Below are positions 1 to 64,000 of a stretch of DNA of 64,000 nt, in pieces. The stretch is taken from contig NZ_CP045488.1 in assembly GCF_009392895.1 (NCBI RefSeq), positions 744,001 through 808,000 on the forward strand. The letters run 5' to 3'. The DNA comes from Natronorubrum aibiense (GTDB lineage Archaea > Halobacteriota > Halobacteria > Halobacteriales > Natrialbaceae). The notes under the pieces are model-generated. The model saw only the letters and a list, made by a program, of their open reading frames with translations, did not search any database and was not told where the DNA came from. A program made the position numbers and the translations under genes. Positions within the stretch are counted from its first letter, which is position 1, and every line of letters begins with the position of its first letter.

Positions 1-957
1 GGTGTCTGTCGAAGCGACTGGCACTGCTGGCAGGGGGATTGGGATTGGTTTGGATACAGACCGGATCCGCCACACATTCTGGGACACGAGCCCTGCGGAA
101 CCGTGGTAGAAGTCGGCGAAGACGTCGAAACAGTCTCCGAAGGAGACCACATCGCAATTCCGTTCAATTTCGCGTGCGGAAAGTGTGAACTCTGTCGAAA
201 CGGCCGCGAGAACATCTGCGAAAATCACATCGGACTCGGATTCATGAACGAGGCACCGGGTGCCTTCGCAGAAGAAGTCCACGTCCCAAACGCCGATATC
301 AACGCAGTCCCGCTCCCAGACGAGATCGATCCGGATACAGCCGCCGGAATCGGTTGCCGATTTATGACGTCGTATCACGGGATGGCCCACCGAGGAGATG
401 TGGGCAACGGGGAAGACGTCGTTGTCCATGGGCTCGGTGGGGTCGGGTTGTCCGCGGTCCACATCGCGGATGCGCTTGGTGCGAACGTAATCGGCGTCGA
501 CCTCTTCGAAGACAAACTCGAAAAAGCCGAACAACTCGGTGCCGTCACGACGGTCAACGCCTCCGAAGTGGACGATCCAGCGAAGGAAGTCCGCGATATC
601 ACGGATGGTGGTGCTGACTGCTCGGTTGACGCACTCGGAATCGCGACTACGTGCCAAAACGCAGTCAACTCACTCGCAAAAGGCGGCCGCCACGTCCAAA
701 TCGGACTGACGACAGCTGAAGAAGAAGGGCAAGTCATGCTACCAACGGACGATTTCGTCGCGAAAGAAATCGATTTCCGAGGCTCGCTTGGGTTGCAACC
801 CTCGCGCTACCCCGAAATGCTCGATATGATCAAGACCGGAAAAATCGATCCCAGCAAACTTGTCTCCGAAACGATCAGTATCGAGGAGGTTCCGGATACG
901 CTGGCGGCGATGAACGACTACGATACGATGGGGATCCCAGTCTGTAGTGAGTTCTGA
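1..957 (+). CDS. zinc-dependent alcohol dehydrogenase, 5' end outside the window
   Basis: Medium-chain, Zn-dependent alcohol dehydrogenase family (NAD(P)-linked alcohol/aldehyde interconversion, cytosolic). The frame is open from base 1 and the first visible residues include CRSDWH (catalytic-zinc Cys and its partner region) and GHE, so the true start lies upstream; the Met at base 103 is internal. The structural-zinc cluster CGKCELCRNGRENIC follows, then the nucleotide-binding loop GLGGVGLSAVHIA. About 318 residues are visible, so roughly 25-30 N-terminal residues are missing compared with the usual 345-350. Substrate cannot be told from sequence. The gene ends at TGA 955-957. Confidence 0.93.
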   Translation, partial: GVCRSDWHCWQGDWDWFGYRPDPPHILGHEPCGTVVEVGEDVETVSEGDHIAIPFNFACGKCELCRNGRENICENHIGLGFMNEAPGAFAEEVHVPNADINAVPLPDEIDPDTAAGIGCRFMTSYHGMAHRGDVGNGEDVVVHGLGGVGLSAVHIADALGANVIGVDLFEDKLEKAEQLGAVTTVNASEVDDPAKEVRDITDGGADCSVDALGIATTCQNAVNSLAKGGRHVQIGLTTAEEEGQVMLPTDDFVAKEIDFRGSLGLQPSRYPEMLDMIKTGKIDPSKLVSETISIEEVPDTLAAMNDYDTMGIPVCSEF

Positions 958-959
958 GT

Positions 960-1372
960 GAGACTGGCGTTCACCCAGTTTTGTACGGTCGTACCGAAGG
1001 CGACTACCGTCGCTGATCAACGTTTCAATCAACTCGAGCGTGCCCGCGTACGTGACGTACCCCTCACTGCCTTACGTCAGTTAAAATACCGGCATAGAGC
1101 CGGTATCTGAGCCCCCTCCGGTGGTGGTGTGTCAATCGAAGGGCGATCAGAGACCAGAACCGTCGGCCGGACCGACCAACGTCCAGTCAGTGGCGAGAAT
1201 ACGATGAGATCTCGTATACGTGACGAATTCTGTCTGAAACGACCGAATTCCGCCCCTCTCGCCAAGTAGGCAATTCGGTCGACCCTCAATAACTCTGTTG
1301 GAGTAGCGAAACCGAGATCCAAGACCCACTACCAACTATTCATAAAACTTAACAGTCCGAGAACCAGCACCG
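960..1372. other. gene-poor spacer with hairpin and a relic coding tail
   Basis: No convincing complete gene. An 8-bp inverted repeat ATACCGGC / GCCGGTAT (1086-1093, 1099-1106, 5-base loop) could serve as a transcription end for either flank. On the minus strand a frame ending near 1079 closes with SIDTPPPEG; almost the same tail (SIDTPPLDG) is encoded on the minus strand near 19340, so both look like leftovers of one gene family. Confidence 0.4.
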
Positions 1373-1440
1373 ACACCACCATGTCCGCTGTTCTCAATCG
1401 ACAGCCAACAGCCAGACAAGAACAGCGGACATAGTGGTGT
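1373..1440. repeat. inverted ORB-like repeat downstream of orc1/cdc6
   Basis: Two 22-base arms (1373-1394 and 1419-1440) are inverted copies with one mismatch around a 24-base spacer. The core is ACACCACNATGTCCGCTGTT. The same sequence recurs at 2918-2930, 3173-3190 and 3422-3484 on the other side of the orc1/cdc6 gene. Paired inverted repeats beside an orc1/cdc6 gene are how haloarchaeal origin recognition boxes usually appear; that this set is bound by this Orc1/Cdc6 is inferred. Confidence 0.75.
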
Positions 1441-1600
1441 TGGGCAACGTGGCCATACAAACGCTCGAAAGAGCCGATTCGAGGGCAAGAAACTAATCCT
1501 ACCGTACTTGCTTCACGACTGTCGTCGTTCGCTCCCTGTTGCTTCTTGAAAGAGGGACTTGAGACCAATTTCCAGAACGGACGGATTGAAACGAGAGCAG

Positions 1601-2860
1601 TCAGTAAAACTCAGTCAGCGACGTGTTCTCATCAACCGAATCAATCTCGGCGAGGTGATCCTGAAGGGAATCATGAATTCCAACATCGTCAAGAACCTCA
1701 TCTAGCGCAGAGAGGACGAGGTCGAGATCCATATCAAGCGTGTACTCACGGTATGTTCCCCCACGGCGTCCTTCGTTTCGCTCGGTGACCGAAACGAGTC
1801 CAAGCATTGCGAGTTCAGAGAGATGATCACGCATCCGACGTGGGACGAGTGGATCGCGACCGGCACGCTGGGCAAAACTCGTGTAACGTGGTCGGACATC
1901 TCGAGATCGAATCGGCGTCTCACCCTGAAGGTGAAGCGTGAGCAACGAATACAAAACGAGATGGCCGTGTTGAGTGAGTCCGCTAATGCCTTCTTCGATA
2001 CGGCCACGCTCCAGGTCGTGACGGCCAGATTCGACGTGAGTTTCGGTGACAGTGGTCGTCCCTTCTTCCTCTCGAGCGAGATCCCCTGCTTTCATCAACA
2101 GATCGATCGACTGTCGGGCGTCGCCGGCGTCTTTCGCCCCGTAGGCTGCACAGAGTGGAATAACTGCATCGTCGAGCACATCGTCGTGGAACGCAACAGC
2201 AGCACGCTGCTCGAGAATCTTTTGGAGGTCGCCTGCATCATAGGCAGGGAAGTGGATTTCCTGTTCACACAGAGAACTTTTGACCTTTGGCGAAAGATCG
2301 TCGCGAAATGAGAAATCGTTCGAGATTCCGATAATCCCGATCTTCGCGTCGGAGAGATTGTTGTTCGCACGGGCGCGAGGAAGTTGATAGAGGATCGAAT
2401 CGTCTTCAACGTGATCAACCTCGTCGAGGACGATGAGATTGGTGCCGGCGATTTCGTCGAGATCCTCCCACAACATCTCATAGACGGTCGCCCGCGGATA
2501 CCCGGTTGTACTAATCTGATTCGTTTCGTCCCGGAGTTCGTTGACGAGGCGCGTCGCGATCTGGTAAGAAGAGGTGAGCCCATCGCAGTTTAGGAACGTA
2601 AGATGGAGGTCGATATCGTCGTACTGACTTGCGTCTTCCTCGAGATGAGAGAGGAGATAACGGGTTGCTGCAGTCTTTCCGACACCGGTTTTACCGTAGA
2701 GAAAGACGTTGTTCGGTTGCTCACCGTTGATTACCGGCTGAAGGGCAGTCTGGTACATCTGGATTTCTTCGTCACGGCCAACGAGCTGTTCAGGCTGATA
2801 ATCCTCCCGCAGTGCATCCCGGTTGTTGTAGATTTCTGTATCCCGCTCGAACAACCCCAC
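1601..2860 (-). CDS. cdc6: Orc1/Cdc6 family replication initiator
   Basis: Archaeal origin-binding AAA+ ATPase that recognises ORB repeats and recruits MCM. In the 419-residue protein the Walker A motif GKTGVGKT is at residues 56-63, Walker B LIVLDEV at about 142-148, and sensor-1 Asn in GISNDF near 181; the C-terminal third has the winged-helix pattern expected for the DNA-binding domain. Length is normal for the family. The start is GTG 2860-2858, about 33 bases below a TATA box, so the transcript is nearly leaderless. Inverted repeats on both sides of the gene suggest that it serves a local origin and may repress itself. Haloarchaea carry many paralogues; which one this is cannot be said. 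Confidence 0.95.
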   Translation of the reverse strand: MGLFERDTEIYNNRDALREDYQPEQLVGRDEEIQMYQTALQPVINGEQPNNVFLYGKTGVGKTAATRYLLSHLEEDASQYDDIDLHLTFLNCDGLTSSYQIATRLVNELRDETNQISTTGYPRATVYEMLWEDLDEIAGTNLIVLDEVDHVEDDSILYQLPRARANNNLSDAKIGIIGISNDFSFRDDLSPKVKSSLCEQEIHFPAYDAGDLQKILEQRAAVAFHDDVLDDAVIPLCAAYGAKDAGDARQSIDLLMKAGDLAREEEGTTTVTETHVESGRHDLERGRIEEGISGLTQHGHLVLYSLLTLHLQGETPIRSRDVRPRYTSFAQRAGRDPLVPRRMRDHLSELAMLGLVSVTERNEGRRGGTYREYTLDMDLDLVLSALDEVLDDVGIHDSLQDHLAEIDSVDENTSLTEFY

Positions 2861-2892
2861 TCGTGATCACTACACGACTGTTCGGCAGTAGG

Positions 2893-2902
2893 ATTTATAA
2901 AA
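2893..2902 (-). promoter_or_regulatory. TATA box of orc1/cdc6
   Basis: Read on the minus strand, TTTTATAAAT lies about 33-42 bases before the GTG start, the right spacing for a leaderless haloarchaeal transcript. The first ORB-like half-site begins immediately beside it (2902-2930), so an initiator bound there would cover the promoter. Confidence 0.6.
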
Positions 2903-3484
2903 CCACCGTGTCCGCAGTGTCCGCTGTTCTATCTATTTATTACATTCGCCGAAACACACCCCCCCCACTTTGTCCGCAGTAACTAGCTGAAAAGGTGGGG
3001 TGGGGTGAGAGATTGTACGAGAGTTCTTAGAAGAGGAAAGTTTTAGTATGATACAACGAGAGCTAGTCCGTACTGCAACTGCATCTTATTTTTGATGGCT
3101 GTAGAGTAATAGATCAATATTGAACGGCGGCAATCTAAACACGTTCTCAACCACCCCACCGCTGTTCACACAAGAACAGCGGACAAAGTGGGGGGAGGGT
3201 GTGGAGCGACTCTTTCACTCGGAAAACGCTCGTTTGTTGCGCTCACTTTCAGCAGTCTCGCTTGCTCTGTAGCAGACTGGATCGTTCAGTACCTACGGCT
3301 AAATCCTATGTACAGCTCTCAATAAGCCAAAGATAAGCATCTCTACCTTCTGCTCTTTCTCACTCTCTATTATCGTCTGCCCTCTTTCATCCTTGTTTGA
3401 GTACGTGTCTCTATGGTCCACCACACCACTATGTCCGCTGTTCTTGCCAACGAGTAACGAAAAAACAGCGGACATGGTGGTGTG
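2902..3484. other. candidate replication origin with ORB-like repeats
   Basis: This 0.6-kb gene-free stretch upstream of orc1/cdc6 holds at least five copies or half-copies of the repeat TGTCCGC(T/A)GT with a G/C-string flank: 2902-2930, 2956-2980, 3151-3167 (degenerate), 3173-3202 and the near-perfect inverted pair 3422-3442 / 3464-3484. G-rich strings (GGTGGGGTGGGG near 2994-3006 and GTGGGGGGAGGG near 3189) follow the repeats. The AT-rich segment 3007-3125 between the inverted sites is a plausible unwinding element. The layout matches known haloarchaeal origins: inverted ORBs, AT-rich centre, adjacent orc gene. No replication evidence is visible in sequence alone. Confidence 0.75.
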
Positions 3485-3593
3485 TTCTGGTGTACGCTGT
3501 TCGCTTTGCTTGCCACACTCATGTTGTCCCTTTCGCTCACCAGCACTAGGAACGGGCCGATTAATCGTTAATGCCGATCGACTCGTATCGATC

Positions 3594-3983
3594 TCAGCGT
3601 GAGCCGTCTAGAACAGTAAGAAGAGTACTTGCTCGATTGGTTGCACGGTACTTTCGCCATCGGCCGTCTTTCCGCTTTGTCACGAGCCCGGCATCGACGA
3701 GTTTCGAGAAGGCGTGGCTCACAGCGCTGTCGCTTACATCGACGAGGGGTGTGATCTCACAGACACACAGTTCCTCGTCAGCTTCGACCAGCAACCGCAC
3801 GAGTTGGTACCGTGTTTCGTTCCCGAGTGCTGACAACGTTTGTACATCGTTCGAAACGACATCCTCATCGAGCAATTCCTCGAGTCTGTCGAGGTCTTCG
3901 AGTCGTGCTTGTAGATCCTCGTTCCGACACTCGCCAAGTTCGTCCTCGAGATAACGACGAAGTCGATCGGCTGTTTCAGACAT
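3594..3983 (-). CDS. ArsR/SmtB-like winged-helix regulator
   Basis: A 129-residue protein with an acidic N-terminal helix pair (about residues 1-45) followed by an ArsR-type winged helix (ALGNETRYQLVRLLVEA, then SDSAVSHAFSKLVDAGLV as recognition helix, then KDGRWRKYR as wing). ELCVCEI in the alpha-3 region matches the metal-binding CVC motif of ArsR/SmtB metalloid sensors, so metal or arsenic sensing is plausible. The neighbours do not include a resistance gene, so the target is unknown. Start ATG 3983-3981. Confidence 0.85.
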   Translation of the reverse strand: MSETADRLRRYLEDELGECRNEDLQARLEDLDRLEELLDEDVVSNDVQTLSALGNETRYQLVRLLVEADEELCVCEITPLVDVSDSAVSHAFSKLVDAGLVTKRKDGRWRKYRATNRASTLLTVLDGSR

Positions 3984-4042
3984 TGTATATCAGTTGTTGA
4001 TTTCTTCAAATAAGCGTTCTGCAGCCGAATAGGACTGTCTTG

Positions 4043-4431
4043 ATGATGTACGTCGACCGTATGAACGCTGTCCGGAAGTGCGGCGACTGGGAAGTATGGG
4101 TGGAATCTTCGTGACGGGTATCCGTCACCAAGCGAAAGAATCCTTACTCCGATCTCGAGAGCTTCACTCCTTGCAGCGGGAATATAAAGCGAAGTATGGC
4201 GACATCTCCGCTGCCCATGCAGAACTGGCGTGTAAACTCTTCGAGCAGCCATATCTCAATGCGAACGCTGCAAAGGAACTACTCGACGTAACGAGTCCAA
4301 CGGCCTATCGAGCGATCGACCAACTGGAGGATGCAGGAGTACTCGAGCAAATAACCGGGAAGAAACGGAACCGCGAATATCGAGCCCGAGAGATCTTCGA
4401 GATTCTCGAGCTGCCACCACGGACGTATTGA
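4043..4431 (+). pseudogene. C-terminal remnant of a Fic-family protein, frameshifted
   Basis: From 4078 the reading frame gives RELHSLQREYKAKYGD and then a winged helix ending TGKKRNREYRA, which is the typical C-terminal half of Fic/DOC adenylyltransferases. Just upstream in a different frame (4043-4108) is YVDRMNAVRKCGDWEVWVE, which matches the segment that normally runs straight into FFVTGI in these proteins. The two pieces therefore belong to one gene broken by a frameshift near 4105-4112. The catalytic Fic motif (HPFxxGNGR) and everything before it are absent. A dead toxin or post-translational modifier, probably part of older mobile DNA beside the integrase. Confidence 0.75.
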
Positions 4432-4796
4432 TCCAGCAGTTAGCAGTTTCTTTTTGACCCGCGTGACTTCCTCTTTCGACAAGGTGACATCCTCTTCGCC
4501 GTAAACGAAGAAGGATCGAAGATCCCTCAGGCAGCCGGTCTCTGCCCAACGACGACGACGACGAGGCATCCCGCACTGCAGGTAGGATAGCCCATTCTCC
4601 GAAACTGTGTGGGGTGTGGCTCGAATTCATGTAGCATTATGAAGTTTACAAACTACTACTGAAATCGAGTTTTATGGCTACAACGCTCGAGGCGAGTGTA
4701 TTCGGCAGAGGAGTGCAGAAACAGATCCTACTTTAGATTAGGCGAGTAATTACAAGTACCATTATTGTCTCCGATACCGTACGATCATCTGAGTCG
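4432..4796. other. gene-free spacer before the integrase
   Basis: I see no supportable gene. Short minus-strand frames exist but look unlike haloarchaeal protein. The AT-rich run 4625-4790 probably holds the integrase promoter. Confidence 0.4.
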
Positions 4797-5957
4797 ATGG
4801 ATTCCAGCAATTCCGGGGCTATACATCAGGAGACGCCGCTCGAGGACGTGTTGTCAGCGTGTCTCGAGAACAAAGGGACACTCTCGCCGAACTACCGCCA
4901 GAACTTCGAGCGGGTCGTCACCGACTGGATCGGATTCTGCGAGCGCCGCGACGTCGAGACGATCGGCGCTGTCACCGATCGAACGATGGCTGGCTACGCG
5001 AGCCATCTCGCACGGCGTATCGAAGCCGGCAAATCCAACGATGTCGACGGTGGGATCACCGAGACGACGGCCTGGACGTACTACGATTACGTCTCGGCGT
5101 TTCTGTCGTGGGCTGTCAAATGGGGCTACATCGCCGACAACCCAGCTGAGAAAGCACAGGCTCGAGATAGCATGCCCGACCGCCCCTCGAGTGGCGAGTA
5201 CGACCGACAGTTCTGGCAGCCCGAACAGCGACAGACGATTTTGGAGTACGTCCGACGGCGTGCTGCCAGCGCCTATCGAGATCCCATCGCCCCGAAACCG
5301 ATCTTGCACAAGCGCCTTCGCGATCGCGCACTCGTGGCCACAATCGCCTTTTCGGGCGTCCGTGGTGGCGAGGTCCTGAAGGATCCGGCCGACTCGCGCC
5401 GAACAGGGTTGCAATGGGACGACGTCGATCTCGAGGAGGGTGTCTGCTGGATTCTCGGCAAGAACCAGAACCGTGAGCCAGCCCAACTTCCCGGACAGGT
5501 CGTGGGACCGCTCGAGCGTTGGCGTGATGCCTACGACCCGCCACGCGACGAGTGGCCGGTCTTCCCTTCGATGCACGTCCCGACGCTCTCGAGGCGAATT
5601 CGGGCGGCGCTTGGCGCTGCCGAACGCGATCGGCTGGTTGCCCAGCGCCATCACTGGGAGATCGCGCTCGAGTACGACGTTACTCCCCCTACAATTACGA
5701 CCGAAGGTGGCCGGTCCGTGTTGAAACGACTGAGCAAAGAGGCGGACGTTCCTGGGTTGGCGCTCGAGGACGGTGAGTATCTCACGCTCCACGGAGGCCG
5801 TCGTGGCGTCGGCGAACTCCTGTACCGAGAAGTGAGCCACGAACAGGCCCAGCGGACGCTTCGCCACGCTGATCCGCAGACGACAAGTGAAATGTACTCT
5901 CACATCGAAACGAGCGAATTAGCCGAGGACAACACGGCGGTGTTCGAAAACGAGTAA
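4797..5957 (+). CDS. tyrosine recombinase / phage-type integrase
   Basis: Site-specific DNA recombinase of 386 residues. The N-terminal half is a SAM-like core-binding domain. The catalytic domain shows Arg in SGVRGGEVL (near residue 190), a possible Lys in GKNQN, HGGRRG (His and second Arg, near 337), LRHAD (second His) and the nucleophile Tyr in SEMYSHIE. All active-site residues appear intact, so the enzyme may be active. It stands next to a decayed Fic gene and the putative origin, as expected for the trace of an integrated element or a plasmid resolvase. No tRNA gene or direct-repeat attachment site was found nearby. Confidence 0.9.
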   Translation: MDSSNSGAIHQETPLEDVLSACLENKGTLSPNYRQNFERVVTDWIGFCERRDVETIGAVTDRTMAGYASHLARRIEAGKSNDVDGGITETTAWTYYDYVSAFLSWAVKWGYIADNPAEKAQARDSMPDRPSSGEYDRQFWQPEQRQTILEYVRRRAASAYRDPIAPKPILHKRLRDRALVATIAFSGVRGGEVLKDPADSRRTGLQWDDVDLEEGVCWILGKNQNREPAQLPGQVVGPLERWRDAYDPPRDEWPVFPSMHVPTLSRRIRAALGAAERDRLVAQRHHWEIALEYDVTPPTITTEGGRSVLKRLSKEADVPGLALEDGEYLTLHGGRRGVGELLYREVSHEQAQRTLRHADPQTTSEMYSHIETSELAEDNTAVFENE

Positions 5958-6080
5958 TCCTTTCTATCGTGAAGATAGACCTCGATCGGAAATACTCGTT
6001 ACACTGTCCACTGCTATATCGAACGACTGCTCAAGGAACACGAACATGTAGTGGTAGATGACCTTCGACTGCAGCGGAAC

Positions 6081-7082
6081 TCATTCAGTTGCACTCGTCG
6101 GCCATTCTCGAGAGTCGGATCGGACAAATCCGAGTAGTATCCGTCGGCGCTTTTCCATCTCGTCGAGGGAGGTTTCGAACTCTTCGTCCGATACGGTCGG
6201 AATACCCGCTGTGCTGAGAGCGCATAGATCCGGCGACGGAGGAGGATCGTCAGCAGAGTCAACAAACGCCTCGTGAAGCGTTTCGAGGTAGTTCTCGATA
6301 CTTTTGCGAGCGTTCCGAATCACGATCTCGTTTGGTCGATTGCGTTCCGGGACGCCGAATCGAATGAGTGTCAGGGCTTCATCCAGCACTGCGATTTCTA
6401 CGGCTGGCGCTCGATCGGGCTGTGCACTGTGAAAGTAATGGAGGACGGGGTAGGCGTTGTGGTTCTCTGTCAGGAGCGTAAGCTGCGTTACGAACGAATC
6501 CAACAGCAGGTCAAGTTCTTGGAACTCCTCACCGTTCCAGGCTGTTTGGACGATCTCCTCGCCGTTCGTGCCGAATCCGCTCACGTTGTTGGCGAACGCA
6601 CGCTTCTGGGTGACTGCATCGAGAACTGAAAGCGTATAGGTAACACTCAGTGTCACGAAGAGCAATCCGCTTCCTGCTGCGAGTATCGTGATGAGTTGCC
6701 AGATTCCCTCCTGTGGAGCAAAATCACCGATACCTAACGTAAAAACCGTATATCCAGTGAAATAGACCCGGTCGGACCACGACACAGGGCCGCGGTTGAG
6801 TGTATCAGTGAATGCACTCTCGGCTCCAGCGAAGATCAACGTCCACCCGCTCCAGAGCAACACGATCCATACTGCGAGGCTCAGTACGAAGATTAACGGT
6901 CCCGAGAGACTGAGTAGTCGTGAATTCTGGGTGCCGATCCATCGGAGTGATCGCCACGTCCATGCCATCAGCCGAGACGTGAGTGGACCAGCGCCACCCT
7001 CAACCCAAAGTGTCGTCCAGAGGAGATCGATGACGGTACCAAAGAGGAAGACAACGCCGAGAGTGAGATAGACGAGAGACAT
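6081..7082 (-). CDS. two-TM ion channel family protein (potassium-channel-like)
   Basis: Membrane protein of 333 residues. Three hydrophobic segments (about residues 4-24, 60-82, 125-155) surround a pore loop with the filter-like sequence TLGIGDF at about 117-123, aligned with the TVGYGD signature of K+ channels. The remaining C-terminal 180 residues are cytosolic and helical with no recognisable RCK domain. Start ATG 7082-7080. The family is annotated as ion channel in haloarchaea; selectivity is not proven because the filter tyrosine is Ile and the position before GIG is Leu. Confidence 0.8.
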   Translation of the reverse strand: MSLVYLTLGVVFLFGTVIDLLWTTLWVEGGAGPLTSRLMAWTWRSLRWIGTQNSRLLSLSGPLIFVLSLAVWIVLLWSGWTLIFAGAESAFTDTLNRGPVSWSDRVYFTGYTVFTLGIGDFAPQEGIWQLITILAAGSGLLFVTLSVTYTLSVLDAVTQKRAFANNVSGFGTNGEEIVQTAWNGEEFQELDLLLDSFVTQLTLLTENHNAYPVLHYFHSAQPDRAPAVEIAVLDEALTLIRFGVPERNRPNEIVIRNARKSIENYLETLHEAFVDSADDPPPSPDLCALSTAGIPTVSDEEFETSLDEMEKRRRILLGFVRSDSREWPTSATE

Positions 7083-7674
7083 CTATGGCTGTTTGTTGAT
7101 AGAACTCTGGTTGTGTGCTATTCGTGATCGAACTGGTGGTAAAGCAGGTATCGTGTAGCTTTTGAGTCGTATAGAAATTATACCCGGCTAGTGAAGACAC
7201 GACTCAACAGCTACAGCGCTCTAGTGTTGTGCAAGTACCGTGGAAACTGAGTGTACCACGAACTCGAGTCGTGATTGGACCGGCCACGATGTGAACATGT
7301 ACAAACACCATCCGATTGTGGCCTCGAGGACGGGGGAGGCACGTATTCTCGGTTGTGAGCGACGAATCAACGGAGCGGCTGATGTGTTTCTTTCAGGTTT
7401 CGTCCCCTCCGGAACCGTCGGCAGACGGAGTACAACCAATACCACAAGCTCACACGGGAGCGGAATCCGGAGGTACTTACGTCTGGAAAGTCGCCATTCA
7501 CGTAACCGAAAGAGGCGCTGTCCTTGGCTCAGCTGGGACCGTACGTTCGATTTTGGGACCGCCACGGATGTGATCAAATCGCTTGCTCACGGTACCGAAC
7601 GTTTTCGTTCTCACACGAACAGCCCTTTGGGCTGTATGGCTGTGTCACCCGGATTGCTATGATCGGGTCCATCA
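7083..7674. other. spacer with 5' hairpin before RNase J
   Basis: About 590 bases with only low-quality frames of unusual composition; I assign no gene. A perfect 7-bp hairpin ACAGCCC-TTT-GGGCTGT at 7619-7635 lies 40 bases before the RNase J start and would sit in any leader of that mRNA. Confidence 0.45.
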
Positions 7675-9018
7675 ATGGAAATTGAAATTGCTACGATTGG
7701 CGGCTACGAGGAAGTCGGTCGACAGATGACTGCTGTCCGCGCCGGTGACGACATTGTGATCTTTGACATGGGACTGAACCTGTCAAAGGTCCTTATTCAC
7801 GACAACCTCCGGACAGAGGGGATGCACAGTCTCGACCTGATCGACATGGGTGCAATCCCCGACGACCGGGTAATGAGCGACCTGGAAGGTGATGTTCGAG
7901 CAATCGTTCCAACCCATGGTCACCTCGACCACATCGGTGCGATCAGCAAACTCGCTCACCGGTATGACGCCCCCATCGTTGCGACACCATTCACACTCGA
8001 ACTGGTGAAAGGAGAACTCGAGGACGAGCAGAAATTCGGCTCTAGCAACGAGCTGATTCAGATGGACGCGGGCGAGACGATGCAAATCGGCGAACACGGC
8101 TGTGAACTCGAGTTCGTCAACGTCACGCACTCGATTATTCAGGCGATCAACCCCGTCCTTCACACCCCTGAAGGAGCGATCGTCTATGGGCTGGATAAAC
8201 GCATTGACCACACACCGGTTATCGGTGAACCGATCGATCTGAAACGCTTCCGAGAGATCGGTCGCGAGGGGAACGGTGTTCTCTGTTATATCGAGGACTG
8301 TACGAACGCGAATAAGAAGGGACGGACACCCTCCGAAAACGTTGCTCGTGAGAGTCTTCGGGATGCGCTCTACAGCATGGAAGACTACAACGGTGGTATC
8401 GTCGCTACCACGTTCTCCAGCCACATCGCGCGGGTCAAATCGATTATCGAATTCGCCCGAGAAATTGGCCGGAAGCCGATCTTGCTTGGTCGATCTATGG
8501 AGACGTACTCGGGGACTGCAAAGCAGATCGGTGTCGAGTTCCCATCCGATGTCGAGATGGTTGGCTACCGTCGATCGATCGACCAGACACTCGAGCGGAT
8601 TATGAACGACGGGAAAGGTAATTTCCTCCCAGTCGTCACCGGTCATCAGGGCGAACCTCGAGCACTGCTTACACGGATGGCTCGTGGAGAAACGCCGTAC
8701 GACCTCGATGCTGGTGACAAAGTCGTGTTCTCCGCACGAGTGATTCCTGAACCGACGAACGAAGGACAACGGTACCAAGCGGAAAAATTACTCGGAATGC
8801 AAGGAGCACGTGTTTACTCCGATATCCACGTCTCCGGACACCTCCGTCAGGAAGGTCACTATACCATGCTCGATGCGCTCCAGCCACAGCACATCATCCC
8901 TGCTCACCAGGATCTGAGTGGGTTTTCGGGATATGTCGACCTTGCTTCCAATCAGGGATACACGCTCGGTCGGGATCTACACCCGACCACGAACGGAAAC
9001 ATCATTCAACTGAATTGA
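7675..9018 (+). CDS. rnj: archaeal ribonuclease J
   Basis: 5'-3' exo/endoribonuclease of the metallo-beta-lactamase/beta-CASP fold, involved in mRNA and rRNA decay and trimming. The 447-residue length is normal for the compact archaeal form. The N-terminus [13 protein letters not shown] is diagnostic of RNase J. The metal-binding motif [10 protein letters not shown] is at about residues 80-89, the later metal residues include NVTHSI (His near 158), and VTGHQGEP (near 322) and PAHQDLSGF (near 409) carry the beta-CASP motifs. It is transcribed alone. Start ATG 7675. Confidence 0.93.
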
Positions 9019-9208
9019 TCTGAAATAGTACGGCAGATTTGTTTCCCTCTCGCGGAGCAAACGGATGCTACCATTGCTGAAAACGCCCGATAGCTATGGG
9101 ACCTATATCCCGTTTGAACTGGTCGAGGCGAGTTCGGTCCCGAAACGGCTGTCGATACGGTTCGGCAACCTTTCGGAAAAACTCAGTTGAACCCCTGTAT
9201 CCAAATCA

Positions 9209-9451
9209 TCACTGAGTCCACCTGATCTCGTACTCGAGTTCGTACCGTTCTTCGCCAGTTTCCGAATCTGTGAGTCGTTCCAGTTCGACTTCGAACATTG
9301 GGTTCTCGGGGACAGTAACCTCTTGTTCTGTGTCTGCACTTTCTAGGTGGACCGATCCGGATTCGATCTGTTCGGCAGCGGCGACGAGCGCGTCGGCGAT
9401 CTCGGCTCTTGTCTGTGATTCTTCGGTCTTGAAAAGTTCTTCTTCAGGCAT
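9209..9451 (-). CDS. amphi-Trp domain protein
   Basis: Small protein of about 80 residues beginning MPEEELFKTEE and ending YELEYEIRWTQ, the pattern of the amphi-Trp domain common in haloarchaea (function unknown, possibly binding amphipathic or nucleic-acid partners). I chose ATG 9451-9449 because family members start MPEE; a longer frame starting at 9478 adds nine residues that do not look conserved. Convergent with RNase J. Confidence 0.8.
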   Translation of the reverse strand: MPEEELFKTEESQTRAEIADALVAAAEQIESGSVHLESADTEQEVTVPENPMFEVELERLTDSETGEERYELEYEIRWTQ

Positions 9452-9618
9452 CAGTTCGTACCACAGCAGTTCGCGCATTAAAGGTTCCAGCAGATTTCCT
9501 CGATTTGATTATACGATAACTACACTTGCTGACACGGATGTCTCGTATATGTATAACGTAATACTATTTGGAAACCGTCGAATCATGTCATTCGTCATAA
9601 CCGGCCGGAGAATGCAAA

Positions 9619-10602
9619 CTAGTCGTCGCTCGTTTTCGCTGGAGGTGTGTAGTCTCCGCCAACGGATTTCCCGAAAAACATCTCGCGAAGCGAGAGTTGG
9701 TAGTTTTGTTCCTGATAGGTTCGTTCGACTGCCTGGAAGTAATTGACCACCGTCACGAGCAACACGCCGCCGATCGTGTTTCCGAGAAGGACGGGGAGCA
9801 CGAATTCGAACGCACCCGTCGCGAGTGCCAATTCTCCTTGGAACACCAGAAACATCGCTTCGGTAGCGGAGACGACGACGTGGAAGAGATTACCAAGTGG
9901 AATTGCGAGAAATGCGATATAGATCATAAACAACCGTGACGTCGTATCCTGTGCCGCGTAATCCAGCCAGACTACTCCTGCGACGATAAAACCAGCAAAG
10001 ACGGCTTTGAAAAACAGGTCCCACCACGCCGTTGCAACGCCCTTTTCAGCGATACCAACCGCCGTTGTCATCACTTCCGGAGAGAATACTCCCGTTGACG
10101 CGAGGATAAACGCTCCCAGTGTTCCACCAGCGAGGTTTCCAATCAATACGATCGTCCAAACGGTGAGCAATGCTGGAACGCTTGCTAATCGCTCGAGAAC
10201 GAGTGCGACTGGTGGCAGTGTATTCTCAGTATACAGTTGGTAATCACCGAGAATGATGTAAATGAAGCCCAATGGATAGAGTAGCGCACTCGCAACTGGT
10301 GCACCACCGGTTGCATCCGTCAGAGAAGCGTAGATCATGAACGTGAGCGTGATCGCAAAGCCCGCAGCTAATGCGCTAAAAAACAGTTCTCGCGCGCCAG
10401 TCGAAATTTCTTCGTCTGCAGCAGCGACGATCCGATGAAAGATCTCATCCGATGAAAACCGATCGCGGACAACGGCACCGGCGGCCGGTGCGCCACTTCG
10501 TGATCGCTCGACGGCTTCCCGGATAGACTCGCCCTGCTCTGAGTCATCCGATACTGACGTATCCTGTGCGGACTCCCTGTGCTTTTGCTCACTGGCGTTC
10601 AT
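9619..10602 (-). CDS. formate/nitrite transporter family protein
   Basis: FNT (FocA/NirC-type) pentameric channel for small anions such as formate, nitrite or hydrosulfide. The 327-residue protein has a hydrophilic N-terminal extension (about 1-85) and six membrane spans from about residue 86. IGNLAGGTLGAF and LGNTIGG fit the two pseudo-symmetric FNT pore loops. The long extension and helix pattern are like the YfdC branch. No formate or nitrite enzyme is adjacent. Its upstream neighbour is an Lrp regulator on the same strand, 185 bases away. Confidence 0.88.
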   Translation of the reverse strand: MNASEQKHRESAQDTSVSDDSEQGESIREAVERSRSGAPAAGAVVRDRFSSDEIFHRIVAAADEEISTGARELFFSALAAGFAITLTFMIYASLTDATGGAPVASALLYPLGFIYIILGDYQLYTENTLPPVALVLERLASVPALLTVWTIVLIGNLAGGTLGAFILASTGVFSPEVMTTAVGIAEKGVATAWWDLFFKAVFAGFIVAGVVWLDYAAQDTTSRLFMIYIAFLAIPLGNLFHVVVSATEAMFLVFQGELALATGAFEFVLPVLLGNTIGGVLLVTVVNYFQAVERTYQEQNYQLSLREMFFGKSVGGDYTPPAKTSDD

Positions 10603-10786
10603 GCTGGCGGATTCGGGGTAGTTCGCATAAAGGTGTCGTCACACCGCTAAGAAACCCATCATTGATATTCCTGTTTTCGAACTCTCCGACTCACTCTCGG
10701 ATGATACTGTTCACTCGGAGAGTAAAGCAATTCGTTTCAACGATGCGTTTGCAAATACAAGTGTCTTACAAACGGATCTCAGAGTA

Positions 10787-11248
10787 TCACTCGTCACCGG
10801 TTTCCAGTTCGAACTGCGCGTTCTCAACGACGCTGTTGAGGACAACGCTGGTGTTCGACTGGTTGATATCAGGATCGGAAAGCAGTGTCTTGATTTTCTC
10901 GTTCATATCATCAGTGTCTTTGAACTTTCCGACGGCGATCACGTCGTAGTTCCCGGTCACTTCGTAGACGGAGACCATTTGTTTGTGTTCCTGAAGTGTC
11001 TCCGTGATCTCGGGAAGGGCACTCCCCTCAGCTTTGAGTTGCATAATCGCCGTCACGTCGTACCCCGCCTTGTCGTAATTAACGACCGGTGCGTATCCCT
11101 CGATTACGCCTTCCTCCTCGAGATCGGAGAGGTGGTTCGAAATAGTTGTAACAGAAACATCCAGTTCCTCGGCAAGACTCCGCAGGCTCGCTCGTCCATT
11201 TCCAAGTAACGCGTTAACCAGATCCGAATCGAGATGTTCATACGTCAT
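10787..11248 (-). CDS. Lrp/AsnC family transcriptional regulator
   Basis: A 153-residue regulator with an N-terminal winged HTH ([20 protein letters not shown], recognition helix [19 protein letters not shown]) and a C-terminal RAM/ligand domain (residues about 65-145, with [13 protein letters not shown]). Such proteins form octamers and respond to amino acids or, in haloarchaea, to nutrient and redox cues. Start ATG 11248-11246. It may control the FNT gene downstream on the same strand, but the gap makes an operon uncertain. Confidence 0.92.
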
Positions 11249-11455
11249 ATAATTCTCTACTCTCTACATATATTAGACTATTTCGAACAGTAGATTCGAA
11301 ATGTACGATAAAAAATTGCTGTCTTTTTGCAATGGTTCCGTCGCTAACGCGAAGACGCTTTATAATTATACATATTTTGACTGTTTTATTTGTACTAAAA
11401 ACATCGGTGGATTTTAATGAAGGGCAGATCTGTTACGCTCATCAAGGACGTTCTC

Positions 11456-12811
11456 TCACCACTCAGAGAGCGCATCGGATCCATGGAACCACATCAAAAT
11501 CACGAGGAAGGATGTGACACCAGTCAGCGCGAACGCACCACCGATGTAAAATACTGATGCCATACTCACCTCGTACATGAGCCAACCACCGAGTAACGGT
11601 GCGATGACGCTTCCTGGTCGCCAAATAAGTTCGCGAATCCCGAAACTCGAGGCGACGCCACCATCGTCGGTCCCTTCGTCAGCAAACAGCGCCATACTCG
11701 CGGGTTCACGGAAACTGTCTGCGATACCCAGCAATCCTGAGAGCGCAACCAATGGAAGAAATGCCGGAGAAACGTTGCCGAATAACGTGAGTTGAGCCGG
11801 CACTGTCTCGAGCGGCAGCCACGCAGGAAGCGTTGCACTCGCCATCGCTGCTGGGAGGACCACGGAGAGCTCTGCAGGGAAGCCAAGTACGGTTCCAATC
11901 GCTGGTGAAAACGGAACAGCTAGCGCGATTAGACCGTATGCTGCTCCCCCAGCGAAGACGAACACCGCTCGTCCGTAGCTATCCGAAAGCCGTCCTGTGA
12001 AGGGCTGACAGCACATATTGGTAAACTTCTCGGCAACCACGGTGAGCGCAACTGCGAGACCACCGTAGGCCAAGCCACCTTCGGCTGCGGAGACACCAGC
12101 GAAGATCGGTACCCACGTTCGCACGAGTGTGACCGAAAATGCGTACTGGAAGCGAAAACTCGAGAGTGTGAGTATTCGACGGTTGAGCGCCAGACCGGTA
12201 AATGGAAATCCGTGGATGCGCGTCTCATCCGGCTCAAGGTAAACGACTGTCCCAGCCCATGCGACGAGCACGATCCCGACGATGATCGAAAAAATATGGC
12301 CGAAGCCAAACGCCTCATAGAGCGTTCCCGCGCTAAGGCTCCCGATGATGGAGGCGGCAAAGCTCGCTGCGTTGGCCTTGCCGATGTAGTTCGCTCGAGT
12401 CCCGGCGTCGGCAAGCTGTCCGACGAGTGAGAGTGTCATCAATCCGGTTCCCGTAACGACGATTCCTTGCAGCCCTCGAATCGCGATAAACGACGCACTT
12501 GAATCGACGATTGGAAACAGTGCATAGACGACGATACCGATTCCAAGGATTACGAGCAACACGGTCCGTTTGTCGAATCGGTCGCCGGCCCACGCAACAG
12601 GAACAACAGCGAGTGTCTGGGCGAAAGTAAACCCTGTCGCGTAGAGGCCAACGATGAGTCCGGCACCGATCGTCAACCCCAGGATCGTCGTGTCGGTCGG
12701 CTCGAGCGTATTGATATAGTACGGCAAGAGCGTGATCAGCGTGACAAAACCGAACCCCTCTGCGAACCGAGCAAGATAAAGCGACCAGAACTGCAGGCGT
12801 TCCTTGTTCAC
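11456..12811 (-). CDS. MFS family transporter
   Basis: Major facilitator superfamily permease of about 451 residues with twelve hydrophobic segments. Loop 2-3 carries AWAGDRFDKR, the MFS motif A equivalent, and loop 8-9 carries GRLSDSYGR, its second-half repeat. The frame is open to 12904, but the sequence before VNKERLQFWSLY is not membrane-like, and GTG 12811-12809 has an AAAGG-type ribosome site just upstream, so I start there. Substrate unknown; drug-efflux type is the usual annotation. Confidence 0.85.
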   Translation of the reverse strand: MNKERLQFWSLYLARFAEGFGFVTLITLLPYYINTLEPTDTTILGLTIGAGLIVGLYATGFTFAQTLAVVPVAWAGDRFDKRTVLLVILGIGIVVYALFPIVDSSASFIAIRGLQGIVVTGTGLMTLSLVGQLADAGTRANYIGKANAASFAASIIGSLSAGTLYEAFGFGHIFSIIVGIVLVAWAGTVVYLEPDETRIHGFPFTGLALNRRILTLSSFRFQYAFSVTLVRTWVPIFAGVSAAEGGLAYGGLAVALTVVAEKFTNMCCQPFTGRLSDSYGRAVFVFAGGAAYGLIALAVPFSPAIGTVLGFPAELSVVLPAAMASATLPAWLPLETVPAQLTLFGNVSPAFLPLVALSGLLGIADSFREPASMALFADEGTDDGGVASSFGIRELIWRPGSVIAPLLGGWLMYEVSMASVFYIGGAFALTGVTSFLVILMWFHGSDALSEW

Positions 12812-13492
12812 GGCGTACCTTTCAAATATGGGGAAAAGGCGTTTCGAAACGACGAATATACACTGTAGGGTCTGCTCCGTTCGACTCTGCACACTTGTCC
12901 GCACGGATTTTAGACACTCTTTCTCCTACCTGTTGTACTTCTACCGTCTTTCGCTGGTCTGCCGCTCTTGTACTCTCTCTTCTTACGATGTCAGGGTCGT
13001 GTGGCTGAGGATTCCGTACTCCACTCAAAATCTTTGAGTAGAGTCGGCGACATACTGTCACTAATCATATAACTATCTCTGACCTGTATGCGTGGTTCGA
13101 CTGTGAACTAGCCTGTTGGCGGAACTGACGGGCGCCGCTCCGCTCGTGCTCGTCACGATTCTCTTGGTCATCGTGTATGGGTCCGATCAACTCGCCAATC
13201 GAGATATCCAAGACTGTGAGGCTGTCTGCCTCGAGTCGACGCAGCGTGATCGCTGACCTCGAGTACACCCACCATCGACGAGGTCCGGGGATGGTGACGA
13301 GACTGATGACAGCCTCAAGGCAGAGTCACTCAGACGACCCATCAGTGAGTGCAAAAACGATGAGCTATCCGCTGTATATCATTTTTCGACTGTTAATGTT
13401 AGTGTCACTCTGTCGGCGATACCACAGTCGACTCGACGTGACGATCATATCTTGGCAGAACTCGATGGAGACGATCACGCTATCAATATGTT
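12812..13492. other. gene-free stretch with a palindrome
   Basis: No gene supported. A palindrome ACTCAAA-ATC-TTTGAGT at 13023-13039 could be an operator or a terminator. A short plus-strand hydrophobic frame near 13112-13230 has no start and stops soon, and may be a gene relic. Confidence 0.35.
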
Positions 13493-15064
13493 CTACTCGT
13501 ATTCGAACACGCGGGCCATCCCCCGTTCCAAGTGATAGACGTTATGACAATGGAACAGCCAGTCTCCAGGGTTGTCCGCCACGAAATCGAACGTCACCTG
13601 ATCGCCGTGAGGTGCGACGAGAACGGTGTCCTTGACCGCGTCGCCCACCTGGAAGAAGTGACCGTGCAGGTGCATCGGATGGATCGCTGGACTGCGGTTT
13701 ACCATCTGCACTCGCACGTGCTCTCCTTCACTGATTTCGAACGGGTCGGCATCAGGATACGGCTCGCCATCGATGGTCCACGCGCCGGCGTCAGTGCCAC
13801 CCATCATTCCGCCCGACAGCGTGAGATCGAACGTCCGATCCGGACTGTCGCTGAGATCAAGCGGTTCGAGGGCCTCGAGATCGCTGTACTCGAGTTCTCG
13901 GCCATCGAACTGCGGTCGCTCGGCGGAGCCGTCGTCGGATCCGTCTTCGTAGCGCAGTCTCGCTTCCGCGGGGGCCTCGGAGCCGACGACAGGTTCTGCG
14001 ACGATGGCCCACTCACCGGGTGAGTCGGCCTCGAGGATTGCGTCGTAGCGCTCGCCCATGCTCATGACGAATGAATCTACGTCGACGGGTTCGACCGGTC
14101 GCCCGTCAGCGTGTGTGACGGACAGTGAGTGGCCGCCGATGCCGACGCGATAGGTCGTGGCGCTGCTTGGATTGATGAACCGCAGACGAACGCGTTCGCC
14201 TTCTTCGACGTCGAACACCGGTGGGTCCGACGGGAGCTGACCGTTAACGAGCAGTCCCTCGTACGGCGGTCGCTGACCCGTCATTTGACTTCCGGGTCCC
14301 ATACCATCACCCGGTCCGCGACCGCCCCCAGGTCCACCACTACCGGGCCCCATGCCACCGTCGTTTCCGTTTGGTCTGTTGCTTGGTCCCATGCCGCTTC
14401 CGGGACCCGTTCCGTCACCATCTCCGCTTGGTCCGCCGCTGGGACCTATTCCGTCACTGCCCAGTGGCGCTTCGATCGAGTCCAGTGCCGGCTCCTCCGT
14501 AAGATGGTCGTCGAACTGCAACGTGTATTCGCGGTCGAACTCAACGTGTGGCGACTCTTCCTCGACAATTAGGGGGCCGTAGAGTCCCCTGTCGAGTTGC
14601 AACCCGACGTGGCTGTGGTAGACGTATGTCCCTGCCGGTGACGCCTCGTATTCATACTCGAACGTCTCGTCCGCCGAGATGGGTTCTTGCGTGACGTCCG
14701 GAACGCCATCCATCGAGTTTGGAACAGGAACGCCGTGCCAGTGAATCGTCGTCTCCTCGGGCAACTGGTTCTCGAGCGAGACGCGCAGCGTCTCCCCTTC
14801 GCTGACTCGGAGCTCCGGGCCGGGGAATTGCTCGTCGTACACCCACGTCTCGAGGCTCTCGTCCATCCCGACATCGATCTCCGCGCTGGAGGCGACTAAC
14901 GGTTGTTCCTGTGTGTCCTCGTCGTCCTCCTGTGCGGTCTGCTGAAGTGCGGCCACTCTGATTCCGGTCCCGCCTGAGAGTCCCGCCATTCCGAACAGCG
15001 TCGCGCCGCTGACACGCAACGCCTGCCGTCGCGGAACGGTTTGTTCGTGTTCGTTGTCGTCCAT
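13493..15064 (-). CDS. multicopper oxidase with Gly/Met-rich insert
   Basis: Secreted copper oxidase (laccase/CueO/nitrite-reductase-like cupredoxin domains), about 523 residues. A Tat signal is visible (RRQALRVSGATLFGMAGL). Copper ligands are TIHWHG and YHSHVG in domain 1, HPMHLHGHF and HCHNVYHLERGM near the C-terminus, giving a complete trinuclear centre and a T1 site with axial Met. A low-complexity Gly/Pro/Ser/Met insert of about 55 residues sits between domains 1 and 2 (plus-strand 14285-14455). Start ATG 15064 (15067 is an equal alternative). Substrate could be Cu(I), phenols or Fe(II). Confidence 0.9.
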   Translation of the reverse strand: MDDNEHEQTVPRRQALRVSGATLFGMAGLSGGTGIRVAALQQTAQEDDEDTQEQPLVASSAEIDVGMDESLETWVYDEQFPGPELRVSEGETLRVSLENQLPEETTIHWHGVPVPNSMDGVPDVTQEPISADETFEYEYEASPAGTYVYHSHVGLQLDRGLYGPLIVEEESPHVEFDREYTLQFDDHLTEEPALDSIEAPLGSDGIGPSGGPSGDGDGTGPGSGMGPSNRPNGNDGGMGPGSGGPGGGRGPGDGMGPGSQMTGQRPPYEGLLVNGQLPSDPPVFDVEEGERVRLRFINPSSATTYRVGIGGHSLSVTHADGRPVEPVDVDSFVMSMGERYDAILEADSPGEWAIVAEPVVGSEAPAEARLRYEDGSDDGSAERPQFDGRELEYSDLEALEPLDLSDSPDRTFDLTLSGGMMGGTDAGAWTIDGEPYPDADPFEISEGEHVRVQMVNRSPAIHPMHLHGHFFQVGDAVKDTVLVAPHGDQVTFDFVADNPGDWLFHCHNVYHLERGMARVFEYE

Positions 15065-15996
15065 CATGGAATGTCCTATAACGGCATGAAAAACAGGAGC
15101 GCATGCGTATGACGGCACGCTCCCTGATCCGCGATTGGTACCGTGACTCTGGAATCGGACCGGAACCCACCGACAGGGGCGCTCGTGTGCTTACTCGAGT
15201 GGCGGGATAGCAGATTGTCTCTGGTCAGACAGTCTATATCCGATGCTGAACCACCGTTACGCAGGGCTGTCACCGACTCGCCGACGCTGTACCACTCGTT
15301 GAACGGTAGTCTCTTCCGCACCGACGGTGTGGGAATTCGATGCCCGCGAATTGGAGTGGAGCGATCCCGCAGACATAGAGGACTTAGCTTCTATTGGCGT
15401 ACCATCGTACCGGCCGAGTTCGAACGAGTACGGCAGCGTCGCTCGTCTGAGGACCTCGAGAGACAGGCCCTCGTGGCCAATGATCCTAATTGCACCCAGT
15501 GCCGGCGCGCGAATGCTGGCAAGATTTGAGGACAGAGACGAACTTGACGACGGTATCGAGGAGTGGTCTCCCGGACAATTCTACCTTACACAAGAGGTGA
15601 ACACACTTCTTGATCTATGAATTATATAAAATTTGATATAATTTTGTCGCGTCTCTGTCGGAATCTTCTCCCAGTGGAGACCAGATTGCAATACTGCCTG
15701 GTATAGGCGTTCATATCGTCAAAATATCTATTTTTGTCATTTGTCCACGCAGATCGGGTATCCACGAAAATTGCATGGACAGGAGTGTCCATGCAAAATC
15801 GCATGACTGGAACGCTGTCCACGCAAAAATATGGTCCGAAACCAACTAGTATACACTGGGTTCCATCCGCAAAACGATGCAAGGACAGGCAATCTGGATA
15901 GGATATCTAATATCGGCACTTATATCAGTCTTCTTATACACTTTTCTATAGATTGAATGAGGACAACAGATCAAATTCATACACTTTCATTTATTG
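15065..15996. other. AT-rich accessory spacer
   Basis: A 0.9-kb stretch without a gene I can defend. A 98-codon plus-strand frame from GTG 15327 to 15620 has no recognisable similarity. From 15620 base composition becomes strongly AT-rich. A perfect 11-bp inverted repeat TTGCATGGACA/TGTCCATGCAA at 15771-15796 is followed by a related GTCCACGCAAAAA at 15817-15829 and preceded by TTTGTCCACGCAG at 15739-15751. Confidence 0.4.
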
Positions 15997-16170
15997 GGCT
16001 CTGGTGAATTGCTAGATGACAGCGACCTTCGGAGAGTACTCACATTTCCCGAGTCGTCACGCTGGAACAATGTTGACTCCAACCTCGAAGATTCTGGCAG
16101 TGACGAAGCGGATAGACACTCTCACAACACCCTTGAAACACGAGAGCCTGACACTGTTTGACTATCTGTC
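15997..16170 (+). repeat. diverged copy of the MITE-like element
   Basis: Starts GGCTCTGGTGAATTGCTAG and matches, in the same order and with many substitutions, the 180-bp element at 21501-21680 on the minus strand; conserved stretches include GTCACGCTGGAAC and CAGTGACGAAGCGG. The far terminal repeat is not recognisable, so this copy is truncated or decayed. It lies just upstream of the interrupted reader gene. Confidence 0.6.
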
Positions 16171-16248
16171 AAAGCAGTTTGATGTTTGTTCTTTTGATCG
16201 GTTGTTTAACAGGATTTATGATAAACTGCTGTCTCGTGTTACAAAAGA

Positions 16249-17310
16249 ATGACAAACGAGCGCCGAATGTCTACCGTTCGGTTCTACGGAGGGATTGAGG
16301 AGCGCTTGGATATTTTCACGGATCTACTCTCGCACCTCGTACAATCTACCGAGAACGACGAAGGAGTACCACGACACGAGGTCGTTGACTGGATAATCGC
16401 CAACACAAATGCAAAGAATCCTGATTCGGTTGCGGATCGCTTGAATTTCATCGAGGAACTCGGCCTCATCGAGGACCAAGACGGCACATACTCCTGTACA
16501 CGAACCGGTCGCTGCTATCTCAGGGAGCGAGATCCGATCGTCCTGTACAACGCGCTTCGCACGAGCATCAAGGGCTTCGATACAATCCTCCGTGCGTTAG
16601 CTCTCGAGCCCAGAACCGACGAGGACCTCATGGAACTGCTCGTTGGCGAGTTCGAAGAGTGTCAGATGGAGACGCCAGGCGTGGTGACACGCCATCGCAA
16701 GTGGTTGCAGATGATCGGCTACGTGGAGCGGACAGACGATCACAACCATCTCACTGAAGCCGGTGAGGCAGTTGCCGAACAACTCCATGGGCTCTCTGCT
16801 GTAGAGCTAGAGCCCGGCTCAACCTACCACCGTCAGACCCTCCACACAGAATACGGCGGCAGCATCCAGGGCGGAATCGCGCCCTCGAGAGACGAACCCG
16901 TCGTCTTTCTCTTCACTGGTGGCACCGGAGAAGCACACGGCTATTAGGACGAGATCCGCCCGGACGGGACCGTGATCTACACCGGAGAAGGGCAGGTCGG
17001 CGACATGGAAATGAAACGCGGGAACCGCGCAATTCGAAGCCACCTCGAGCACGGACGGGAACTGCACTTCTTCACGATGGAAACCGAGGGTGTGCAGTAT
17101 GTTGGCCAGTTCATGTATGCCGGCCACTTTTTCGAGGAAATCCCCGATTCGGAGGGCAACGCTCGCGAAGGGATCCGATTCAAACTCGCACCGATCACAA
17201 CCGATCAGACCAGCCATCAACCAACGGCCACAGACGACCGACCCTCGAGAAACTCCGATCTTCGCCAGTTCACCGACCCGACAGTCTATCGGGTGCCCGT
17301 GAAGTCATAG
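16249..17310 (+). pseudogene. wHTH + SRA/SBD-like modified-DNA reader, broken by one TAG
   Basis: One frame runs from ATG 16249 to the stop at 17308-17310 with a single in-frame TAG at 16945-16947 (context HGY-stop-DEIRPDG). The N-terminal 185 residues contain two winged-helix segments like those in haloarchaeal restriction proteins. The rest (YHRQTLHTEYGGSIQGGI, YTGEGQVGDMEM, GNRAIRSHLEHG, YVGQF) matches the SRA/sulfur-binding-like domain found before the HNH nuclease in ScoMcrA-type modification-dependent enzymes. No HNH motif follows. Either a recent nonsense mutant or two polypeptides; readthrough is unlikely in a haloarchaeon. A defence or regulatory role is inferred. Confidence 0.75.
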
Positions 17311-17335
17311 CCGTATCATCCGACAGTAAATAGTG

Positions 17336-18448
17336 TTACTTTGATCTGCGAGTTTTGAGCCATGGTTCTCCGGGTAAATGACTGCCACCAATCTCAATTA
17401 CACGGAGTTTATGAGCAAGTAAATAGATTGTTAGTGCGCCAATGATGGTCGCAGGAGTCGTGGCGAGATGCCAGATGATCATAGAATCAACCGCGTAGCC
17501 CATCGATTCCAGTGTCTCACGGAAGTCTTGAAGGATTGCAAATACTGTTGGATGGGTAACGTAGATTCCTACCGCATAAGTCCCCCAAGTAGGAAGCGAC
17601 GTATCGGCAAAAAGCGTCGGTCGTGAAAGTAGAAACAGGAACAGCGAAGTGCTTAGCAGCGCGGTGGAAATCCCGTAACTTGGTGCATAGACGTATGAGC
17701 CGAATGGTTCGCCACGGAGGAGATAGCCTAGGGCATAGAACTCAATAAATTGTAATACGATGAATAAGCTAACAAAACCAAGAAGGAGTCGGCCTTTTTT
17801 CTTGGATGGTTCCCAGCTTCGTACGCAAATAGTATAACCCAAACTGGTGTAAAAAAAGCCGAAGAAGAGGGCGTCTCGAATTTCAAATGGGATGTCCACG
17901 AACATCGTGTAAGTCGCACCGAGGAGCCCAACAAGATGAAAGCACAGCGCAACTGGTAACACGTAACTCGGTTTTCCAATCACAGTGACGAAGGAAACGA
18001 AGAGGAGTGAAAAGAGTAGGGCGGGAAGAAACCAAAGAATCTCGGAAACCGACGTGCCGTAGTATAGTAATTCGACTGGGTCAAGGAACTCGGTAATGCT
18101 GCTGACGGTGGTAGCTCGAAGCGACTGATCGGCAAACTTCGCTTGAACTAGCTGACCTCCGAGAAACGTCGGAGCGGCGAGTACGAGTCCAAAGAGGTAG
18201 AGAGAGGTAAGTTTGACAATTCGCTCGGGGAGGTACTTAATGGGATTGTGGTGGGCAGTTTTGGGCGCAAAAAAGTATCCCGATGTAAGAAAGAAGAAGG
18301 GAACGGCGAACCGTGAGATTGTCTTAGTTCCGAAGTTTATCATATTTCCATAAGCATTAATTCTCTGAAACGGATCGGTGTGTATTAGCACGACGAATAC
18401 TATCGCAATAATTCTCATTGCATCGATACTGTAGATCCGACTGGCCAT
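17336..18448 (-). CDS. acyltransferase 3 family membrane protein
   Basis: OafA/YrhL-type integral membrane acyltransferase of 370 residues with about ten hydrophobic helices; such enzymes O-acetylate surface sugars or lipids. The N-terminus SIDAMRIIAIVFVVLIH carries the family signature including the motif His. Convergent with the broken reader gene, 25 bases apart, and set in an AT-richer region, so horizontal transfer is plausible. Start ATG 18448-18446. Substrate unknown. Confidence 0.82.
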   Translation of the reverse strand: MASRIYSIDAMRIIAIVFVVLIHTDPFQRINAYGNMINFGTKTISRFAVPFFFLTSGYFFAPKTAHHNPIKYLPERIVKLTSLYLFGLVLAAPTFLGGQLVQAKFADQSLRATTVSSITEFLDPVELLYYGTSVSEILWFLPALLFSLLFVSFVTVIGKPSYVLPVALCFHLVGLLGATYTMFVDIPFEIRDALFFGFFYTSLGYTICVRSWEPSKKKGRLLLGFVSLFIVLQFIEFYALGYLLRGEPFGSYVYAPSYGISTALLSTSLFLFLLSRPTLFADTSLPTWGTYAVGIYVTHPTVFAILQDFRETLESMGYAVDSMIIWHLATTPATIIGALTIYLLAHKLRVIEIGGSHLPGEPWLKTRRSK

Positions 18449-19671
18449 TATTGGGGCTAGGTAGAGGTTAGTAATGACCGTTTTGAACTATATGGATCTG
18501 AAGAATCACTAGATAACACTGGTCTTCGGGGTGAGATTGGACGGCTTGAGGCGATACTCTGGAAATGTTTTACCCATATTTTGAACCGTCGGTTTTTATG
18601 ACTTACTAGAGTTGTTACTGGTACAAGCTGCTAGAATAGTTGATAATCTGCCAACACTCTCAAGAAATGCCTTCCGTCAATTAATATCAATCCGACAGGC
18701 ATCTGGGTGATGTGTTTTTCAGCTATTGCCAGTGATTGCCATTTCGAGTGCGTCGATTGCTTTGTGAGGTTTGACGTCGTGTTCCAGGAGCGGTTGGCGG
18801 TAACTGTCACGCATGTTCGGCAAGCACGGGGGCAGCGGCTACACAATATGCGATGTATAGACGTTCGAGAAATATTCAGTGAATATGAATATTACCAGAG
18901 TCAACAGACAGTTCTGACTTGCTCAGAATCAGGATAAAATTGATAATGAATAAGTCATGTGATTTTTGTGTCGCGCTGCATCACACGACATCCTCTCTCA
19001 TCTGAGTCAACCAACCACCATCTATCCACTCCCGGCGGCCACACCGCCCATCCGGGAAGTATCTCTCAAGTCGCAGTTATTGGTCCTTGAGTGTATCGAC
19101 GGTTTCCTTTGGTCTGACCTCGTACTCCAGGAGCGGTTGGCGGCCAGCTTCCACGCACGCTCAGCAAGTTGGGGATCGATGTCCTCGTCACGAACGGAGA
19201 ACTCAGTCAGTATGACGCCAATCAGGTGATCTTCTTGGCGTTGTTCTGTAGATATCAAGGTATCTGGCCGCAGCTTTGTATTTAAAATGCAGCACAAAAA
19301 ACGCCGGCCAGAAGCCAACGTCGGTGCTCCCCATCCAATGGTGGTGTGTCAATCGAATGGATGATCAGAGATCACACGTTGATGGCTATTGACAGTGGAA
19401 TGATCTCTTCACTGGCGGTGATCTGATGTTTCATGTCGATGGAAATGTCAGCAGCGACAGTACCCATCATCCTGCCAGTTGGACAATTCGAGCAATCCAA
19501 ATTAAGTCTATTGGCCATCAGAGGAAGTCAATCTCTGGAGAGTGAGATAAAATATACGATATCCTACTAACAAAAGGGGTTTGATATGGGATCTTGGACA
19601 TCAACTGCCCAACGGAACCTCGCGAACAGACAGGAAGATTTCGAGAGTAGTGATCTTAATCGAAATTCGGA
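18449..19671. other. decayed region with two relic copies of one gene tail
   Basis: No intact gene in 1.2 kb. On the minus strand, 18700-18860 and 19075-19240 encode matching C-terminal tails (LLEHDVKPHKAIDALE and LLEYEVRPKETVDTLK) preceded by AERAW...AANR in the second copy with a frameshift in between. A third relic near 19330-19370 shares GGTGGTGTGTCAATCGAA and GATCAGAGA with 1122-1152. Confidence 0.5.
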
Positions 19672-20061
19672 TTACTGCACATCTTCTTGGTCGTGAACTT
19701 GTTCACAGTAGCGGCACTCAAGCTGACCGTCTCCGATATTGCGGAAGCCGCTCCCCGGACACTCAGGGTCGTCGCACGGAAGCAGGCGGTCGGTCTCTTT
19801 GTGCTGCTCTTTGTACGTCTGGATTGCGTCGTACAGCTTCGGTTTGGTTTCGTAGTATCGGCGGCCGCTGTCATCCCGCTTGCCTGCCACTCGGTTCACC
19901 AACCCGCGATTCATCAGTGACGTCAAGATCCGGTCGTCGATATTCGCCTCGCTGCTGGTCCACTCCCTGCCGGGTTCAGGGATCTCTGAAAGCTCATAGA
20001 TTCGATTCCCCACCCAATTGGCTGCCGATGTCTCGAGTTTCGTCACAGCATCGTTACTCAT
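19672..20061 (-). CDS. small HTH / zinc-ribbon protein of plasmid type
   Basis: A 129-residue protein not assigned to a named family. The N-terminal part looks like a winged helix (ANIDDRILTSLMNRGLVNRV, then GRRYYETKPKLYDAI). The C-terminus has CDDPECPGSG and CRYCEQVH, four cysteines that can form a zinc ribbon. Start ATG 20061-20059 overlaps the stop of the preceding 31-residue gene (ATGA), so it is the third gene of a tightly coupled mini-operon. Similar small Zn-ribbon proteins are common on haloarchaeal plasmids and proviruses. Confidence 0.7.
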   Translation of the reverse strand: MSNDAVTKLETSAANWVGNRIYELSEIPEPGREWTSSEANIDDRILTSLMNRGLVNRVAGKRDDSGRRYYETKPKLYDAIQTYKEQHKETDRLLPCDDPECPGSGFRNIGDGQLECRYCEQVHDQEDVQ

Positions 20062-20153
20062 TCTTCTCCGCTCACCCCCGCAGCCTCTTTCAGCCGCTCG
20101 AGTTCGGGCGACAACTCGAGTCGGGTGTTGCCATCGACGTGAGCGCTACTCAT
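20058..20153 (-). CDS. 31-residue hypothetical protein
   Basis: Short frame MSSAHVDGNTRLELSPEL... ending GVSGEE, too short for usual gene finders. I include it because its ATG (20153-20151) overlaps the stop of the upstream gene by 8 bases and its TGA overlaps the next start as ATGA, the coupling expected of a real operon member. Acidic composition fits a haloarchaeal protein. Function unknown. Confidence 0.5.
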   Translation of the reverse strand: MSSAHVDGNTRLELSPELERLKEAAGVSGEE

Positions 20154-20358
20154 CGGAATCTCCTCGCATCTGGTCGATCTCGTTCGACAGCGATCGTTCG
20201 AGCGAGCGGGCATCGTCGACCATACCGGTGACCATCTCATGTTTCGCTTCGTTGAGTCCAGCCGCCGGCACCTGCTGGAGTGCGGCAAGTGCATCGCAGA
20301 CTTGGGCAAGCGACTGTTCGCGAACCTCGAGATCCGACAATAGCGGCTGGTTACTCAT
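20146..20358 (-). CDS. 70-residue hypothetical helical protein
   Basis: Begins MSNQPLLSDLEVREQSLAQV and is predicted to be all-helical and acidic. The upstream part of the open frame (to 20496) is low-quality Ser/Arg-rich sequence and overlaps another coding frame, so I start at ATG 20358-20356. The start overlaps the stop of the truncated gene before it by 8 bases. No family recognised. Confidence 0.6.
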   Translation of the reverse strand: MSNQPLLSDLEVREQSLAQVCDALAALQQVPAAGLNEAKHEMVTGMVDDARSLERSLSNEIDQMRGDSDE

Positions 20359-20476
20359 CAGGATCACGATTCTCGCAGACAGTTTTGGTTGCAAGCTCAT
20401 ATGCCTCGTCGAAGTGCTCCTCGAGGAACTCGATATCTTCGCGGAGGTGACTGAATACAGCCGGTCGGTATTCAGG
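20351..20476 (-). pseudogene. 3' fragment of a gene cut at the TnpB right end
   Basis: A 41-residue acidic frame (SHLREDIEFLEEHFDEAYEL ... CENRDPDE) with no start codon. It is coupled by an 8-base overlap to the next gene, as in an operon, but on its upstream side it meets a stop at 20477-20479 close to the terminal hairpin of a TnpB remnant. I infer the transposon insertion removed its 5' part. Confidence 0.45.
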
Positions 20477-20489
20477 CTACCACTCTGAC

Positions 20490-20780
20490 TTACCATGTGA
20501 ACTATCCCGACCTACCGCGTTGAGGTCGGGGCTTCCTGTGTCTGTGTCGGAACTTGCAGGAACAGGTCCCACAGCGGTTCCAGACTCTGCAGGCGATTTC
20601 CCTTTACAGGCGGTTTGGTGTGTCCCACTCCTACCGAATCGACACTCGGACACAACCGGTCTGATGGAGGCGGACGGCGAACGCCCTGACGGGCATCGCC
20701 GTCCGCTCGTTCTCCCAAACTTCTTCTAAATCCTCGTCGTAGCTCTCGCTGAGCAGGTCTGCGAGCATTCTAACCAATTC
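20490..20780 (-). mobile_element. IS200/IS605 (IS1341-type) tnpB 3' remnant
   Basis: The hairpin CCCGACCT-n9-GAGGTCGGGG-like structure at 20509-20532 and the adjoining sequence are typical of the right end of haloarchaeal IS1341-type elements. Upstream on the minus strand lies only broken coding sequence resembling the low-complexity tail after the TnpB zinc finger. No RuvC residues or zinc finger remain. Classification rests on the hairpin and overall look, so it is moderate. Confidence 0.5.
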
Positions 20781-20855
20781 ACTCAACGACCTGGTCACTT
20801 CTCAAACTGGCTCAACTAGACACTGCCCCAGTTTCTTATTTGTCAGTTACGGAGT

Positions 20856-21236
20856 TTATCGAGTATTGTTTCCGTTAGGCCATACCCATATAAAGAAATA
20901 AACTAAGACGACAGTAATGAGTGCGAATGTGCCAATGAAGAGAGCTATCATGAAAGCAGGCGGATAAAGGAACAAACCCGGTGGTGGAACGTCTTCGTAT
21001 TTATTGAGTATGTCGAAAACGACAGCAGGAACGGCGAGAACAGTTGTAGGCAAAATAAACAAGACGACAAATGTCTCCAATGCCCATTCTGGAGCACTAG
21101 TAAAAAAAGTAGTACCTGACAAAAACAAAGCACTGACGCCAGACAGTGTCGGTAAATACCACCATTTGTCAGTGCGAGCAGCGATGGATTCGAGAGTTTG
21201 GAGAACCGGCCCAGACGAGTAGTTTTCGGAGACCAT
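20856..21236 (-). CDS. hypothetical three-TM membrane protein
   Basis: A 126-residue protein with hydrophobic segments at about 27-47, 52-75 and 93-118 and short hydrophilic ends. No family recognised. Codon use is AT-richer than neighbours, in keeping with the accessory region. The start ATG 21236-21234 gives a plausible cytosolic N-terminus. A small immunity or membrane-stress protein is possible but not shown. Confidence 0.6.
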   Translation of the reverse strand: MVSENYSSGPVLQTLESIAARTDKWWYLPTLSGVSALFLSGTTFFTSAPEWALETFVVLFILPTTVLAVPAVVFDILNKYEDVPPPGLFLYPPAFMIALFIGTFALITVVLVYFFIWVWPNGNNTR

Positions 21237-21500
21237 AGCCCCTATTTCTAGTTAATTTTCAAATATTTTCTGTTCACGAAGTCTGGTATCGTGCTGAGCT
21301 CATCCTTATATTTCGAATATCATTCCTGACAAAACCGGATAGATAAGTATTCTTGTCGGTATGTGTGTCCACTGTACTTACCGTTCATCGGGTAGTCATG
21401 GGAAGAGTCTGCAATCCGTTTTGTGATGCCCTTTTCTAGTTCAGCTAGTGTCTTTCGTGGCGCAGTTGTTGTTAGCATCTTATTATTCAAATGAACCCGA

Positions 21501-21680
21501 GGCTCTGGTGAATCGACATACGGCGTCGGGTTCCAGTGGTTCGATGGAGTCGTGAGAGCGTCCGCCCGCTTCGTCACTGCTGGAATCCTTGACGTCACAG
21601 GCAATTTCGTTCCAGCGTGACGCCTTGAGCGAGGTGAGTTCTCACCGGAGGTCGCTGCCGGCTAGCGATTCACCAGATCC
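21501..21680 (-). mobile_element. 180-bp MITE-like element with 15-bp terminal inverted repeats
   Basis: The ends GGCTCTGGTGAATCG (21501-21515) and CGATTCACCAGATCC (21666-21680) are inverted repeats matching at 14 of 15 positions. A diverged copy lies at 15997-16170 in the opposite orientation. The interior contains no full gene but one frame reads SRWNEIACDVKDSSSDEAGG, also recognisable in the other copy, so it may derive from the end of a longer transposon gene. No clear target-site duplication. Confidence 0.6.
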
Positions 21681-21723
21681 TACGAGACAGTACCGAAATC
21701 AACTCGGACTAAACACATACGTG

Positions 21724-22599
21724 TCATTTTTTTCGTTTCGCGGTTTCGTCGGCAAAGGTATCCATGACGGTACGAAATTGAGTCACGTACTCGTCAATTA
21801 TCTCAGAGAATATTGGGTGACCGACAAGGCGATCAGACGCGACCACGGAGAGAATCGCTAACGCAACACCTGCAGAGACATCGATTGCCCAGTGGATCCC
21901 GAGATACATCGTTGAGATGGCGACACTCACTGCCAGCAGGACTGCGACACCGAACCAGATTGGGTATTCTTGTCTGGTCCGGTAGGCAAATAACGCGACC
22001 GTCGCTGAAAGCGATGTGTGCAACGATGGAAAGACGTTAGTGTTGTGATTAACCTCACGGGTGAGAGACTGGTACTGAGGTTGGAAGTCGTATAGGACGG
22101 TTTGGATCATATCCGGTATGACGTTTCGAGGCCCGTAGGCAATCACCAGTAGATAGAGGACTAATCCGATCAAATAATTGAATGCATATGCAGACAGTAG
22201 CTCTCTGAGCGGCCGCGTATCAGACAACGCAAAGTACGCAATCACGGGGAAAATTAGCATAAAAGCGTACCCATAGACATAAATGAACGAAAAATACTGT
22301 GTGATTGCCGGATTAGCAAATGATTGGAACCAGATAATTGCCTCGCCTTCGATGGCATAGAATGTCGGTGTCAGATTCCACCCAATTGCCCATGAGAAAT
22401 CTGGTAGATGTTGCCGAGCGACTCGGTTTATGAGCAATGCGACTATCACTACGGCTGCGACAGGAGCACTCTTATATAATCGGACCCGCCATTCCTTCCA
22501 TGTCGTCCGTAATCGGTTTCGACCGATACACAGAGGTATAAAAACAGCGAGTAGAATCGAGACAACGGATGCTACTTCAACCAGTAACCTTCCAAGCAT
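21724..22599 (-). CDS. PAP2 superfamily phosphatase/phosphotransferase
   Basis: Integral membrane enzyme of 291 residues with about seven helices. PAP2 motifs 2 and 3 are present as PSLHTS (near residue 191) and YLGIHWAIDVSAG (near 234), giving the catalytic His pair and Asp; the motif 1 Lys/Arg region is less clear. The family acts on polyprenyl or phosphatidyl phosphates or transfers inositol-phosphate head groups. Its ATG overlaps the TGA of the upstream lipoprotein gene (ATGA at 22596-22599 region), so the two are translationally coupled. Confidence 0.85.
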   Translation of the reverse strand: MLGRLLVEVASVVSILLAVFIPLCIGRNRLRTTWKEWRVRLYKSAPVAAVVIVALLINRVARQHLPDFSWAIGWNLTPTFYAIEGEAIIWFQSFANPAITQYFSFIYVYGYAFMLIFPVIAYFALSDTRPLRELLSAYAFNYLIGLVLYLLVIAYGPRNVIPDMIQTVLYDFQPQYQSLTREVNHNTNVFPSLHTSLSATVALFAYRTRQEYPIWFGVAVLLAVSVAISTMYLGIHWAIDVSAGVALAILSVVASDRLVGHPIFSEIIDEYVTQFRTVMDTFADETAKRKK

Positions 22600-24386
22600 C
22601 AGTAATCCATTAGACGCTCACGGTCGTCGTTGTACTGGAAACCGTCTCGTTCGAACGCTCGTTTCGCCAAGTCCACGTTGAGGGTTCCTGTCTCTTCATT
22701 GGTCGTTGTTTCATTATCATTGCCGAAAAAGGGAGCGTATTGCGCTTCTCCGTCCCACATCAGATCGTCCGGTATCCACTCCGAGACGACGGGTGCGACG
22801 GTCGGCGTCGCCTGCCCATTAAAGATTTCGTCGACGATCGCTTCTCTATTGATTAGCCTCGCAACATTCTCTCGGAAATGTGGATTGCTAAACGGAGCGT
22901 TCCGGACGTTGAATCCAATGTGGTAGAAACTCCACGATGGTGTCTCGAGGAGTTCGAGATTGGAATTATCTAAGATGTCACTGACTGTTTCTGGTCTTAG
23001 AGTTGATGCCGTCATATCCACGTTTCCTGCCGAGAGTTGATCGACAGCCAAGTCGCTGTTTGGTACGACCGAGAAATTAAGTTTATCCGCGGTCGGTGCT
23101 GGAAGGTCGACATGTTTTCGTAGGGTGAAGTGATCATCGAATCGCTCGAATCGAAGTTGAGAACGCGATTCTTGGTCGACGAATGCGTACGGACCGCTAC
23201 CGATTTTCGGCACGGAAGCTGCGGTGACAATATCCCACGTTCCTTGCGTTGGCTCTTCATTATTCTCAAGGCGCTCTTTGACCGCTGCTTCCCAGACGTG
23301 TTTCGGAAGAATCGGAATCATAAACAACTGCTTCCCGACATCAACCGACGTTCCGACTCGAATTCGGACGGTCTGTGGATCGAGAACCTCGACTGCTTCA
23401 ACGGCATCCACCAGCTCACGGTACCTCGGCGTCGGAGACGGAGTATCACGCTCTCCAAGAGAAGTATCAGACAGAAATTCATAGGTGAACGCGACATCTT
23501 CGGCGGTAACCAGTTTGTCATCATGGAATCGACAGTCAGGACGGAGAGTAATCGTTGCAACCGAACTGTCCCACTCCACCGACTCTGCGAGCCACGGACG
23601 GATTTCATCTCCATCTTCAACCACCAGCGAGTCATACAGGATTCCTACAAACATGTCTCGGGTTCGATACGCCGCAGACAATGGATTAATATTTTGAGAC
23701 GATTGAGAGTCAGTTGTGACAGCGGTTAATACCGTATCTCCTTCGAATGCGTTAATATTCGGCTCAAGATCAAGGAAGCCGAGCCTCGTTCCAAGGCGAT
23801 AATCAGTCCAACCTTTGAACCGGTCCGTTCTGACAAGACGACGTTCAGGGGGGATACAGATTGGAACAATCGGATGCGTTTGCGCTACGTGATGTAGTAC
23901 TTTATCAATAGCTTCCTTTCGTTTCTTGCCGGTTGCCGAACGCTGCTGTTCAAGTAGTTCATCCATTTCGGCATCCGCGAATCCAAAGGGGTTCTGCCAG
24001 CCGGATTCGGGAGCATACTTCGAGTGGAACAGTCCGTACAGGTAGTATGGGTCAGCCCTGCCCGGATAATGACTGACATAACAATCGTAATCGCGATCCA
24101 GCAAGATCTTGCGCCATAGTTCGGAATCGGTCCGTGGTTCGATTCTAGTATTAATTCCGACTGCTTTGAGGTTTTTTTCGAGTTGGCGAGTGATTTGTAT
24201 GCTCTGTCGATCACTGTCCGTGGGGTGCGTTAAGATCGTGACCGAGAGTTGATTATTGGATCCATCAATAATGCCTTGTTTCCCGTTCGTACAACCGGCA
24301 AGCGAGCTAACAATTCCGCCACATCCCGCTGCGAGAACGGTACGTCTGCTTGCCAAACTGTTCAATTCATTTGAGTCTTTTTCCAT
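22599..24386 (-). CDS. ABC transporter binding lipoprotein, peptide family (SBP_5)
   Basis: Extracellular solute-binding protein of about 595 residues. The start at ATG 24386 gives MEKDSNELNSLASRRTVLAA with a Tat-type RR and a lipobox LAGC, so it is membrane-anchored. Two consecutive SBP_5-like regions appear: a short C-terminal-like piece (residues about 50-200) then WLAESVEWD, TAEDVAFTYEFL and GSGPYAFVDQ of a Dpp/Opp-type domain. The protein ends early (NDDRERLMDY), at a point where many family members continue. No permease or ATPase gene follows; instead a PAP2 gene overlaps its stop. Substrate unknown. Confidence 0.82.
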   Translation of the reverse strand: MEKDSNELNSLASRRTVLAAGCGGIVSSLAGCTNGKQGIIDGSNNQLSVTILTHPTDSDRQSIQITRQLEKNLKAVGINTRIEPRTDSELWRKILLDRDYDCYVSHYPGRADPYYLYGLFHSKYAPESGWQNPFGFADAEMDELLEQQRSATGKKRKEAIDKVLHHVAQTHPIVPICIPPERRLVRTDRFKGWTDYRLGTRLGFLDLEPNINAFEGDTVLTAVTTDSQSSQNINPLSAAYRTRDMFVGILYDSLVVEDGDEIRPWLAESVEWDSSVATITLRPDCRFHDDKLVTAEDVAFTYEFLSDTSLGERDTPSPTPRYRELVDAVEAVEVLDPQTVRIRVGTSVDVGKQLFMIPILPKHVWEAAVKERLENNEEPTQGTWDIVTAASVPKIGSGPYAFVDQESRSQLRFERFDDHFTLRKHVDLPAPTADKLNFSVVPNSDLAVDQLSAGNVDMTASTLRPETVSDILDNSNLELLETPSWSFYHIGFNVRNAPFSNPHFRENVARLINREAIVDEIFNGQATPTVAPVVSEWIPDDLMWDGEAQYAPFFGNDNETTTNEETGTLNVDLAKRAFERDGFQYNDDRERLMDY

Positions 24387-24813
24387 TTTAAATCTAGGAC
24401 ACATATGCCGTGACAGTTGATCGTTTTCCACTACATGTCACGTTCGATAGTATGTGTGTTTGCTTTCAATATTCTTGAGGGATATTTTCTAATATACTGA
24501 TTGTGATAACCGAACCATCTTCAAATTTGTGTATCTCTGTCTTTCTTCGAGGAGAGAATCCCGCTGTTCACGGCGTTGACGTGATGCAAAGCGTCTCGTT
24601 TGCACATCAGAATGCGAAGCGTTCCAAGGACGAGCGTGAATCCGACAACTCTGGTACAATCCACGTTCGATAGCGATACGCATTTCAAATTATTTAATTA
24701 AACTCTTTCCACAGGTTGTTAACAGAGATACAGCGGAATCGCGGGGTGTTGATGTCGGCTATCTTGCAGTGCTGCATAACCGTAGCACCAAGGCTCACAA
24801 GATCCAATCGTCG
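24387..24813. other. gene-free AT-rich spacer
   Basis: Contains the promoter region of the lipoprotein gene and, at 24545-24670, a minus-strand frame of modest quality without start context. I assign no gene here. Confidence 0.35.
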
Positions 24814-25374
24814 TTACTCGAGTAGGCCGAGATCCTCGAGACGTTTGACGATCACGTCGACGGCCTGCCTGGCGTCATCTACCTTCTTCCCTCCAGTGAC
24901 GACCAGCTTTCCGGAGCCAAAGAGGAGGGCGACGACCTCTGGATCGTCAAGTCGATAGACGAGTCCAGGGAACTGCTCTGGTTCGTACTCGATATTCTCG
25001 AGGCCGAGCCCAATCGCGATCGCATTCAGGTTGAGATTGCGGCTAAGGTCGGCACTGCTGACGATGTTCTGGACGATAATCTCTGGCTCCTCCTCAACTT
25101 GAATATGGAGTTCGCGGAGCTCATCGAAGACGATCTCCAGACTTTCGTGAACATCATCAGTGCTTTTTGCGCCAGTACAGACGATTTTTCCTGACCGGAA
25201 GATCAGTGCAGCAGACTTGGGGTTCTGGGTACGGTAGACGAGCCCAGGGAACTGCTCAGGGTCGTAATCAGCCCCCTCGAGGTCCATCGCGACACTCTGA
25301 AGATCAAGTTCCTGTCCGATGCCAGTCGACGCGACGACGTTTTCGATATTGATGGAGTCCTTTGGGTCCGCCAT
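24814..25374 (-). CDS. tbp: TATA-box binding protein
   Basis: General transcription initiation factor. The 186 residues contain the two direct repeats of the TBP saddle: NVVASTGIGQELDLQSVAMD ... YEPEQFPG-like in repeat 1 (DYDPEQFPGLVYR) and repeat 2 (EYEPEQFPGLVYR), each followed by a strand with GSGK/RSGK (FRSGKIVCTGAKS and FGSGKLVVTGGKK). The acidic surface is typical of haloarchaeal TBPs, which occur as several paralogues. Start ATG 25374-25372, with a TATA box 27 bases before it, so its own mRNA is probably leaderless. Confidence 0.97.
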   Translation of the reverse strand: MADPKDSINIENVVASTGIGQELDLQSVAMDLEGADYDPEQFPGLVYRTQNPKSAALIFRSGKIVCTGAKSTDDVHESLEIVFDELRELHIQVEEEPEIIVQNIVSSADLSRNLNLNAIAIGLGLENIEYEPEQFPGLVYRLDDPEVVALLFGSGKLVVTGGKKVDDARQAVDVIVKRLEDLGLLE

Positions 25375-25400
25375 GAGTTAGTAAAAAGACGTATTTAGTA

Positions 25401-25408
25401 CTTATAAA
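25401..25408 (-). promoter_or_regulatory. TATA box of tbp
   Basis: TTTATAAG on the minus strand, 27-34 bases before the ATG, which places transcription start at or very close to the start codon. Confidence 0.6.
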
Positions 25409-25535
25409 ACTCCGTACTATACTATGGACACATATTTTGTATTTTTGTTATATCCCGATATGGCCTCAGAACCTCCGTAACGAGGGGAAAATAGCAAGCG
25501 AACAGATACGAATAACGTTTCACGACCTTGTCGTA

Positions 25536-26207
25536 TCATATCTCAAAATCTGGAGACGATTCCTCACTTTGCTCGAGTCGGTTGTACAGATAATATGAGT
25601 ATGCAACAGTCACAGCAGCAGTTAAGAGAGCGGGAACCACAAGAAAGTAGAGCGCGTATTTACCGAAGAGGAGTCCGATCAGTGTCAGTATTGCGGTCAA
25701 CTTAAAGAGTGTTCCTCCGAGTGCGTGCGTCCGGTTCCAGACATCTTCGTTACTGAGTGTCCACGGCGTCCGGATGCCAACAAACCAATTGCGTTTAGCT
25801 CGTGTGAGCAGGATACCGCAGTAGTAGAAGAGACCCGCAGATCCGACGAGTACGAGATATGTGAAGTCGAATTCGTAGCCGAGATTGAAGGCGATAATCC
25901 CGACGTGGAGGAGGAGCATATATCCCGTAAAGACGATGATAAACCAGTCGTAATAGGGGCGGAACTCAGCGATGTTCGCTTGAAATGGGTCAATTCGGGG
26001 GATAAGCGCGAATAAAAGAAGTAAGCCCGCTGTCAGTGTCGGAAACAACCAGAGAGCGAGTGTCTTGGGCATCGTTCCGTTCGGTTCGCCTGCCGCGTTC
26101 CAGTTTGAGACGATTTTTGCGGGTAGTTCAGGCGCAGTAAGGAGACTCACGATGCCAGAGAGGACGACAAACCCGACTGTTAAACCAAATCGGTGGTGAG
26201 TGTTCAT
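25536..26207 (-). CDS. SdpI family / DUF1648 membrane protein
   Basis: A 223-residue membrane protein. The N-terminal DUF1648-like part contains the marker SNWNAAGEPNGTMPK (residues about 34-48), followed by SdpI-like helices with RNWFVGIRTPWTLSNEDVWN (about 138-157). In Bacillus SdpI gives immunity to the SdpC toxin and senses it; in haloarchaea the role is unknown. Six hydrophobic segments are visible. Divergent from the small membrane gene that starts at 26273. Confidence 0.85.
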   Translation of the reverse strand: MNTHHRFGLTVGFVVLSGIVSLLTAPELPAKIVSNWNAAGEPNGTMPKTLALWLFPTLTAGLLLLFALIPRIDPFQANIAEFRPYYDWFIIVFTGYMLLLHVGIIAFNLGYEFDFTYLVLVGSAGLFYYCGILLTRAKRNWFVGIRTPWTLSNEDVWNRTHALGGTLFKLTAILTLIGLLFGKYALYFLVVPALLTAAVTVAYSYYLYNRLEQSEESSPDFEI

Positions 26208-26272
26208 ATGAGCCTATATACTATTCTGGCATTGACAATAACCTTTTGACACCGGTTCAAGAAGTTAGTGGT

Positions 26273-26542
26273 ATGACAGTATCTGACAAGTCGGATATTT
26301 TAGAGGTGCCGTTCAGAACGCGGCTCATGAGGGTAGTTGTCTCGATCGTCGTCCTGACGTTCGTGACCGTCGTTCTTGGATACGGGGGCTGGCTTGTCCT
26401 GACGATTACCGCCAAGTTGGCGGGATACGATCCGGAGACAGCTGACGGTGACTTGCTTCGTCACCGGTTATTGGCCTGGCCTGATCGCAATAGAGAAGTT
26501 ATGCGCACTAACGGAAGAACGAGTATTCCATGGAAACCTTGA
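26273..26542 (+). CDS. small membrane protein, 3' end probably replaced by transposon DNA
   Basis: Starts MTVSDKSDILEVPFRTRLMR with one strong hydrophobic helix (residues about 22-48). ATG 26273 is preferred over the upstream GTG-type start because it follows the AT-rich promoter. The natural-looking sequence ends around GYDPETADGDLL; the last 20 or so residues are coded close to a TnpB right-end sequence at 26543, so the C-terminus may be artificial. Function unknown. Confidence 0.5.
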   Translation: MTVSDKSDILEVPFRTRLMRVVVSIVVLTFVTVVLGYGGWLVLTITAKLAGYDPETADGDLLRHRLLAWPDRNREVMRTNGRTSIPWKP

Positions 26543-26985
26543 CATCCTCCTCCGCGTGAACACGGAGGAATCCCGAGCGGTGGGAGTGTCAGGTTCGCAA
26601 CCATGGACGCCGCCACTTTGCGGGAACTCGTCTAACCCAGTCGTCGTGGTCGGTGGCTGACTGGCGGTGCCAAACCGCCGGTACTCCTATCCTCCATCAT
26701 GTTCGGACCCACCGTGTTGTTTTTGCCACGGAGAGTCCGTCAGACTTCGACGGATTCGGAGTTATCTTCAGGCTTGCTCAAGCCGACGGGCACGGGACGA
26801 ACCCTTCGAGGATTCGTGTTCACCGTGTCGGCGTTTCGGATACTGTCTCATTGAGTGGCGGACAGGCCGTGGTTCGAAAATCAAAGATTTTCGTCATCAC
26901 GAGAGAGCGACACTCTCTCGAACGACCTCCGAAGGCCGTTCGGAATCCGCTCCGTTCCGACCTGGCCTTCCCATCGTATAGTGGT
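26543..26985 (-). mobile_element. IS1341-type remnant with terminal hairpins
   Basis: CTTGACATCCTCCTCCGCGTGAACACGG-like sequence at 26540-26566 forms a hairpin (CCTCCGCGTG/CACGGAGG) and continues into CCCGAGCGGTGGGAGTGTCAGG; this is the usual right end of haloarchaeal tnpB elements on the minus strand. No TnpB catalytic sequence is left. At the other side four successive short hairpins occur at 26875-26959. Confidence 0.5.
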
Positions 26986-27150
26986 TCGTGGCACTTGAAA
27001 ATATGGACTGGTAACTCAGACTATGCTCTCATCGGTGGAAATCGTCCAATGACACGTATCCACGCCGTAAACGACGTGGTATTGCGCCTGCTCCGCATAT
27101 AAGTAGTTCGGAGCAAACCCTAACCCACCGCTCCTCGAAGGTTCTCTCGT

Positions 27151-27882
27151 ATGTCGACACATTCCGCCGCCGTTCGCCTCGTCCGGAACGCCACTATGCT
27201 TGTGACTCTCGAGGAGACGACGTTCCTCGTCGACCCGCTATTCGCGCCTCGTGGTGAGCTGCCGCCGATCCCGGATACGCCGAACGACCGTACGAACCCA
27301 CTCGTTCCGATGCCTGACATTGAACTGTCCTACGACGTTGTGGTCGTCACCCATCGTCATCCGGACCACTTCGACGAGGCGGCAAAAGAAGCACTCGAGG
27401 CAGACATCCCGTTGTTCTGCCAGCCTGAAGAAGTGAACGCGTTCATCGACGAGGGCTTCACGGATGTGCGACCTGTCGACGACGAAGCTGGGTTCGACGA
27501 TATCACCATCCACCGGACACCCGGACGCCACGGGCACGGACAGTTAGCCGAGGAGATGGGGCCGGTCTCTGGATTCGTCTTCGAAGCCGACGAGACGCTG
27601 TATCTCGCTGGCGACACGATCTGGTACGACGAGGTCGAACAGACATTCGACCGATTTGATCCCGATATGGTCGTTCTCAACGGCGGCGAAGCACAGTTTA
27701 ATCAAGGCGACCCCATCACGATGGGTGTCGAGGACATCGCCGCTGTCCGCGATGCGACCGACGCCACGGTCGTCGTCGTTCATATGGAAGCGATCAACCA
27801 TTGTCTCCTCACACGCGACGAGGTGCGGTCGGAGACGGAAGACATCCACGTTCCCGAAGACGGAGAGCAAGTCACTCTGTGA
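27151..27882 (+). CDS. MBL-fold metal-dependent hydrolase
   Basis: Beta-lactamase-superfamily hydrolase of the UlaG/L-ascorbate-6-phosphate lactonase-like or RomA-like group, 243 residues. Metal ligands are visible in VTHRHPDHFDEA (residues about 68-79), TPGRHGHGQ (about 122-130), GDTIW (about 153) and HMEAINHC (about 211). The N-terminal RNATMLVTLEETTFLVDPLF strand pattern is typical. Substrate unknown. The next gene (DsrE-like) begins 104 bases downstream on the same strand. Confidence 0.88.
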   Translation: MSTHSAAVRLVRNATMLVTLEETTFLVDPLFAPRGELPPIPDTPNDRTNPLVPMPDIELSYDVVVVTHRHPDHFDEAAKEALEADIPLFCQPEEVNAFIDEGFTDVRPVDDEAGFDDITIHRTPGRHGHGQLAEEMGPVSGFVFEADETLYLAGDTIWYDEVEQTFDRFDPDMVVLNGGEAQFNQGDPITMGVEDIAAVRDATDATVVVVHMEAINHCLLTRDEVRSETEDIHVPEDGEQVTL

Positions 27883-27986
27883 GAGACTGCGGGGGCGAAT
27901 TGGACTCGCTGCCACAACTTGTGGGACGATTCTACTCACTGGGAACTACCACCAAGCTTCAACTGAGCTGCCATCCAAGCGCCCGT

Positions 27987-28310
27987 ATGGACCTTGGAAT
28001 CATTCTCGAGACCAATGACCCTGAGCGTGTCTGGAATGCGTTCCGGCTGGCAAACACAGCACTCGATGCGGACCATACGGTTGAAGTCTTCCTCCTCGGA
28101 GACGGTGTTGAGGCACCAGACCTCGAGCACGAGAAATTCAATCCGCACGGAGTTATGCTCAAATATACTCAGAATGGTGGCGAACTCTTCGCCTGTGGGA
28201 CGTGTCTCGATTCCCGCGATCTCGAAGCGGACGATCTCAGGCCACGTTCGACGATGGATGACTACCTCCGAATCGTCGAGGACGCCGAGAAGGTACTCAC
28301 CATCGGTTGA
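27987..28310 (+). CDS. DsrE/DsrF-like family protein
   Basis: A 107-residue DsrE-fold protein (MDLGIILETNDPERVWNAFR, then ADHTVEVFLLGDGVEAPDLE). GGELFACGTCLDSRDL contains two cysteines in the position where DsrE/TusD-like proteins carry sulfur-relay cysteines. The longer open frame upstream to 27801 overlaps the preceding hydrolase gene and is rejected; ATG 27987 gives the correct family start. Possible role in sulfur transfer or tRNA thiolation; unproven. Confidence 0.85.
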   Translation: MDLGIILETNDPERVWNAFRLANTALDADHTVEVFLLGDGVEAPDLEHEKFNPHGVMLKYTQNGGELFACGTCLDSRDLEADDLRPRSTMDDYLRIVEDAEKVLTIG

Positions 28311-28496
28311 CTGAAAGCACTCGAGTTCGACGAACTCAATCTCAACGTCGCCGACGCTAGCACGAGTCGATAGCTGCTCCTTTTCACGGACCGCTCGAGT
28401 CGATGTTGCAGGCGAATCCGCTACTTCCCATACACAGACACTCCCCGTATTGGTCACCGGGCAAAGACTTAATCAGTGACCAACAGACGGATCAGT

Positions 28497-29234
28497 ATGC
28501 GACCAGTTGACGAGGAAAAACTCAGGGAGTTCGAGACGTGGTTGAGTTTGCTCACCGATGGCGATCTCCCAGAGCGACACAAGTGGAAAGCGTGGTTCTG
28601 CGTTGCCGAATACGAACAGCCGGATTTCGAGGACGTCTCAGCGCTCCTCCGAGACAACGACGCCTCAGGGAGCTTCGTATTTCTCGGACGTGACGCTGAG
28701 GAACAAGCCGAAATCATGGAAATGCTTGCTGCCGACGGCCACGAAATCGCGTTTCATTCGCATCGCCACCATGCGTACGACGATCTCTCCTACGACGACG
28801 CTTACGACGCCATCACGACCGGGTTGGCAGCTATCGAGGATGCAACGGGGCTCGCTCCGGATGGCTTCTTTGCGCCATTCTTGAAACTCAGCGACGGGAC
28901 AGTTCAGGCAATCGAGGAGGTAGGCTTCGAATGGGTACTCGGAATGACTGACAACGAACCCGACGTCATCGAGATCACACCGCCAGTGATCCCGTTCGAC
29001 ACGGAACTTATGGAAGAACACAGCCCTTCTGAGACGATGGAGACGTTGCGAACAGAAGCTGAGGCCGACAGTGCACCGTTCCTCTTCCATCCACCAGTGA
29101 TCGAGTACAACGACGGGATGGATGCCTTCGAAGAATGGATCCGCGCGGTCGAACCTGTCACCGTCGCTGAGCAGATTGAGTCGGGTGGGACAGGTATGGT
29201 CCTCGACTGTGTGCGACCGGTCCGACTCGAGTGA
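28497..29234 (+). CDS. polysaccharide deacetylase family protein
   Basis: NodB-homology-type carbohydrate esterase, about 245 residues. The metal triad region is seen as GHEIAFHSHRHHAYDD (His pair), the first Asp region as ASGSFVFLG-adjacent, and GFFAPFLKLSDGTVQAIEEV as motif 3. The motif 1 Asp-Asp normally found near the N-terminus is not clear (CVAEYEQPDFEDVSALL), so catalysis is uncertain. Start ATG 28497 chosen; GTG 28476 in frame is an alternative. No signal peptide, so probably cytosolic. Confidence 0.75.
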   Translation: MRPVDEEKLREFETWLSLLTDGDLPERHKWKAWFCVAEYEQPDFEDVSALLRDNDASGSFVFLGRDAEEQAEIMEMLAADGHEIAFHSHRHHAYDDLSYDDAYDAITTGLAAIEDATGLAPDGFFAPFLKLSDGTVQAIEEVGFEWVLGMTDNEPDVIEITPPVIPFDTELMEEHSPSETMETLRTEAEADSAPFLFHPPVIEYNDGMDAFEEWIRAVEPVTVAEQIESGGTGMVLDCVRPVRLE

Positions 29235-29365
29235 ATCAGCCGGAGTGCCTCGAGGTGTACCGCGGGACATCCGTGCAGCGGTTGCACGCCCAGCAGTGGC
29301 TGCCCAATTGGCACTAGATGCCTATCTATTCCGTGTGATCGTACCTCGGCTGAGGGGATCTGGCA

Positions 29366-30775
29366 ATGACGATCACCGCTCCAATCGACGAACCCGAATA
29401 CGAAACGCTTGCTCAAGATACTCACGGCAAGGTGCTCCGGCCCGGAGACGACGACTACGACGAGGCCCGATCGATCTGGAACGCGATGATCAATAAGGAA
29501 CCAGCCGTCATCGTCCGCCCCGCCGGGGCAGCCGACGTGATGACCGCAGTGGCGTTTGCCCGTGATCGCGACCTCTTGCTCTCTGTAAAAGGTGGCGGTC
29601 ATAACGTTGCTGGTAACGCCATCTGTGACGACGGTATTACGATCGATCTGTCTTCGATGTCATCGGTGCGAGTCGATCCAACAAGCCAGACTGCCCGCGT
29701 CGGACCCGGGGCGACGATGGCCGATCTTGACCATGAGACACAGGCGTTCGGTCTCGCGACGCCCGGCGGTGTCATCTCGACGACCGGCGTCGCTGGAGTC
29801 ACACTCGGCGGCGGGATCGGATGGCTCAGTCGGAAATACGGCCTCTCAATCGACAACCTTCGTTCGGTCGATGTTGTTACTGCAGATGGGGAGCTCGTAA
29901 CCGCAACCGAAGACGAGAACCAGGACCTCTTCTGGGCGATTCGCGGCGGGAGCGGCAACTTCGGGATCATTACGTCGTTCGAATTCGATCTCCACGAAGT
30001 CGGCCCCGAAGTGCTCTTCGGGCCGATCGTCTACCCGTACGAGGACGCAGCCGACGTGCTCACCCGCTACGAGGAGTTCACTCGAGGCGCGCCGCGGGAG
30101 TGCACCGTCTGGGCGAACAGCGTCGCGGCGCCGCCGCTTCCATTCCTTCCCGAAGCGATCCACGGAACTACGGTTCTCATACTGATGGGCTTCTACGCCG
30201 GCGACCTCGAAGAGGGCGAGGCGGTGCTCGAACCGCTCCGCGAGTACGGCGATCCCATCGCCGACGCCGTCGAACCGATGCGGTATACCGAGGTCCAGAG
30301 TCTGCTGGACGAGCTGTACGCTGAGGGTGCCCGAAACTACTGGAAGGCGCCCAATTTCACGGCCCTCTCCGAAGAGACGATCGACAGCATAATCGAATAC
30401 GCCAACCAGTCCCCAACCCCGCAATCTGAGGTACTCATCCACCAGGTCGGCGGGGCCGTCAACGATGTCGCGTCGGATGCGACCGCATACCCACACAGGG
30501 ACACGGAGTACATCGTAACCGTCGGCGCACGCTGGGAGGATCCGGCGAAAGACGACGAGTGCATCGCGTGGGTGCGAAAGTGTCACGACGCGCTCGCTGA
30601 AGTCGCAACGGGCGGGACATACGTCAACTTCGAGGGCGATCGGGAAGGCCGTGAGCAGAACGCGTACAGCGGGAACTACGACCGACTCGTCGAACTGAAA
30701 AACGAGTACGACCCGGAGAATATCTTTCGGCAGAATCAAAACGTGAAGCCAACAGATTGGGGGCAGTATCAGTAG
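29366..30775 (+). CDS. FAD-dependent oxidase, berberine-bridge-enzyme type
   Basis: Covalent flavoprotein oxidase of 469 residues (FAD-binding 4 plus BBE domains). VKGGGHNVAGNAI (near residue 75) carries the His used for 8-alpha-histidyl FAD linkage, TPGGVISTTGVAGVTLGGGIG (about 132) the FAD loop, and the C-terminus DPENIFRQNQNV is the BBE signature. The Cys that makes the second covalent bond in true BBE enzymes is not apparent in GGSGNFGII. Substrates in the family are sugars, alkaloids or alcohols; here unknown. Monocistronic. Confidence 0.9.
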   Translation: MTITAPIDEPEYETLAQDTHGKVLRPGDDDYDEARSIWNAMINKEPAVIVRPAGAADVMTAVAFARDRDLLLSVKGGGHNVAGNAICDDGITIDLSSMSSVRVDPTSQTARVGPGATMADLDHETQAFGLATPGGVISTTGVAGVTLGGGIGWLSRKYGLSIDNLRSVDVVTADGELVTATEDENQDLFWAIRGGSGNFGIITSFEFDLHEVGPEVLFGPIVYPYEDAADVLTRYEEFTRGAPRECTVWANSVAAPPLPFLPEAIHGTTVLILMGFYAGDLEEGEAVLEPLREYGDPIADAVEPMRYTEVQSLLDELYAEGARNYWKAPNFTALSEETIDSIIEYANQSPTPQSEVLIHQVGGAVNDVASDATAYPHRDTEYIVTVGARWEDPAKDDECIAWVRKCHDALAEVATGGTYVNFEGDREGREQNAYSGNYDRLVELKNEYDPENIFRQNQNVKPTDWGQYQ

Positions 30776-31575
30776 CTTCTGGTCAAACTGCATAGAATCC
30801 ACCTTATCGTATTGTCAGACTAATTCACACGACGTAGCCGATGACCGGTGTACGAACTCTTCAGAGGGAGGCCAACTACGAGCTCCCGAACCGGCCTTGG
30901 AGGTTCCACTCTAGCAATAGCTACCTATTGAAACTAAGGCACCTATTTGTAAAACAGGCTCAGGCAGATGGCTCTTGAGTGAGCACTCGAGGGTACCGAC
31001 TAAGAGCTCGATGCACCGAAACCACACCACCAGTAGGTCCCTATTTTACGAAACACCGGACAAAGGAGAGAATACAATGGTCAGAGAACGATTCTAACTC
31101 ACTCGGAATCGGGAAGAAGTTGATAACAAACGAGACGAATATCACCTCTGTCGCGTTGCCCTGCGCGACATGCACCGATCCAATCTGACCGTCCACCCAC
31201 CTTGCTACACCTCGCCCGGCGGCTAGCACCCGAGCCCATCCGGGCGATGGTGGTTGTTCTCATTCAATTCTGTAGCTAAGTCCCATCCAAGGAGCAACGC
31301 AGTGAGCGGCGCGCGAATAGGGTGAGGTAGCTCAGTACCGTAATAAAGAACAAGTTGAGGGACACGCTACGTTCGTTGAATACAACCACTCACCCATCAG
31401 AAATCACTCTATTACTTTCGATATCGAAAATATTCTGCTATTTAACCACCCTTCTTTGATTATCTGCTGTTTCCATCAACAATACTCCAAAAGTCGAGTG
31501 ATGATGGGGAAGTATCTCAACAGAACAGTTGTTCCATTCGGAAAAAACATGACTATGGCTTTCGTATAGGGATGC
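30776..31575. other. 800-bp gene-free region
   Basis: No supportable gene or RNA. Short frames are rich in Cys/Trp and lack haloarchaeal composition. The part after 31370 is AT-rich and contains the promoter region for the CBS gene. Confidence 0.4.
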
Positions 31576-31950
31576 GTGACTTCCACGAACAAAACTGTGA
31601 ACGACGTGATGTCGACACCGTTGGAGATGGTCTCCAAAGATGCGACACTCGAGGAGGCTGCAACACTAATGACCGACAGTGAGATCAGTGCTCTGGTCGT
31701 CTCGACTGATCCACCATCGATCATCACGAGTACCGATATTGTTGCTGCTGCTGCTGACGGGCATGCACCGACTGATCTTCAAGTCTCTGACGTGATGACC
31801 AAGTCAGTTGAGACTGTTCCGCCAGATCTCTACCTGCAGCAGGTTGCTGCGATGATGACTAATTTCGGCATTAAACACCTTCCCGTCACCGATGGTGATG
31901 ATTATATTGGGATGGTCTCTTCGACCGACGTCGCCGCTCAGTTGTCCTGA
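31576..31950 (+). CDS. CBS-domain pair protein
   Basis: A 124-residue protein made of two CBS domains: VNDVMSTPLEMVSKDATLEEAATLM (about residues 8-32) and VSDVMTKSVETVPPDLYLQQVAAMM (about 70-94), each closed by a strand-helix unit (STDIVAAA, SSTDVAAQL). Such stand-alone pairs bind adenosyl nucleotides and act as regulatory sensors. The start is GTG 31576. Partner unknown. Confidence 0.92.
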   Translation: MTSTNKTVNDVMSTPLEMVSKDATLEEAATLMTDSEISALVVSTDPPSIITSTDIVAAAADGHAPTDLQVSDVMTKSVETVPPDLYLQQVAAMMTNFGIKHLPVTDGDDYIGMVSSTDVAAQLS

Positions 31951-31990
31951 ACTGACGGTTCGGCAGCCAATACGATCGGCCAGGTAACTG

Positions 31991-32290
31991 TTACTCTGTT
32001 TTTTCACCACTCTCAGCTGCTTCCTCGACCCGTTTCGCGTGTTTCTCGAGATCAGCTGCGATCTCGCGCGCCTGCGCGGGCGTTAATTGAATCTCTTCCA
32101 TATGCGCAGGCAGGTGTTCTTCCATCATATTGTCGAGTTCGAATTGCAACTCTACACAGTCCGGGTTCTTTTTGTCTGCCGTTGCGTTTACAACGGCGAA
32201 CGCTTCTGTTTCGAAGTCGTGTCCCTTCGCCACGGCATCGACGAGATCGAGCGTCGTATACGCGTTGACTTTCATCAATCGGTCTGCCAT
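31991..32290 (-). CDS. conserved haloarchaeal protein (DUF6360-like)
   Basis: A 99-residue acidic protein beginning MADRLMKVNAYTTLDLVDAV and containing LPAHMEEIQLTPAQAREIAADLEKHA. It resembles a conserved haloarchaeal family I remember as DUF6360; no function is known. Convergent with the CBS gene. Start ATG 32290-32288, about 330 bases upstream of the 16S gene and on the opposite strand. Confidence 0.7.
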   Translation of the reverse strand: MADRLMKVNAYTTLDLVDAVAKGHDFETEAFAVVNATADKKNPDCVELQFELDNMMEEHLPAHMEEIQLTPAQAREIAADLEKHAKRVEEAAESGEKTE

Positions 32291-32391
32291 CTATCTGGCC
32301 AGATAGAGCGTTCGAATGCACTTATTGGTGCCGTAGATCTCTCTCTATAGCCATATAATCGAGGTAGGTAGTCACACTCGTTGAGGGGAGT

Positions 32392-32412
32392 GGTTCGAAG
32401 GCCTTATGTATG
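32392..32412 (+). promoter_or_regulatory. rRNA operon promoter
   Basis: GTTCGAAGGCCTTATGTATG matches the haloarchaeal rRNA promoter pattern TTCGAnGCCnTTAAGTA, with the BRE-like GTTCGAAGGCC and the TATA-like CTTATGTA. It stands 70-90 bases before the pre-16S processing stem, so its transcript includes the stem. A similar weaker motif at 32537-32563 lies inside the stem and is less likely to be a full operon promoter. Confidence 0.65.
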
Positions 32413-32486
32413 AACCGGGGATTATCGAATAATACGCAGAAGATGAGGACCTCACCCCTGTGGTCCGCCATACAGAGGGGGTCTGA

Positions 32487-32546
32487 TGTTAGCCTTGGTA
32501 GTTCGGTGTCGCCTGATCGGTCGACGATCCGGGGTCACCGAACGTG
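32487..32546 (+). other. 5' arm of the pre-16S processing stem
   Basis: Complementary to 34138-34196 over about 60 bases. A bulge-helix-bulge is visible: 4-bp helix GGTG (32505-32508) with CACC (34172-34175), 3-base bulges TCG (32509-32511) and TCA (34176-34178), flanked by GTTC/GAAC and CCTGATCGG/CCGATCGGG. Archaeal splicing endonuclease cuts such motifs to release pre-16S. Confidence 0.85.
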
Positions 32547-32622
32547 GACCCATTTATGTGTGAGTGTGTATCTTAACATTCACCGCCAAGAACCCTCCCG
32601 ACAATGGTCGGGAGTATATAGC

Positions 32623-34094
<1,472 letters not shown>

Positions 34095-34137
34095 ACAGAC
34101 CGGGATCAGGACGCTGTCCTGACCCACCAGCGGTTTT

Positions 34138-34196
34138 CACGTTCGATCGACCCATCGCGCGGCCGATCGGGCACCTCAGAACTACCGAGGCTAACA
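34138..34196 (+). other. 3' arm of the pre-16S processing stem
   Basis: Pairs with 32487-32546; see the 5' arm for the bulge-helix-bulge geometry. It lies between 16S and tRNA-Ala. Confidence 0.85.
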
Positions 34197-34229
34197 CATA
34201 TGTCTCTGTCCGCCCATCTGGGCGGACGT

Positions 34230-34301
34230 GGGCCCATAGCTCAGTGGTAGAGTGCCTCCTTTGCAAGGAGGATGCCCAGGGTTCGAATCCCTGTGGGTCC
34301 A
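34230..34301 (+). tRNA. tRNA-Ala (TGC)
   Basis: A 72-nt cloverleaf: acceptor GGGCCCA/TGGGTCC plus discriminator A, D-arm with TAGCTCAGTGGTAGA, anticodon stem CCTCC/GGAGG around TTTGCAA (anticodon TGC at 34262-34264), T-arm CAGGGTTCGAATCCCTG. The CCA end is not encoded. It is the spacer tRNA expected between 16S and 23S in haloarchaea. Confidence 0.98.
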
Positions 34302-34442
34302 TGACTCGTACCAATCATCGAATCGCTCCCCTTAAGTGGGCGACGGGACTGTGATTGAGTACGACTGAACTGATGCACCACTCCGCGCAAGTGTGAGTGG
34401 GAAGGGTCAATGCAGGCCGGCCGTCTACCGGCGTGCAGATGC

Positions 34443-34496
34443 GACCGTGTGTACGTGTAGTCCAGGCGTCCACTGGACCCGTTCCCGGGTCACGAT
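34443..34496 (+). other. 5' arm of the pre-23S processing stem
   Basis: Complementary to 37469-37520. Bulge-helix-bulge: helix GCGT (34466-34469) with ACGC (37491-37494), bulges CCA (34470-34472) and AAA (37495-37497), flanked by CCAG/CTGG and CTGGACCC/GGGTCCGG. This is the expected splicing-endonuclease site for pre-23S. Confidence 0.85.
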
Positions 34497-34530
34497 GTTG
34501 CGACTCTGTCGCAACGCCGATCCGATGAAC

Positions 34531-37445
<2,915 letters not shown>

Positions 37446-37468
37446 ATCATATTACATCGCATTGGATC

Positions 37469-37520
37469 CGTGACGCGTGAACGGGTCCGGACGCAAACTG
37501 GACTACACATACACACGGTC
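37469..37520 (+). other. 3' arm of the pre-23S processing stem
   Basis: Pairs with 34443-34496; contains the ACGC strand and AAA bulge of the bulge-helix-bulge. Confidence 0.85.
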
Positions 37521-37530
37521 AGAGAGACCA

Positions 37531-37571
37531 CCGATACTGGTGTGACGACGGTTCGATTCCGTTGATCGGCG
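37531..37571 (+). ncRNA. tRNA-like processing element before 5S copy 1
   Basis: Outer stem CCGAT/ATCGG (37531-37535 with 37565-37569) encloses a T-arm-like hairpin GACGG-TTCGATT-CCGTT, whose loop fits the TPsiC loop consensus. The element ends 1-2 bases before 5S. A tRNA-like element cut by tRNase Z to free the 5S 5' end is known from Haloferax volcanii; the same role is inferred here. Confidence 0.7.
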
Positions 37572-37693
37572 TTACGGCGGCCACAGCGGCGGGGTTCCTC
37601 CCGTACCCATCCCGAACACGGAAGATAAGCCCGCCTGCGTTACGGTGAGTACTGGAGTGCGCGAGCCTCTGGGAAACTCGTTTCGCCGCCTCC
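37572..37693 (+). rRNA. rrf: 5S ribosomal RNA, copy 1
   Basis: TTACGGCGGCCACAGCGG at the 5' end, core CCCGTACCCATCCCGAACAC, and 3' end TCGCCGCCTCC that pairs with the 5' end. 122 nt. Confidence 0.96.
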
Positions 37694-37712
37694 ACTCATA
37701 TCACATACGAGA

Positions 37713-37753
37713 CCGACAGTGGTCTGACGGCGGTTCGATTCCGCCGGTCGGCA
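37713..37753 (+). ncRNA. tRNA-like processing element before 5S copy 2
   Basis: Same fold as the first: outer stem CCGAC/GTCGG, T-arm-like hairpin GGCGG-TTCGATT-CCGCC. Both stems differ from copy 1 by paired substitutions (T-A to C-G in the outer stem, A-T and G-T to G-C in the inner), which supports a selected RNA structure. Confidence 0.7.
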
Positions 37754-37875
37754 TTACAGCGGCCATAGCGGCGAGGTGCCTCCCGTACCCATCCCGAACA
37801 CGGAAGATAAGCTCGCCTGCGTTACGGTGAGTACTGGAGTGCGCGAGCCTCTGGGAAATTCGTTTCGCCGCTTCC
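37754..37875 (+). rRNA. rrf: 5S ribosomal RNA, copy 2
   Basis: 122 nt, about seven substitutions from copy 1. At the terminal helix TTACGG.../...CGCCGCC changes to TTACAG.../...CGCCGCT, a compensated pair, so the second copy looks functional rather than decaying. AT-rich sequence with T-runs follows and probably ends transcription. Confidence 0.95.
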
Positions 37876-38109
37876 ATTCATACTTCATTTATCTCAGACA
37901 GCCACAGCTGTGGCTGGTTGGGATTTTCGCATTTCCGTATAGCACTAATACCTCATATATATTATTTGTATTAAGTACTAACTTGATCCCTGTATGTGGC
38001 CTGTCTATTATCGAAATCATGATAGTGGCATTTATTTCCGGAGTCTGTTTGAATGGGTAAGCGTTGCACAGGGCGATGGAGGAAGACCACTGGCGGGTGT
38101 ACACTGCAT

Positions 38110-38424
38110 ATGCCGATCGCACTGCGGACGTTAGACGATGGCGCATGGATCAGCGTCAACGATTCTCGTCAGGTGAGCGTCAGTGACGTCTGGACACTTT
38201 CTCGAGGAGTGTTTTGTGACTGTAAACCTGCGTACGTTCTGCTCGAGGCGTTCCTCGATGTTCGTATCAACGGTTCGATCGTGGTTGCGGAGGCAGTCGG
38301 ACAGTGTCTCGAATGCGGCACACGAGATTCGATCGCACGGTTGCCCGTCGGGAAAATTGTTGATGGTGAATTCGAACCCTATAATCCCGAAGCGGTTCAG
38401 TCGGTACTCGAGCCGGAGTCGTAA
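38110..38424 (+). CDS. hypothetical protein with four-cysteine cluster
   Basis: A 104-residue frame starting MPIALRTLDDGAWISVND (ATG 38110 preferred to the upstream start at 38053, whose first residues are unlike haloarchaeal protein). FCDCK near residue 37 and CLECG near 69 could form a zinc site. Acidic and well composed, with a typical haloarchaeal C-terminus. No family recognised; location right after the rRNA operon. Confidence 0.6.
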   Translation: MPIALRTLDDGAWISVNDSRQVSVSDVWTLSRGVFCDCKPAYVLLEAFLDVRINGSIVVAEAVGQCLECGTRDSIARLPVGKIVDGEFEPYNPEAVQSVLEPES

Positions 38425-38447
38425 TCAGAGATAGGAGTACTGGTTCG

Positions 38448-39722
38448 TTATTCCTTGTCAGCGACGAGTTCGACGATATCTGGAATCGAGCCAGCGTCCG
38501 CGGCTCCACCGCGGTAACGCAGCGCCACGTAGTCGAGTTCGAACTGCCACTCTGCGCTGTCGTAGGATTTAACATCATCACGAAGTCGTTCGAGAGTTAG
38601 CTCTGCTTGGTCGATGCGTCGTGTTACCTGACAAAGCAGGTGTTTCCCGAGCGGGTCTGACTCGACTGCGTCTGCTGTCGTCTCGAGTTGCTCGCGTGCA
38701 GTTCGTTTCTCGTCGACAAGTTCGTTCGCATCCTCGATCAGTTCAACCTCGATATCGTCGAGTTCGTCCCGTCCGGGAACATCTTCGAACGCGGACAGTG
38801 TCGAGGCAACCGTGGCGAGTTCGGCCTGGATCAGCAGGGCCTGGGCAAGGTGACCGGCATCTCTGGAACGCTCGGGTTCGGAGAGGTGATCTAGCTGAAT
38901 GTCGAGCCACCGATCGTGGGAGTAGGACGGGACATCGGATTCGTATTCCCACTCGACTTCATCGGTTGCCGTCTTGATTCGATCCGCTAGGCGCTCGTAT
39001 AGGTCCTCAATATCGGTCGCCCAGTCGACGGTGTCGTCGGTCTCGAGCACCTCGAGAAACCACTCGGCGTCGTGCAGACTGTGCCGACCAGTTTCGACTG
39101 TCTCCCAGACGACTGAGTTATTGTACTGGCTGTCTATCATGAAGTCAGTTGCTCGTGAGTAACGTGACGCGGCGGTCCCAGCGAGCGATTCAGCGTGACT
39201 AGCCTGAACGATGGTGTGGGCAAGTGACTCTCCCGCGTACATAGCTTCAAAGGCATCGAGTTTGTTACCGAGCGTCTCGTGGGCAGTCTGCAGTTCGTCA
39301 CTCGGCTGTCCGTTGTCGGTCTCTATGTACCGACCGCGGGCCGCTGCACTTGCCGAGATCGCGAGCAGGTAGTTATCGAGCGCTTCGTGTCGCTCGTCGT
39401 CATCGTCGATCGAGTCGGGTGGATGGTCCGCAAGAGATTTGTTCGCGTTCTCGAGGTGTCCCGATTCCTGCGCATCGGGATCAGGAAGTACCTGTTCGGT
39501 CGTTTCGACGTGCTCGCGGGCCCGTGAATAGGAGGCTTCGAGGTGGTCGGCGGTGACCGTAACTGGATTAGGAATCGTTGGGACCGGGATAGCAAGTGCT
39601 GTCTCGATCGCGTCGATGTCGTCCCAGCGCCGGATCGGCCGCCGCTGCCAGTAGGCGACGCCGGCACCGCCGAGGCCGATGGCACTGGCCACTTTGAGGA
39701 GGGGTCGTCTACGGGAACGCAT
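38448..39722 (-). CDS. hypothetical acidic helical protein with N-terminal membrane segment
   Basis: A 424-residue protein starting MRSRRRPLLKVASAIGLGGA, with one short hydrophobic segment (about residues 8-24) and then long acidic helices (many Ala/Glu/Asp heptad-like stretches). It may be a membrane-anchored or secreted coiled-coil protein; no family recognised. The start codon sits almost exactly where a TnpB remnant on the other strand begins, so the original promoter has probably been replaced. Confidence 0.7.
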   Translation of the reverse strand: MRSRRRPLLKVASAIGLGGAGVAYWQRRPIRRWDDIDAIETALAIPVPTIPNPVTVTADHLEASYSRAREHVETTEQVLPDPDAQESGHLENANKSLADHPPDSIDDDDERHEALDNYLLAISASAAARGRYIETDNGQPSDELQTAHETLGNKLDAFEAMYAGESLAHTIVQASHAESLAGTAASRYSRATDFMIDSQYNNSVVWETVETGRHSLHDAEWFLEVLETDDTVDWATDIEDLYERLADRIKTATDEVEWEYESDVPSYSHDRWLDIQLDHLSEPERSRDAGHLAQALLIQAELATVASTLSAFEDVPGRDELDDIEVELIEDANELVDEKRTAREQLETTADAVESDPLGKHLLCQVTRRIDQAELTLERLRDDVKSYDSAEWQFELDYVALRYRGGAADAGSIPDIVELVADKE

Positions 39723-40125
39723 ACAGCGGCCAAACGCGGACCTGATGCCGTTCGCCCGCCTGCTGAACTACATCGAGTACAAGGCTCACGACGCGGGCAT
39801 CGACGTGCAGCTGGTCGACGAATACGACACATCGAAGACGTGCAACCGGTGTGGGTCAGAAGGTGTCCGAGAGACGCAGGGACGCTTTGAGTGCCCAGAA
39901 TGTGGGCTGGACGACAACGCAGACAAAAACGGCGCGTTGAACATCGGCAAACGAGCCTTGGGCAAGTTCTCGAAACCGCTGTCTGAGTCGGGGGCCGTAT
40001 TGGCACGGCCCGAAACGCAGGTCATCGTCAACCGTGGCAACGAACCTGCGAACCTCCCGCTACTCGTGGATTCAACCCCCAGTGGGAGAACCCCACGGCT
40101 TTAGCCGTGTGGAGGATGTCAGAGT
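39700..40125 (+). mobile_element. tnpB: TnpB (IS1341-type) C-terminal remnant and right end
   Basis: Coding from about 39700 to TAG at 40102-40104 gives LLNYIEYKAHDAGIDVQLVD, the zinc finger CNRCGSEG...CPECG and the final RuvC Asp region DDNADKNGALNIGKR, all typical of TnpB. The first two catalytic acidic residues and the whole N-terminus are gone. The right-end hairpin CCACGGCTTTAGCCGTGTGG follows at 40091-40110. The open frame extends back to 39679, but sequence before about 39700 belongs to the opposite-strand gene. An RNA-guided nuclease remnant, non-functional as a nuclease. Confidence 0.85.
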
Positions 40126-40178
40126 CATGAGGGAGATGCACGCCCGCCATCCTCGATAGTATTCGCAATCGGAACGGG

Positions 40179-40895
40179 TTAATGACGTTCATCGTTCGCT
40201 TCCTTCCAATGGCCGGGTTCAACGTCATGAATTTCTCCTTTTGCCTCGCGTTCGCTCGGCCAGAACGCAATCAGAAAGACTACGATATAGAACACAGCCA
40301 GCGCTGTTGCGACGACCAAGCCAGGGACCCCTGGGAGCTCCGCGGCCTCAGTCCACTGTGTTTCGGGGCTAAAGAGGGTGATCTTAGAGACCCAGGCGAT
40401 CCCGACGACAACAAACAGTAACGCGTACACCCGACGGACCCGACGAGACAGGGCTTCGAGGTATGAAACCTTGAATGTCGGCTGACGGAGATCGTCGCTG
40501 ATCTCTTCTCTCCAATTCGGATGATATTCGGCGCCTGCGGGATTGAAGGCGTTCGCGAAGATGTTCTCCTCAACGAACCGGACTTGAGACCGCCATACGT
40601 CGTAGAACCGATAGCGTCGGACTTCGAAAAAGAGGAACATACCCAGCAGTACCAGTCCGATCAACAAGAGGTACGCCGGCATATCCTTGCTTGCAAACAC
40701 TATCGAGAGCAAGGCGGCGATCAGGGTGATTGCCCAGTCGGTTGTTCGGTCGAGCCGATCCTGCGCGCTTACCGTCTGACTCACACTACCTCGATAAAAG
40801 TGCGGGAGGAGCGAAAGGAACTCCTCCGAATCAGTGCCAGCATTGGTCGCAACCTCTTCATCTTGAGTATCGAGTCGATCGGATGTCTCGTCCAT
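40179..40895 (-). CDS. DUF2270 membrane protein
   Basis: A 238-residue protein of the DUF2270 family, with an acidic N-terminus, FYRGSVSQTVSAQDRLDRTTDWAI-like signature (about 33-56), RRYRFYDVWRSQVRFVEENI (about 93-112) and four membrane segments. Function unknown; widespread in haloarchaea. Start ATG 40895-40893. Confidence 0.85.
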   Translation of the reverse strand: MDETSDRLDTQDEEVATNAGTDSEEFLSLLPHFYRGSVSQTVSAQDRLDRTTDWAITLIAALLSIVFASKDMPAYLLLIGLVLLGMFLFFEVRRYRFYDVWRSQVRFVEENIFANAFNPAGAEYHPNWREEISDDLRQPTFKVSYLEALSRRVRRVYALLFVVVGIAWVSKITLFSPETQWTEAAELPGVPGLVVATALAVFYIVVFLIAFWPSEREAKGEIHDVEPGHWKEANDERH

Positions 40896-41351
40896 GTCAA
40901 TTACACACCTCCGACCAGAATAACGTTCTCTATGTGTCCAATACAGTCAAATAATCATAATTTCCCCTACCGTAGGTGTCCGTTTCCTGCTATGACTGTT
41001 ATATTGACATAGAAAGAGACATAATCGAAGTAACAACAACGATGTACTGGATGCATCCTCTGGTCCTTGTTTAGATATTCAACAAACCAATCCTGACAAC
41101 ATCCTGAGAAACAGAGTCCTACCTCGATAACTGTACTACCTATACTGAACGCAAGTTTCACAGACAACTTTGAATAAAGAAACCGTATTGCCAACTACTG
41201 TTCCCAATCACTTGTAAGCAGTCCAAGTGATTCTCGCAAAAATCACCGCCTATTCCAAATAGCAGGGAAAACTGCCGAAAGAGGTGAGATGCGGGGAGAA
41301 CTGACGGGACAGAGAGAGGGTTATGTTGCCCCCGTCATAGAACGGGTAGTA
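40896..41351. other. intergenic region before the reductase
   Basis: No gene seen. AT-rich to about 41250, then a leader of about 100 bases; the open frame of the reductase reaches back to 41289, but those residues do not fit the family. Confidence 0.4.
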
Positions 41352-43127
41352 ATGGTCAGCGACGTTGAGAAGTGGAAGGACGAACTCTACGGGACGGATA
41401 TCCGTGCAGAGATAGAGCGATTCGCCGAGGAAGGCTGGGAAGCGATTCCCGATGACGAGCACGATGCGTGGTTCGAGCGGTTCAAATGGTACGGTCTGTA
41501 TCACCAGCGAGCGGGGCAGGAGTCGTATTTTATGATGCGGATCGGTCCGCCGGGCGGCGTCCTCGAGCCGGGGCAGTTCCGACAGCTCGTCGAAATCGCG
41601 GACGACTTCTCCCGCGGTCCCGCCGAAAATCCCGAGTTCGGAAACGGCTGGATCGACGTGACGACCAGACAGGCGATTCAGCTCCATTGGATTCGACTCG
41701 AGGACGTTCCCGAAATCTTCGATCGACTCGAGGAGGTTGGGCTCTCGACGGTCCAAGCCTGTGGTGACTCCTGGCGGAACATCGTAGGCTGTCCGGTTGC
41801 CGGCAAGGACAAACACGAACACGTCGACGCCGACGCGCTCGCCACGGAACTTCACGACACGTTCAAGCGCAACGATGCGTACTCGAATCTGCCGCGGAAG
41901 TGGAAGGTCTCGGTAACAGGCTGTGACGAAGGCTGTGGGCAAGGCGACATCAACGACTTGGCGTTTGAGCCTGCCCAGAAGGAGATCGACGGCGAGACCG
42001 TGACGGGATACAACGTTCGCGTCGGCGGTGGACTCTCGCGCAATGAACCGCGCTTCGCTCGTAACATCGACGTCTTCGTGACGCCGGAGCAAGCCGTCGA
42101 CGTCGCGGGCGGGATATCCGGACTGTTCCGCGATCACGGAGACCGCGAGAACCGCTACAACGCCCGCATGAAGTTCCTCGTCGACGAGTGGGGGCCCGAA
42201 AAGGTCCGCGAAACGCTGCAAGAGGACTACGTCGACTTCGAACTCGAGACGGCTGGCGAAGACCTTCGAGACTCGTACTCGTACAACGCCGGTGAAGCCG
42301 ACGGGAAACACGACCACGTCGGTGTCCACGAGCAGGACGACGGCAACTACTACGTCGGGCTGAACGTCCTTGTTGGGCGAATCGGCGTCGACGACGCCTA
42401 CGAACTCGCCGACGCAGCTGATGCTCACGGTTCGGGTGAAGTGCGACTAACGCAGCGCCAGAACATCATCTTCACCGACGTCCCCGCGAAGAACCTCGAC
42501 GACCTGCGTTCGGAGTCGGTGCTCGAAGACTACAGTCCCGATCCGCATCCGTTCCAGCGTGGCTCGATCGCCTGTACGGGGACCGAGTTCTGCTCGCTGT
42601 CGATCGTCGAGACGAAAAACCGGCAGGTTCGGTTCGGCCGCTGGCTTACGGACAACGTTTCCCTCCCCGAAGGAGTCGAGAACTTCCACATTCACCTCTC
42701 GGGATGTACGGCTTCGTGTGCCCAGCCACAGATCGCCGACGTCTCCCTTCGAGGGATGAAAACGCGCAAAAACGGCGAGCCGGTCGAAGCACTCGACATC
42801 GGACTCGGTGGCGGACTCGGGGAGAACCCGCAGTTTGCCTCTTGGGTCGCCGAACGCATCCCGGCAGACGAAGTTCCCGGAGCAATCGCGAATCTGATCG
42901 AGAACTTCGCCGAGGCACGCGACGGAACTGAAAGCTTCCGTGAGTTCGTCGCCGCTCGAGACGACGACGAACTCGCCGACCTGATTGAACCGGAGGAGAC
43001 GGACTACGACGATCCGTACATGCACAACACGAAGCGGACCTGGTACCCCTACGCCGAAGAGGACGATCTCGACGAAAGTCCAGCACCCGCGCGGGCGGAT
43101 GGAACGCCGATCCCATCTGACGATTAG
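41352..43127 (+). CDS. ferredoxin-dependent nitrite (or sulfite) reductase
   Basis: Siroheme/[4Fe-4S] assimilatory reductase of 591 residues, a normal length for haloarchaeal nitrite reductases (NirA/NasD). Two pseudo-repeats are visible, each with a ferrodoxin-like start and a substrate-binding motif (WIDVTTRQAIQLHWI, RLTQRQNIIF). Cluster-binding Cys are CTGTEFC (near residue 400) and GCTASC (near 445). ATG 41352 gives the family start MVSDVEKWKDELYG. Nitrite is favoured because of overall similarity to haloarchaeal NasD, but no nitrate reductase or transporter gene is adjacent, so sulfite cannot be excluded. Confidence 0.88.
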   Translation: MVSDVEKWKDELYGTDIRAEIERFAEEGWEAIPDDEHDAWFERFKWYGLYHQRAGQESYFMMRIGPPGGVLEPGQFRQLVEIADDFSRGPAENPEFGNGWIDVTTRQAIQLHWIRLEDVPEIFDRLEEVGLSTVQACGDSWRNIVGCPVAGKDKHEHVDADALATELHDTFKRNDAYSNLPRKWKVSVTGCDEGCGQGDINDLAFEPAQKEIDGETVTGYNVRVGGGLSRNEPRFARNIDVFVTPEQAVDVAGGISGLFRDHGDRENRYNARMKFLVDEWGPEKVRETLQEDYVDFELETAGEDLRDSYSYNAGEADGKHDHVGVHEQDDGNYYVGLNVLVGRIGVDDAYELADAADAHGSGEVRLTQRQNIIFTDVPAKNLDDLRSESVLEDYSPDPHPFQRGSIACTGTEFCSLSIVETKNRQVRFGRWLTDNVSLPEGVENFHIHLSGCTASCAQPQIADVSLRGMKTRKNGEPVEALDIGLGGGLGENPQFASWVAERIPADEVPGAIANLIENFAEARDGTESFREFVAARDDDELADLIEPEETDYDDPYMHNTKRTWYPYAEEDDLDESPAPARADGTPIPSDD

Positions 43128-43380
43128 GGCACATCACTCCCGAATCGATAGCAGGGCTTGTTCGTAGTTTCTCCTGCCATCGATCGCCGCTGACCTCATA
43201 CCGGGTCGGAACCTGTTCTTAATCCGTCGATCACTGCGAGATCGGCGTTCGTAATTCGGGCAATATTTGTCGACAATCCGTCGCACGATTCGCTCGTGGG
43301 CTGTCTCGAGGAGCCACAGACGTGGTCACGCGGGGACGACTCACCTCTTCCGCGACGTGTCGATTCAAACGAGAGCCAAC

Positions 43381-43392
43381 AGGGTTAACCTA
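43381..43392. promoter_or_regulatory. possible weak iron box before the epimerase
   Basis: AGGGTTAACCTA about 20 bases before the ATG is palindromic and resembles the core of the DtxR/IdeR consensus, but it lacks the A/T flanks of the five clearer boxes downstream. Low confidence. Confidence 0.3.
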
Positions 43393-43412
43393 CAGACCGC
43401 AAATCGTCGCAT

Positions 43413-44342
43413 ATGACGCTCTCGAATCGCCGCGTGCTCGTGACGGGTGGGGCCGGGTTCATCGGTTCGCATCTCACCGAACGGTTGCTTACGGACGGAG
43501 CCGATGTAACGGTCGTCGACGACCTGTCGAACGGTGCACTCGACCGTGTTCCCGAGGGAGCGACGTTCGTCGAAGCCGACTTGACGAACCCAGACGCTCT
43601 CGAGAGACATCTCGACGACATCGATCTGGTCGCTCATCTGGCCGCCTCGAAACACGTCGACACGGATCGGCCACACGCCCAGTTCGACGAGAACACGCGG
43701 ATGACGCGAACCGTTCTCGAGGCGATGGCCGAAGCCGACGTCACCGAAATCGCCTACACGTCTTCGTCGACGGTCTACGGCGACGCCCCGCGACCGACAC
43801 CCGAAGACTACGCGCCGCTCGAGCCGATCAGCGCCTACGGGGCGAGCAAACTGGCCGACGAGGGACTGCTCTCGGCGCGGGCCCACAGCCACGACCTGAC
43901 AGTCTGGAACTTTCGCTTTGCGAACGTGGTCGGATCGCGACTCCGCGGCGCGGTGATCCCTGATTTCATCGAGAAACTGCGAGAGAATCCCGAGACGCTG
44001 ACGATCCTCGGCGACGGCCGGCAGGAAAAGTCGTATCTGCACGTCGAAGACTGCCTCGACGCGATCTGTCACACCATCGAACACGCCGACGGCGCGATGA
44101 ACACCTATAATCTCGGTACACGAACGACGACGTCGGTCGATCGGATCGCGTCGATCGTCGCCGAGGAGTTAGACGTCGATCCCGCCCGTGAGTACACCGG
44201 TGGCGAGCGGGGCTGGACCGGCGACGTGCCGAAGATGCGCCTCTCGATCGAGAAGCTGTCGGCCCTCGGCTGGGAGCCGACCCTGTCGAGCGACGAAGCG
44301 GTGCGACAGGCGACCCGAGAACTGCTCACTGAACTCCGCTGA
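43413..44342 (+). CDS. NAD-dependent epimerase/dehydratase (GalE-like)
   Basis: Extended short-chain dehydrogenase of 309 residues acting on NDP-sugars. The Rossmann motif is TGGAGFIGSHL (residues about 9-19), the catalytic Thr/Ser is in AYTSSSTVYGDAP (about 113) and Tyr-x3-Lys in YGASKLAD (about 142). Length fits UDP-glucose 4-epimerase-like archaeal enzymes. It precedes the flippase-like and GT75-like genes on the same strand and probably supplies their activated sugar. Confidence 0.9.
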   Translation: MTLSNRRVLVTGGAGFIGSHLTERLLTDGADVTVVDDLSNGALDRVPEGATFVEADLTNPDALERHLDDIDLVAHLAASKHVDTDRPHAQFDENTRMTRTVLEAMAEADVTEIAYTSSSTVYGDAPRPTPEDYAPLEPISAYGASKLADEGLLSARAHSHDLTVWNFRFANVVGSRLRGAVIPDFIEKLRENPETLTILGDGRQEKSYLHVEDCLDAICHTIEHADGAMNTYNLGTRTTTSVDRIASIVAEELDVDPAREYTGGERGWTGDVPKMRLSIEKLSALGWEPTLSSDEAVRQATRELLTELR

Positions 44343-44414
44343 CCAACGGAGCGCTTCCCGAAGCAACCCGACTAAAACGGGCTCGTGAACGTCTAGAAGT
44401 CCCACCAAATAGAG

Positions 44415-44432
44415 TTTTAGGTGGACTTAAAT
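44415..44432. promoter_or_regulatory. iron box 1 (DtxR/IdeR-like)
   Basis: TTTTAGGTGGACTTAAAT, an imperfect palindrome 25 bases before the UPF0104 gene; one half-site is degenerate (ACTTAAA for CCTAAA). Confidence 0.6.
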
Positions 44433-44456
44433 ATCTGCGTTCCAGAGGTTCCTCGT

Positions 44457-45584
44457 ATGAACGATGGGGGGGAGCGATCTGGCTCGGCGAGTAACGGACT
44501 CCTCGGGACACTGACTCGCCGACGGCTGACGATCGCCGGGACGGTAATCGTGATACTCGGCCTGTTCATCGCCGTTCGCGAAATCGACGTCAGGACCGTT
44601 ACCGCCGAAATTACGAGCGCCGATCCACTCCTGCTTGGGGCTGCTGTCACCATCTACGCCGTTTCGTGGCCGCTTCGCGGCCGCCGATACGGAGACGTTC
44701 TGGCTGCAATCGGCCACCGGCAGTCGACGACGTTTCTCACGATGGCGATCTTCATCAGCCAGACGGCCAACCTCGCGATTCCCGCACGCGCTGGCGACGC
44801 CGTACGTGCGTACGTCATCAACGAACGCGACGTCCCGTACACTGCAGGATTCGCCTCACTGGCCGTCGAGCGGGTGTTCGATCTGGCGACGATCACCGTG
44901 CTTGCCGGACTCGCGACGGCGTGGCTCGTGCTTGGCAGCGAGGCTGGCCCGCTCGAAATCGTCGCGGAGAGCGGCGGCGCACGGACCGCCCTGCTGGCCG
45001 CAGCGGCTGTGAGTATGGCGACAGTCGGTGCCGGGGCCGTCGTCGTTACTTCGGCTCGAACGGATCACGGCCTCGGGAGGCGGCTTCTGGCACGGGCCGA
45101 AAACTGGCCGCGACTCGAGGCAGGCCTCGAGGCCGCGCTCGGGTTCGCAGGGAGCGTGCAGGTCGTCGCCCGTCAACCGCGAGCGCTGGCGGCGATCGGC
45201 GGGACGAGTCTACTGGTGTGGCTGCTCGACGTGATCACCGCCGTTCTCGTCCTCGCATCGCTCGGGAGCGGCCTCGCGTTCGGCCCACTGTTGGTGGTCG
45301 GAACGCTGGCGGTCAGTGTCGGCAACCTCGCGAAAGTACTGCCGCTGTCACAGGGCGGTGTCGGCCTCTACGAAGCAGCCTTTACGGCGCTCGTCGTCGC
45401 TCTCACGCCCGTCGGTGCGAGCACGGCACTGGCCGCTGCGATCGTCGACCACGCGCTGAAAAACGGCGTGACGTTAGTCGGCGGTAGTGGTGCGGTCGCC
45501 TTGCTCGGGGTTTCGCTTTCGGATGCAGCGGGGCAGGAAGCGACGCGGAAGAACGGTAATTTTTTAGGTGAGCCTAAAAAATAG
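44457..45584 (+). CDS. UPF0104 / LPG-synthase-TM family membrane protein
   Basis: A 375-residue membrane protein with about eight helices (YbhN/UPF0104 family, the transmembrane domain of lysylphosphatidylglycerol synthase). AIFISQTANLAIPARAGDAVRA (about residues 96-117) and KVLPLSQGGVGLYEAAF (about 293-309) are family signatures. In haloarchaea this domain is also fused to the GT2 domain of AglD, where it is thought to help move lipid-linked sugar. Start ATG 44457, after iron box 1. Its stop codon lies inside iron box 2. Confidence 0.85.
   Translation: MNDGGERSGSASNGLLGTLTRRRLTIAGTVIVILGLFIAVREIDVRTVTAEITSADPLLLGAAVTIYAVSWPLRGRRYGDVLAAIGHRQSTTFLTMAIFISQTANLAIPARAGDAVRAYVINERDVPYTAGFASLAVERVFDLATITVLAGLATAWLVLGSEAGPLEIVAESGGARTALLAAAAVSMATVGAGAVVVTSARTDHGLGRRLLARAENWPRLEAGLEAALGFAGSVQVVARQPRALAAIGGTSLLVWLLDVITAVLVLASLGSGLAFGPLLVVGTLAVSVGNLAKVLPLSQGGVGLYEAAFTALVVALTPVGASTALAAAIVDHALKNGVTLVGGSGAVALLGVSLSDAAGQEATRKNGNFLGEPKK
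45559..45582. promoter_or_regulatory. iron box 2 (DtxR/IdeR-like), strongest copy
   Basis: TTTTTTAGGTGAGCCTAAAA within a 24-base palindrome matching at ten of twelve positions per arm. It covers the last codons of the UPF0104 gene and sits 10 bases before the GT75-like start. Confidence 0.8.
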
Positions 45585-45591
45585 CGAGGCA

Positions 45592-46758
45592 ATGGAACGA
45601 GATATCTGCGTTATCGTCCCGACGATCCGGGAATACGAGTGTATGCGATCGTACTTTGCGAACGCCCGCGCCCACGATTTCGATCTCTCGCGGCTCCACG
45701 TCGTACTCGTCACCGAGGACTTCTGTGAGACCGAGGCGATGGAAGCGATGCTCGAGGACGAGGACGTCTCGGGGGAAGTGTTCGACGGCACGCGACGCGA
45801 GGAGTGGTACGCTGACCACGACGTCGCGGAGTACGGTCATATCGTCCCGGCGGCGAGTCACGCCGAGACGAGTTTCGGACTCCTCTACATGTGGGCCAAC
45901 GAAGCGTTCGAGTACGGCTTTTTCATCGACGACGACACGCTCCCACACGAAGACGAGGACTTCTTCGGTACGCACATGGACAACCTCGCATTCGAGGGCG
46001 GGATCGAGGAGGTCTCGTCGGACGAGCAGTGGGTCAACGTCCTCTATCAGAACGCAGACGAACACGGGCTGTACCCGCGCGGTTACCCGTACTCGGCGAT
46101 GGGCGAGACGGTCGAGACCGACACGGCCGCAGTCGAGACCGGCGAGGTCGTCGCCTCGCAAGGGCTGTGGACGAACGTCCCCGACCTCGATGCCGTTCGT
46201 ATTCTCATGGACGGCGATCTCGAGGGACAGGCCCAGACCCGCACGACCAGCAGGGACTTCGGTGAGGACTTCGTCGCCGCACGGGACAACTACCTCACCG
46301 TCTGCTCGATGAACCTCGCCTTCCGCCGCGAGGTGATCCCCGCGTTCTACCAGTTACCGATGGACGACAACGAGTGGGACGTCGGCCGCTTCGACGACAT
46401 CTGGAGCGGCGTCTTCCTGAAGCGGGCCTGTGACGTCCTCGACAAGCGGATCTACAACGGTGCGCCGCTCTGTGAGCACAACAAGGCCCCACGGAGCACG
46501 TTCGACGACCTCAACAACGAGGTTCCGGGCCTAGAACTCAACGAACACCTCTGGCGGATCATCGACGAGGTTGGCGACGATGCCGACTCCTACGCCGACG
46601 TCTTCGAGGCCATGGCGGCCGAACTCGCCGACGGCGACTGGTCGGCCTACAACAACGGCGCGTTCTTCAACTACGTCGGCGAACACATGCTCGACTGGCT
46701 CGAGTGTCTGTCGGCCCTCGAGCGAACGGCCCCCGTTGTGGAGAATCGACGCCTATAA
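45592..46758 (+). CDS. GT75 reversibly glycosylated polypeptide / UDP-arabinopyranose mutase-like
   Basis: A 388-residue cytosolic protein. FFIDDDTLPHEDEDFFGTHM contains the family's DDD motif, YPRGYPYSAMGE matches the RGYPF motif and GLWTNVPDLDA the GLWLNIPDYDAP motif; CSMNLAFRREVIP and GRFDDIWSGVFLKR match the plant RGP1/UAM C-terminal signatures. Plant members interconvert UDP-arabinopyranose and -furanose; archaeal homologues are often named alpha-1,4-glucan-protein synthase. Start ATG 45592 is chosen over 45568 because iron box 2 occupies the sequence between. Sugar substrate unknown. Confidence 0.85.
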   Translation: MERDICVIVPTIREYECMRSYFANARAHDFDLSRLHVVLVTEDFCETEAMEAMLEDEDVSGEVFDGTRREEWYADHDVAEYGHIVPAASHAETSFGLLYMWANEAFEYGFFIDDDTLPHEDEDFFGTHMDNLAFEGGIEEVSSDEQWVNVLYQNADEHGLYPRGYPYSAMGETVETDTAAVETGEVVASQGLWTNVPDLDAVRILMDGDLEGQAQTRTTSRDFGEDFVAARDNYLTVCSMNLAFRREVIPAFYQLPMDDNEWDVGRFDDIWSGVFLKRACDVLDKRIYNGAPLCEHNKAPRSTFDDLNNEVPGLELNEHLWRIIDEVGDDADSYADVFEAMAAELADGDWSAYNNGAFFNYVGEHMLDWLECLSALERTAPVVENRRL

Positions 46759-46760
46759 GT
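46753..46760 (+). promoter_or_regulatory. TATA box of the iron-binding lipoprotein gene
   Basis: CTATAAGT lies 24-31 bases before the ATG at 46784; iron box 3 begins only 4 bases after it, so a bound repressor would block the transcription start. Confidence 0.6.
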
Positions 46761-46763
46761 ACA

Positions 46764-46780
46764 TTTAGGCCAGCCTAAAA
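46764..46780. promoter_or_regulatory. iron box 3 (DtxR/IdeR-like)
   Basis: TTTAGGCCAGCCTAAAA, 3 bases before the start of the binding-protein gene and directly after its TATA box. Confidence 0.75.
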
Positions 46781-46783
46781 CAT

Positions 46784-47914
46784 ATGACAGAGCGATACGA
46801 TCCCACCGGACGACGAGCATTCCTTGCGGGGTCGACTGCCCTCGGGATGGGCGCACTGGCCGGGTGTACGGGCCTTATCGGTGGCGAAGACGAAGAAGAC
46901 GACGACGAGAACGTGTTCAATCAGATTGGCTCCGGGCGCGCAGGTCGGGGCGAGCCCGGTGGCACGCCGATGGCGGATCTGCCGGCACTCGAGGGCGAAC
47001 TCCACATCTACTCCGGGCGAAACGAGTTCCTCGTCGGGACGCTTATCAGCAGCCTCGAGGACGAGTACGACGATTTCGAGGTGACCGGGCCGCGGTACAA
47101 CGACTCATCGGATCTGGCGAATCAAATCGCCGAGGAAGGGGCGGGGACGGATGCGGATGTCTTTTTCACCGTCGACTCGGCCGCGCTGGGCGAGATCGCC
47201 AACGAAGGGATGGCACGAACTCTCTCGGACAACGTACTGGAGATGGTTCCAGAGGAGTTCCGAACCGACCAGTGGGTCGGCACGTCCGGTCGCATTCGGG
47301 CGATTCCCTACAACTCCGATGCGTTCTCGGAGAGCGACATGCCGACGAGTATCGACGCCTACACTGACTTCGACGGTGACCTCGGCTGGGCGCCCACGTA
47401 CGGCTCCTGTCAGTCGTTCGTCACTGCGATGCGCCTGCTCGAGGGCGAAGAAGCGACCCGCGAGTGGCTAGAAGGGGTCGTCGACAACGGCATCGCGTCC
47501 TATCCGGACGAACTCGCGGTCTGTCAGGCCGTCGCGGACGGTGAGATCGACGCCGGCTTTACGAATCACTACTACATCCAGCGCGTCCTCGAAGGATCGC
47601 CGGACGCACCCCTCGAGACGGTGTTTACCGAAGGCGATGCGGGTGCGACCTTCGACGTCGCGGGTGCGGCCGTCATCGAAGGCACCGACAAGCCGGAGCT
47701 GGCGGAGAACTTCGTTCGACACCTGCTCTCGGCGGAAGTGCAGGAGTACTTCGCGGTGGAGACGTTCGAATACCCGCTGATTCCCGAGGGCGAACCGGTC
47801 GGGGACCTGCCGACGACCGAGGAACTGAACGTTCCGGACCTCGACCCGGCCGAACTGTCCGATCTCCAGCCGACGCTCGACCTCATGCGTAGCGTCGATG
47901 GCATCGACGTCTGA
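46784..47914 (+). CDS. Fe(III) ABC transporter binding lipoprotein
   Basis: Periplasmic-binding-protein type II of the FbpA/IdiA/FutA group, 376 residues. A Tat lipoprotein signal (GRRAFLAGSTALGMGALAGC) anchors it to the membrane. The start of the mature domain (GELHIYSGRNEFLV) and GTDADVFFTVDSAALGEI, RIRAIPYNSD are typical for ferric binding proteins. Iron box 3 controls the start. The likely partner permease is 7 kb downstream (54966-56600); the ATPase is not in the window. Confidence 0.9.
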   Translation: MTERYDPTGRRAFLAGSTALGMGALAGCTGLIGGEDEEDDDENVFNQIGSGRAGRGEPGGTPMADLPALEGELHIYSGRNEFLVGTLISSLEDEYDDFEVTGPRYNDSSDLANQIAEEGAGTDADVFFTVDSAALGEIANEGMARTLSDNVLEMVPEEFRTDQWVGTSGRIRAIPYNSDAFSESDMPTSIDAYTDFDGDLGWAPTYGSCQSFVTAMRLLEGEEATREWLEGVVDNGIASYPDELAVCQAVADGEIDAGFTNHYYIQRVLEGSPDAPLETVFTEGDAGATFDVAGAAVIEGTDKPELAENFVRHLLSAEVQEYFAVETFEYPLIPEGEPVGDLPTTEELNVPDLDPAELSDLQPTLDLMRSVDGIDV

Positions 47915-47971
47915 TTTGGCGGTTACGATCTCGTGATTCGCGATCCGCGCCGTTGGGTTCGCTCAGTAACA

Positions 47972-50134
47972 ATGGCTCTCCTGAAGCGCTTCCAGCTACA
48001 CCGCGTCCACCTAGCCGCAGTTGCGATTGCCGTGTTCGCCGGCGTCGCCGTATTTGTGCTTGCGACGGAGCTGTTTCCCTACCACTCGAACAACGACGAC
48101 GAGGCCGTCTATCTTCTGCAGGCTGCCATGCTCCTCGAGGGACAACTCGAGCTCCACGCCGGTGACCTCGTTGATGCGTTCCGGCCGTGGTTTTTCATCG
48201 AGGACGGCGGACGACTCTACTCGAAGTATTCGCCGGTCGTGCCCGCGATGTACGCCGTCTCGATGGCGCTGTTCGGCGAGCCTCGGGTGACGCTCGCCGT
48301 CGTCGCAGCGGGCAACGCCGCGCTCGTGTACGTCCTCGGCTCGATGGTTTTCGACCGTCGAGTCGGCGTCGTCGCCGCGGCCATCTTCACCGCGTCGCCA
48401 CTGGCATTGCTGACGTCGTCGGTGTTTCTGTCGTACGCGCCGACGACACTGCTGAACGGCGCGTTCGCAGTGTGGTACCTTCGTGGCGTCCGAACCGGTC
48501 GGCGTCGTTACGCCGCGCTCGCCGGTGCGGCGATCGGACTCGCCTTCTTCGCCCGACCGTACACCGCCGTCCTGTTCGCCGCGCCATTTATCTGTCATGC
48601 GGGCTGGACCGTGCTGCGATCGATTCGGCAGCGCCGGCAGGACGGGGGGCTTCGTCCGCTTCCGAACCCGGTTCGACGAAACGTCGTCACGGCGACGGTC
48701 GGTTTGAGTTTCGTTGGCCTCGTGCTGGCGTACAACGCACGTCTCACTGGTTCGGCGCTCGTCTTTCCGTACGAAGCGTTTGCACCGCTCGACGGGCCGG
48801 GGTTCGGACATCGGGAAATCACCAGCCACTCGCTCGACTACACCCCCGCGCTCGCTCTCGAGGCGAACGGTGCCGTACTCTGGTACTTCGCTACGCGGTG
48901 GTTCACCGCTGGCCCGCTCGGAACGCTCGCCGCGTTGGCAGGGCTGGCCATCGCGTTGCGGCGGTGGCTCCCGTTCGACGGACCTGACAGCGAGGACGAT
49001 TGGCGGGATGACGGTCGAACGGCGGGCTTGTTGCTGGCCGGACTCTTGCTCACCGTCCCGCTCGGAAACGTCGCGTTCTGGGGAAACTTCAACATCCTCG
49101 CGGGGATCGACGATCCGACTACGGGCCTGATTTCGCAGTTCGGACCGTTCTACCACTTCGATCTCCTCGTCCCGCTGTCGATTTTTGCCGCGTTCGGCGC
49201 CGTCACCGGCTGGCGGCGGTGTCGCAACGGCGCGATCCGGGATCGACTCGCCGCAGTGACGTCGCCGCGAACGGTCCGTGCCGTCCTCGTCGCCGTAGTG
49301 TTGACGAGCGCCCTCGTCACCGGCGCGGCTAACGCTGCGCTCCTCTCGACGCCGGTCGAGCGCAACGCCGCCCACACCGAACGGTTCGAGGCCGCCTACG
49401 AACCGTTCGAAGAACGCGACCTCGAGAACGCGCTGATCTTCCTGCCGACGCCGTACGGACAGTGGCAGGGCCATCCATTTCAGGCGCTTCGAAACGATCC
49501 CGGGCTCGACGGCGAGGAAGTCTACGCGCTCGACGGGCCGCCGGGCCGCGATTTCGACGTGCTCGATTCGCACCCCGATCGAACTCCCTACCGCTACACG
49601 TATCGCGGCGAGTGGACGGCAGCACCCGGCAACGATCTCGTCGCGACGCTCGAGCCGCTGTCGGTGCGATCCGGCGAACAGCTCCGCGGGGAAACCACCG
49701 TGGGCATCGCGAATCGAGTCGAGCACGTCCACGTCAGACTCGGGAACGGCAGTGAGACGACTGGCTATACAGTCGCCGATCCGGACGACACCGTTACCGT
49801 CGCGTGGACGCTCGAGCGCGGGGCGAACACGAGTGGAGCCGAAGACCGCGGTCTCGCTCGCTTGAACGAATCTTCCGACGAGGCCATTTCGTTCGACGAA
49901 ACCGATGAGATCGTGGTGACGATCACGCAGGTCCAGTCGGCGGGAGCGACACACACCTACCGACAGGAAGTCATCGTCCGTACGACCGACGACGGCGTCG
50001 AAGCTGTTTGGCCACCCGAACGGACCACCTGTCCGCTCGTCACCGACTGTGGTTCCGCCGGAACGTATCTTCCCGACCGGCCGGAAACCAGAAGCGACTG
50101 GGAAACGTTCGACACACGACTCGAGTCGGCTTGA
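47972..50134 (+). CDS. GT39/ArnT-like membrane glycosyltransferase
   Basis: A 720-residue polytopic protein with about 11 membrane helices and a C-terminal extracellular domain (from about residue 480). NDDEAVYLLQA in the first outer loop is the acidic catalytic motif of GT-C enzymes (GT39/83 type) that use polyprenyl-phosphate sugars as donors and work outside the membrane. ATG 47972 is preferred over GTG 47933. It follows the iron-binding lipoprotein by 57 bases and is probably co-transcribed from iron box 3. The acceptor, protein or lipid, is unknown. Confidence 0.75.
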   Translation: MALLKRFQLHRVHLAAVAIAVFAGVAVFVLATELFPYHSNNDDEAVYLLQAAMLLEGQLELHAGDLVDAFRPWFFIEDGGRLYSKYSPVVPAMYAVSMALFGEPRVTLAVVAAGNAALVYVLGSMVFDRRVGVVAAAIFTASPLALLTSSVFLSYAPTTLLNGAFAVWYLRGVRTGRRRYAALAGAAIGLAFFARPYTAVLFAAPFICHAGWTVLRSIRQRRQDGGLRPLPNPVRRNVVTATVGLSFVGLVLAYNARLTGSALVFPYEAFAPLDGPGFGHREITSHSLDYTPALALEANGAVLWYFATRWFTAGPLGTLAALAGLAIALRRWLPFDGPDSEDDWRDDGRTAGLLLAGLLLTVPLGNVAFWGNFNILAGIDDPTTGLISQFGPFYHFDLLVPLSIFAAFGAVTGWRRCRNGAIRDRLAAVTSPRTVRAVLVAVVLTSALVTGAANAALLSTPVERNAAHTERFEAAYEPFEERDLENALIFLPTPYGQWQGHPFQALRNDPGLDGEEVYALDGPPGRDFDVLDSHPDRTPYRYTYRGEWTAAPGNDLVATLEPLSVRSGEQLRGETTVGIANRVEHVHVRLGNGSETTGYTVADPDDTVTVAWTLERGANTSGAEDRGLARLNESSDEAISFDETDEIVVTITQVQSAGATHTYRQEVIVRTTDDGVEAVWPPERTTCPLVTDCGSAGTYLPDRPETRSDWETFDTRLESA

Positions 50135-50398
50135 GCGGAAATTGTCCTCAAGTCCATAGCCCAGATCCGAGAGGTGGACCTCGAGGGCGTCGACAATCCC
50201 CTCGGGTCCGACGTCGACCAGAACGAGGCCACGTTCCGTCTCGACGGCGACGGGCAGGGCGTGGGCGCATCCGGATTATTCCATATCGGGTGGTTCGCTC
50301 GGATGGCCCAAAGCGTTGGATATCGAACTTCGGAATTGCATCGGCCTGTGCCTGCAAGTGTTAGCACCATTACCTATCTCATCGTTCATGACATTTGT

Positions 50399-51232
50399 AT
50401 GACTAAAGGTTGCGTGAGCCGACGACGAATTCTACAGATCGGCGGCGGCCTCGTGGTGGTCAGTGGCGTTGGAGGTACTACGGCCGCCTCGAGTGACCAC
50501 GAAACGAACGACCAGCCAACCGATACCAGCTTCGGGACTCGAGTTGCACACCTCTCACCCGATGCACCCAACATCGACGTCTACGTCGACGGAGAGCGGG
50601 TCCGCGAGGGCATCTCGTACGGGACGGTCACCGACTACCGCGACCTCGAGCCTGGTACGTACATGGTCCAGGTCGTTCCCGCCGGTGAAGACCCGGCCGA
50701 AGCAGTGCTCGAGGAGACCGTCGAGGCCGGCGACGTGGACCCCACCCTCGACGGTCTCCTCGCAGTGGTCGGCGAAGTGGCCGCCGAAAACCAGCCCCTC
50801 GAGTCGCTGTTTCTCGATGACGACAACAGCCCGGTCGATTCGGGTACCGCTCGCGTTCGCGTCCTCCACGCCTCACCTGACGCGCCTGCGGTGGACGTCG
50901 TTACCGGTGAAAACGGGGACGCGCTGTTCGAGAACGTCGGGTTCGGCGAATCCAGCTACACCGAGGTCCCGGAGGGCGAGTATCCACTCGTCATCTATCC
51001 TGCGGGTGACCGAGAGACCAGCGTCTTCGAAATCGACGTTTCCCTCGCCGGAGGAACCGTCTACTCCGCGTTCGCGATTGGCTATCTCGAGCCGGAGAGA
51101 GCACCCGCCGATGAGCCGTTCGAGATACTCCTCACGGAGGATTCCCTTCCGGACGAAGAGGAGCCGAAAGAAGACGAACCCGAGAAAGAGTCTGAAAAGG
51201 AGGAGAAATTCGAGGACAAGAAAGCTACGTGA
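50399..51232 (+). CDS. secreted DUF4397 protein
   Basis: A 277-residue protein with a Tat signal (SRRRILQIGGGLVVVSGVGG) and two DUF4397 repeats, each opening with VAHLSPDAPNIDVYVDG or VLHASPDAPAVDVV. The C-terminus is a low-complexity Glu/Lys tail. DUF4397 proteins are surface or extracellular and of unknown function. The open frame extends to 50174, but ATG 50399 starts the signal. A single transcription unit after the GT39-like gene. Confidence 0.85.
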   Translation: MTKGCVSRRRILQIGGGLVVVSGVGGTTAASSDHETNDQPTDTSFGTRVAHLSPDAPNIDVYVDGERVREGISYGTVTDYRDLEPGTYMVQVVPAGEDPAEAVLEETVEAGDVDPTLDGLLAVVGEVAAENQPLESLFLDDDNSPVDSGTARVRVLHASPDAPAVDVVTGENGDALFENVGFGESSYTEVPEGEYPLVIYPAGDRETSVFEIDVSLAGGTVYSAFAIGYLEPERAPADEPFEILLTEDSLPDEEEPKEDEPEKESEKEEKFEDKKAT

Positions 51233-51289
51233 TACTGCCGGCTGCCCGTCGTGGAAAATTCTCGCTGCCATGTGGTAGTGAGTGTTTTC

Positions 51290-51705
51290 ACGCAGGTACA
51301 GCCGAACATATGAGCAAACACGATACGTTTGCGATGTTCGAAGAACTCGCAACTACACGAATGAGTGGATAGGAGAGCAGACACCAGCAAGCGGTGTGCC
51401 GAGTGTGGGTTCATCCACGATGATAATCGCCAAAGTCGAGATAGGTTTGAGTGCCAGCAGTGCGGGAATCAGAATCACGCCGACTACAACGCTGCCAAGA
51501 ACGTGGCAGACGTGTATCTCCGACGCGAGCAACAGTCCTCGCGTGGGAGGGGCGTCAGTCAATACGCCCTGAAGTCCGGGACGGTGACGCCGAGTCGGGG
51601 ATACACCCCGTACTCTGACGAGTCAGAGGCCGAGTCCACGGACAAGCCCCACCCTCAACGAAGCGAGCGCGTCAGCGCGAGCGAGTAGGGTGGGGTAGTT
51701 GACCA
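51290..51705 (+). mobile_element. tnpB: TnpB zinc-finger remnant (IS1341-type)
   Basis: From about 51365 the frame gives DTSKRCAECGFIHDDNRQSR and CQQCGNQNHADYNAAKNV, the TnpB zinc finger and last RuvC Asp region, then a Ser-rich tail to the stop at 51686-51688. Upstream coding is broken (TAG at 51370-51372 in another frame). The end sequence GGGTGGGGTAGTTGACC follows at 51687-51704. Cannot encode an active nuclease. Confidence 0.8.
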
Positions 51706-51720
51706 GAGCCAAAAAACCGG

Positions 51721-52491
51721 TTACTGTTTCGGTCGATGCGGCAGTTCTCGAAGCCGTTCCTCGAGCGAGACTTTGACGATGGATCGTGCGATCTCGAGGC
51801 CACCTTTCAGCGGGTCCAGTTTCGTCTGCCCGGCACGCTCGCGGTACGCGATCGGGTGCTCGCGAACGTCGTAGTTCCGCATCAGCGGACGAATCAGCAG
51901 TTCCGCGGAGAGGCCGGTGTTTTCGGTCCACTCGATCGATTCGACGACTTCGCGACGGTAGGCGCGCATCCCGGTCGTCGTATCGTGAACGCGGGTGCCC
52001 ATCAGAACGCTCGCGACCGCGGCGAACGCGTGGTTCCCGAAGCGGTTGAACGCCGGCATCGCGTCGGCCCCGTGGTAGAGGCGGTCGCCGCTGACGACGT
52101 CGTAGCCGTCGTTGATCAACGAGAGGAACTCGGGTAACTGCTCCATCGGGTACGTGTCGTCACAGTCGGTGGTGACGACGATCGGCCGGTCGGGCGCTAA
52201 GATCGCCGCGCGAACGGCGACACCGTAGCCCTGCGGTTGCTGTTCGATGACGGTCGCGCCGTGCTCGCGAGCGATTTCGGGTGTGCGGTCCGAAGAACCG
52301 TCGACGCAGACGATCTCGGCCTTGCCGTCGGTGACGTCCTCGATGTCCGAGAGCACCTTGCCGATCGCTTCCTCCTCGTTGTAGGTCCCCATGACGACGC
52401 TGACGTCCTCAAAGGTGTACCGGTCGTCCTCGCTGGTCCTGTCTGTTTCGTCGGTTGTTGCCGTCATCTCGGGCTGATCCCCACTGCTCAT
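51721..52491 (-). CDS. GT2 polyprenyl-phosphate glycosyltransferase
   Basis: A 256-residue family 2 glycosyltransferase of the dolichol-phosphate mannose/glucose synthase type. VSVVMGTYNEEEAIGKVL (about 30-47), CVDGSSDRTPEIA, TTDCDDTYP (the metal-binding D-x-D region, about 108) and FNRFGNHAFAAVASVLMGTRVHDTTTGMRAYRR are diagnostic. No transmembrane region, so it is like the GT2 half of AglD; the UPF0104 protein encoded at 44457 could serve as the missing membrane half. Iron box 4 lies just upstream of its ATG. Confidence 0.88.
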   Translation of the reverse strand: MSSGDQPEMTATTDETDRTSEDDRYTFEDVSVVMGTYNEEEAIGKVLSDIEDVTDGKAEIVCVDGSSDRTPEIAREHGATVIEQQPQGYGVAVRAAILAPDRPIVVTTDCDDTYPMEQLPEFLSLINDGYDVVSGDRLYHGADAMPAFNRFGNHAFAAVASVLMGTRVHDTTTGMRAYRREVVESIEWTENTGLSAELLIRPLMRNYDVREHPIAYRERAGQTKLDPLKGGLEIARSIVKVSLEERLRELPHRPKQ

Positions 52492-52521
52492 TGGCGGTAC
52501 TCGCTTCCGACAGTATTTATA

Positions 52522-52541
52522 TTTTTAGGTTTGCCTAAAAC
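52522..52541. promoter_or_regulatory. iron box 4 (DtxR/IdeR-like)
   Basis: TTTTTAGGTTTGCCTAAAAC, about 31 bases upstream of the GT2 start on the minus strand and next to its TATA-like AATATAAATA. Confidence 0.8.
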
Positions 52542-52574
52542 ACGGGGCTGGTTTGGATAGAGAAATGACGGCCG

Positions 52575-54212
52575 CTACAGCGTTTCGTGGACGTGCTCGG
52601 CAGTCTTCAGCGCGAGTGCGGCGATCGTCAGCGTTGGATTCATCGCCCCGCCAGTTGGGAAGACGCTGCTCGAGGCTATCCAGCAGTTCTCTATGTCGTG
52701 GGTCCGCAGGTTGGGGCCAACGACGCTCTCGGCGGGATCGTCGCCCATCCGGGTCGTCCCCATGTGGTGGTAGGCCGGCCCCGTCTCGTCGGGACCGACC
52801 TGCCAGGTGAGGTCCGCGCCGAGTTCCTCGAGGACTCGCTCTTGAATCTCGTTGACGCGTTCGATCGTCCGGAGTGCGCGGTCGTCGACTGTCCAGTGGA
52901 CGTCCGGGACCGGATTCCCCCGATCGTCGGTCGTGTCGAAATTGAGTCCGACGTAGCTGTCTTCCTGTGGGAGTTGTTCGACCAGTCCGCCCATCCCGAT
53001 GTGGGTGCCGTACTCGGAGCGGAGTCGTTCGAGCAACTCGTCGCCCCAGTCATCACCGGTCAGTGCCAGCTCGACCGGCGAGGGGCCGTCGTAGTTGAAG
53101 AACTCGAGTTTGAACGGCGCGTACTCCTCGTCGGCGTCGTCGTAGAACTGGTGGGACTCGCTGGTCAGGAAGCCGACGTGGTTCTGCCGGGTCGGCTCGT
53201 CGAGGACGCCGCCCGTCCCCGCAAAGAGGTGATCCATGAAGAACTTCCCGACGAGGCCGCTCGAGTTGGCTAGCCCGTCAGGGTACTGATCCGACTCGGA
53301 GAGCAAGAGGAGACGCGGCGTCTCGACGCCGCCGCAGGCGATCACGAAGGCGTCGGCTTCCTGCCGGTGCTCTTCGCCATCGGGCGTTGCGTAGACGGCA
53401 GCCTCGATCGAATCGGCGTCGTGTTCGAGCCGTTGGACTGGCGCGCGGTCGATCACTGTTGCGCCGTGTCGTTCGGCACGCTCGATGTGGACAGTCGCGT
53501 CGTACTTCGCACCGGAAGGACAGACCGGCTGGCAGGTTCCGTAGCCCACACAGGCGCTCCGGTCGTCGTAGGCTTCGGAGTTCCGGGCGTTCGGAACGGA
53601 GTGCATCGCGATCTCGAGTTCGTCGCAAGCCTCGGCGAATAGGCCGTCGCTGTAGGAGGGGCGAAAGGCCGGCATCGGATGAGGCTCCTCGCGGGGCGGC
53701 GCGAACGGATTGTCATCGTCCCCGGCGACGCCCAGTTCTCGCTCCGCCGCGGCGTAGTACGGCTGCAAGTCCGCATAGTCGATCGGCCAGTCTGTGCCAA
53801 CTCCACGGACGCTCTCGGAGGCGAAATCGTCTTCGTGGAGCCGCATCACCATCCCCTGCCAGTGGAGCGTCGAACCGCCGACACCCTTGACACGGGCGTG
53901 GTTCAGTGGGTAGAACCAGTCGCCCGATGCCGCGTGCGCGTCCCGCTCCGGATCACCGTCCCAGACAGCCGGCCGGTCGTAGGCGGGGCGGATCGCTCGT
54001 TCCTGTCTGGCGAGCCTATCTGCCGGATCGAACCGCGGCCCGGCCTCGAGGACGACGACCGCACGGCCGGCCTCGGCGAGTCGGTCCGCGACGATCCCGC
54101 CCGCCGGGCCTGCTCCAATCACACAGACTTCGGCGTCCACGACGGGCGTGCGATCAGCGTCTGACTCGGATTCGGCCCCCGCTGATTCGGCGGGAGGACG
54201 GTCCCAACTCAC
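52575..54212 (-). CDS. GMC-family flavin oxidoreductase
   Basis: A 545-residue FAD enzyme of the glucose-methanol-choline family, of the gluconate-2-dehydrogenase large-subunit type. VCVIGAGPAGGIVADRLAEAG (about 27-47) binds FAD; GGSTLHWQGM is the second FAD motif; PVCPSGAKYD hints at a Cys pair (CVGYGTCQPVC) as in gluconate dehydrogenases; HHMGTTRMG and NPTLTIAALALKTAEH hold the C-terminal signature with the active-site His/Asn. The start is GTG 54212, overlapping the TGA of the preceding gene; the open frame upstream is only a shadow of that gene. Substrate not known. Confidence 0.88.
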   Translation of the reverse strand: MSWDRPPAESAGAESESDADRTPVVDAEVCVIGAGPAGGIVADRLAEAGRAVVVLEAGPRFDPADRLARQERAIRPAYDRPAVWDGDPERDAHAASGDWFYPLNHARVKGVGGSTLHWQGMVMRLHEDDFASESVRGVGTDWPIDYADLQPYYAAAERELGVAGDDDNPFAPPREEPHPMPAFRPSYSDGLFAEACDELEIAMHSVPNARNSEAYDDRSACVGYGTCQPVCPSGAKYDATVHIERAERHGATVIDRAPVQRLEHDADSIEAAVYATPDGEEHRQEADAFVIACGGVETPRLLLLSESDQYPDGLANSSGLVGKFFMDHLFAGTGGVLDEPTRQNHVGFLTSESHQFYDDADEEYAPFKLEFFNYDGPSPVELALTGDDWGDELLERLRSEYGTHIGMGGLVEQLPQEDSYVGLNFDTTDDRGNPVPDVHWTVDDRALRTIERVNEIQERVLEELGADLTWQVGPDETGPAYHHMGTTRMGDDPAESVVGPNLRTHDIENCWIASSSVFPTGGAMNPTLTIAALALKTAEHVHETL

Positions 54213-54745
54213 GCGTCTGGCCCCCGGTGATAGGTGTCGAGTCCGCCCGCGTGGCCCTGCGGATTCTCGATACCGACGAGTTCTCCGCCCGTCGGCGAGG
54301 CGTACAGCGCCAGTAGGAGTTCGTTGACGACGTAGTACCGCACCCGCTGGGCAGTCGTCCCCGCCGGTTCCTCCGCGGCGGCGTCCGAACCGATTTCCCG
54401 GAGGAACTGGTCGCAATCCTGTACGGACAGCGCTGCGAAGCCGTCGCCGTACCACGCCGTAGCGAGTTCGTCAAGTGTCGCAATCGTCGCCTCGAGTTCG
54501 ACAGCGTGGGCGCGGTTCTCGAGTCGTCCTTCGAGGAACGTCTCGACGAACGTCGCTGTACCGGTTATTTCGCTGGGATATACGACTTCGGCAGCCGCGA
54601 CCAGCGCCTCGCGAATCCGTTCGGTGTCGACGTCGTGGTCGTCCTCATCGGGACCGGTCGCTGTCGGCGCCGCACAACCCGCCAGCGTCCCGCCAGCGCC
54701 GAGGGTGGCCAGCGCGGCGACCGCATCCCGTCTGGTCAGCTCCAT
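54209..54745 (-). CDS. gluconate 2-dehydrogenase subunit 3 family protein
   Basis: A 178-residue exported small subunit with a Tat-type lipoprotein signal (LTRRDAVAALATLGAGGTLAGC). ALVAAAEVVYPSEITGTATFV is the family opening. It assembles with the GMC subunit encoded right after it (GTGA overlap), so the complex is probably exported by the Tat route as one unit. Iron box 5 stands 9 bases before the ATG 54745, so the pair is probably induced by iron limitation. Confidence 0.85.
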   Translation of the reverse strand: MELTRRDAVAALATLGAGGTLAGCAAPTATGPDEDDHDVDTERIREALVAAAEVVYPSEITGTATFVETFLEGRLENRAHAVELEATIATLDELATAWYGDGFAALSVQDCDQFLREIGSDAAAEEPAGTTAQRVRYYVVNELLLALYASPTGGELVGIENPQGHAGGLDTYHRGPDA

Positions 54746-54753
54746 GCGAAGGG

Positions 54754-54770
54754 ATTAGGTAGACCTAAAA
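54754..54770. promoter_or_regulatory. iron box 5 (DtxR/IdeR-like)
   Basis: ATTAGGTAGACCTAAAA between the divergent subunit-3 gene and the iron permease gene; it is much closer to the former. Confidence 0.75.
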
Positions 54771-54965
54771 CATATATTCGTTGGAACGTGGTGTGACGGC
54801 GACGACTGATCCCGCACGCCGAGACCGCTGGCGTTCGGTCCGATGTCCGTGCTACGGACGCGAACAGTCGGCCGCGAACCGTCACTTATTCCCTGATGTC
54901 GGTCCGACTATCGCAACAGTCGCTATCGACCGCACCCAACTACCGCACATTACCGTGACCCCCCT

Positions 54966-56600
54966 ATGAAATCGCTCCTCTCACGACGGCGCGAAATGAC
55001 CGATGGATCGCCGCTCGGACTACTGCTCTTGTCTGGAGCTATCGCCGTGACCGTCCTGTTCCCGCTCACGTACCTCGTCTTCAAAGCGACGACCGTCGAC
55101 ATGGCCCGGCTCTGGGCGATGCTCGTCCGACCGCAAACCGCGACCATCGTTACGAACAGCCTCCTGCTAATGATCGGCGTCACCGTCCTCTCGGTGCTGA
55201 TCGGCGTCCCGTTGGCGTGGCTTACCGTCCAGACGAACCTTCCGTTCCGCCGGTTTTGGTCCGTTATCGTCGCCCTGCCGCTGGTCGTTCCGAGTTACAT
55301 CGGTGCGTTCGCCTTCGTCTCTGCATTTGGCCCCCAAGGCGAGTTCCAGTCGATCCTCGAACCTCTCGGCATCCAACAACTGCCGGAGATTTACGGACTC
55401 CCCGGCGCCATACTCGTCATTACGCTCTATACCTATCCGTACGTCTATCTGACCGTGCGGGCCGGCCTACTGTCGTTCGACACGACGCTGCTTGATGCCG
55501 CTCGAACTCTGAACCACAACACGTGGATGGCCTTCCGTCGCGTGACGTTCCCACAGATCCGGCCCGCCGTCGTCGCTGGCGGATTACTCGCAGCACTCTA
55601 CGCCATTTCCGACTTCGGGACCCCGGCGATCATGCGCTTGCCGGTTTTCACCCAACAGATCTACGTCGAATACCGCTCTTTCGGCCGGGACTACGCGGCA
55701 TTCCTCTCGCTGCAACTGCTCCTCATCGTCCTCGTCGTTCTCGTCCTCGAGTGGTGGATCCGACCCGATCAGACACTTCAGGGCGACGGCTCAGAGGGGG
55801 CGAGTGACCCCGTCGTCGACCTCGGTCGCTGGCGATGGCCAGCAACGATACTGCCTGCCGGTGTGACCGGAATCGCGCTGCTGGTCCCGCTGTGGATTCT
55901 CGGACTCTGGCTCGTGACCGCCGATCCGGACGCGCGACCGGAACTCGCGTTCGAACTCGAGTACGCCCTCAACTCGGTGATGGTTGCCGGCGCAGCTGCA
56001 CTCGTGGCTGTGCTCGTCGCGCTTCCGGTCGCATACCTCGCGGCCAGACACGAGTCGCCGCTGTCGACGATTTTCGAGCGATCGACGTACGTCGGCTTTG
56101 CCGTCCCGGGCATCGTTCTCGGCCTCGCGCTCGTCTCGTTCGCGACGGCCTACGAGACCGTCCGCCAGACGTACGACCTCACCATCCTGCCGGCACTCTA
56201 CCATACCATTCCGTTGCTGATATTCGCGTACGTCGTCCGCTTTATGCCCCAAGCGGTCGGCTCGATCCGAACCACGACACTGCAGGTCGACTCGAAGTTG
56301 GTCGAAGCCGCCCACACGCTCGGCGAGACGCCGCTTCGTGCGTTCCGAAAGGTGACGCTCCCGCTGATCGCACCGGGTGTCACCGCCGGTGCAGCCCTCG
56401 TCTTCCTGACGACGATGAAGGAGCTTCCAGCGACCTTGCTCCTGCGGCCGACCGGGTTCGAAACCCTTGTTACGATCATCTGGCGCGCTCAAGGCGAAGC
56501 GTTCTTCCAGTACGCCGTGATTCCCGCACTGTTGTTGCTCGTCGTCTCCGGGCTTTCCCTGCTCGTACTCCTCTCACAGGGCGGCAAAGAAGGACTCTGA
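54966..56600 (+). CDS. Fe(III) ABC transporter permease, fused two-domain type
   Basis: A 544-residue permease of the FbpB/SfuB family with about 12 helices in two homologous halves. Each half carries an EAA-type loop contacting the ATPase: LLDAARTLNHNTWMAFRRVTFPQI (near residue 178) and LVEAAHTLGETPLRAFRKVTLPLI (near 440). It fits the ferric binding lipoprotein encoded at 46784. No ATPase gene follows within the window; the next genes are a stress protein and a toxin-antitoxin pair. Start ATG 54966. Confidence 0.92.
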   Translation: MKSLLSRRREMTDGSPLGLLLLSGAIAVTVLFPLTYLVFKATTVDMARLWAMLVRPQTATIVTNSLLLMIGVTVLSVLIGVPLAWLTVQTNLPFRRFWSVIVALPLVVPSYIGAFAFVSAFGPQGEFQSILEPLGIQQLPEIYGLPGAILVITLYTYPYVYLTVRAGLLSFDTTLLDAARTLNHNTWMAFRRVTFPQIRPAVVAGGLLAALYAISDFGTPAIMRLPVFTQQIYVEYRSFGRDYAAFLSLQLLLIVLVVLVLEWWIRPDQTLQGDGSEGASDPVVDLGRWRWPATILPAGVTGIALLVPLWILGLWLVTADPDARPELAFELEYALNSVMVAGAAALVAVLVALPVAYLAARHESPLSTIFERSTYVGFAVPGIVLGLALVSFATAYETVRQTYDLTILPALYHTIPLLIFAYVVRFMPQAVGSIRTTTLQVDSKLVEAAHTLGETPLRAFRKVTLPLIAPGVTAGAALVFLTTMKELPATLLLRPTGFETLVTIIWRAQGEAFFQYAVIPALLLLVVSGLSLLVLLSQGGKEGL

Positions 56601-56697
56601 CCAGGGCGAGCACCTTTCGGGGCTTGCCCCCGAGGGACGTCACACCTGCGCGGTCAAGTACGTGGTTCGCTCTGTTCGAATCGTTTTGAACGGGATC

Positions 56698-57168
56698 TCA
56701 TCTGACGATCATGACGGGTGTCGAGGCTCGCTTGACGACGGTTTCCGCGACGCTGCCCAGCAGGAATCGTTCCGCTCCCGATCGACAGTGACTACCCATC
56801 ACGATTCTGTCGACGTCGTGTTCGTCACTGTACTCGAGGATCACGTCCGCCGGCTTTCCGAACTCGAGGACGGTTTCGATCTCGGTGTCGGAGTCGGCCG
56901 CGAGTTCGCGAGCCTCGTCGAAGACTTCCTCGGCGTTTTCCTCGGCCTGTTCGTGCCACTCGCGCCAGTATTCGATCGACACCGTACCGGGTGGTGCGCC
57001 GTCGTGAAACTGCGGGCGCATCACGTCGATGATGCCGAGTCCCGATCCGATAGGATCCATGACGTGTAAGACCGTGATGGACGCGTCGGGATAATCCGTT
57101 AACGCCACCTCCAGTGCTTTCGTCGAAAGCGGTGAGCCCTCGGTCGGAACGAGTATGCTCAATGTCAT
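56698..57168 (-). CDS. universal stress protein (UspA family)
   Basis: A 156-residue UspA-fold protein. ILVPTEGSPLSTKALEVAL opens the domain and GSHCRSGAERFLLGSVAETVVKRASTPVMIV closes it with the G-2x-G-9x-G-S/T ATP-binding pattern (here MGSHCRSGAERFLLGSVAE). ATG 57168 gives the family start MTLSILVP; the open frame upstream is not conserved. Confidence 0.93.
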   Translation of the reverse strand: MTLSILVPTEGSPLSTKALEVALTDYPDASITVLHVMDPIGSGLGIIDVMRPQFHDGAPPGTVSIEYWREWHEQAEENAEEVFDEARELAADSDTEIETVLEFGKPADVILEYSDEHDVDRIVMGSHCRSGAERFLLGSVAETVVKRASTPVMIVR

Positions 57169-57368
57169 ATACTGCCGAACGACTGCGAGGAAGAAATAGC
57201 CACAGGGGCGGATCTGTATCGGGCGCTTTGAGTGTGTCGTGGTGCGTCGCAGTCGTTCGTCACGGCTCTTCAACGACTAATGGACCAACTTGGCGGCGTA
57301 AGACGCCTGCGTACAAGGATATGATTTCACCGGAAAACACATTATTCTGTGTACCCATAGGAACCTGT

Positions 57369-57599
57369 ATGCCCAGTATCACGGTCAACGTAGATAACGA
57401 GCTCAAAGAGCGAATGGAAAATCATCCGGAGATCAACTGGAGTGAGGTTACGCGCCAAGCCATTCAAGAGAAAATTGAGGCACTCGAAATGATGGACGAA
57501 CTCACTAGTGAAAGTAAGCTCACCGAGCGCGACGTTCAGGAAATTGCCAATAAGATTAACGAACAAGGGCGTAAGCGCGTCGAAGAAGAGTCAGCGTAG
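57369..57599 (+). CDS. antitoxin of a VapBC-type pair
   Basis: A 76-residue protein: MPSITVNVDNELKERMENHP is a ribbon-helix-helix N-terminus, followed by WSEVTRQAIQEKIEALEMMD and a charged C-terminal helix that probably wraps the toxin. The open frame extends much further upstream but ATG 57369 fits the family. Nine bases separate it from the PIN toxin gene. It should bind the toxin and repress the shared promoter near 57325-57350. Confidence 0.85.
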   Translation: MPSITVNVDNELKERMENHPEINWSEVTRQAIQEKIEALEMMDELTSESKLTERDVQEIANKINEQGRKRVEEESA

Positions 57600-57608
57600 A
57601 CTCGACGA

Positions 57609-58025
57609 ATGAAGCTGGTCATTGACGCTAACGTCGTTATATCTGCACTCATTGCTAATTCGAAAACAAGGGAACTCATCGTCACACTCGAACCAGAGCT
57701 CTTGACACCCGCCTTTGTTTATGACGAAATCGAGAATTATGAAGGGCTGATCGTGGACAAATCTGGAATGAAGCCGGATCGAGTAGCACAGTTCATCGAC
57801 CTCTTGTTCCAGTACATTGAGGTCGTTCCTGCCGACGACTTCTATCCGGCTATCGAAACAGCAGAAGCGAAAATCAGTGATACTGATCCTGACGATGTGT
57901 TGTACCTCGCATGTGCGATCGCCAGTGATGCTGCTATCTGGAGTGACGATTCTGACTTCAACGAACAGAACCTAGTCGAGACGTACTCGACGAGTGATGT
58001 AATCAACTCATTTGAAACGCTCTAA
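57609..58025 (+). CDS. vapC: PIN-domain toxin (VapC-type)
   Basis: A 138-residue PIN ribonuclease. The acidic active-site residues are seen as VIDANVVISALI (Asp 6), YDEIENYE (Glu near 40), DTDPDDVLYLACAI (Asp near 94-95) and IWSDDSDF (Asp near 113-116). The FVYDEI / DLLFQYIEVVP pattern is that of the archaeal VapC group putative toxins. Paired with the upstream antitoxin; AT-richer than its surroundings, as often in mobile toxin-antitoxin units. Confidence 0.88.
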   Translation: MKLVIDANVVISALIANSKTRELIVTLEPELLTPAFVYDEIENYEGLIVDKSGMKPDRVAQFIDLLFQYIEVVPADDFYPAIETAEAKISDTDPDDVLYLACAIASDAAIWSDDSDFNEQNLVETYSTSDVINSFETL

Positions 58026-58147
58026 CTCGGCAGATCTGTCTCTCAGCTTCACTCTGAAGTTAGCCCATAGTCGTGTGACCGAAACGCGTGGTGGATGTAG
58101 CTTGGTCTGTCGAGAGTTTAATACACCTAATTGTTGAATAGTTACGT

Positions 58148-58834
58148 ATGTCCGATACCTCTGTTATCGACCCTGAAACTGACGACTGGTTAACCCTTGA
58201 TCAGGACGAGGAGATTATCTGGTCCGGGAAACTTCATGAGAGTAGTCTGATCCCCGCACTCATCATTGGTCTGCCTTTAGCCCTCGTCCTCGTTGGGTTA
58301 TTCATCATCGCGGGGGCCTATCTTCACCGTGAGAATACGCAGTACGTTGTGACGACCGATGGACTGTATAAGAAGACGGGAATTCTCTCTCGTGATGTCC
58401 AGCGCATCGATTTCGGCAAGGTCCAGAACACCTCTTACAGTCAAGGGTTTTTCGGCTCCCAGTTCGGCTACGGAAACGTCGATATCTCGACTGCTGGCGG
58501 GTCCGGTATCGAGATGCAGTTCCAGTCGGTGCCTGAACCACGTGAGGTTCAGGAACTCATCAACAAGCGCGTGAAAGCTAGTCGTGGTAAATCCACGGAA
58601 TCCAGCGAAACCAAGCGTGATGTGCTTGATGAGATTCTTATCGAACTCAAGGAGATTCACTCTACTCTCGAGGCACAACAGGAGACTGTGGGCGACACCT
58701 CGGCCACACTGTCCAATATCGGTAATTCAGAAAAGCGGCATTCGACTAGCGAGAATGACTCCGAATTGAACGAGTCTGAGGGTACCGAACAAGCTACTGA
58801 GGCCTCCGAAACCGACCAAGGATCAAACCGATGA
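58148..58834 (+). CDS. bacterial-PH-domain membrane protein 1
   Basis: A 228-residue protein with a membrane hairpin (about residues 35-60), a bPH2 (DUF304/YdbS-like) domain (TQYVVTTDGLYKKTGILSRDVQRIDFGKVQNTSYSQG, about 64-140) and a helical C-terminal coiled region (LDEILIELKEIHSTLEAQQE). The function of bPH2 proteins is poorly known; membrane or envelope integrity is suspected. The next gene, 13 bases downstream, is its paralogue. Confidence 0.85.
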   Translation: MSDTSVIDPETDDWLTLDQDEEIIWSGKLHESSLIPALIIGLPLALVLVGLFIIAGAYLHRENTQYVVTTDGLYKKTGILSRDVQRIDFGKVQNTSYSQGFFGSQFGYGNVDISTAGGSGIEMQFQSVPEPREVQELINKRVKASRGKSTESSETKRDVLDEILIELKEIHSTLEAQQETVGDTSATLSNIGNSEKRHSTSENDSELNESEGTEQATEASETDQGSNR

Positions 58835-58847
58835 ACGGTAGACAACA

Positions 58848-59420
58848 ATGACGGAATCGATTGACCCAGCTGTCCCACTCGACAGCCACGAGTCAGTCAC
58901 GTGGACCGGTCGTCCGCGGATTACGACCGCACTTCCAGCAGTCACAACTGGATTGCTGGTCATCGCCTTCGGGGCCGTCAGCAGTCTGTTGGATGAGACG
59001 CTACTCTTTCTCGCAGTCGTTCCAATCGGCGTAGCAATCCCCCTCTGGAAGTATCTAGCTATACAGGGCACGCAGTACGTGATAACGGACCACGCACTCT
59101 ACGTGAAACGTGGGGTAATGTCCCGACATGTTACACAGGCCACCCTCGAAACGGTCCAGAACAGTGCCTATAGCCAAGATATTACAGGATCGATGTTCGG
59201 GTACGGCTCCGTCGAGTTCGAGATCGCTGGTGGGAATGACCTCTCATTTCAGGCGATAGACGAACCCCGTGAAATTCGGTCACTCGTCGATCGAGCAGCA
59301 TCGAACACCGACGGACTTGGTGGGAACGATGGGCAAGAGTCGGATATTCCTGGCAATTTGACTCAGTGGCAGCGGATCCGGGATGAGATCCGAGAGATTC
59401 ACACGACGATCGAAGATTAG
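58848..59420 (+). CDS. bacterial-PH-domain membrane protein 2
   Basis: A 190-residue paralogue of the preceding protein: TQYVITDHALYVKRGVMSRHVTQATLETVQNSAYSQD aligns directly with it, and the C-terminus again ends in a short helix (RIRDEIREIHTTIED). Two hydrophobic segments lie at about 28-65. Co-transcribed; probably forms a heteromer with protein 1. It ends 4 bases into the convergent GIDE-like gene. Confidence 0.85.
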   Translation: MTESIDPAVPLDSHESVTWTGRPRITTALPAVTTGLLVIAFGAVSSLLDETLLFLAVVPIGVAIPLWKYLAIQGTQYVITDHALYVKRGVMSRHVTQATLETVQNSAYSQDITGSMFGYGSVEFEIAGGNDLSFQAIDEPREIRSLVDRAASNTDGLGGNDGQESDIPGNLTQWQRIRDEIREIHTTIED

Positions 59421-60166
59421 AGTAATACAAGCACGAGACCGAGTAGAACAACGAATACACCAATACTGAGTCCGATAAGTGAAGTCTTGGCCATTCGAAG
59501 GAGCGTCTGACCAGCCGAAAGATCCGAGACGACAAGTGGGTCGACGCCGTTCCCTGTCTCGGTAATCCGGCCGACGATAGTGACGTTATCACCGGGCATC
59601 ACACACTGTTCGCTGTAGCGGCGGGTCCCAAGCGACAGAGCCCTCGTAATCGGCCGAAAGGGGGATGGTGGTGACCGCCAGTGAGTCGCCACCGGGACTG
59701 CTGCGGTGTTCTGCTCAAACCGTGCGATCCGCTCCGGAGGTTTATCGTTCGACGGAACGGTCGCGACAGTAGTGCGTTTGAGTGTTACTGTGTGTGCTGG
59801 CTCAACGATGTCAACTGTAGCCTCGGGTGTACGGACACGGAACGTGTCCGAACCCGCCAACTCGTGTATCGTTACGAACCACGGAAGCAAGTACGGACTC
59901 AGTCGGCGTTCTTCAACAGCGTATCGGAGGGCCAGACAGTCGTTTCCACTAAAGGGAGCGGTCAGGAGATCGGCGTCGCCCTGTTGGGCTGTTCCGGAGA
60001 CACGCACAAGTACCCCAGACGCTGTTTCGTTGAGTGTTGAGATAGGCTCTGCTCTATAGATGCTGGTCGCACGCCAGACATACCGTCCACTGAATGCGAG
60101 GACGACTGCCCCGACAACAGCGAGACCACCGCCGAACACCTGACTTCCGGAGAGTCCGAAGACCAT
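59417..60166 (-). CDS. GIDE-domain-like membrane protein
   Basis: About 249 residues with a membrane helix at each end (about 6-28 and 225-248) and a beta-rich middle: VLVRVSGTAQQGDADLLTAPFSGNDCLALRYAVEERR and YSEQCVMPGDNVTIVGRITE are reminiscent of the GIDE domain of eukaryotic MULAN/MAPL and its prokaryotic homologues. No RING domain. Start ATG 60166 chosen; longer starts add a hydrophilic tail without support. Convergent with the PH-domain pair, overlapping it by 4 bases. Confidence 0.65.
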   Translation of the reverse strand: MVFGLSGSQVFGGGLAVVGAVVLAFSGRYVWRATSIYRAEPISTLNETASGVLVRVSGTAQQGDADLLTAPFSGNDCLALRYAVEERRLSPYLLPWFVTIHELAGSDTFRVRTPEATVDIVEPAHTVTLKRTTVATVPSNDKPPERIARFEQNTAAVPVATHWRSPPSPFRPITRALSLGTRRYSEQCVMPGDNVTIVGRITETGNGVDPLVVSDLSAGQTLLRMAKTSLIGLSIGVFVVLLGLVLVLL

Positions 60167-60423
60167 ATAGAACATGGAACAGTATTTCGTATAGATCTGT
60201 TGACTATTTGCCGGATCTCCAGATCGGTAGCCGATAGGCAAACCGTACTGACCACAGTTGACGAACCAACACAGTCACTCCTCATTGAGGACCTCTCAAA
60301 GCAGCTGTGTTGAATCACTAGACGACGGCGGGAGAGGTCGCTAAATCAAAGGTGTTGAAGCAGGAGAGTCGAGTTGTCCATGGCCCAAATCTCCCGCTTC
60401 ATTGGGGAAGTTGTGCCGGTCGC

Positions 60424-60777
60424 TCAAAGAGTCTGGTCAACTTCTTCGTGCACCGATTCACCCTTCCCGGGCTTCGATTCCCATTCCCACTCATCTTCGG
60501 CTCTAATACGTCCGTCGTCGAGAAGTTCGACGTCACCGATGGAGTGGCCGGTAGCGGTTTCGTTTTCTACATTTATTTGGGTGTATCGGATGTCCCACTG
60601 TTCCCCGTCGAAGGTTCCAACCAAATGTCCGTCCACAACACTGCCACCAGAATAGTTCGCGTATATTCGTTCGCCGTTCTGCTCGAAGTGAAAGACGGTA
60701 TCTGCCCCCACTTCTCCGCCTTCATCATTTGTAACGCCAGCAAGTGTCCGTCCATCCAGTGAAATCTCGTCTGTCAT
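60424..60777 (-). CDS. small conserved protein (n-acetylglutamate-synthase-like annotation family)
   Basis: A 117-residue beta-rich protein. SLDGRTLAGVTNDEGGEVGADTVFHFEQNGE, IYANYSGGSVVDGHLVGTF and GHSIGDVELLDDGRIRAEDEWEWES match a widespread family of small bacterial and haloarchaeal proteins that databases name n-acetylglutamate synthase without proof. It has no acetyltransferase motif, so I would not trust the enzyme name. Confidence 0.75.
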   Translation of the reverse strand: MTDEISLDGRTLAGVTNDEGGEVGADTVFHFEQNGERIYANYSGGSVVDGHLVGTFDGEQWDIRYTQINVENETATGHSIGDVELLDDGRIRAEDEWEWESKPGKGESVHEEVDQTL

Positions 60778-60920
60778 ACGCTACCCGTGTCAACTCCGCG
60801 AATAATACTTCCGGTGTTCCATTCGCACGGATAGTGATCGAACTGCCTGGTTCAGTTTCAGGTACGATTCTGAATAAAGAAATCTCGCTACTCTCTACTG
60901 CTAAGGGGTCCGCTCCCGTT

Positions 60921-61865
60921 GTGAGGGATGTGACCAGTGCTCCACCACCGGTGGAAGTCGACGGCCTGACGAAGTATTACGGCGACGTTCGGGGCGTCGA
61001 AGATCTCACGTTTAGCGTCGAGTCTGGAGAGATCTTTGGTTTTCTCGGGCCGAACGGCGCTGGCAAGTCAACGGCGATTCGCGTCCTGCTTGGCCTGTTA
61101 AAGCCCACCGACGGGCAGGCCCGGATACTGGGTCGTGACGTCACCGACCGGAACGAACTACGTAATGCAAAGCAGCAGTTGGGGTATCTACCGAGTGACG
61201 TTTCCTTCTACGATCGCGTCACGGGAGCGACGGTTCTCGATTACTTCGGACGCATTCGTGGTGAGCAGCGCCGAACGGAACTCCTCGAGCGATTTCCCGT
61301 CCCTCTCGATCGGAACGTCAAGGCCTACTCGAGTGGGAACAGACAGAAACTCGCCATCGTCGCGACGTTCATGCACGACCCCGAGCTGGCGATCATGGAC
61401 GAGCCGACGTCGGGACTGGACCCGCTCGTGCAAAACGAGTTCTACGCCTTACTCGAGGAGCGCCAGGAGCGGGGCCAGACGAGTTTCTTTTCCTCACACG
61501 TCTTGAGTGAGGTTCGCCGTGTCTGTGACCGCGTCGGAATCATTAGAGACGGACAGCTGATCGAACTCGACACTGTCACGAACATCCTCGAAGCGGGCGG
61601 AACGGTCGTTACGGTGCGCTTGGCCGAAGAGCCGCCGGTGTCAGCGCTCGAGGTGCCGGGCACCGGCCACGCCGAACGGATCGATGACGCGTATCGGCTC
61701 GTTCTCTCACGGGAGTTCGATCCGCTGATCGATCGATTGCACGAGTACACAGTGCTCGATCTGGAGGTTCGAGAAGCGTCGATCGAGGACGTATTCATGC
61801 ACTTCTACGGCGATGCTGACGATGGCGAATCCATAGAGACGTCAGCGCATTCGAGCGAGTCCTGA
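60921..61865 (+). CDS. ABC exporter ATP-binding protein (DrrA/CcmA type)
   Basis: ATPase of about 314 residues. Walker A GPNGAGKST (about 46-54), Q-loop QLGYLPSD, ABC signature YSSGNRQKLAI, Walker B LAIMDEPTSGLDPL and switch His in SSHVLSEV are all intact. The C-terminal DrrA-like tail is present (VTVRLAEEP ... EASIEDVFMHFYGD). GTG 60921 is the likely start (GTG 60930 is possible); the longer open frame from 60744 overlaps the divergent gene. Partner permease: the ABC-2 gene at 63287, with an opposite-strand gene between them. Confidence 0.92.
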   Translation: MRDVTSAPPPVEVDGLTKYYGDVRGVEDLTFSVESGEIFGFLGPNGAGKSTAIRVLLGLLKPTDGQARILGRDVTDRNELRNAKQQLGYLPSDVSFYDRVTGATVLDYFGRIRGEQRRTELLERFPVPLDRNVKAYSSGNRQKLAIVATFMHDPELAIMDEPTSGLDPLVQNEFYALLEERQERGQTSFFSSHVLSEVRRVCDRVGIIRDGQLIELDTVTNILEAGGTVVTVRLAEEPPVSALEVPGTGHAERIDDAYRLVLSREFDPLIDRLHEYTVLDLEVREASIEDVFMHFYGDADDGESIETSAHSSES

Positions 61866-61903
61866 TCGTAGCGGCTCAGCGACGCACCAGCTTCGGATGC
61901 AAC

Positions 61904-63043
61904 TCACCGCCTGCGGAGCCACCAGATCGCCGCGAGTACGAACACGACCGCGACGGCGACGAACGGGCCGATAGAATCGACGTCGGTCTCCTCGTCGGTG
62001 TCGGTAATCGAGACTGGATACGGTGACGGGGTTGTGCTCGTTCGCTCGCCGGAACCGGTGTCGTACGTGAGCGAAATCGCAACGTTAGTCGACGTCTCGA
62101 TCGCGTCGGACGACGACTCGAGACCAAACCGAACCGCTGTTGACTCGCCCGACTCGAGCGTCCCGACGTACGCCGTCGGTGATTCGCTCGACAGAGGTGG
62201 CCCGACCTCCAGCGTAGCAACGATACCCGTGATCGTTTCGTTTCCGTCGTTCGTCACCCGTGCTTCGTAGACGGCGTCGCTGTCGACCGGCACGTCGGTC
62301 TCGACTGGCGTGATCTCGAGCGGGTGGGCGTCGTCAACGTCGATCCCGAGCACTGATGGGCCACTGGTTTCGGCGGGTTCATCGTCGCCATTGTCATCGT
62401 CATCATCGTCGTCGACGCGGTACTGGACGGTCGCGAACAGCGGGTACGTCCCTGAATCGACTCTGGAAGCCGTGACGTCGATGTCGAACTGCTCCGTCTC
62501 ACCGTCCTGCAGTTCTTCGAAATAGACCGACTGCGTCGCCTGCGGCGCGGTGGGCGAGCCAAGCGTCACCGACCCGTCCGGCGCTTGGAACGTCACGACG
62601 ACGTCAGTCACGTCTTCGTCGCCGTCGTTCGTCACCTCAAGGTCGATCGTCGTCGTATCGCCCGCTCGGACGGATTGATCGTCGTCAATTTCGACGATGA
62701 CGTCACCTTCGGGTCCTTGCACCGGAAACGAATCGATCGTCGAGGGCGCTTGGGGGAACTCCTCCGGGACGTCTTCGGTGGGCAATGGCGTCGGGGATTC
62801 GTTTTCGGGACGTTGCTCAGGGGGCAACGCCCCGTCGTCGCCTGCGGCGGCCGAGTCGTTCACTTCCGTCTCGTTTCCGGGTTGGTCTTCTTGAACCTGT
62901 AGATACCCAGCCGTGGCCGTGTCACTGCTCGCAGCTGCAACGGGTGTCGCGACGCCGCAGAATCCGACGAGGACGAGCACGAGGCAGCCAACAGCGATTC
63001 GGTGTCGCCGACGCTGCTGCGGGGTGGCACCCTCCCTCGTCAT
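61904..63043 (-). CDS. secreted, membrane-anchored NEW3/CARDB-type surface protein
   Basis: A 379-residue protein with a Sec signal (about residues 15-37), an acidic low-complexity linker, two Ig-like NEW3/CARDB repeats (DQSVRAGDTTTIDLEVTNDGDEDVTDVVV and DSDAVYEARVTNDGNETITGIVATL), a poly-Asp stretch and a C-terminal membrane helix followed by RRR. This is the layout of COG1361-like S-layer-associated proteins that often stand beside ABC exporters. It may be a substrate or an extracellular adaptor of the exporter around it. Confidence 0.82.
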   Translation of the reverse strand: MTREGATPQQRRRHRIAVGCLVLVLVGFCGVATPVAAASSDTATAGYLQVQEDQPGNETEVNDSAAAGDDGALPPEQRPENESPTPLPTEDVPEEFPQAPSTIDSFPVQGPEGDVIVEIDDDQSVRAGDTTTIDLEVTNDGDEDVTDVVVTFQAPDGSVTLGSPTAPQATQSVYFEELQDGETEQFDIDVTASRVDSGTYPLFATVQYRVDDDDDDDNGDDEPAETSGPSVLGIDVDDAHPLEITPVETDVPVDSDAVYEARVTNDGNETITGIVATLEVGPPLSSESPTAYVGTLESGESTAVRFGLESSSDAIETSTNVAISLTYDTGSGERTSTTPSPYPVSITDTDEETDVDSIGPFVAVAVVFVLAAIWWLRRR

Positions 63044-63286
63044 TCAGTGGTGAAATGAACGAGCGGTGGATAAATCACACAATCCGTTGCACGGACGAAC
63101 GACCGAGTTACCGGATTCGTATCAACGTAAGTGATCGTTACATCCGCTTTTTGTCTCGAGTATCGCACGCCGGCAGCCCTGTGGGCGGTCAGAGATGCGG
63201 TTCGACGTCCGATACCGACCGCGTTCGTCTCGTGCGCTAATATACAAGGTGCGGGCTCTCGTTAGCCGATACATCCTCTGAGGTCC

Positions 63287-64000
63287 ATGCTCGATATTAC
63301 GTCGTTCGAGGCCGGTCGCCGACTCCGTGGCTCGCTGTTACTGTCCGGTGCGTTGATCGCCTTGATCGTCCTCACGATTGCGCTGTTCCCATCGATTCAG
63401 GAGACCGGTGCCGACCTCGACGCCTACCTCGAGTCGCTCCCGCCCGAAGCGGCACGTGCGTTCGTCGGCAACGTGACCACGCTGACGACGATCGAGGGTT
63501 ATCTCGTCTCGCAACTGTACCAGTTCGGCTGGGTGTTGTTGCTCGCGATCTACTACGCGTACGCTGCCGCGTCGACGATCGCCGGAGAGGTCGAACGCGG
63601 GACGATCGACATGACCCTGACGTTGCCGATCTCCCGCACTCGATTCGTCGTTGGCAAGTTTCTGTCGCTCGTTCCCGGCGTCGTTCTCGTCAACGCGATC
63701 ACGTTCGTTGCGGTTTTGATCGGCGTCGAAGCCGTCGGCGAATCGATCGATGTCGCGGATCTGTTTGCGGTCCACGCCTACTCGATCGCGTACTTGCTGG
63801 CCTGTGCTGGAATCGGGCTGCTCGCTTCCGTCGCGTTCGACTCCGTCCGTCGGGCACAGACCGTCGGTGCTGGTGCTGTCTTCGGTTTGTTCTTGCTCGA
63901 TACGTTCACGTTCGATACCGACTACGACTACCTCGGGGACGTTGCGTTCTCGCGGTATTTCGATCCCGGTGCGATTCTCGTCGACGGCGACATCGCGTGG
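63287..64000 (+). CDS. ABC-2 type permease, 3' end outside the window
   Basis: The first 238 residues of an ABC-2 exporter permease: MLDITSFEAGRRLRGSLLL, a large outer loop (about 38-75), YYAYAAASTIAGEVERGTIDMTLTLPISRTRFV (the ABC-2 signature, about 89-121), and at least five membrane segments. ATG 63287 follows an AGGT ribosome site. It should pair with the ATPase at 60921. Confidence 0.9.
   Translation, partial: MLDITSFEAGRRLRGSLLLSGALIALIVLTIALFPSIQETGADLDAYLESLPPEAARAFVGNVTTLTTIEGYLVSQLYQFGWVLLLAIYYAYAAASTIAGEVERGTIDMTLTLPISRTRFVVGKFLSLVPGVVLVNAITFVAVLIGVEAVGESIDVADLFAVHAYSIAYLLACAGIGLLASVAFDSVRRAQTVGAGAVFGLFLLDTFTFDTDYDYLGDVAFSRYFDPGAILVDGDIAW

What the first reader, a model, noticed from the sequence alone, without database searches (positions are those of the whole stretch)
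16249..17310. Modified-DNA reader gene split by a single TAG
The frame is open on both sides of one TAG at 16945-16947, and the protein similarity runs straight through it. It has wHTH plus an SRA/sulfur-binding-like domain but no HNH nuclease, so the intact form would be a reader without its cutter: a regulator, an antirestriction factor or half of a two-gene defence system.
Basis: partly seen in the sequence, partly recalled or inferred. Interest (0 to 1): 0.6.

Follow-up and report, generated by a model that had tools for sequence, protein, structure and literature searches.

The report
Truncated relic of McrB-type restriction gene
This is a broken, cut-short copy of the DNA-reading front end of a virus-defence (McrBC-type restriction) gene whose intact version, followed by its probable nuclease gene, sits on another replicon of the same salt-loving archaeon; it is an ordinary decaying gene remnant, though the intact gene's domain combination is unusual.

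Summary
The frame is as described: open on both sides of one TAG (16945-16947), with similarity running through it. But the TAG is the smaller of two lesions. Window 16206-17304 is a 1,099-bp fragment, 92.5% identical to the 5' end of an intact 1,208-codon gene on contig C2 of the same genome. Homology stops at 17304, so the last 856 residues and the neighbouring gene are missing. The intact protein is two winged helices, a ScoMcrA-like SRA domain, a middle region resembling an archaeal McrB reader, and an McrB GTPase. In C2 and six relatives it is followed at once by a conserved gene with a PD-(D/E)xK motif, the probable McrC-type cutter. No sulfur-binding signature was found. Differences sit mostly at third positions (57 of 78), so decay is recent. 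Verdict: recent pseudogene fragment, low interest; the intact gene's domain combination is mildly novel.

The parts
16206..17304 (+). Duplicate fragment of the 5' end of a wHTH-SRA-McrB gene: 43 bp of leader plus 352 codons. Against N. sulfidifaciens the leader homology runs a little further, to about 16183 (by eye).
   Evidence: blastn 92.5% identity over 1,099 bp to C2; edges compared
16249..16947 (+). Remaining ORF, 232 aa, ending at the internal TAG inside the SRA domain
16294..16527 (+). First winged-helix domain (residues about 16-93)
   Evidence: AlphaFold2 model, mean pLDDT 87; HTH_45 0.00063, below Pfam cut-off
16534..16785 (+). Second winged-helix domain (residues about 96-179)
   Evidence: PF25213 6.2e-10, above cut-off; AlphaFold2 model
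16816..17196 (+). SRA-like domain (residues about 190-316), interrupted by the TAG
   Evidence: profile match to ScoMcrA SRA, E 1.7e-5; Foldseek to SUVH5 SRA, E 1.1e-5, TMt 0.67-0.72
16945..16947 (+). Nonsense codon TAG (codon 233); the intact copies have Gln at this position
17304..17310 (+). Truncation point: homology ends at 17304; chance TAG at 17308-17310 closes the frame
15997..16160 (+). Dispersed repeat just upstream of the fragment; an inverted copy lies at 21517-21680 and further copies elsewhere in the genome

Best explanation
The feature is a recently made, non-functional 5' fragment of an mcrB-type gene. The intact gene (about 1,208-1,222 aa) works, most likely, as the sensor-motor subunit of a two-gene type IV restriction system. 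Its N-terminal two winged helices and SRA domain, and probably a second PUA-like domain in the middle, inspect DNA for modification. The C-terminal McrB GTPase assembles and translocates or signals. The adjoining PD-(D/E)xK protein (McrC-like) cuts. Shown by sequence: fragment identity, truncation, TAG, the McrB domain, the SRA domain, and conservation of the gene pair. Inferred: that the downstream protein is the cutter, that the trigger is a DNA modification (which one is unknown), and that the fragment is silent or useless.
For: 92.5% nucleotide identity over 1,099 bp to the intact C2 gene. Intact 1,208-1,222 aa genes in Natronorubrum sulfidifaciens, Natribaculum, Halobiforma, Natronosalvus, Natronoglomus and others. 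Downstream gene immediately following or overlapping, 70-95% identical to the own-genome copy, with invariant D353...E373-x-K375. C-terminal domain matches solved E. coli McrB, E 7e-12, and NCBIfam McrB, E 1.1e-13, below its equivalog cut-off, with NxxD motif MNxYDK. SRA matched by profile and fold. Middle region matches the Thermococcus gammatolerans McrB reader domain, weakly. No trace of the rest of mcrB or of the partner gene in the window. TAG is an ordinary stop here.
Against: Fragment-branch changes (18 silent, 9 replacement, 1 stop) show no relaxed constraint compared with the intact copies, so loss of function rests on structure (truncation plus nonsense), not on a decay signature. 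The downstream protein has no Pfam, NCBIfam, PADLOC or PDB match to McrC; its role rests on its position and a motif read by eye. The middle-region model is poor (pLDDT 54).
Confidence: 0.85

Rival explanations
1. The fragment is retained as a functional short reader (232 aa, two winged helices plus an SRA stub) that competes with, or regulates, the intact McrBC-like system on C2.
For: No relaxed constraint on the fragment branch. The leader and start codon are preserved. Long identical runs shared with the C2 copy (136 bp, permutation P 0.0006) hint at sequence exchange.
Against: The stop falls inside the SRA fold, between conserved residues Y232 and D234. No truncated copy was found at a matching place in a relative; the flanks are not conserved in nine congeners. 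Six silent and two replacement changes after the TAG are no different in kind from 12 and 7 before it, as expected if the stop is recent.
Confidence: 0.06
2. The TAG is a sequencing error, so the fragment has a 353-residue open frame.
For: A single base accounts for it, and everything else in the frame is intact.
Against: The assembly is nearly complete (99.98% completeness, 4 contigs); even without the TAG the gene is still cut to a third and ends in foreign sequence.
Confidence: 0.05
3. TAG is read through or recoded (for example pyrrolysine).
For: Open frame on both sides only.
Against: PylS not above its cut-off in the genome; TAG ends 12 of 43 long open stretches in the window; intact copies have Gln there.
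Confidence: 0.01

Closest known systems
McrBC type IV restriction (E. coli McrB 6ut6/6hz4; T. gammatolerans McrB reader domain 6p0f/6p0g; EVE-McrB fusions, PMC7641849)
   Same: The intact gene has an McrB-type AAA+ GTPase with NxxD motif at its C-terminus, N-terminal reader domains and an adjoining putative nuclease gene
ScoMcrA / TagI-like SRA-HNH modification-dependent endonucleases (5zmm, 5zmn; PMC6224610)
   Same: SRA domain homologous by profile and fold; distant haloarchaeal homologues of the same N-terminal module are fused to HNH
   Different: No HNH, and no sulfur-binding-domain profile or motif; the module is joined to McrB instead
HHPV4I and other PUA-wH-HNH enzymes of haloarchaea (PMC10101028, PMC11037411)
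   Same: Combination of a winged helix and an SRA-like domain as DNA reader in haloarchaea; NTD-wH-NTPase fusions are mentioned there
   Different: Order is SRA-wH-HNH there, wH-wH-SRA-McrB here; direct homology not tested
DndFGH (DptFGH) phosphorothioate-dependent restriction genes
   Same: Lie directly upstream of the intact gene on C2
   Different: Not seen beside the other six complete copies in the 19.5-kb stretches examined, so neighbourhood only, not part of the unit

Membership tests
McrBC (for the intact C2 gene pair) | McrB-type AAA+ GTPase domain | tested here: met
   PDB E. coli McrB E 7e-12; AAA_5 1.1e-16; NF008457 1.1e-13, below its equivalog cut-off
McrBC (for the intact C2 gene pair) | NxxD signature of McrB GTPases | tested here: met
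   MNxYDK conserved in eight copies
McrBC (for the intact C2 gene pair) | McrC partner with DUF2357 domain | tested here: inconclusive
   Conserved adjoining gene, but no Pfam, NCBIfam, PADLOC or PDB match
McrBC (for the intact C2 gene pair) | PD-(D/E)xK nuclease motif in the partner | tested here: met
   Invariant PD(353)...E(373)VK(375) by inspection of the alignment; no profile support
McrBC (for the intact C2 gene pair) | Modification-dependent restriction of DNA | not testable with these tools
   Needs an experiment
McrBC (for the window fragment) | Presence of the GTPase domain and partner gene | tested here: not met
   No match to residues 353-1208 or to the partner in the window
SRA domain | Sequence and fold similarity to SRA domains | tested here: met
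   Pfam SAD_SRA only 0.2 for the single sequence; alignment profile to ScoMcrA 1.7e-5; Foldseek SUVH5 SRA 1.1e-5
Sulfur-binding domain (ScoMcrA SBD) | SBD profile match and sulfur-pocket motifs (around H116-R117-P118 and Y164-P165-F166-W167 of ScoMcrA) | tested here: not met
   Profile match restricted to the SRA part of ScoMcrA; motifs absent in fragment and orthologues; residues per PMC6224610. Foldseek did align SBD+SRA jointly to ScoMcrA but with TM only 0.35
PbeABCD phosphorothioate system | SF2 helicase PbeA, small PbeB, ABC-ATPase PbeC, DndE-like PbeD | tested here: not met
   Neighbours on C2 are DptF/G/H and the McrB-like pair; component definitions from PMC10853773

The most novel reading that the evidence does not exclude
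The chromosomal fragment is kept as a short DNA-reader protein, a natural dominant-negative or tuning subunit of the intact McrBC-like system on the other replicon, with occasional sequence exchange between the two copies.
Probability: 0.05. Interest if true: 0.5.

Novelty: new member of a known kind. Interest (0 to 1): 0.22.

Why it matters
For the window itself, little: it is a defence-gene relic in a lower-GC stretch. It does lead to an intact two-gene unit in haloarchaea that joins the wHTH-SRA reader known from HNH endonucleases to an McrB motor, which suggests that reader modules are exchanged between one-protein and two-protein type IV restriction enzymes. That unit could be tested directly for which DNA modification it senses.

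Tried and rejected
PbeABCD: first suspected from memory because of the Dnd-like neighbours on C2; rejected after reading PMC6459918 and PMC10853773. DndFGH as an operon partner: rejected as general, since the other complete copies lack it in the stretches examined. Pyrrolysine or recoded TAG: rejected. Remaining pieces of the gene elsewhere in the window: none. Empty-site comparison: the flanks are not contiguous in nine congeners, so no empty site could be shown. Target-site duplication around the fragment: only 6-bp chance matches. Viral origin: phage and viral-contig relatives match only the SRA part, at 32-49% identity. Fold of the middle region: poor model, only a weak McrB-reader match (E 1.3e-3); influenza HA2 hits judged spurious coiled-coil matches.

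Full report
Observation. Window 16249-17310 (+) is an open frame broken once, at TAG 16945-16947 (codon 233). Searching the window's own genome (4 contigs, 4.35 Mb) finds the same reading frame uninterrupted on contig C2 (431 kb): residues 1-353 align through the TAG at 93% identity.

The larger lesion. The C2 gene is 1,208 codons long. Nucleotide homology between window and C2 runs from 16206 to 17304 (1,099 bp, 92.5%), and then stops in mid-gene; the TAG at 17308-17310 that seems to close the frame lies in unrelated DNA. Nothing of residues 353-1208 or of the next gene is found anywhere in the window. The feature is thus a 5' fragment with a nonsense codon, not a whole gene split by one stop. 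Just upstream lies a dispersed repeat (15997-16160) with an inverted copy at 21517-21680, in a stretch of lower GC than much of the right half of the window. The flanks are not contiguous in nine congeners. How the fragment got there is not shown.

What the intact gene is. In 293 genomes of the order, the form with an open frame of about 1,215-1,225 codons occurs in the own genome and six others, with a more divergent 1,600-codon form in G010. Named copies include Natronorubrum sulfidifaciens, Natribaculum breve, Halobiforma haloterrestris, Natronosalvus hydrolyticus and Natronoglomus mannanivorans. Residues 1-320, read through the TAG with relatives aligned, model well as two winged helices plus an SRA-like barrel (mean pLDDT 87). 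Foldseek's best matches are ScoMcrA and SUVH5 SRA, and an alignment profile hits ScoMcrA over its SRA, not its SBD (SBD is residues 91-260 in PMC6224610). The sulfur-pocket motifs are absent. The C-terminal third of the intact protein matches E. coli McrB (E 7e-12) and carries the McrB NxxD motif. The middle is poorly modelled, but its best fold match, and a weak profile match, is the T. gammatolerans McrB reader domain.

The partner. In all seven complete copies examined with long flanks (C2 and six others) a 449-467 aa gene follows at once, often overlapping; six loci with named organisms or MAGs, partly the same genomes, repeat this. It has an invariant PD...ExK motif but no profile match to McrC. 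I infer that it is the McrC-type nuclease. DptF, DptG and DptH genes lie upstream on C2 only.

Relatives with a cutter in the same chain. More distant homologues (30-43% identity) fuse the same N-terminal module to an HNH domain, and shorter SRA-HNH proteins are common. So the module is shared between one-chain HNH enzymes and the McrB-type system. In the papers read I found SRA-HNH, wH-HNH, EVE-McrB, YTH-McrB and NTD-wH-NTPase proteins, but no statement of a wH-wH-SRA-McrB protein; this search of open-access text is not exhaustive.

State of the fragment. Of 78 differences from C2 in the coding part, 57 are at third positions. Assigning changes with N. sulfidifaciens as third sequence gives the fragment 18 silent, 9 replacement and 1 stop change, against 29/15 for C2 and 27/23 for N. 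sulfidifaciens. So nearly all divergence arose under constraint: the source was a functional, slightly different allele and the truncation and TAG are recent, or (less likely) the short product is still used. A 136-bp run without differences between fragment and C2 is longer than expected (permutation P 0.0006), which hints at local exchange or a mosaic source.

Conclusion. The fragment is most probably a dead, recent relic. The intact form is most probably the sensor-motor half of a two-gene type IV restriction system; its trigger is unknown. Confidence 0.85 for this as a whole, lower (about 0.7, my judgement) for the nuclease role of the partner gene.

Noticed in passing
L003 and L004 (own genome C2:90000-125000); L005 (C2:78000-89999): Defence-rich region on C2: DptF/DptG/DptH genes upstream of the intact McrB-like gene, plus ORFs that look like adenine methyltransferases, GHKL ATPases, a DUF262-like protein, large helicases and an HNH protein (by eye). 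No check was made for the phosphorothioation genes DndACDE.
   Followed up: partly
L004:6251-6950 (C2:116250-116950): Second broken reader in the same genome: an SRA-HNH gene remnant with stops and apparent frameshifts, 45% identical to residues 226-330 of the query.
   Followed up: partly
16016-16252: A 78-codon frame running from the dispersed repeat into the fragment's leader and overlapping its ATG (ATGA); probably chance.
   Followed up: no
15742-15889: Another dispersed repeat, 86% identical to C2:336986-337133.
   Followed up: no
16543-16680 and 17167-17291: Unusually long stretches without differences between the fragment and the C2 copy; possible gene conversion between replicons.
   Followed up: partly
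L071:1686-2846: The intact gene in N. sulfidifaciens lies about 3 kb from a phage-integrase-type gene, which suggests mobility.
   Followed up: no
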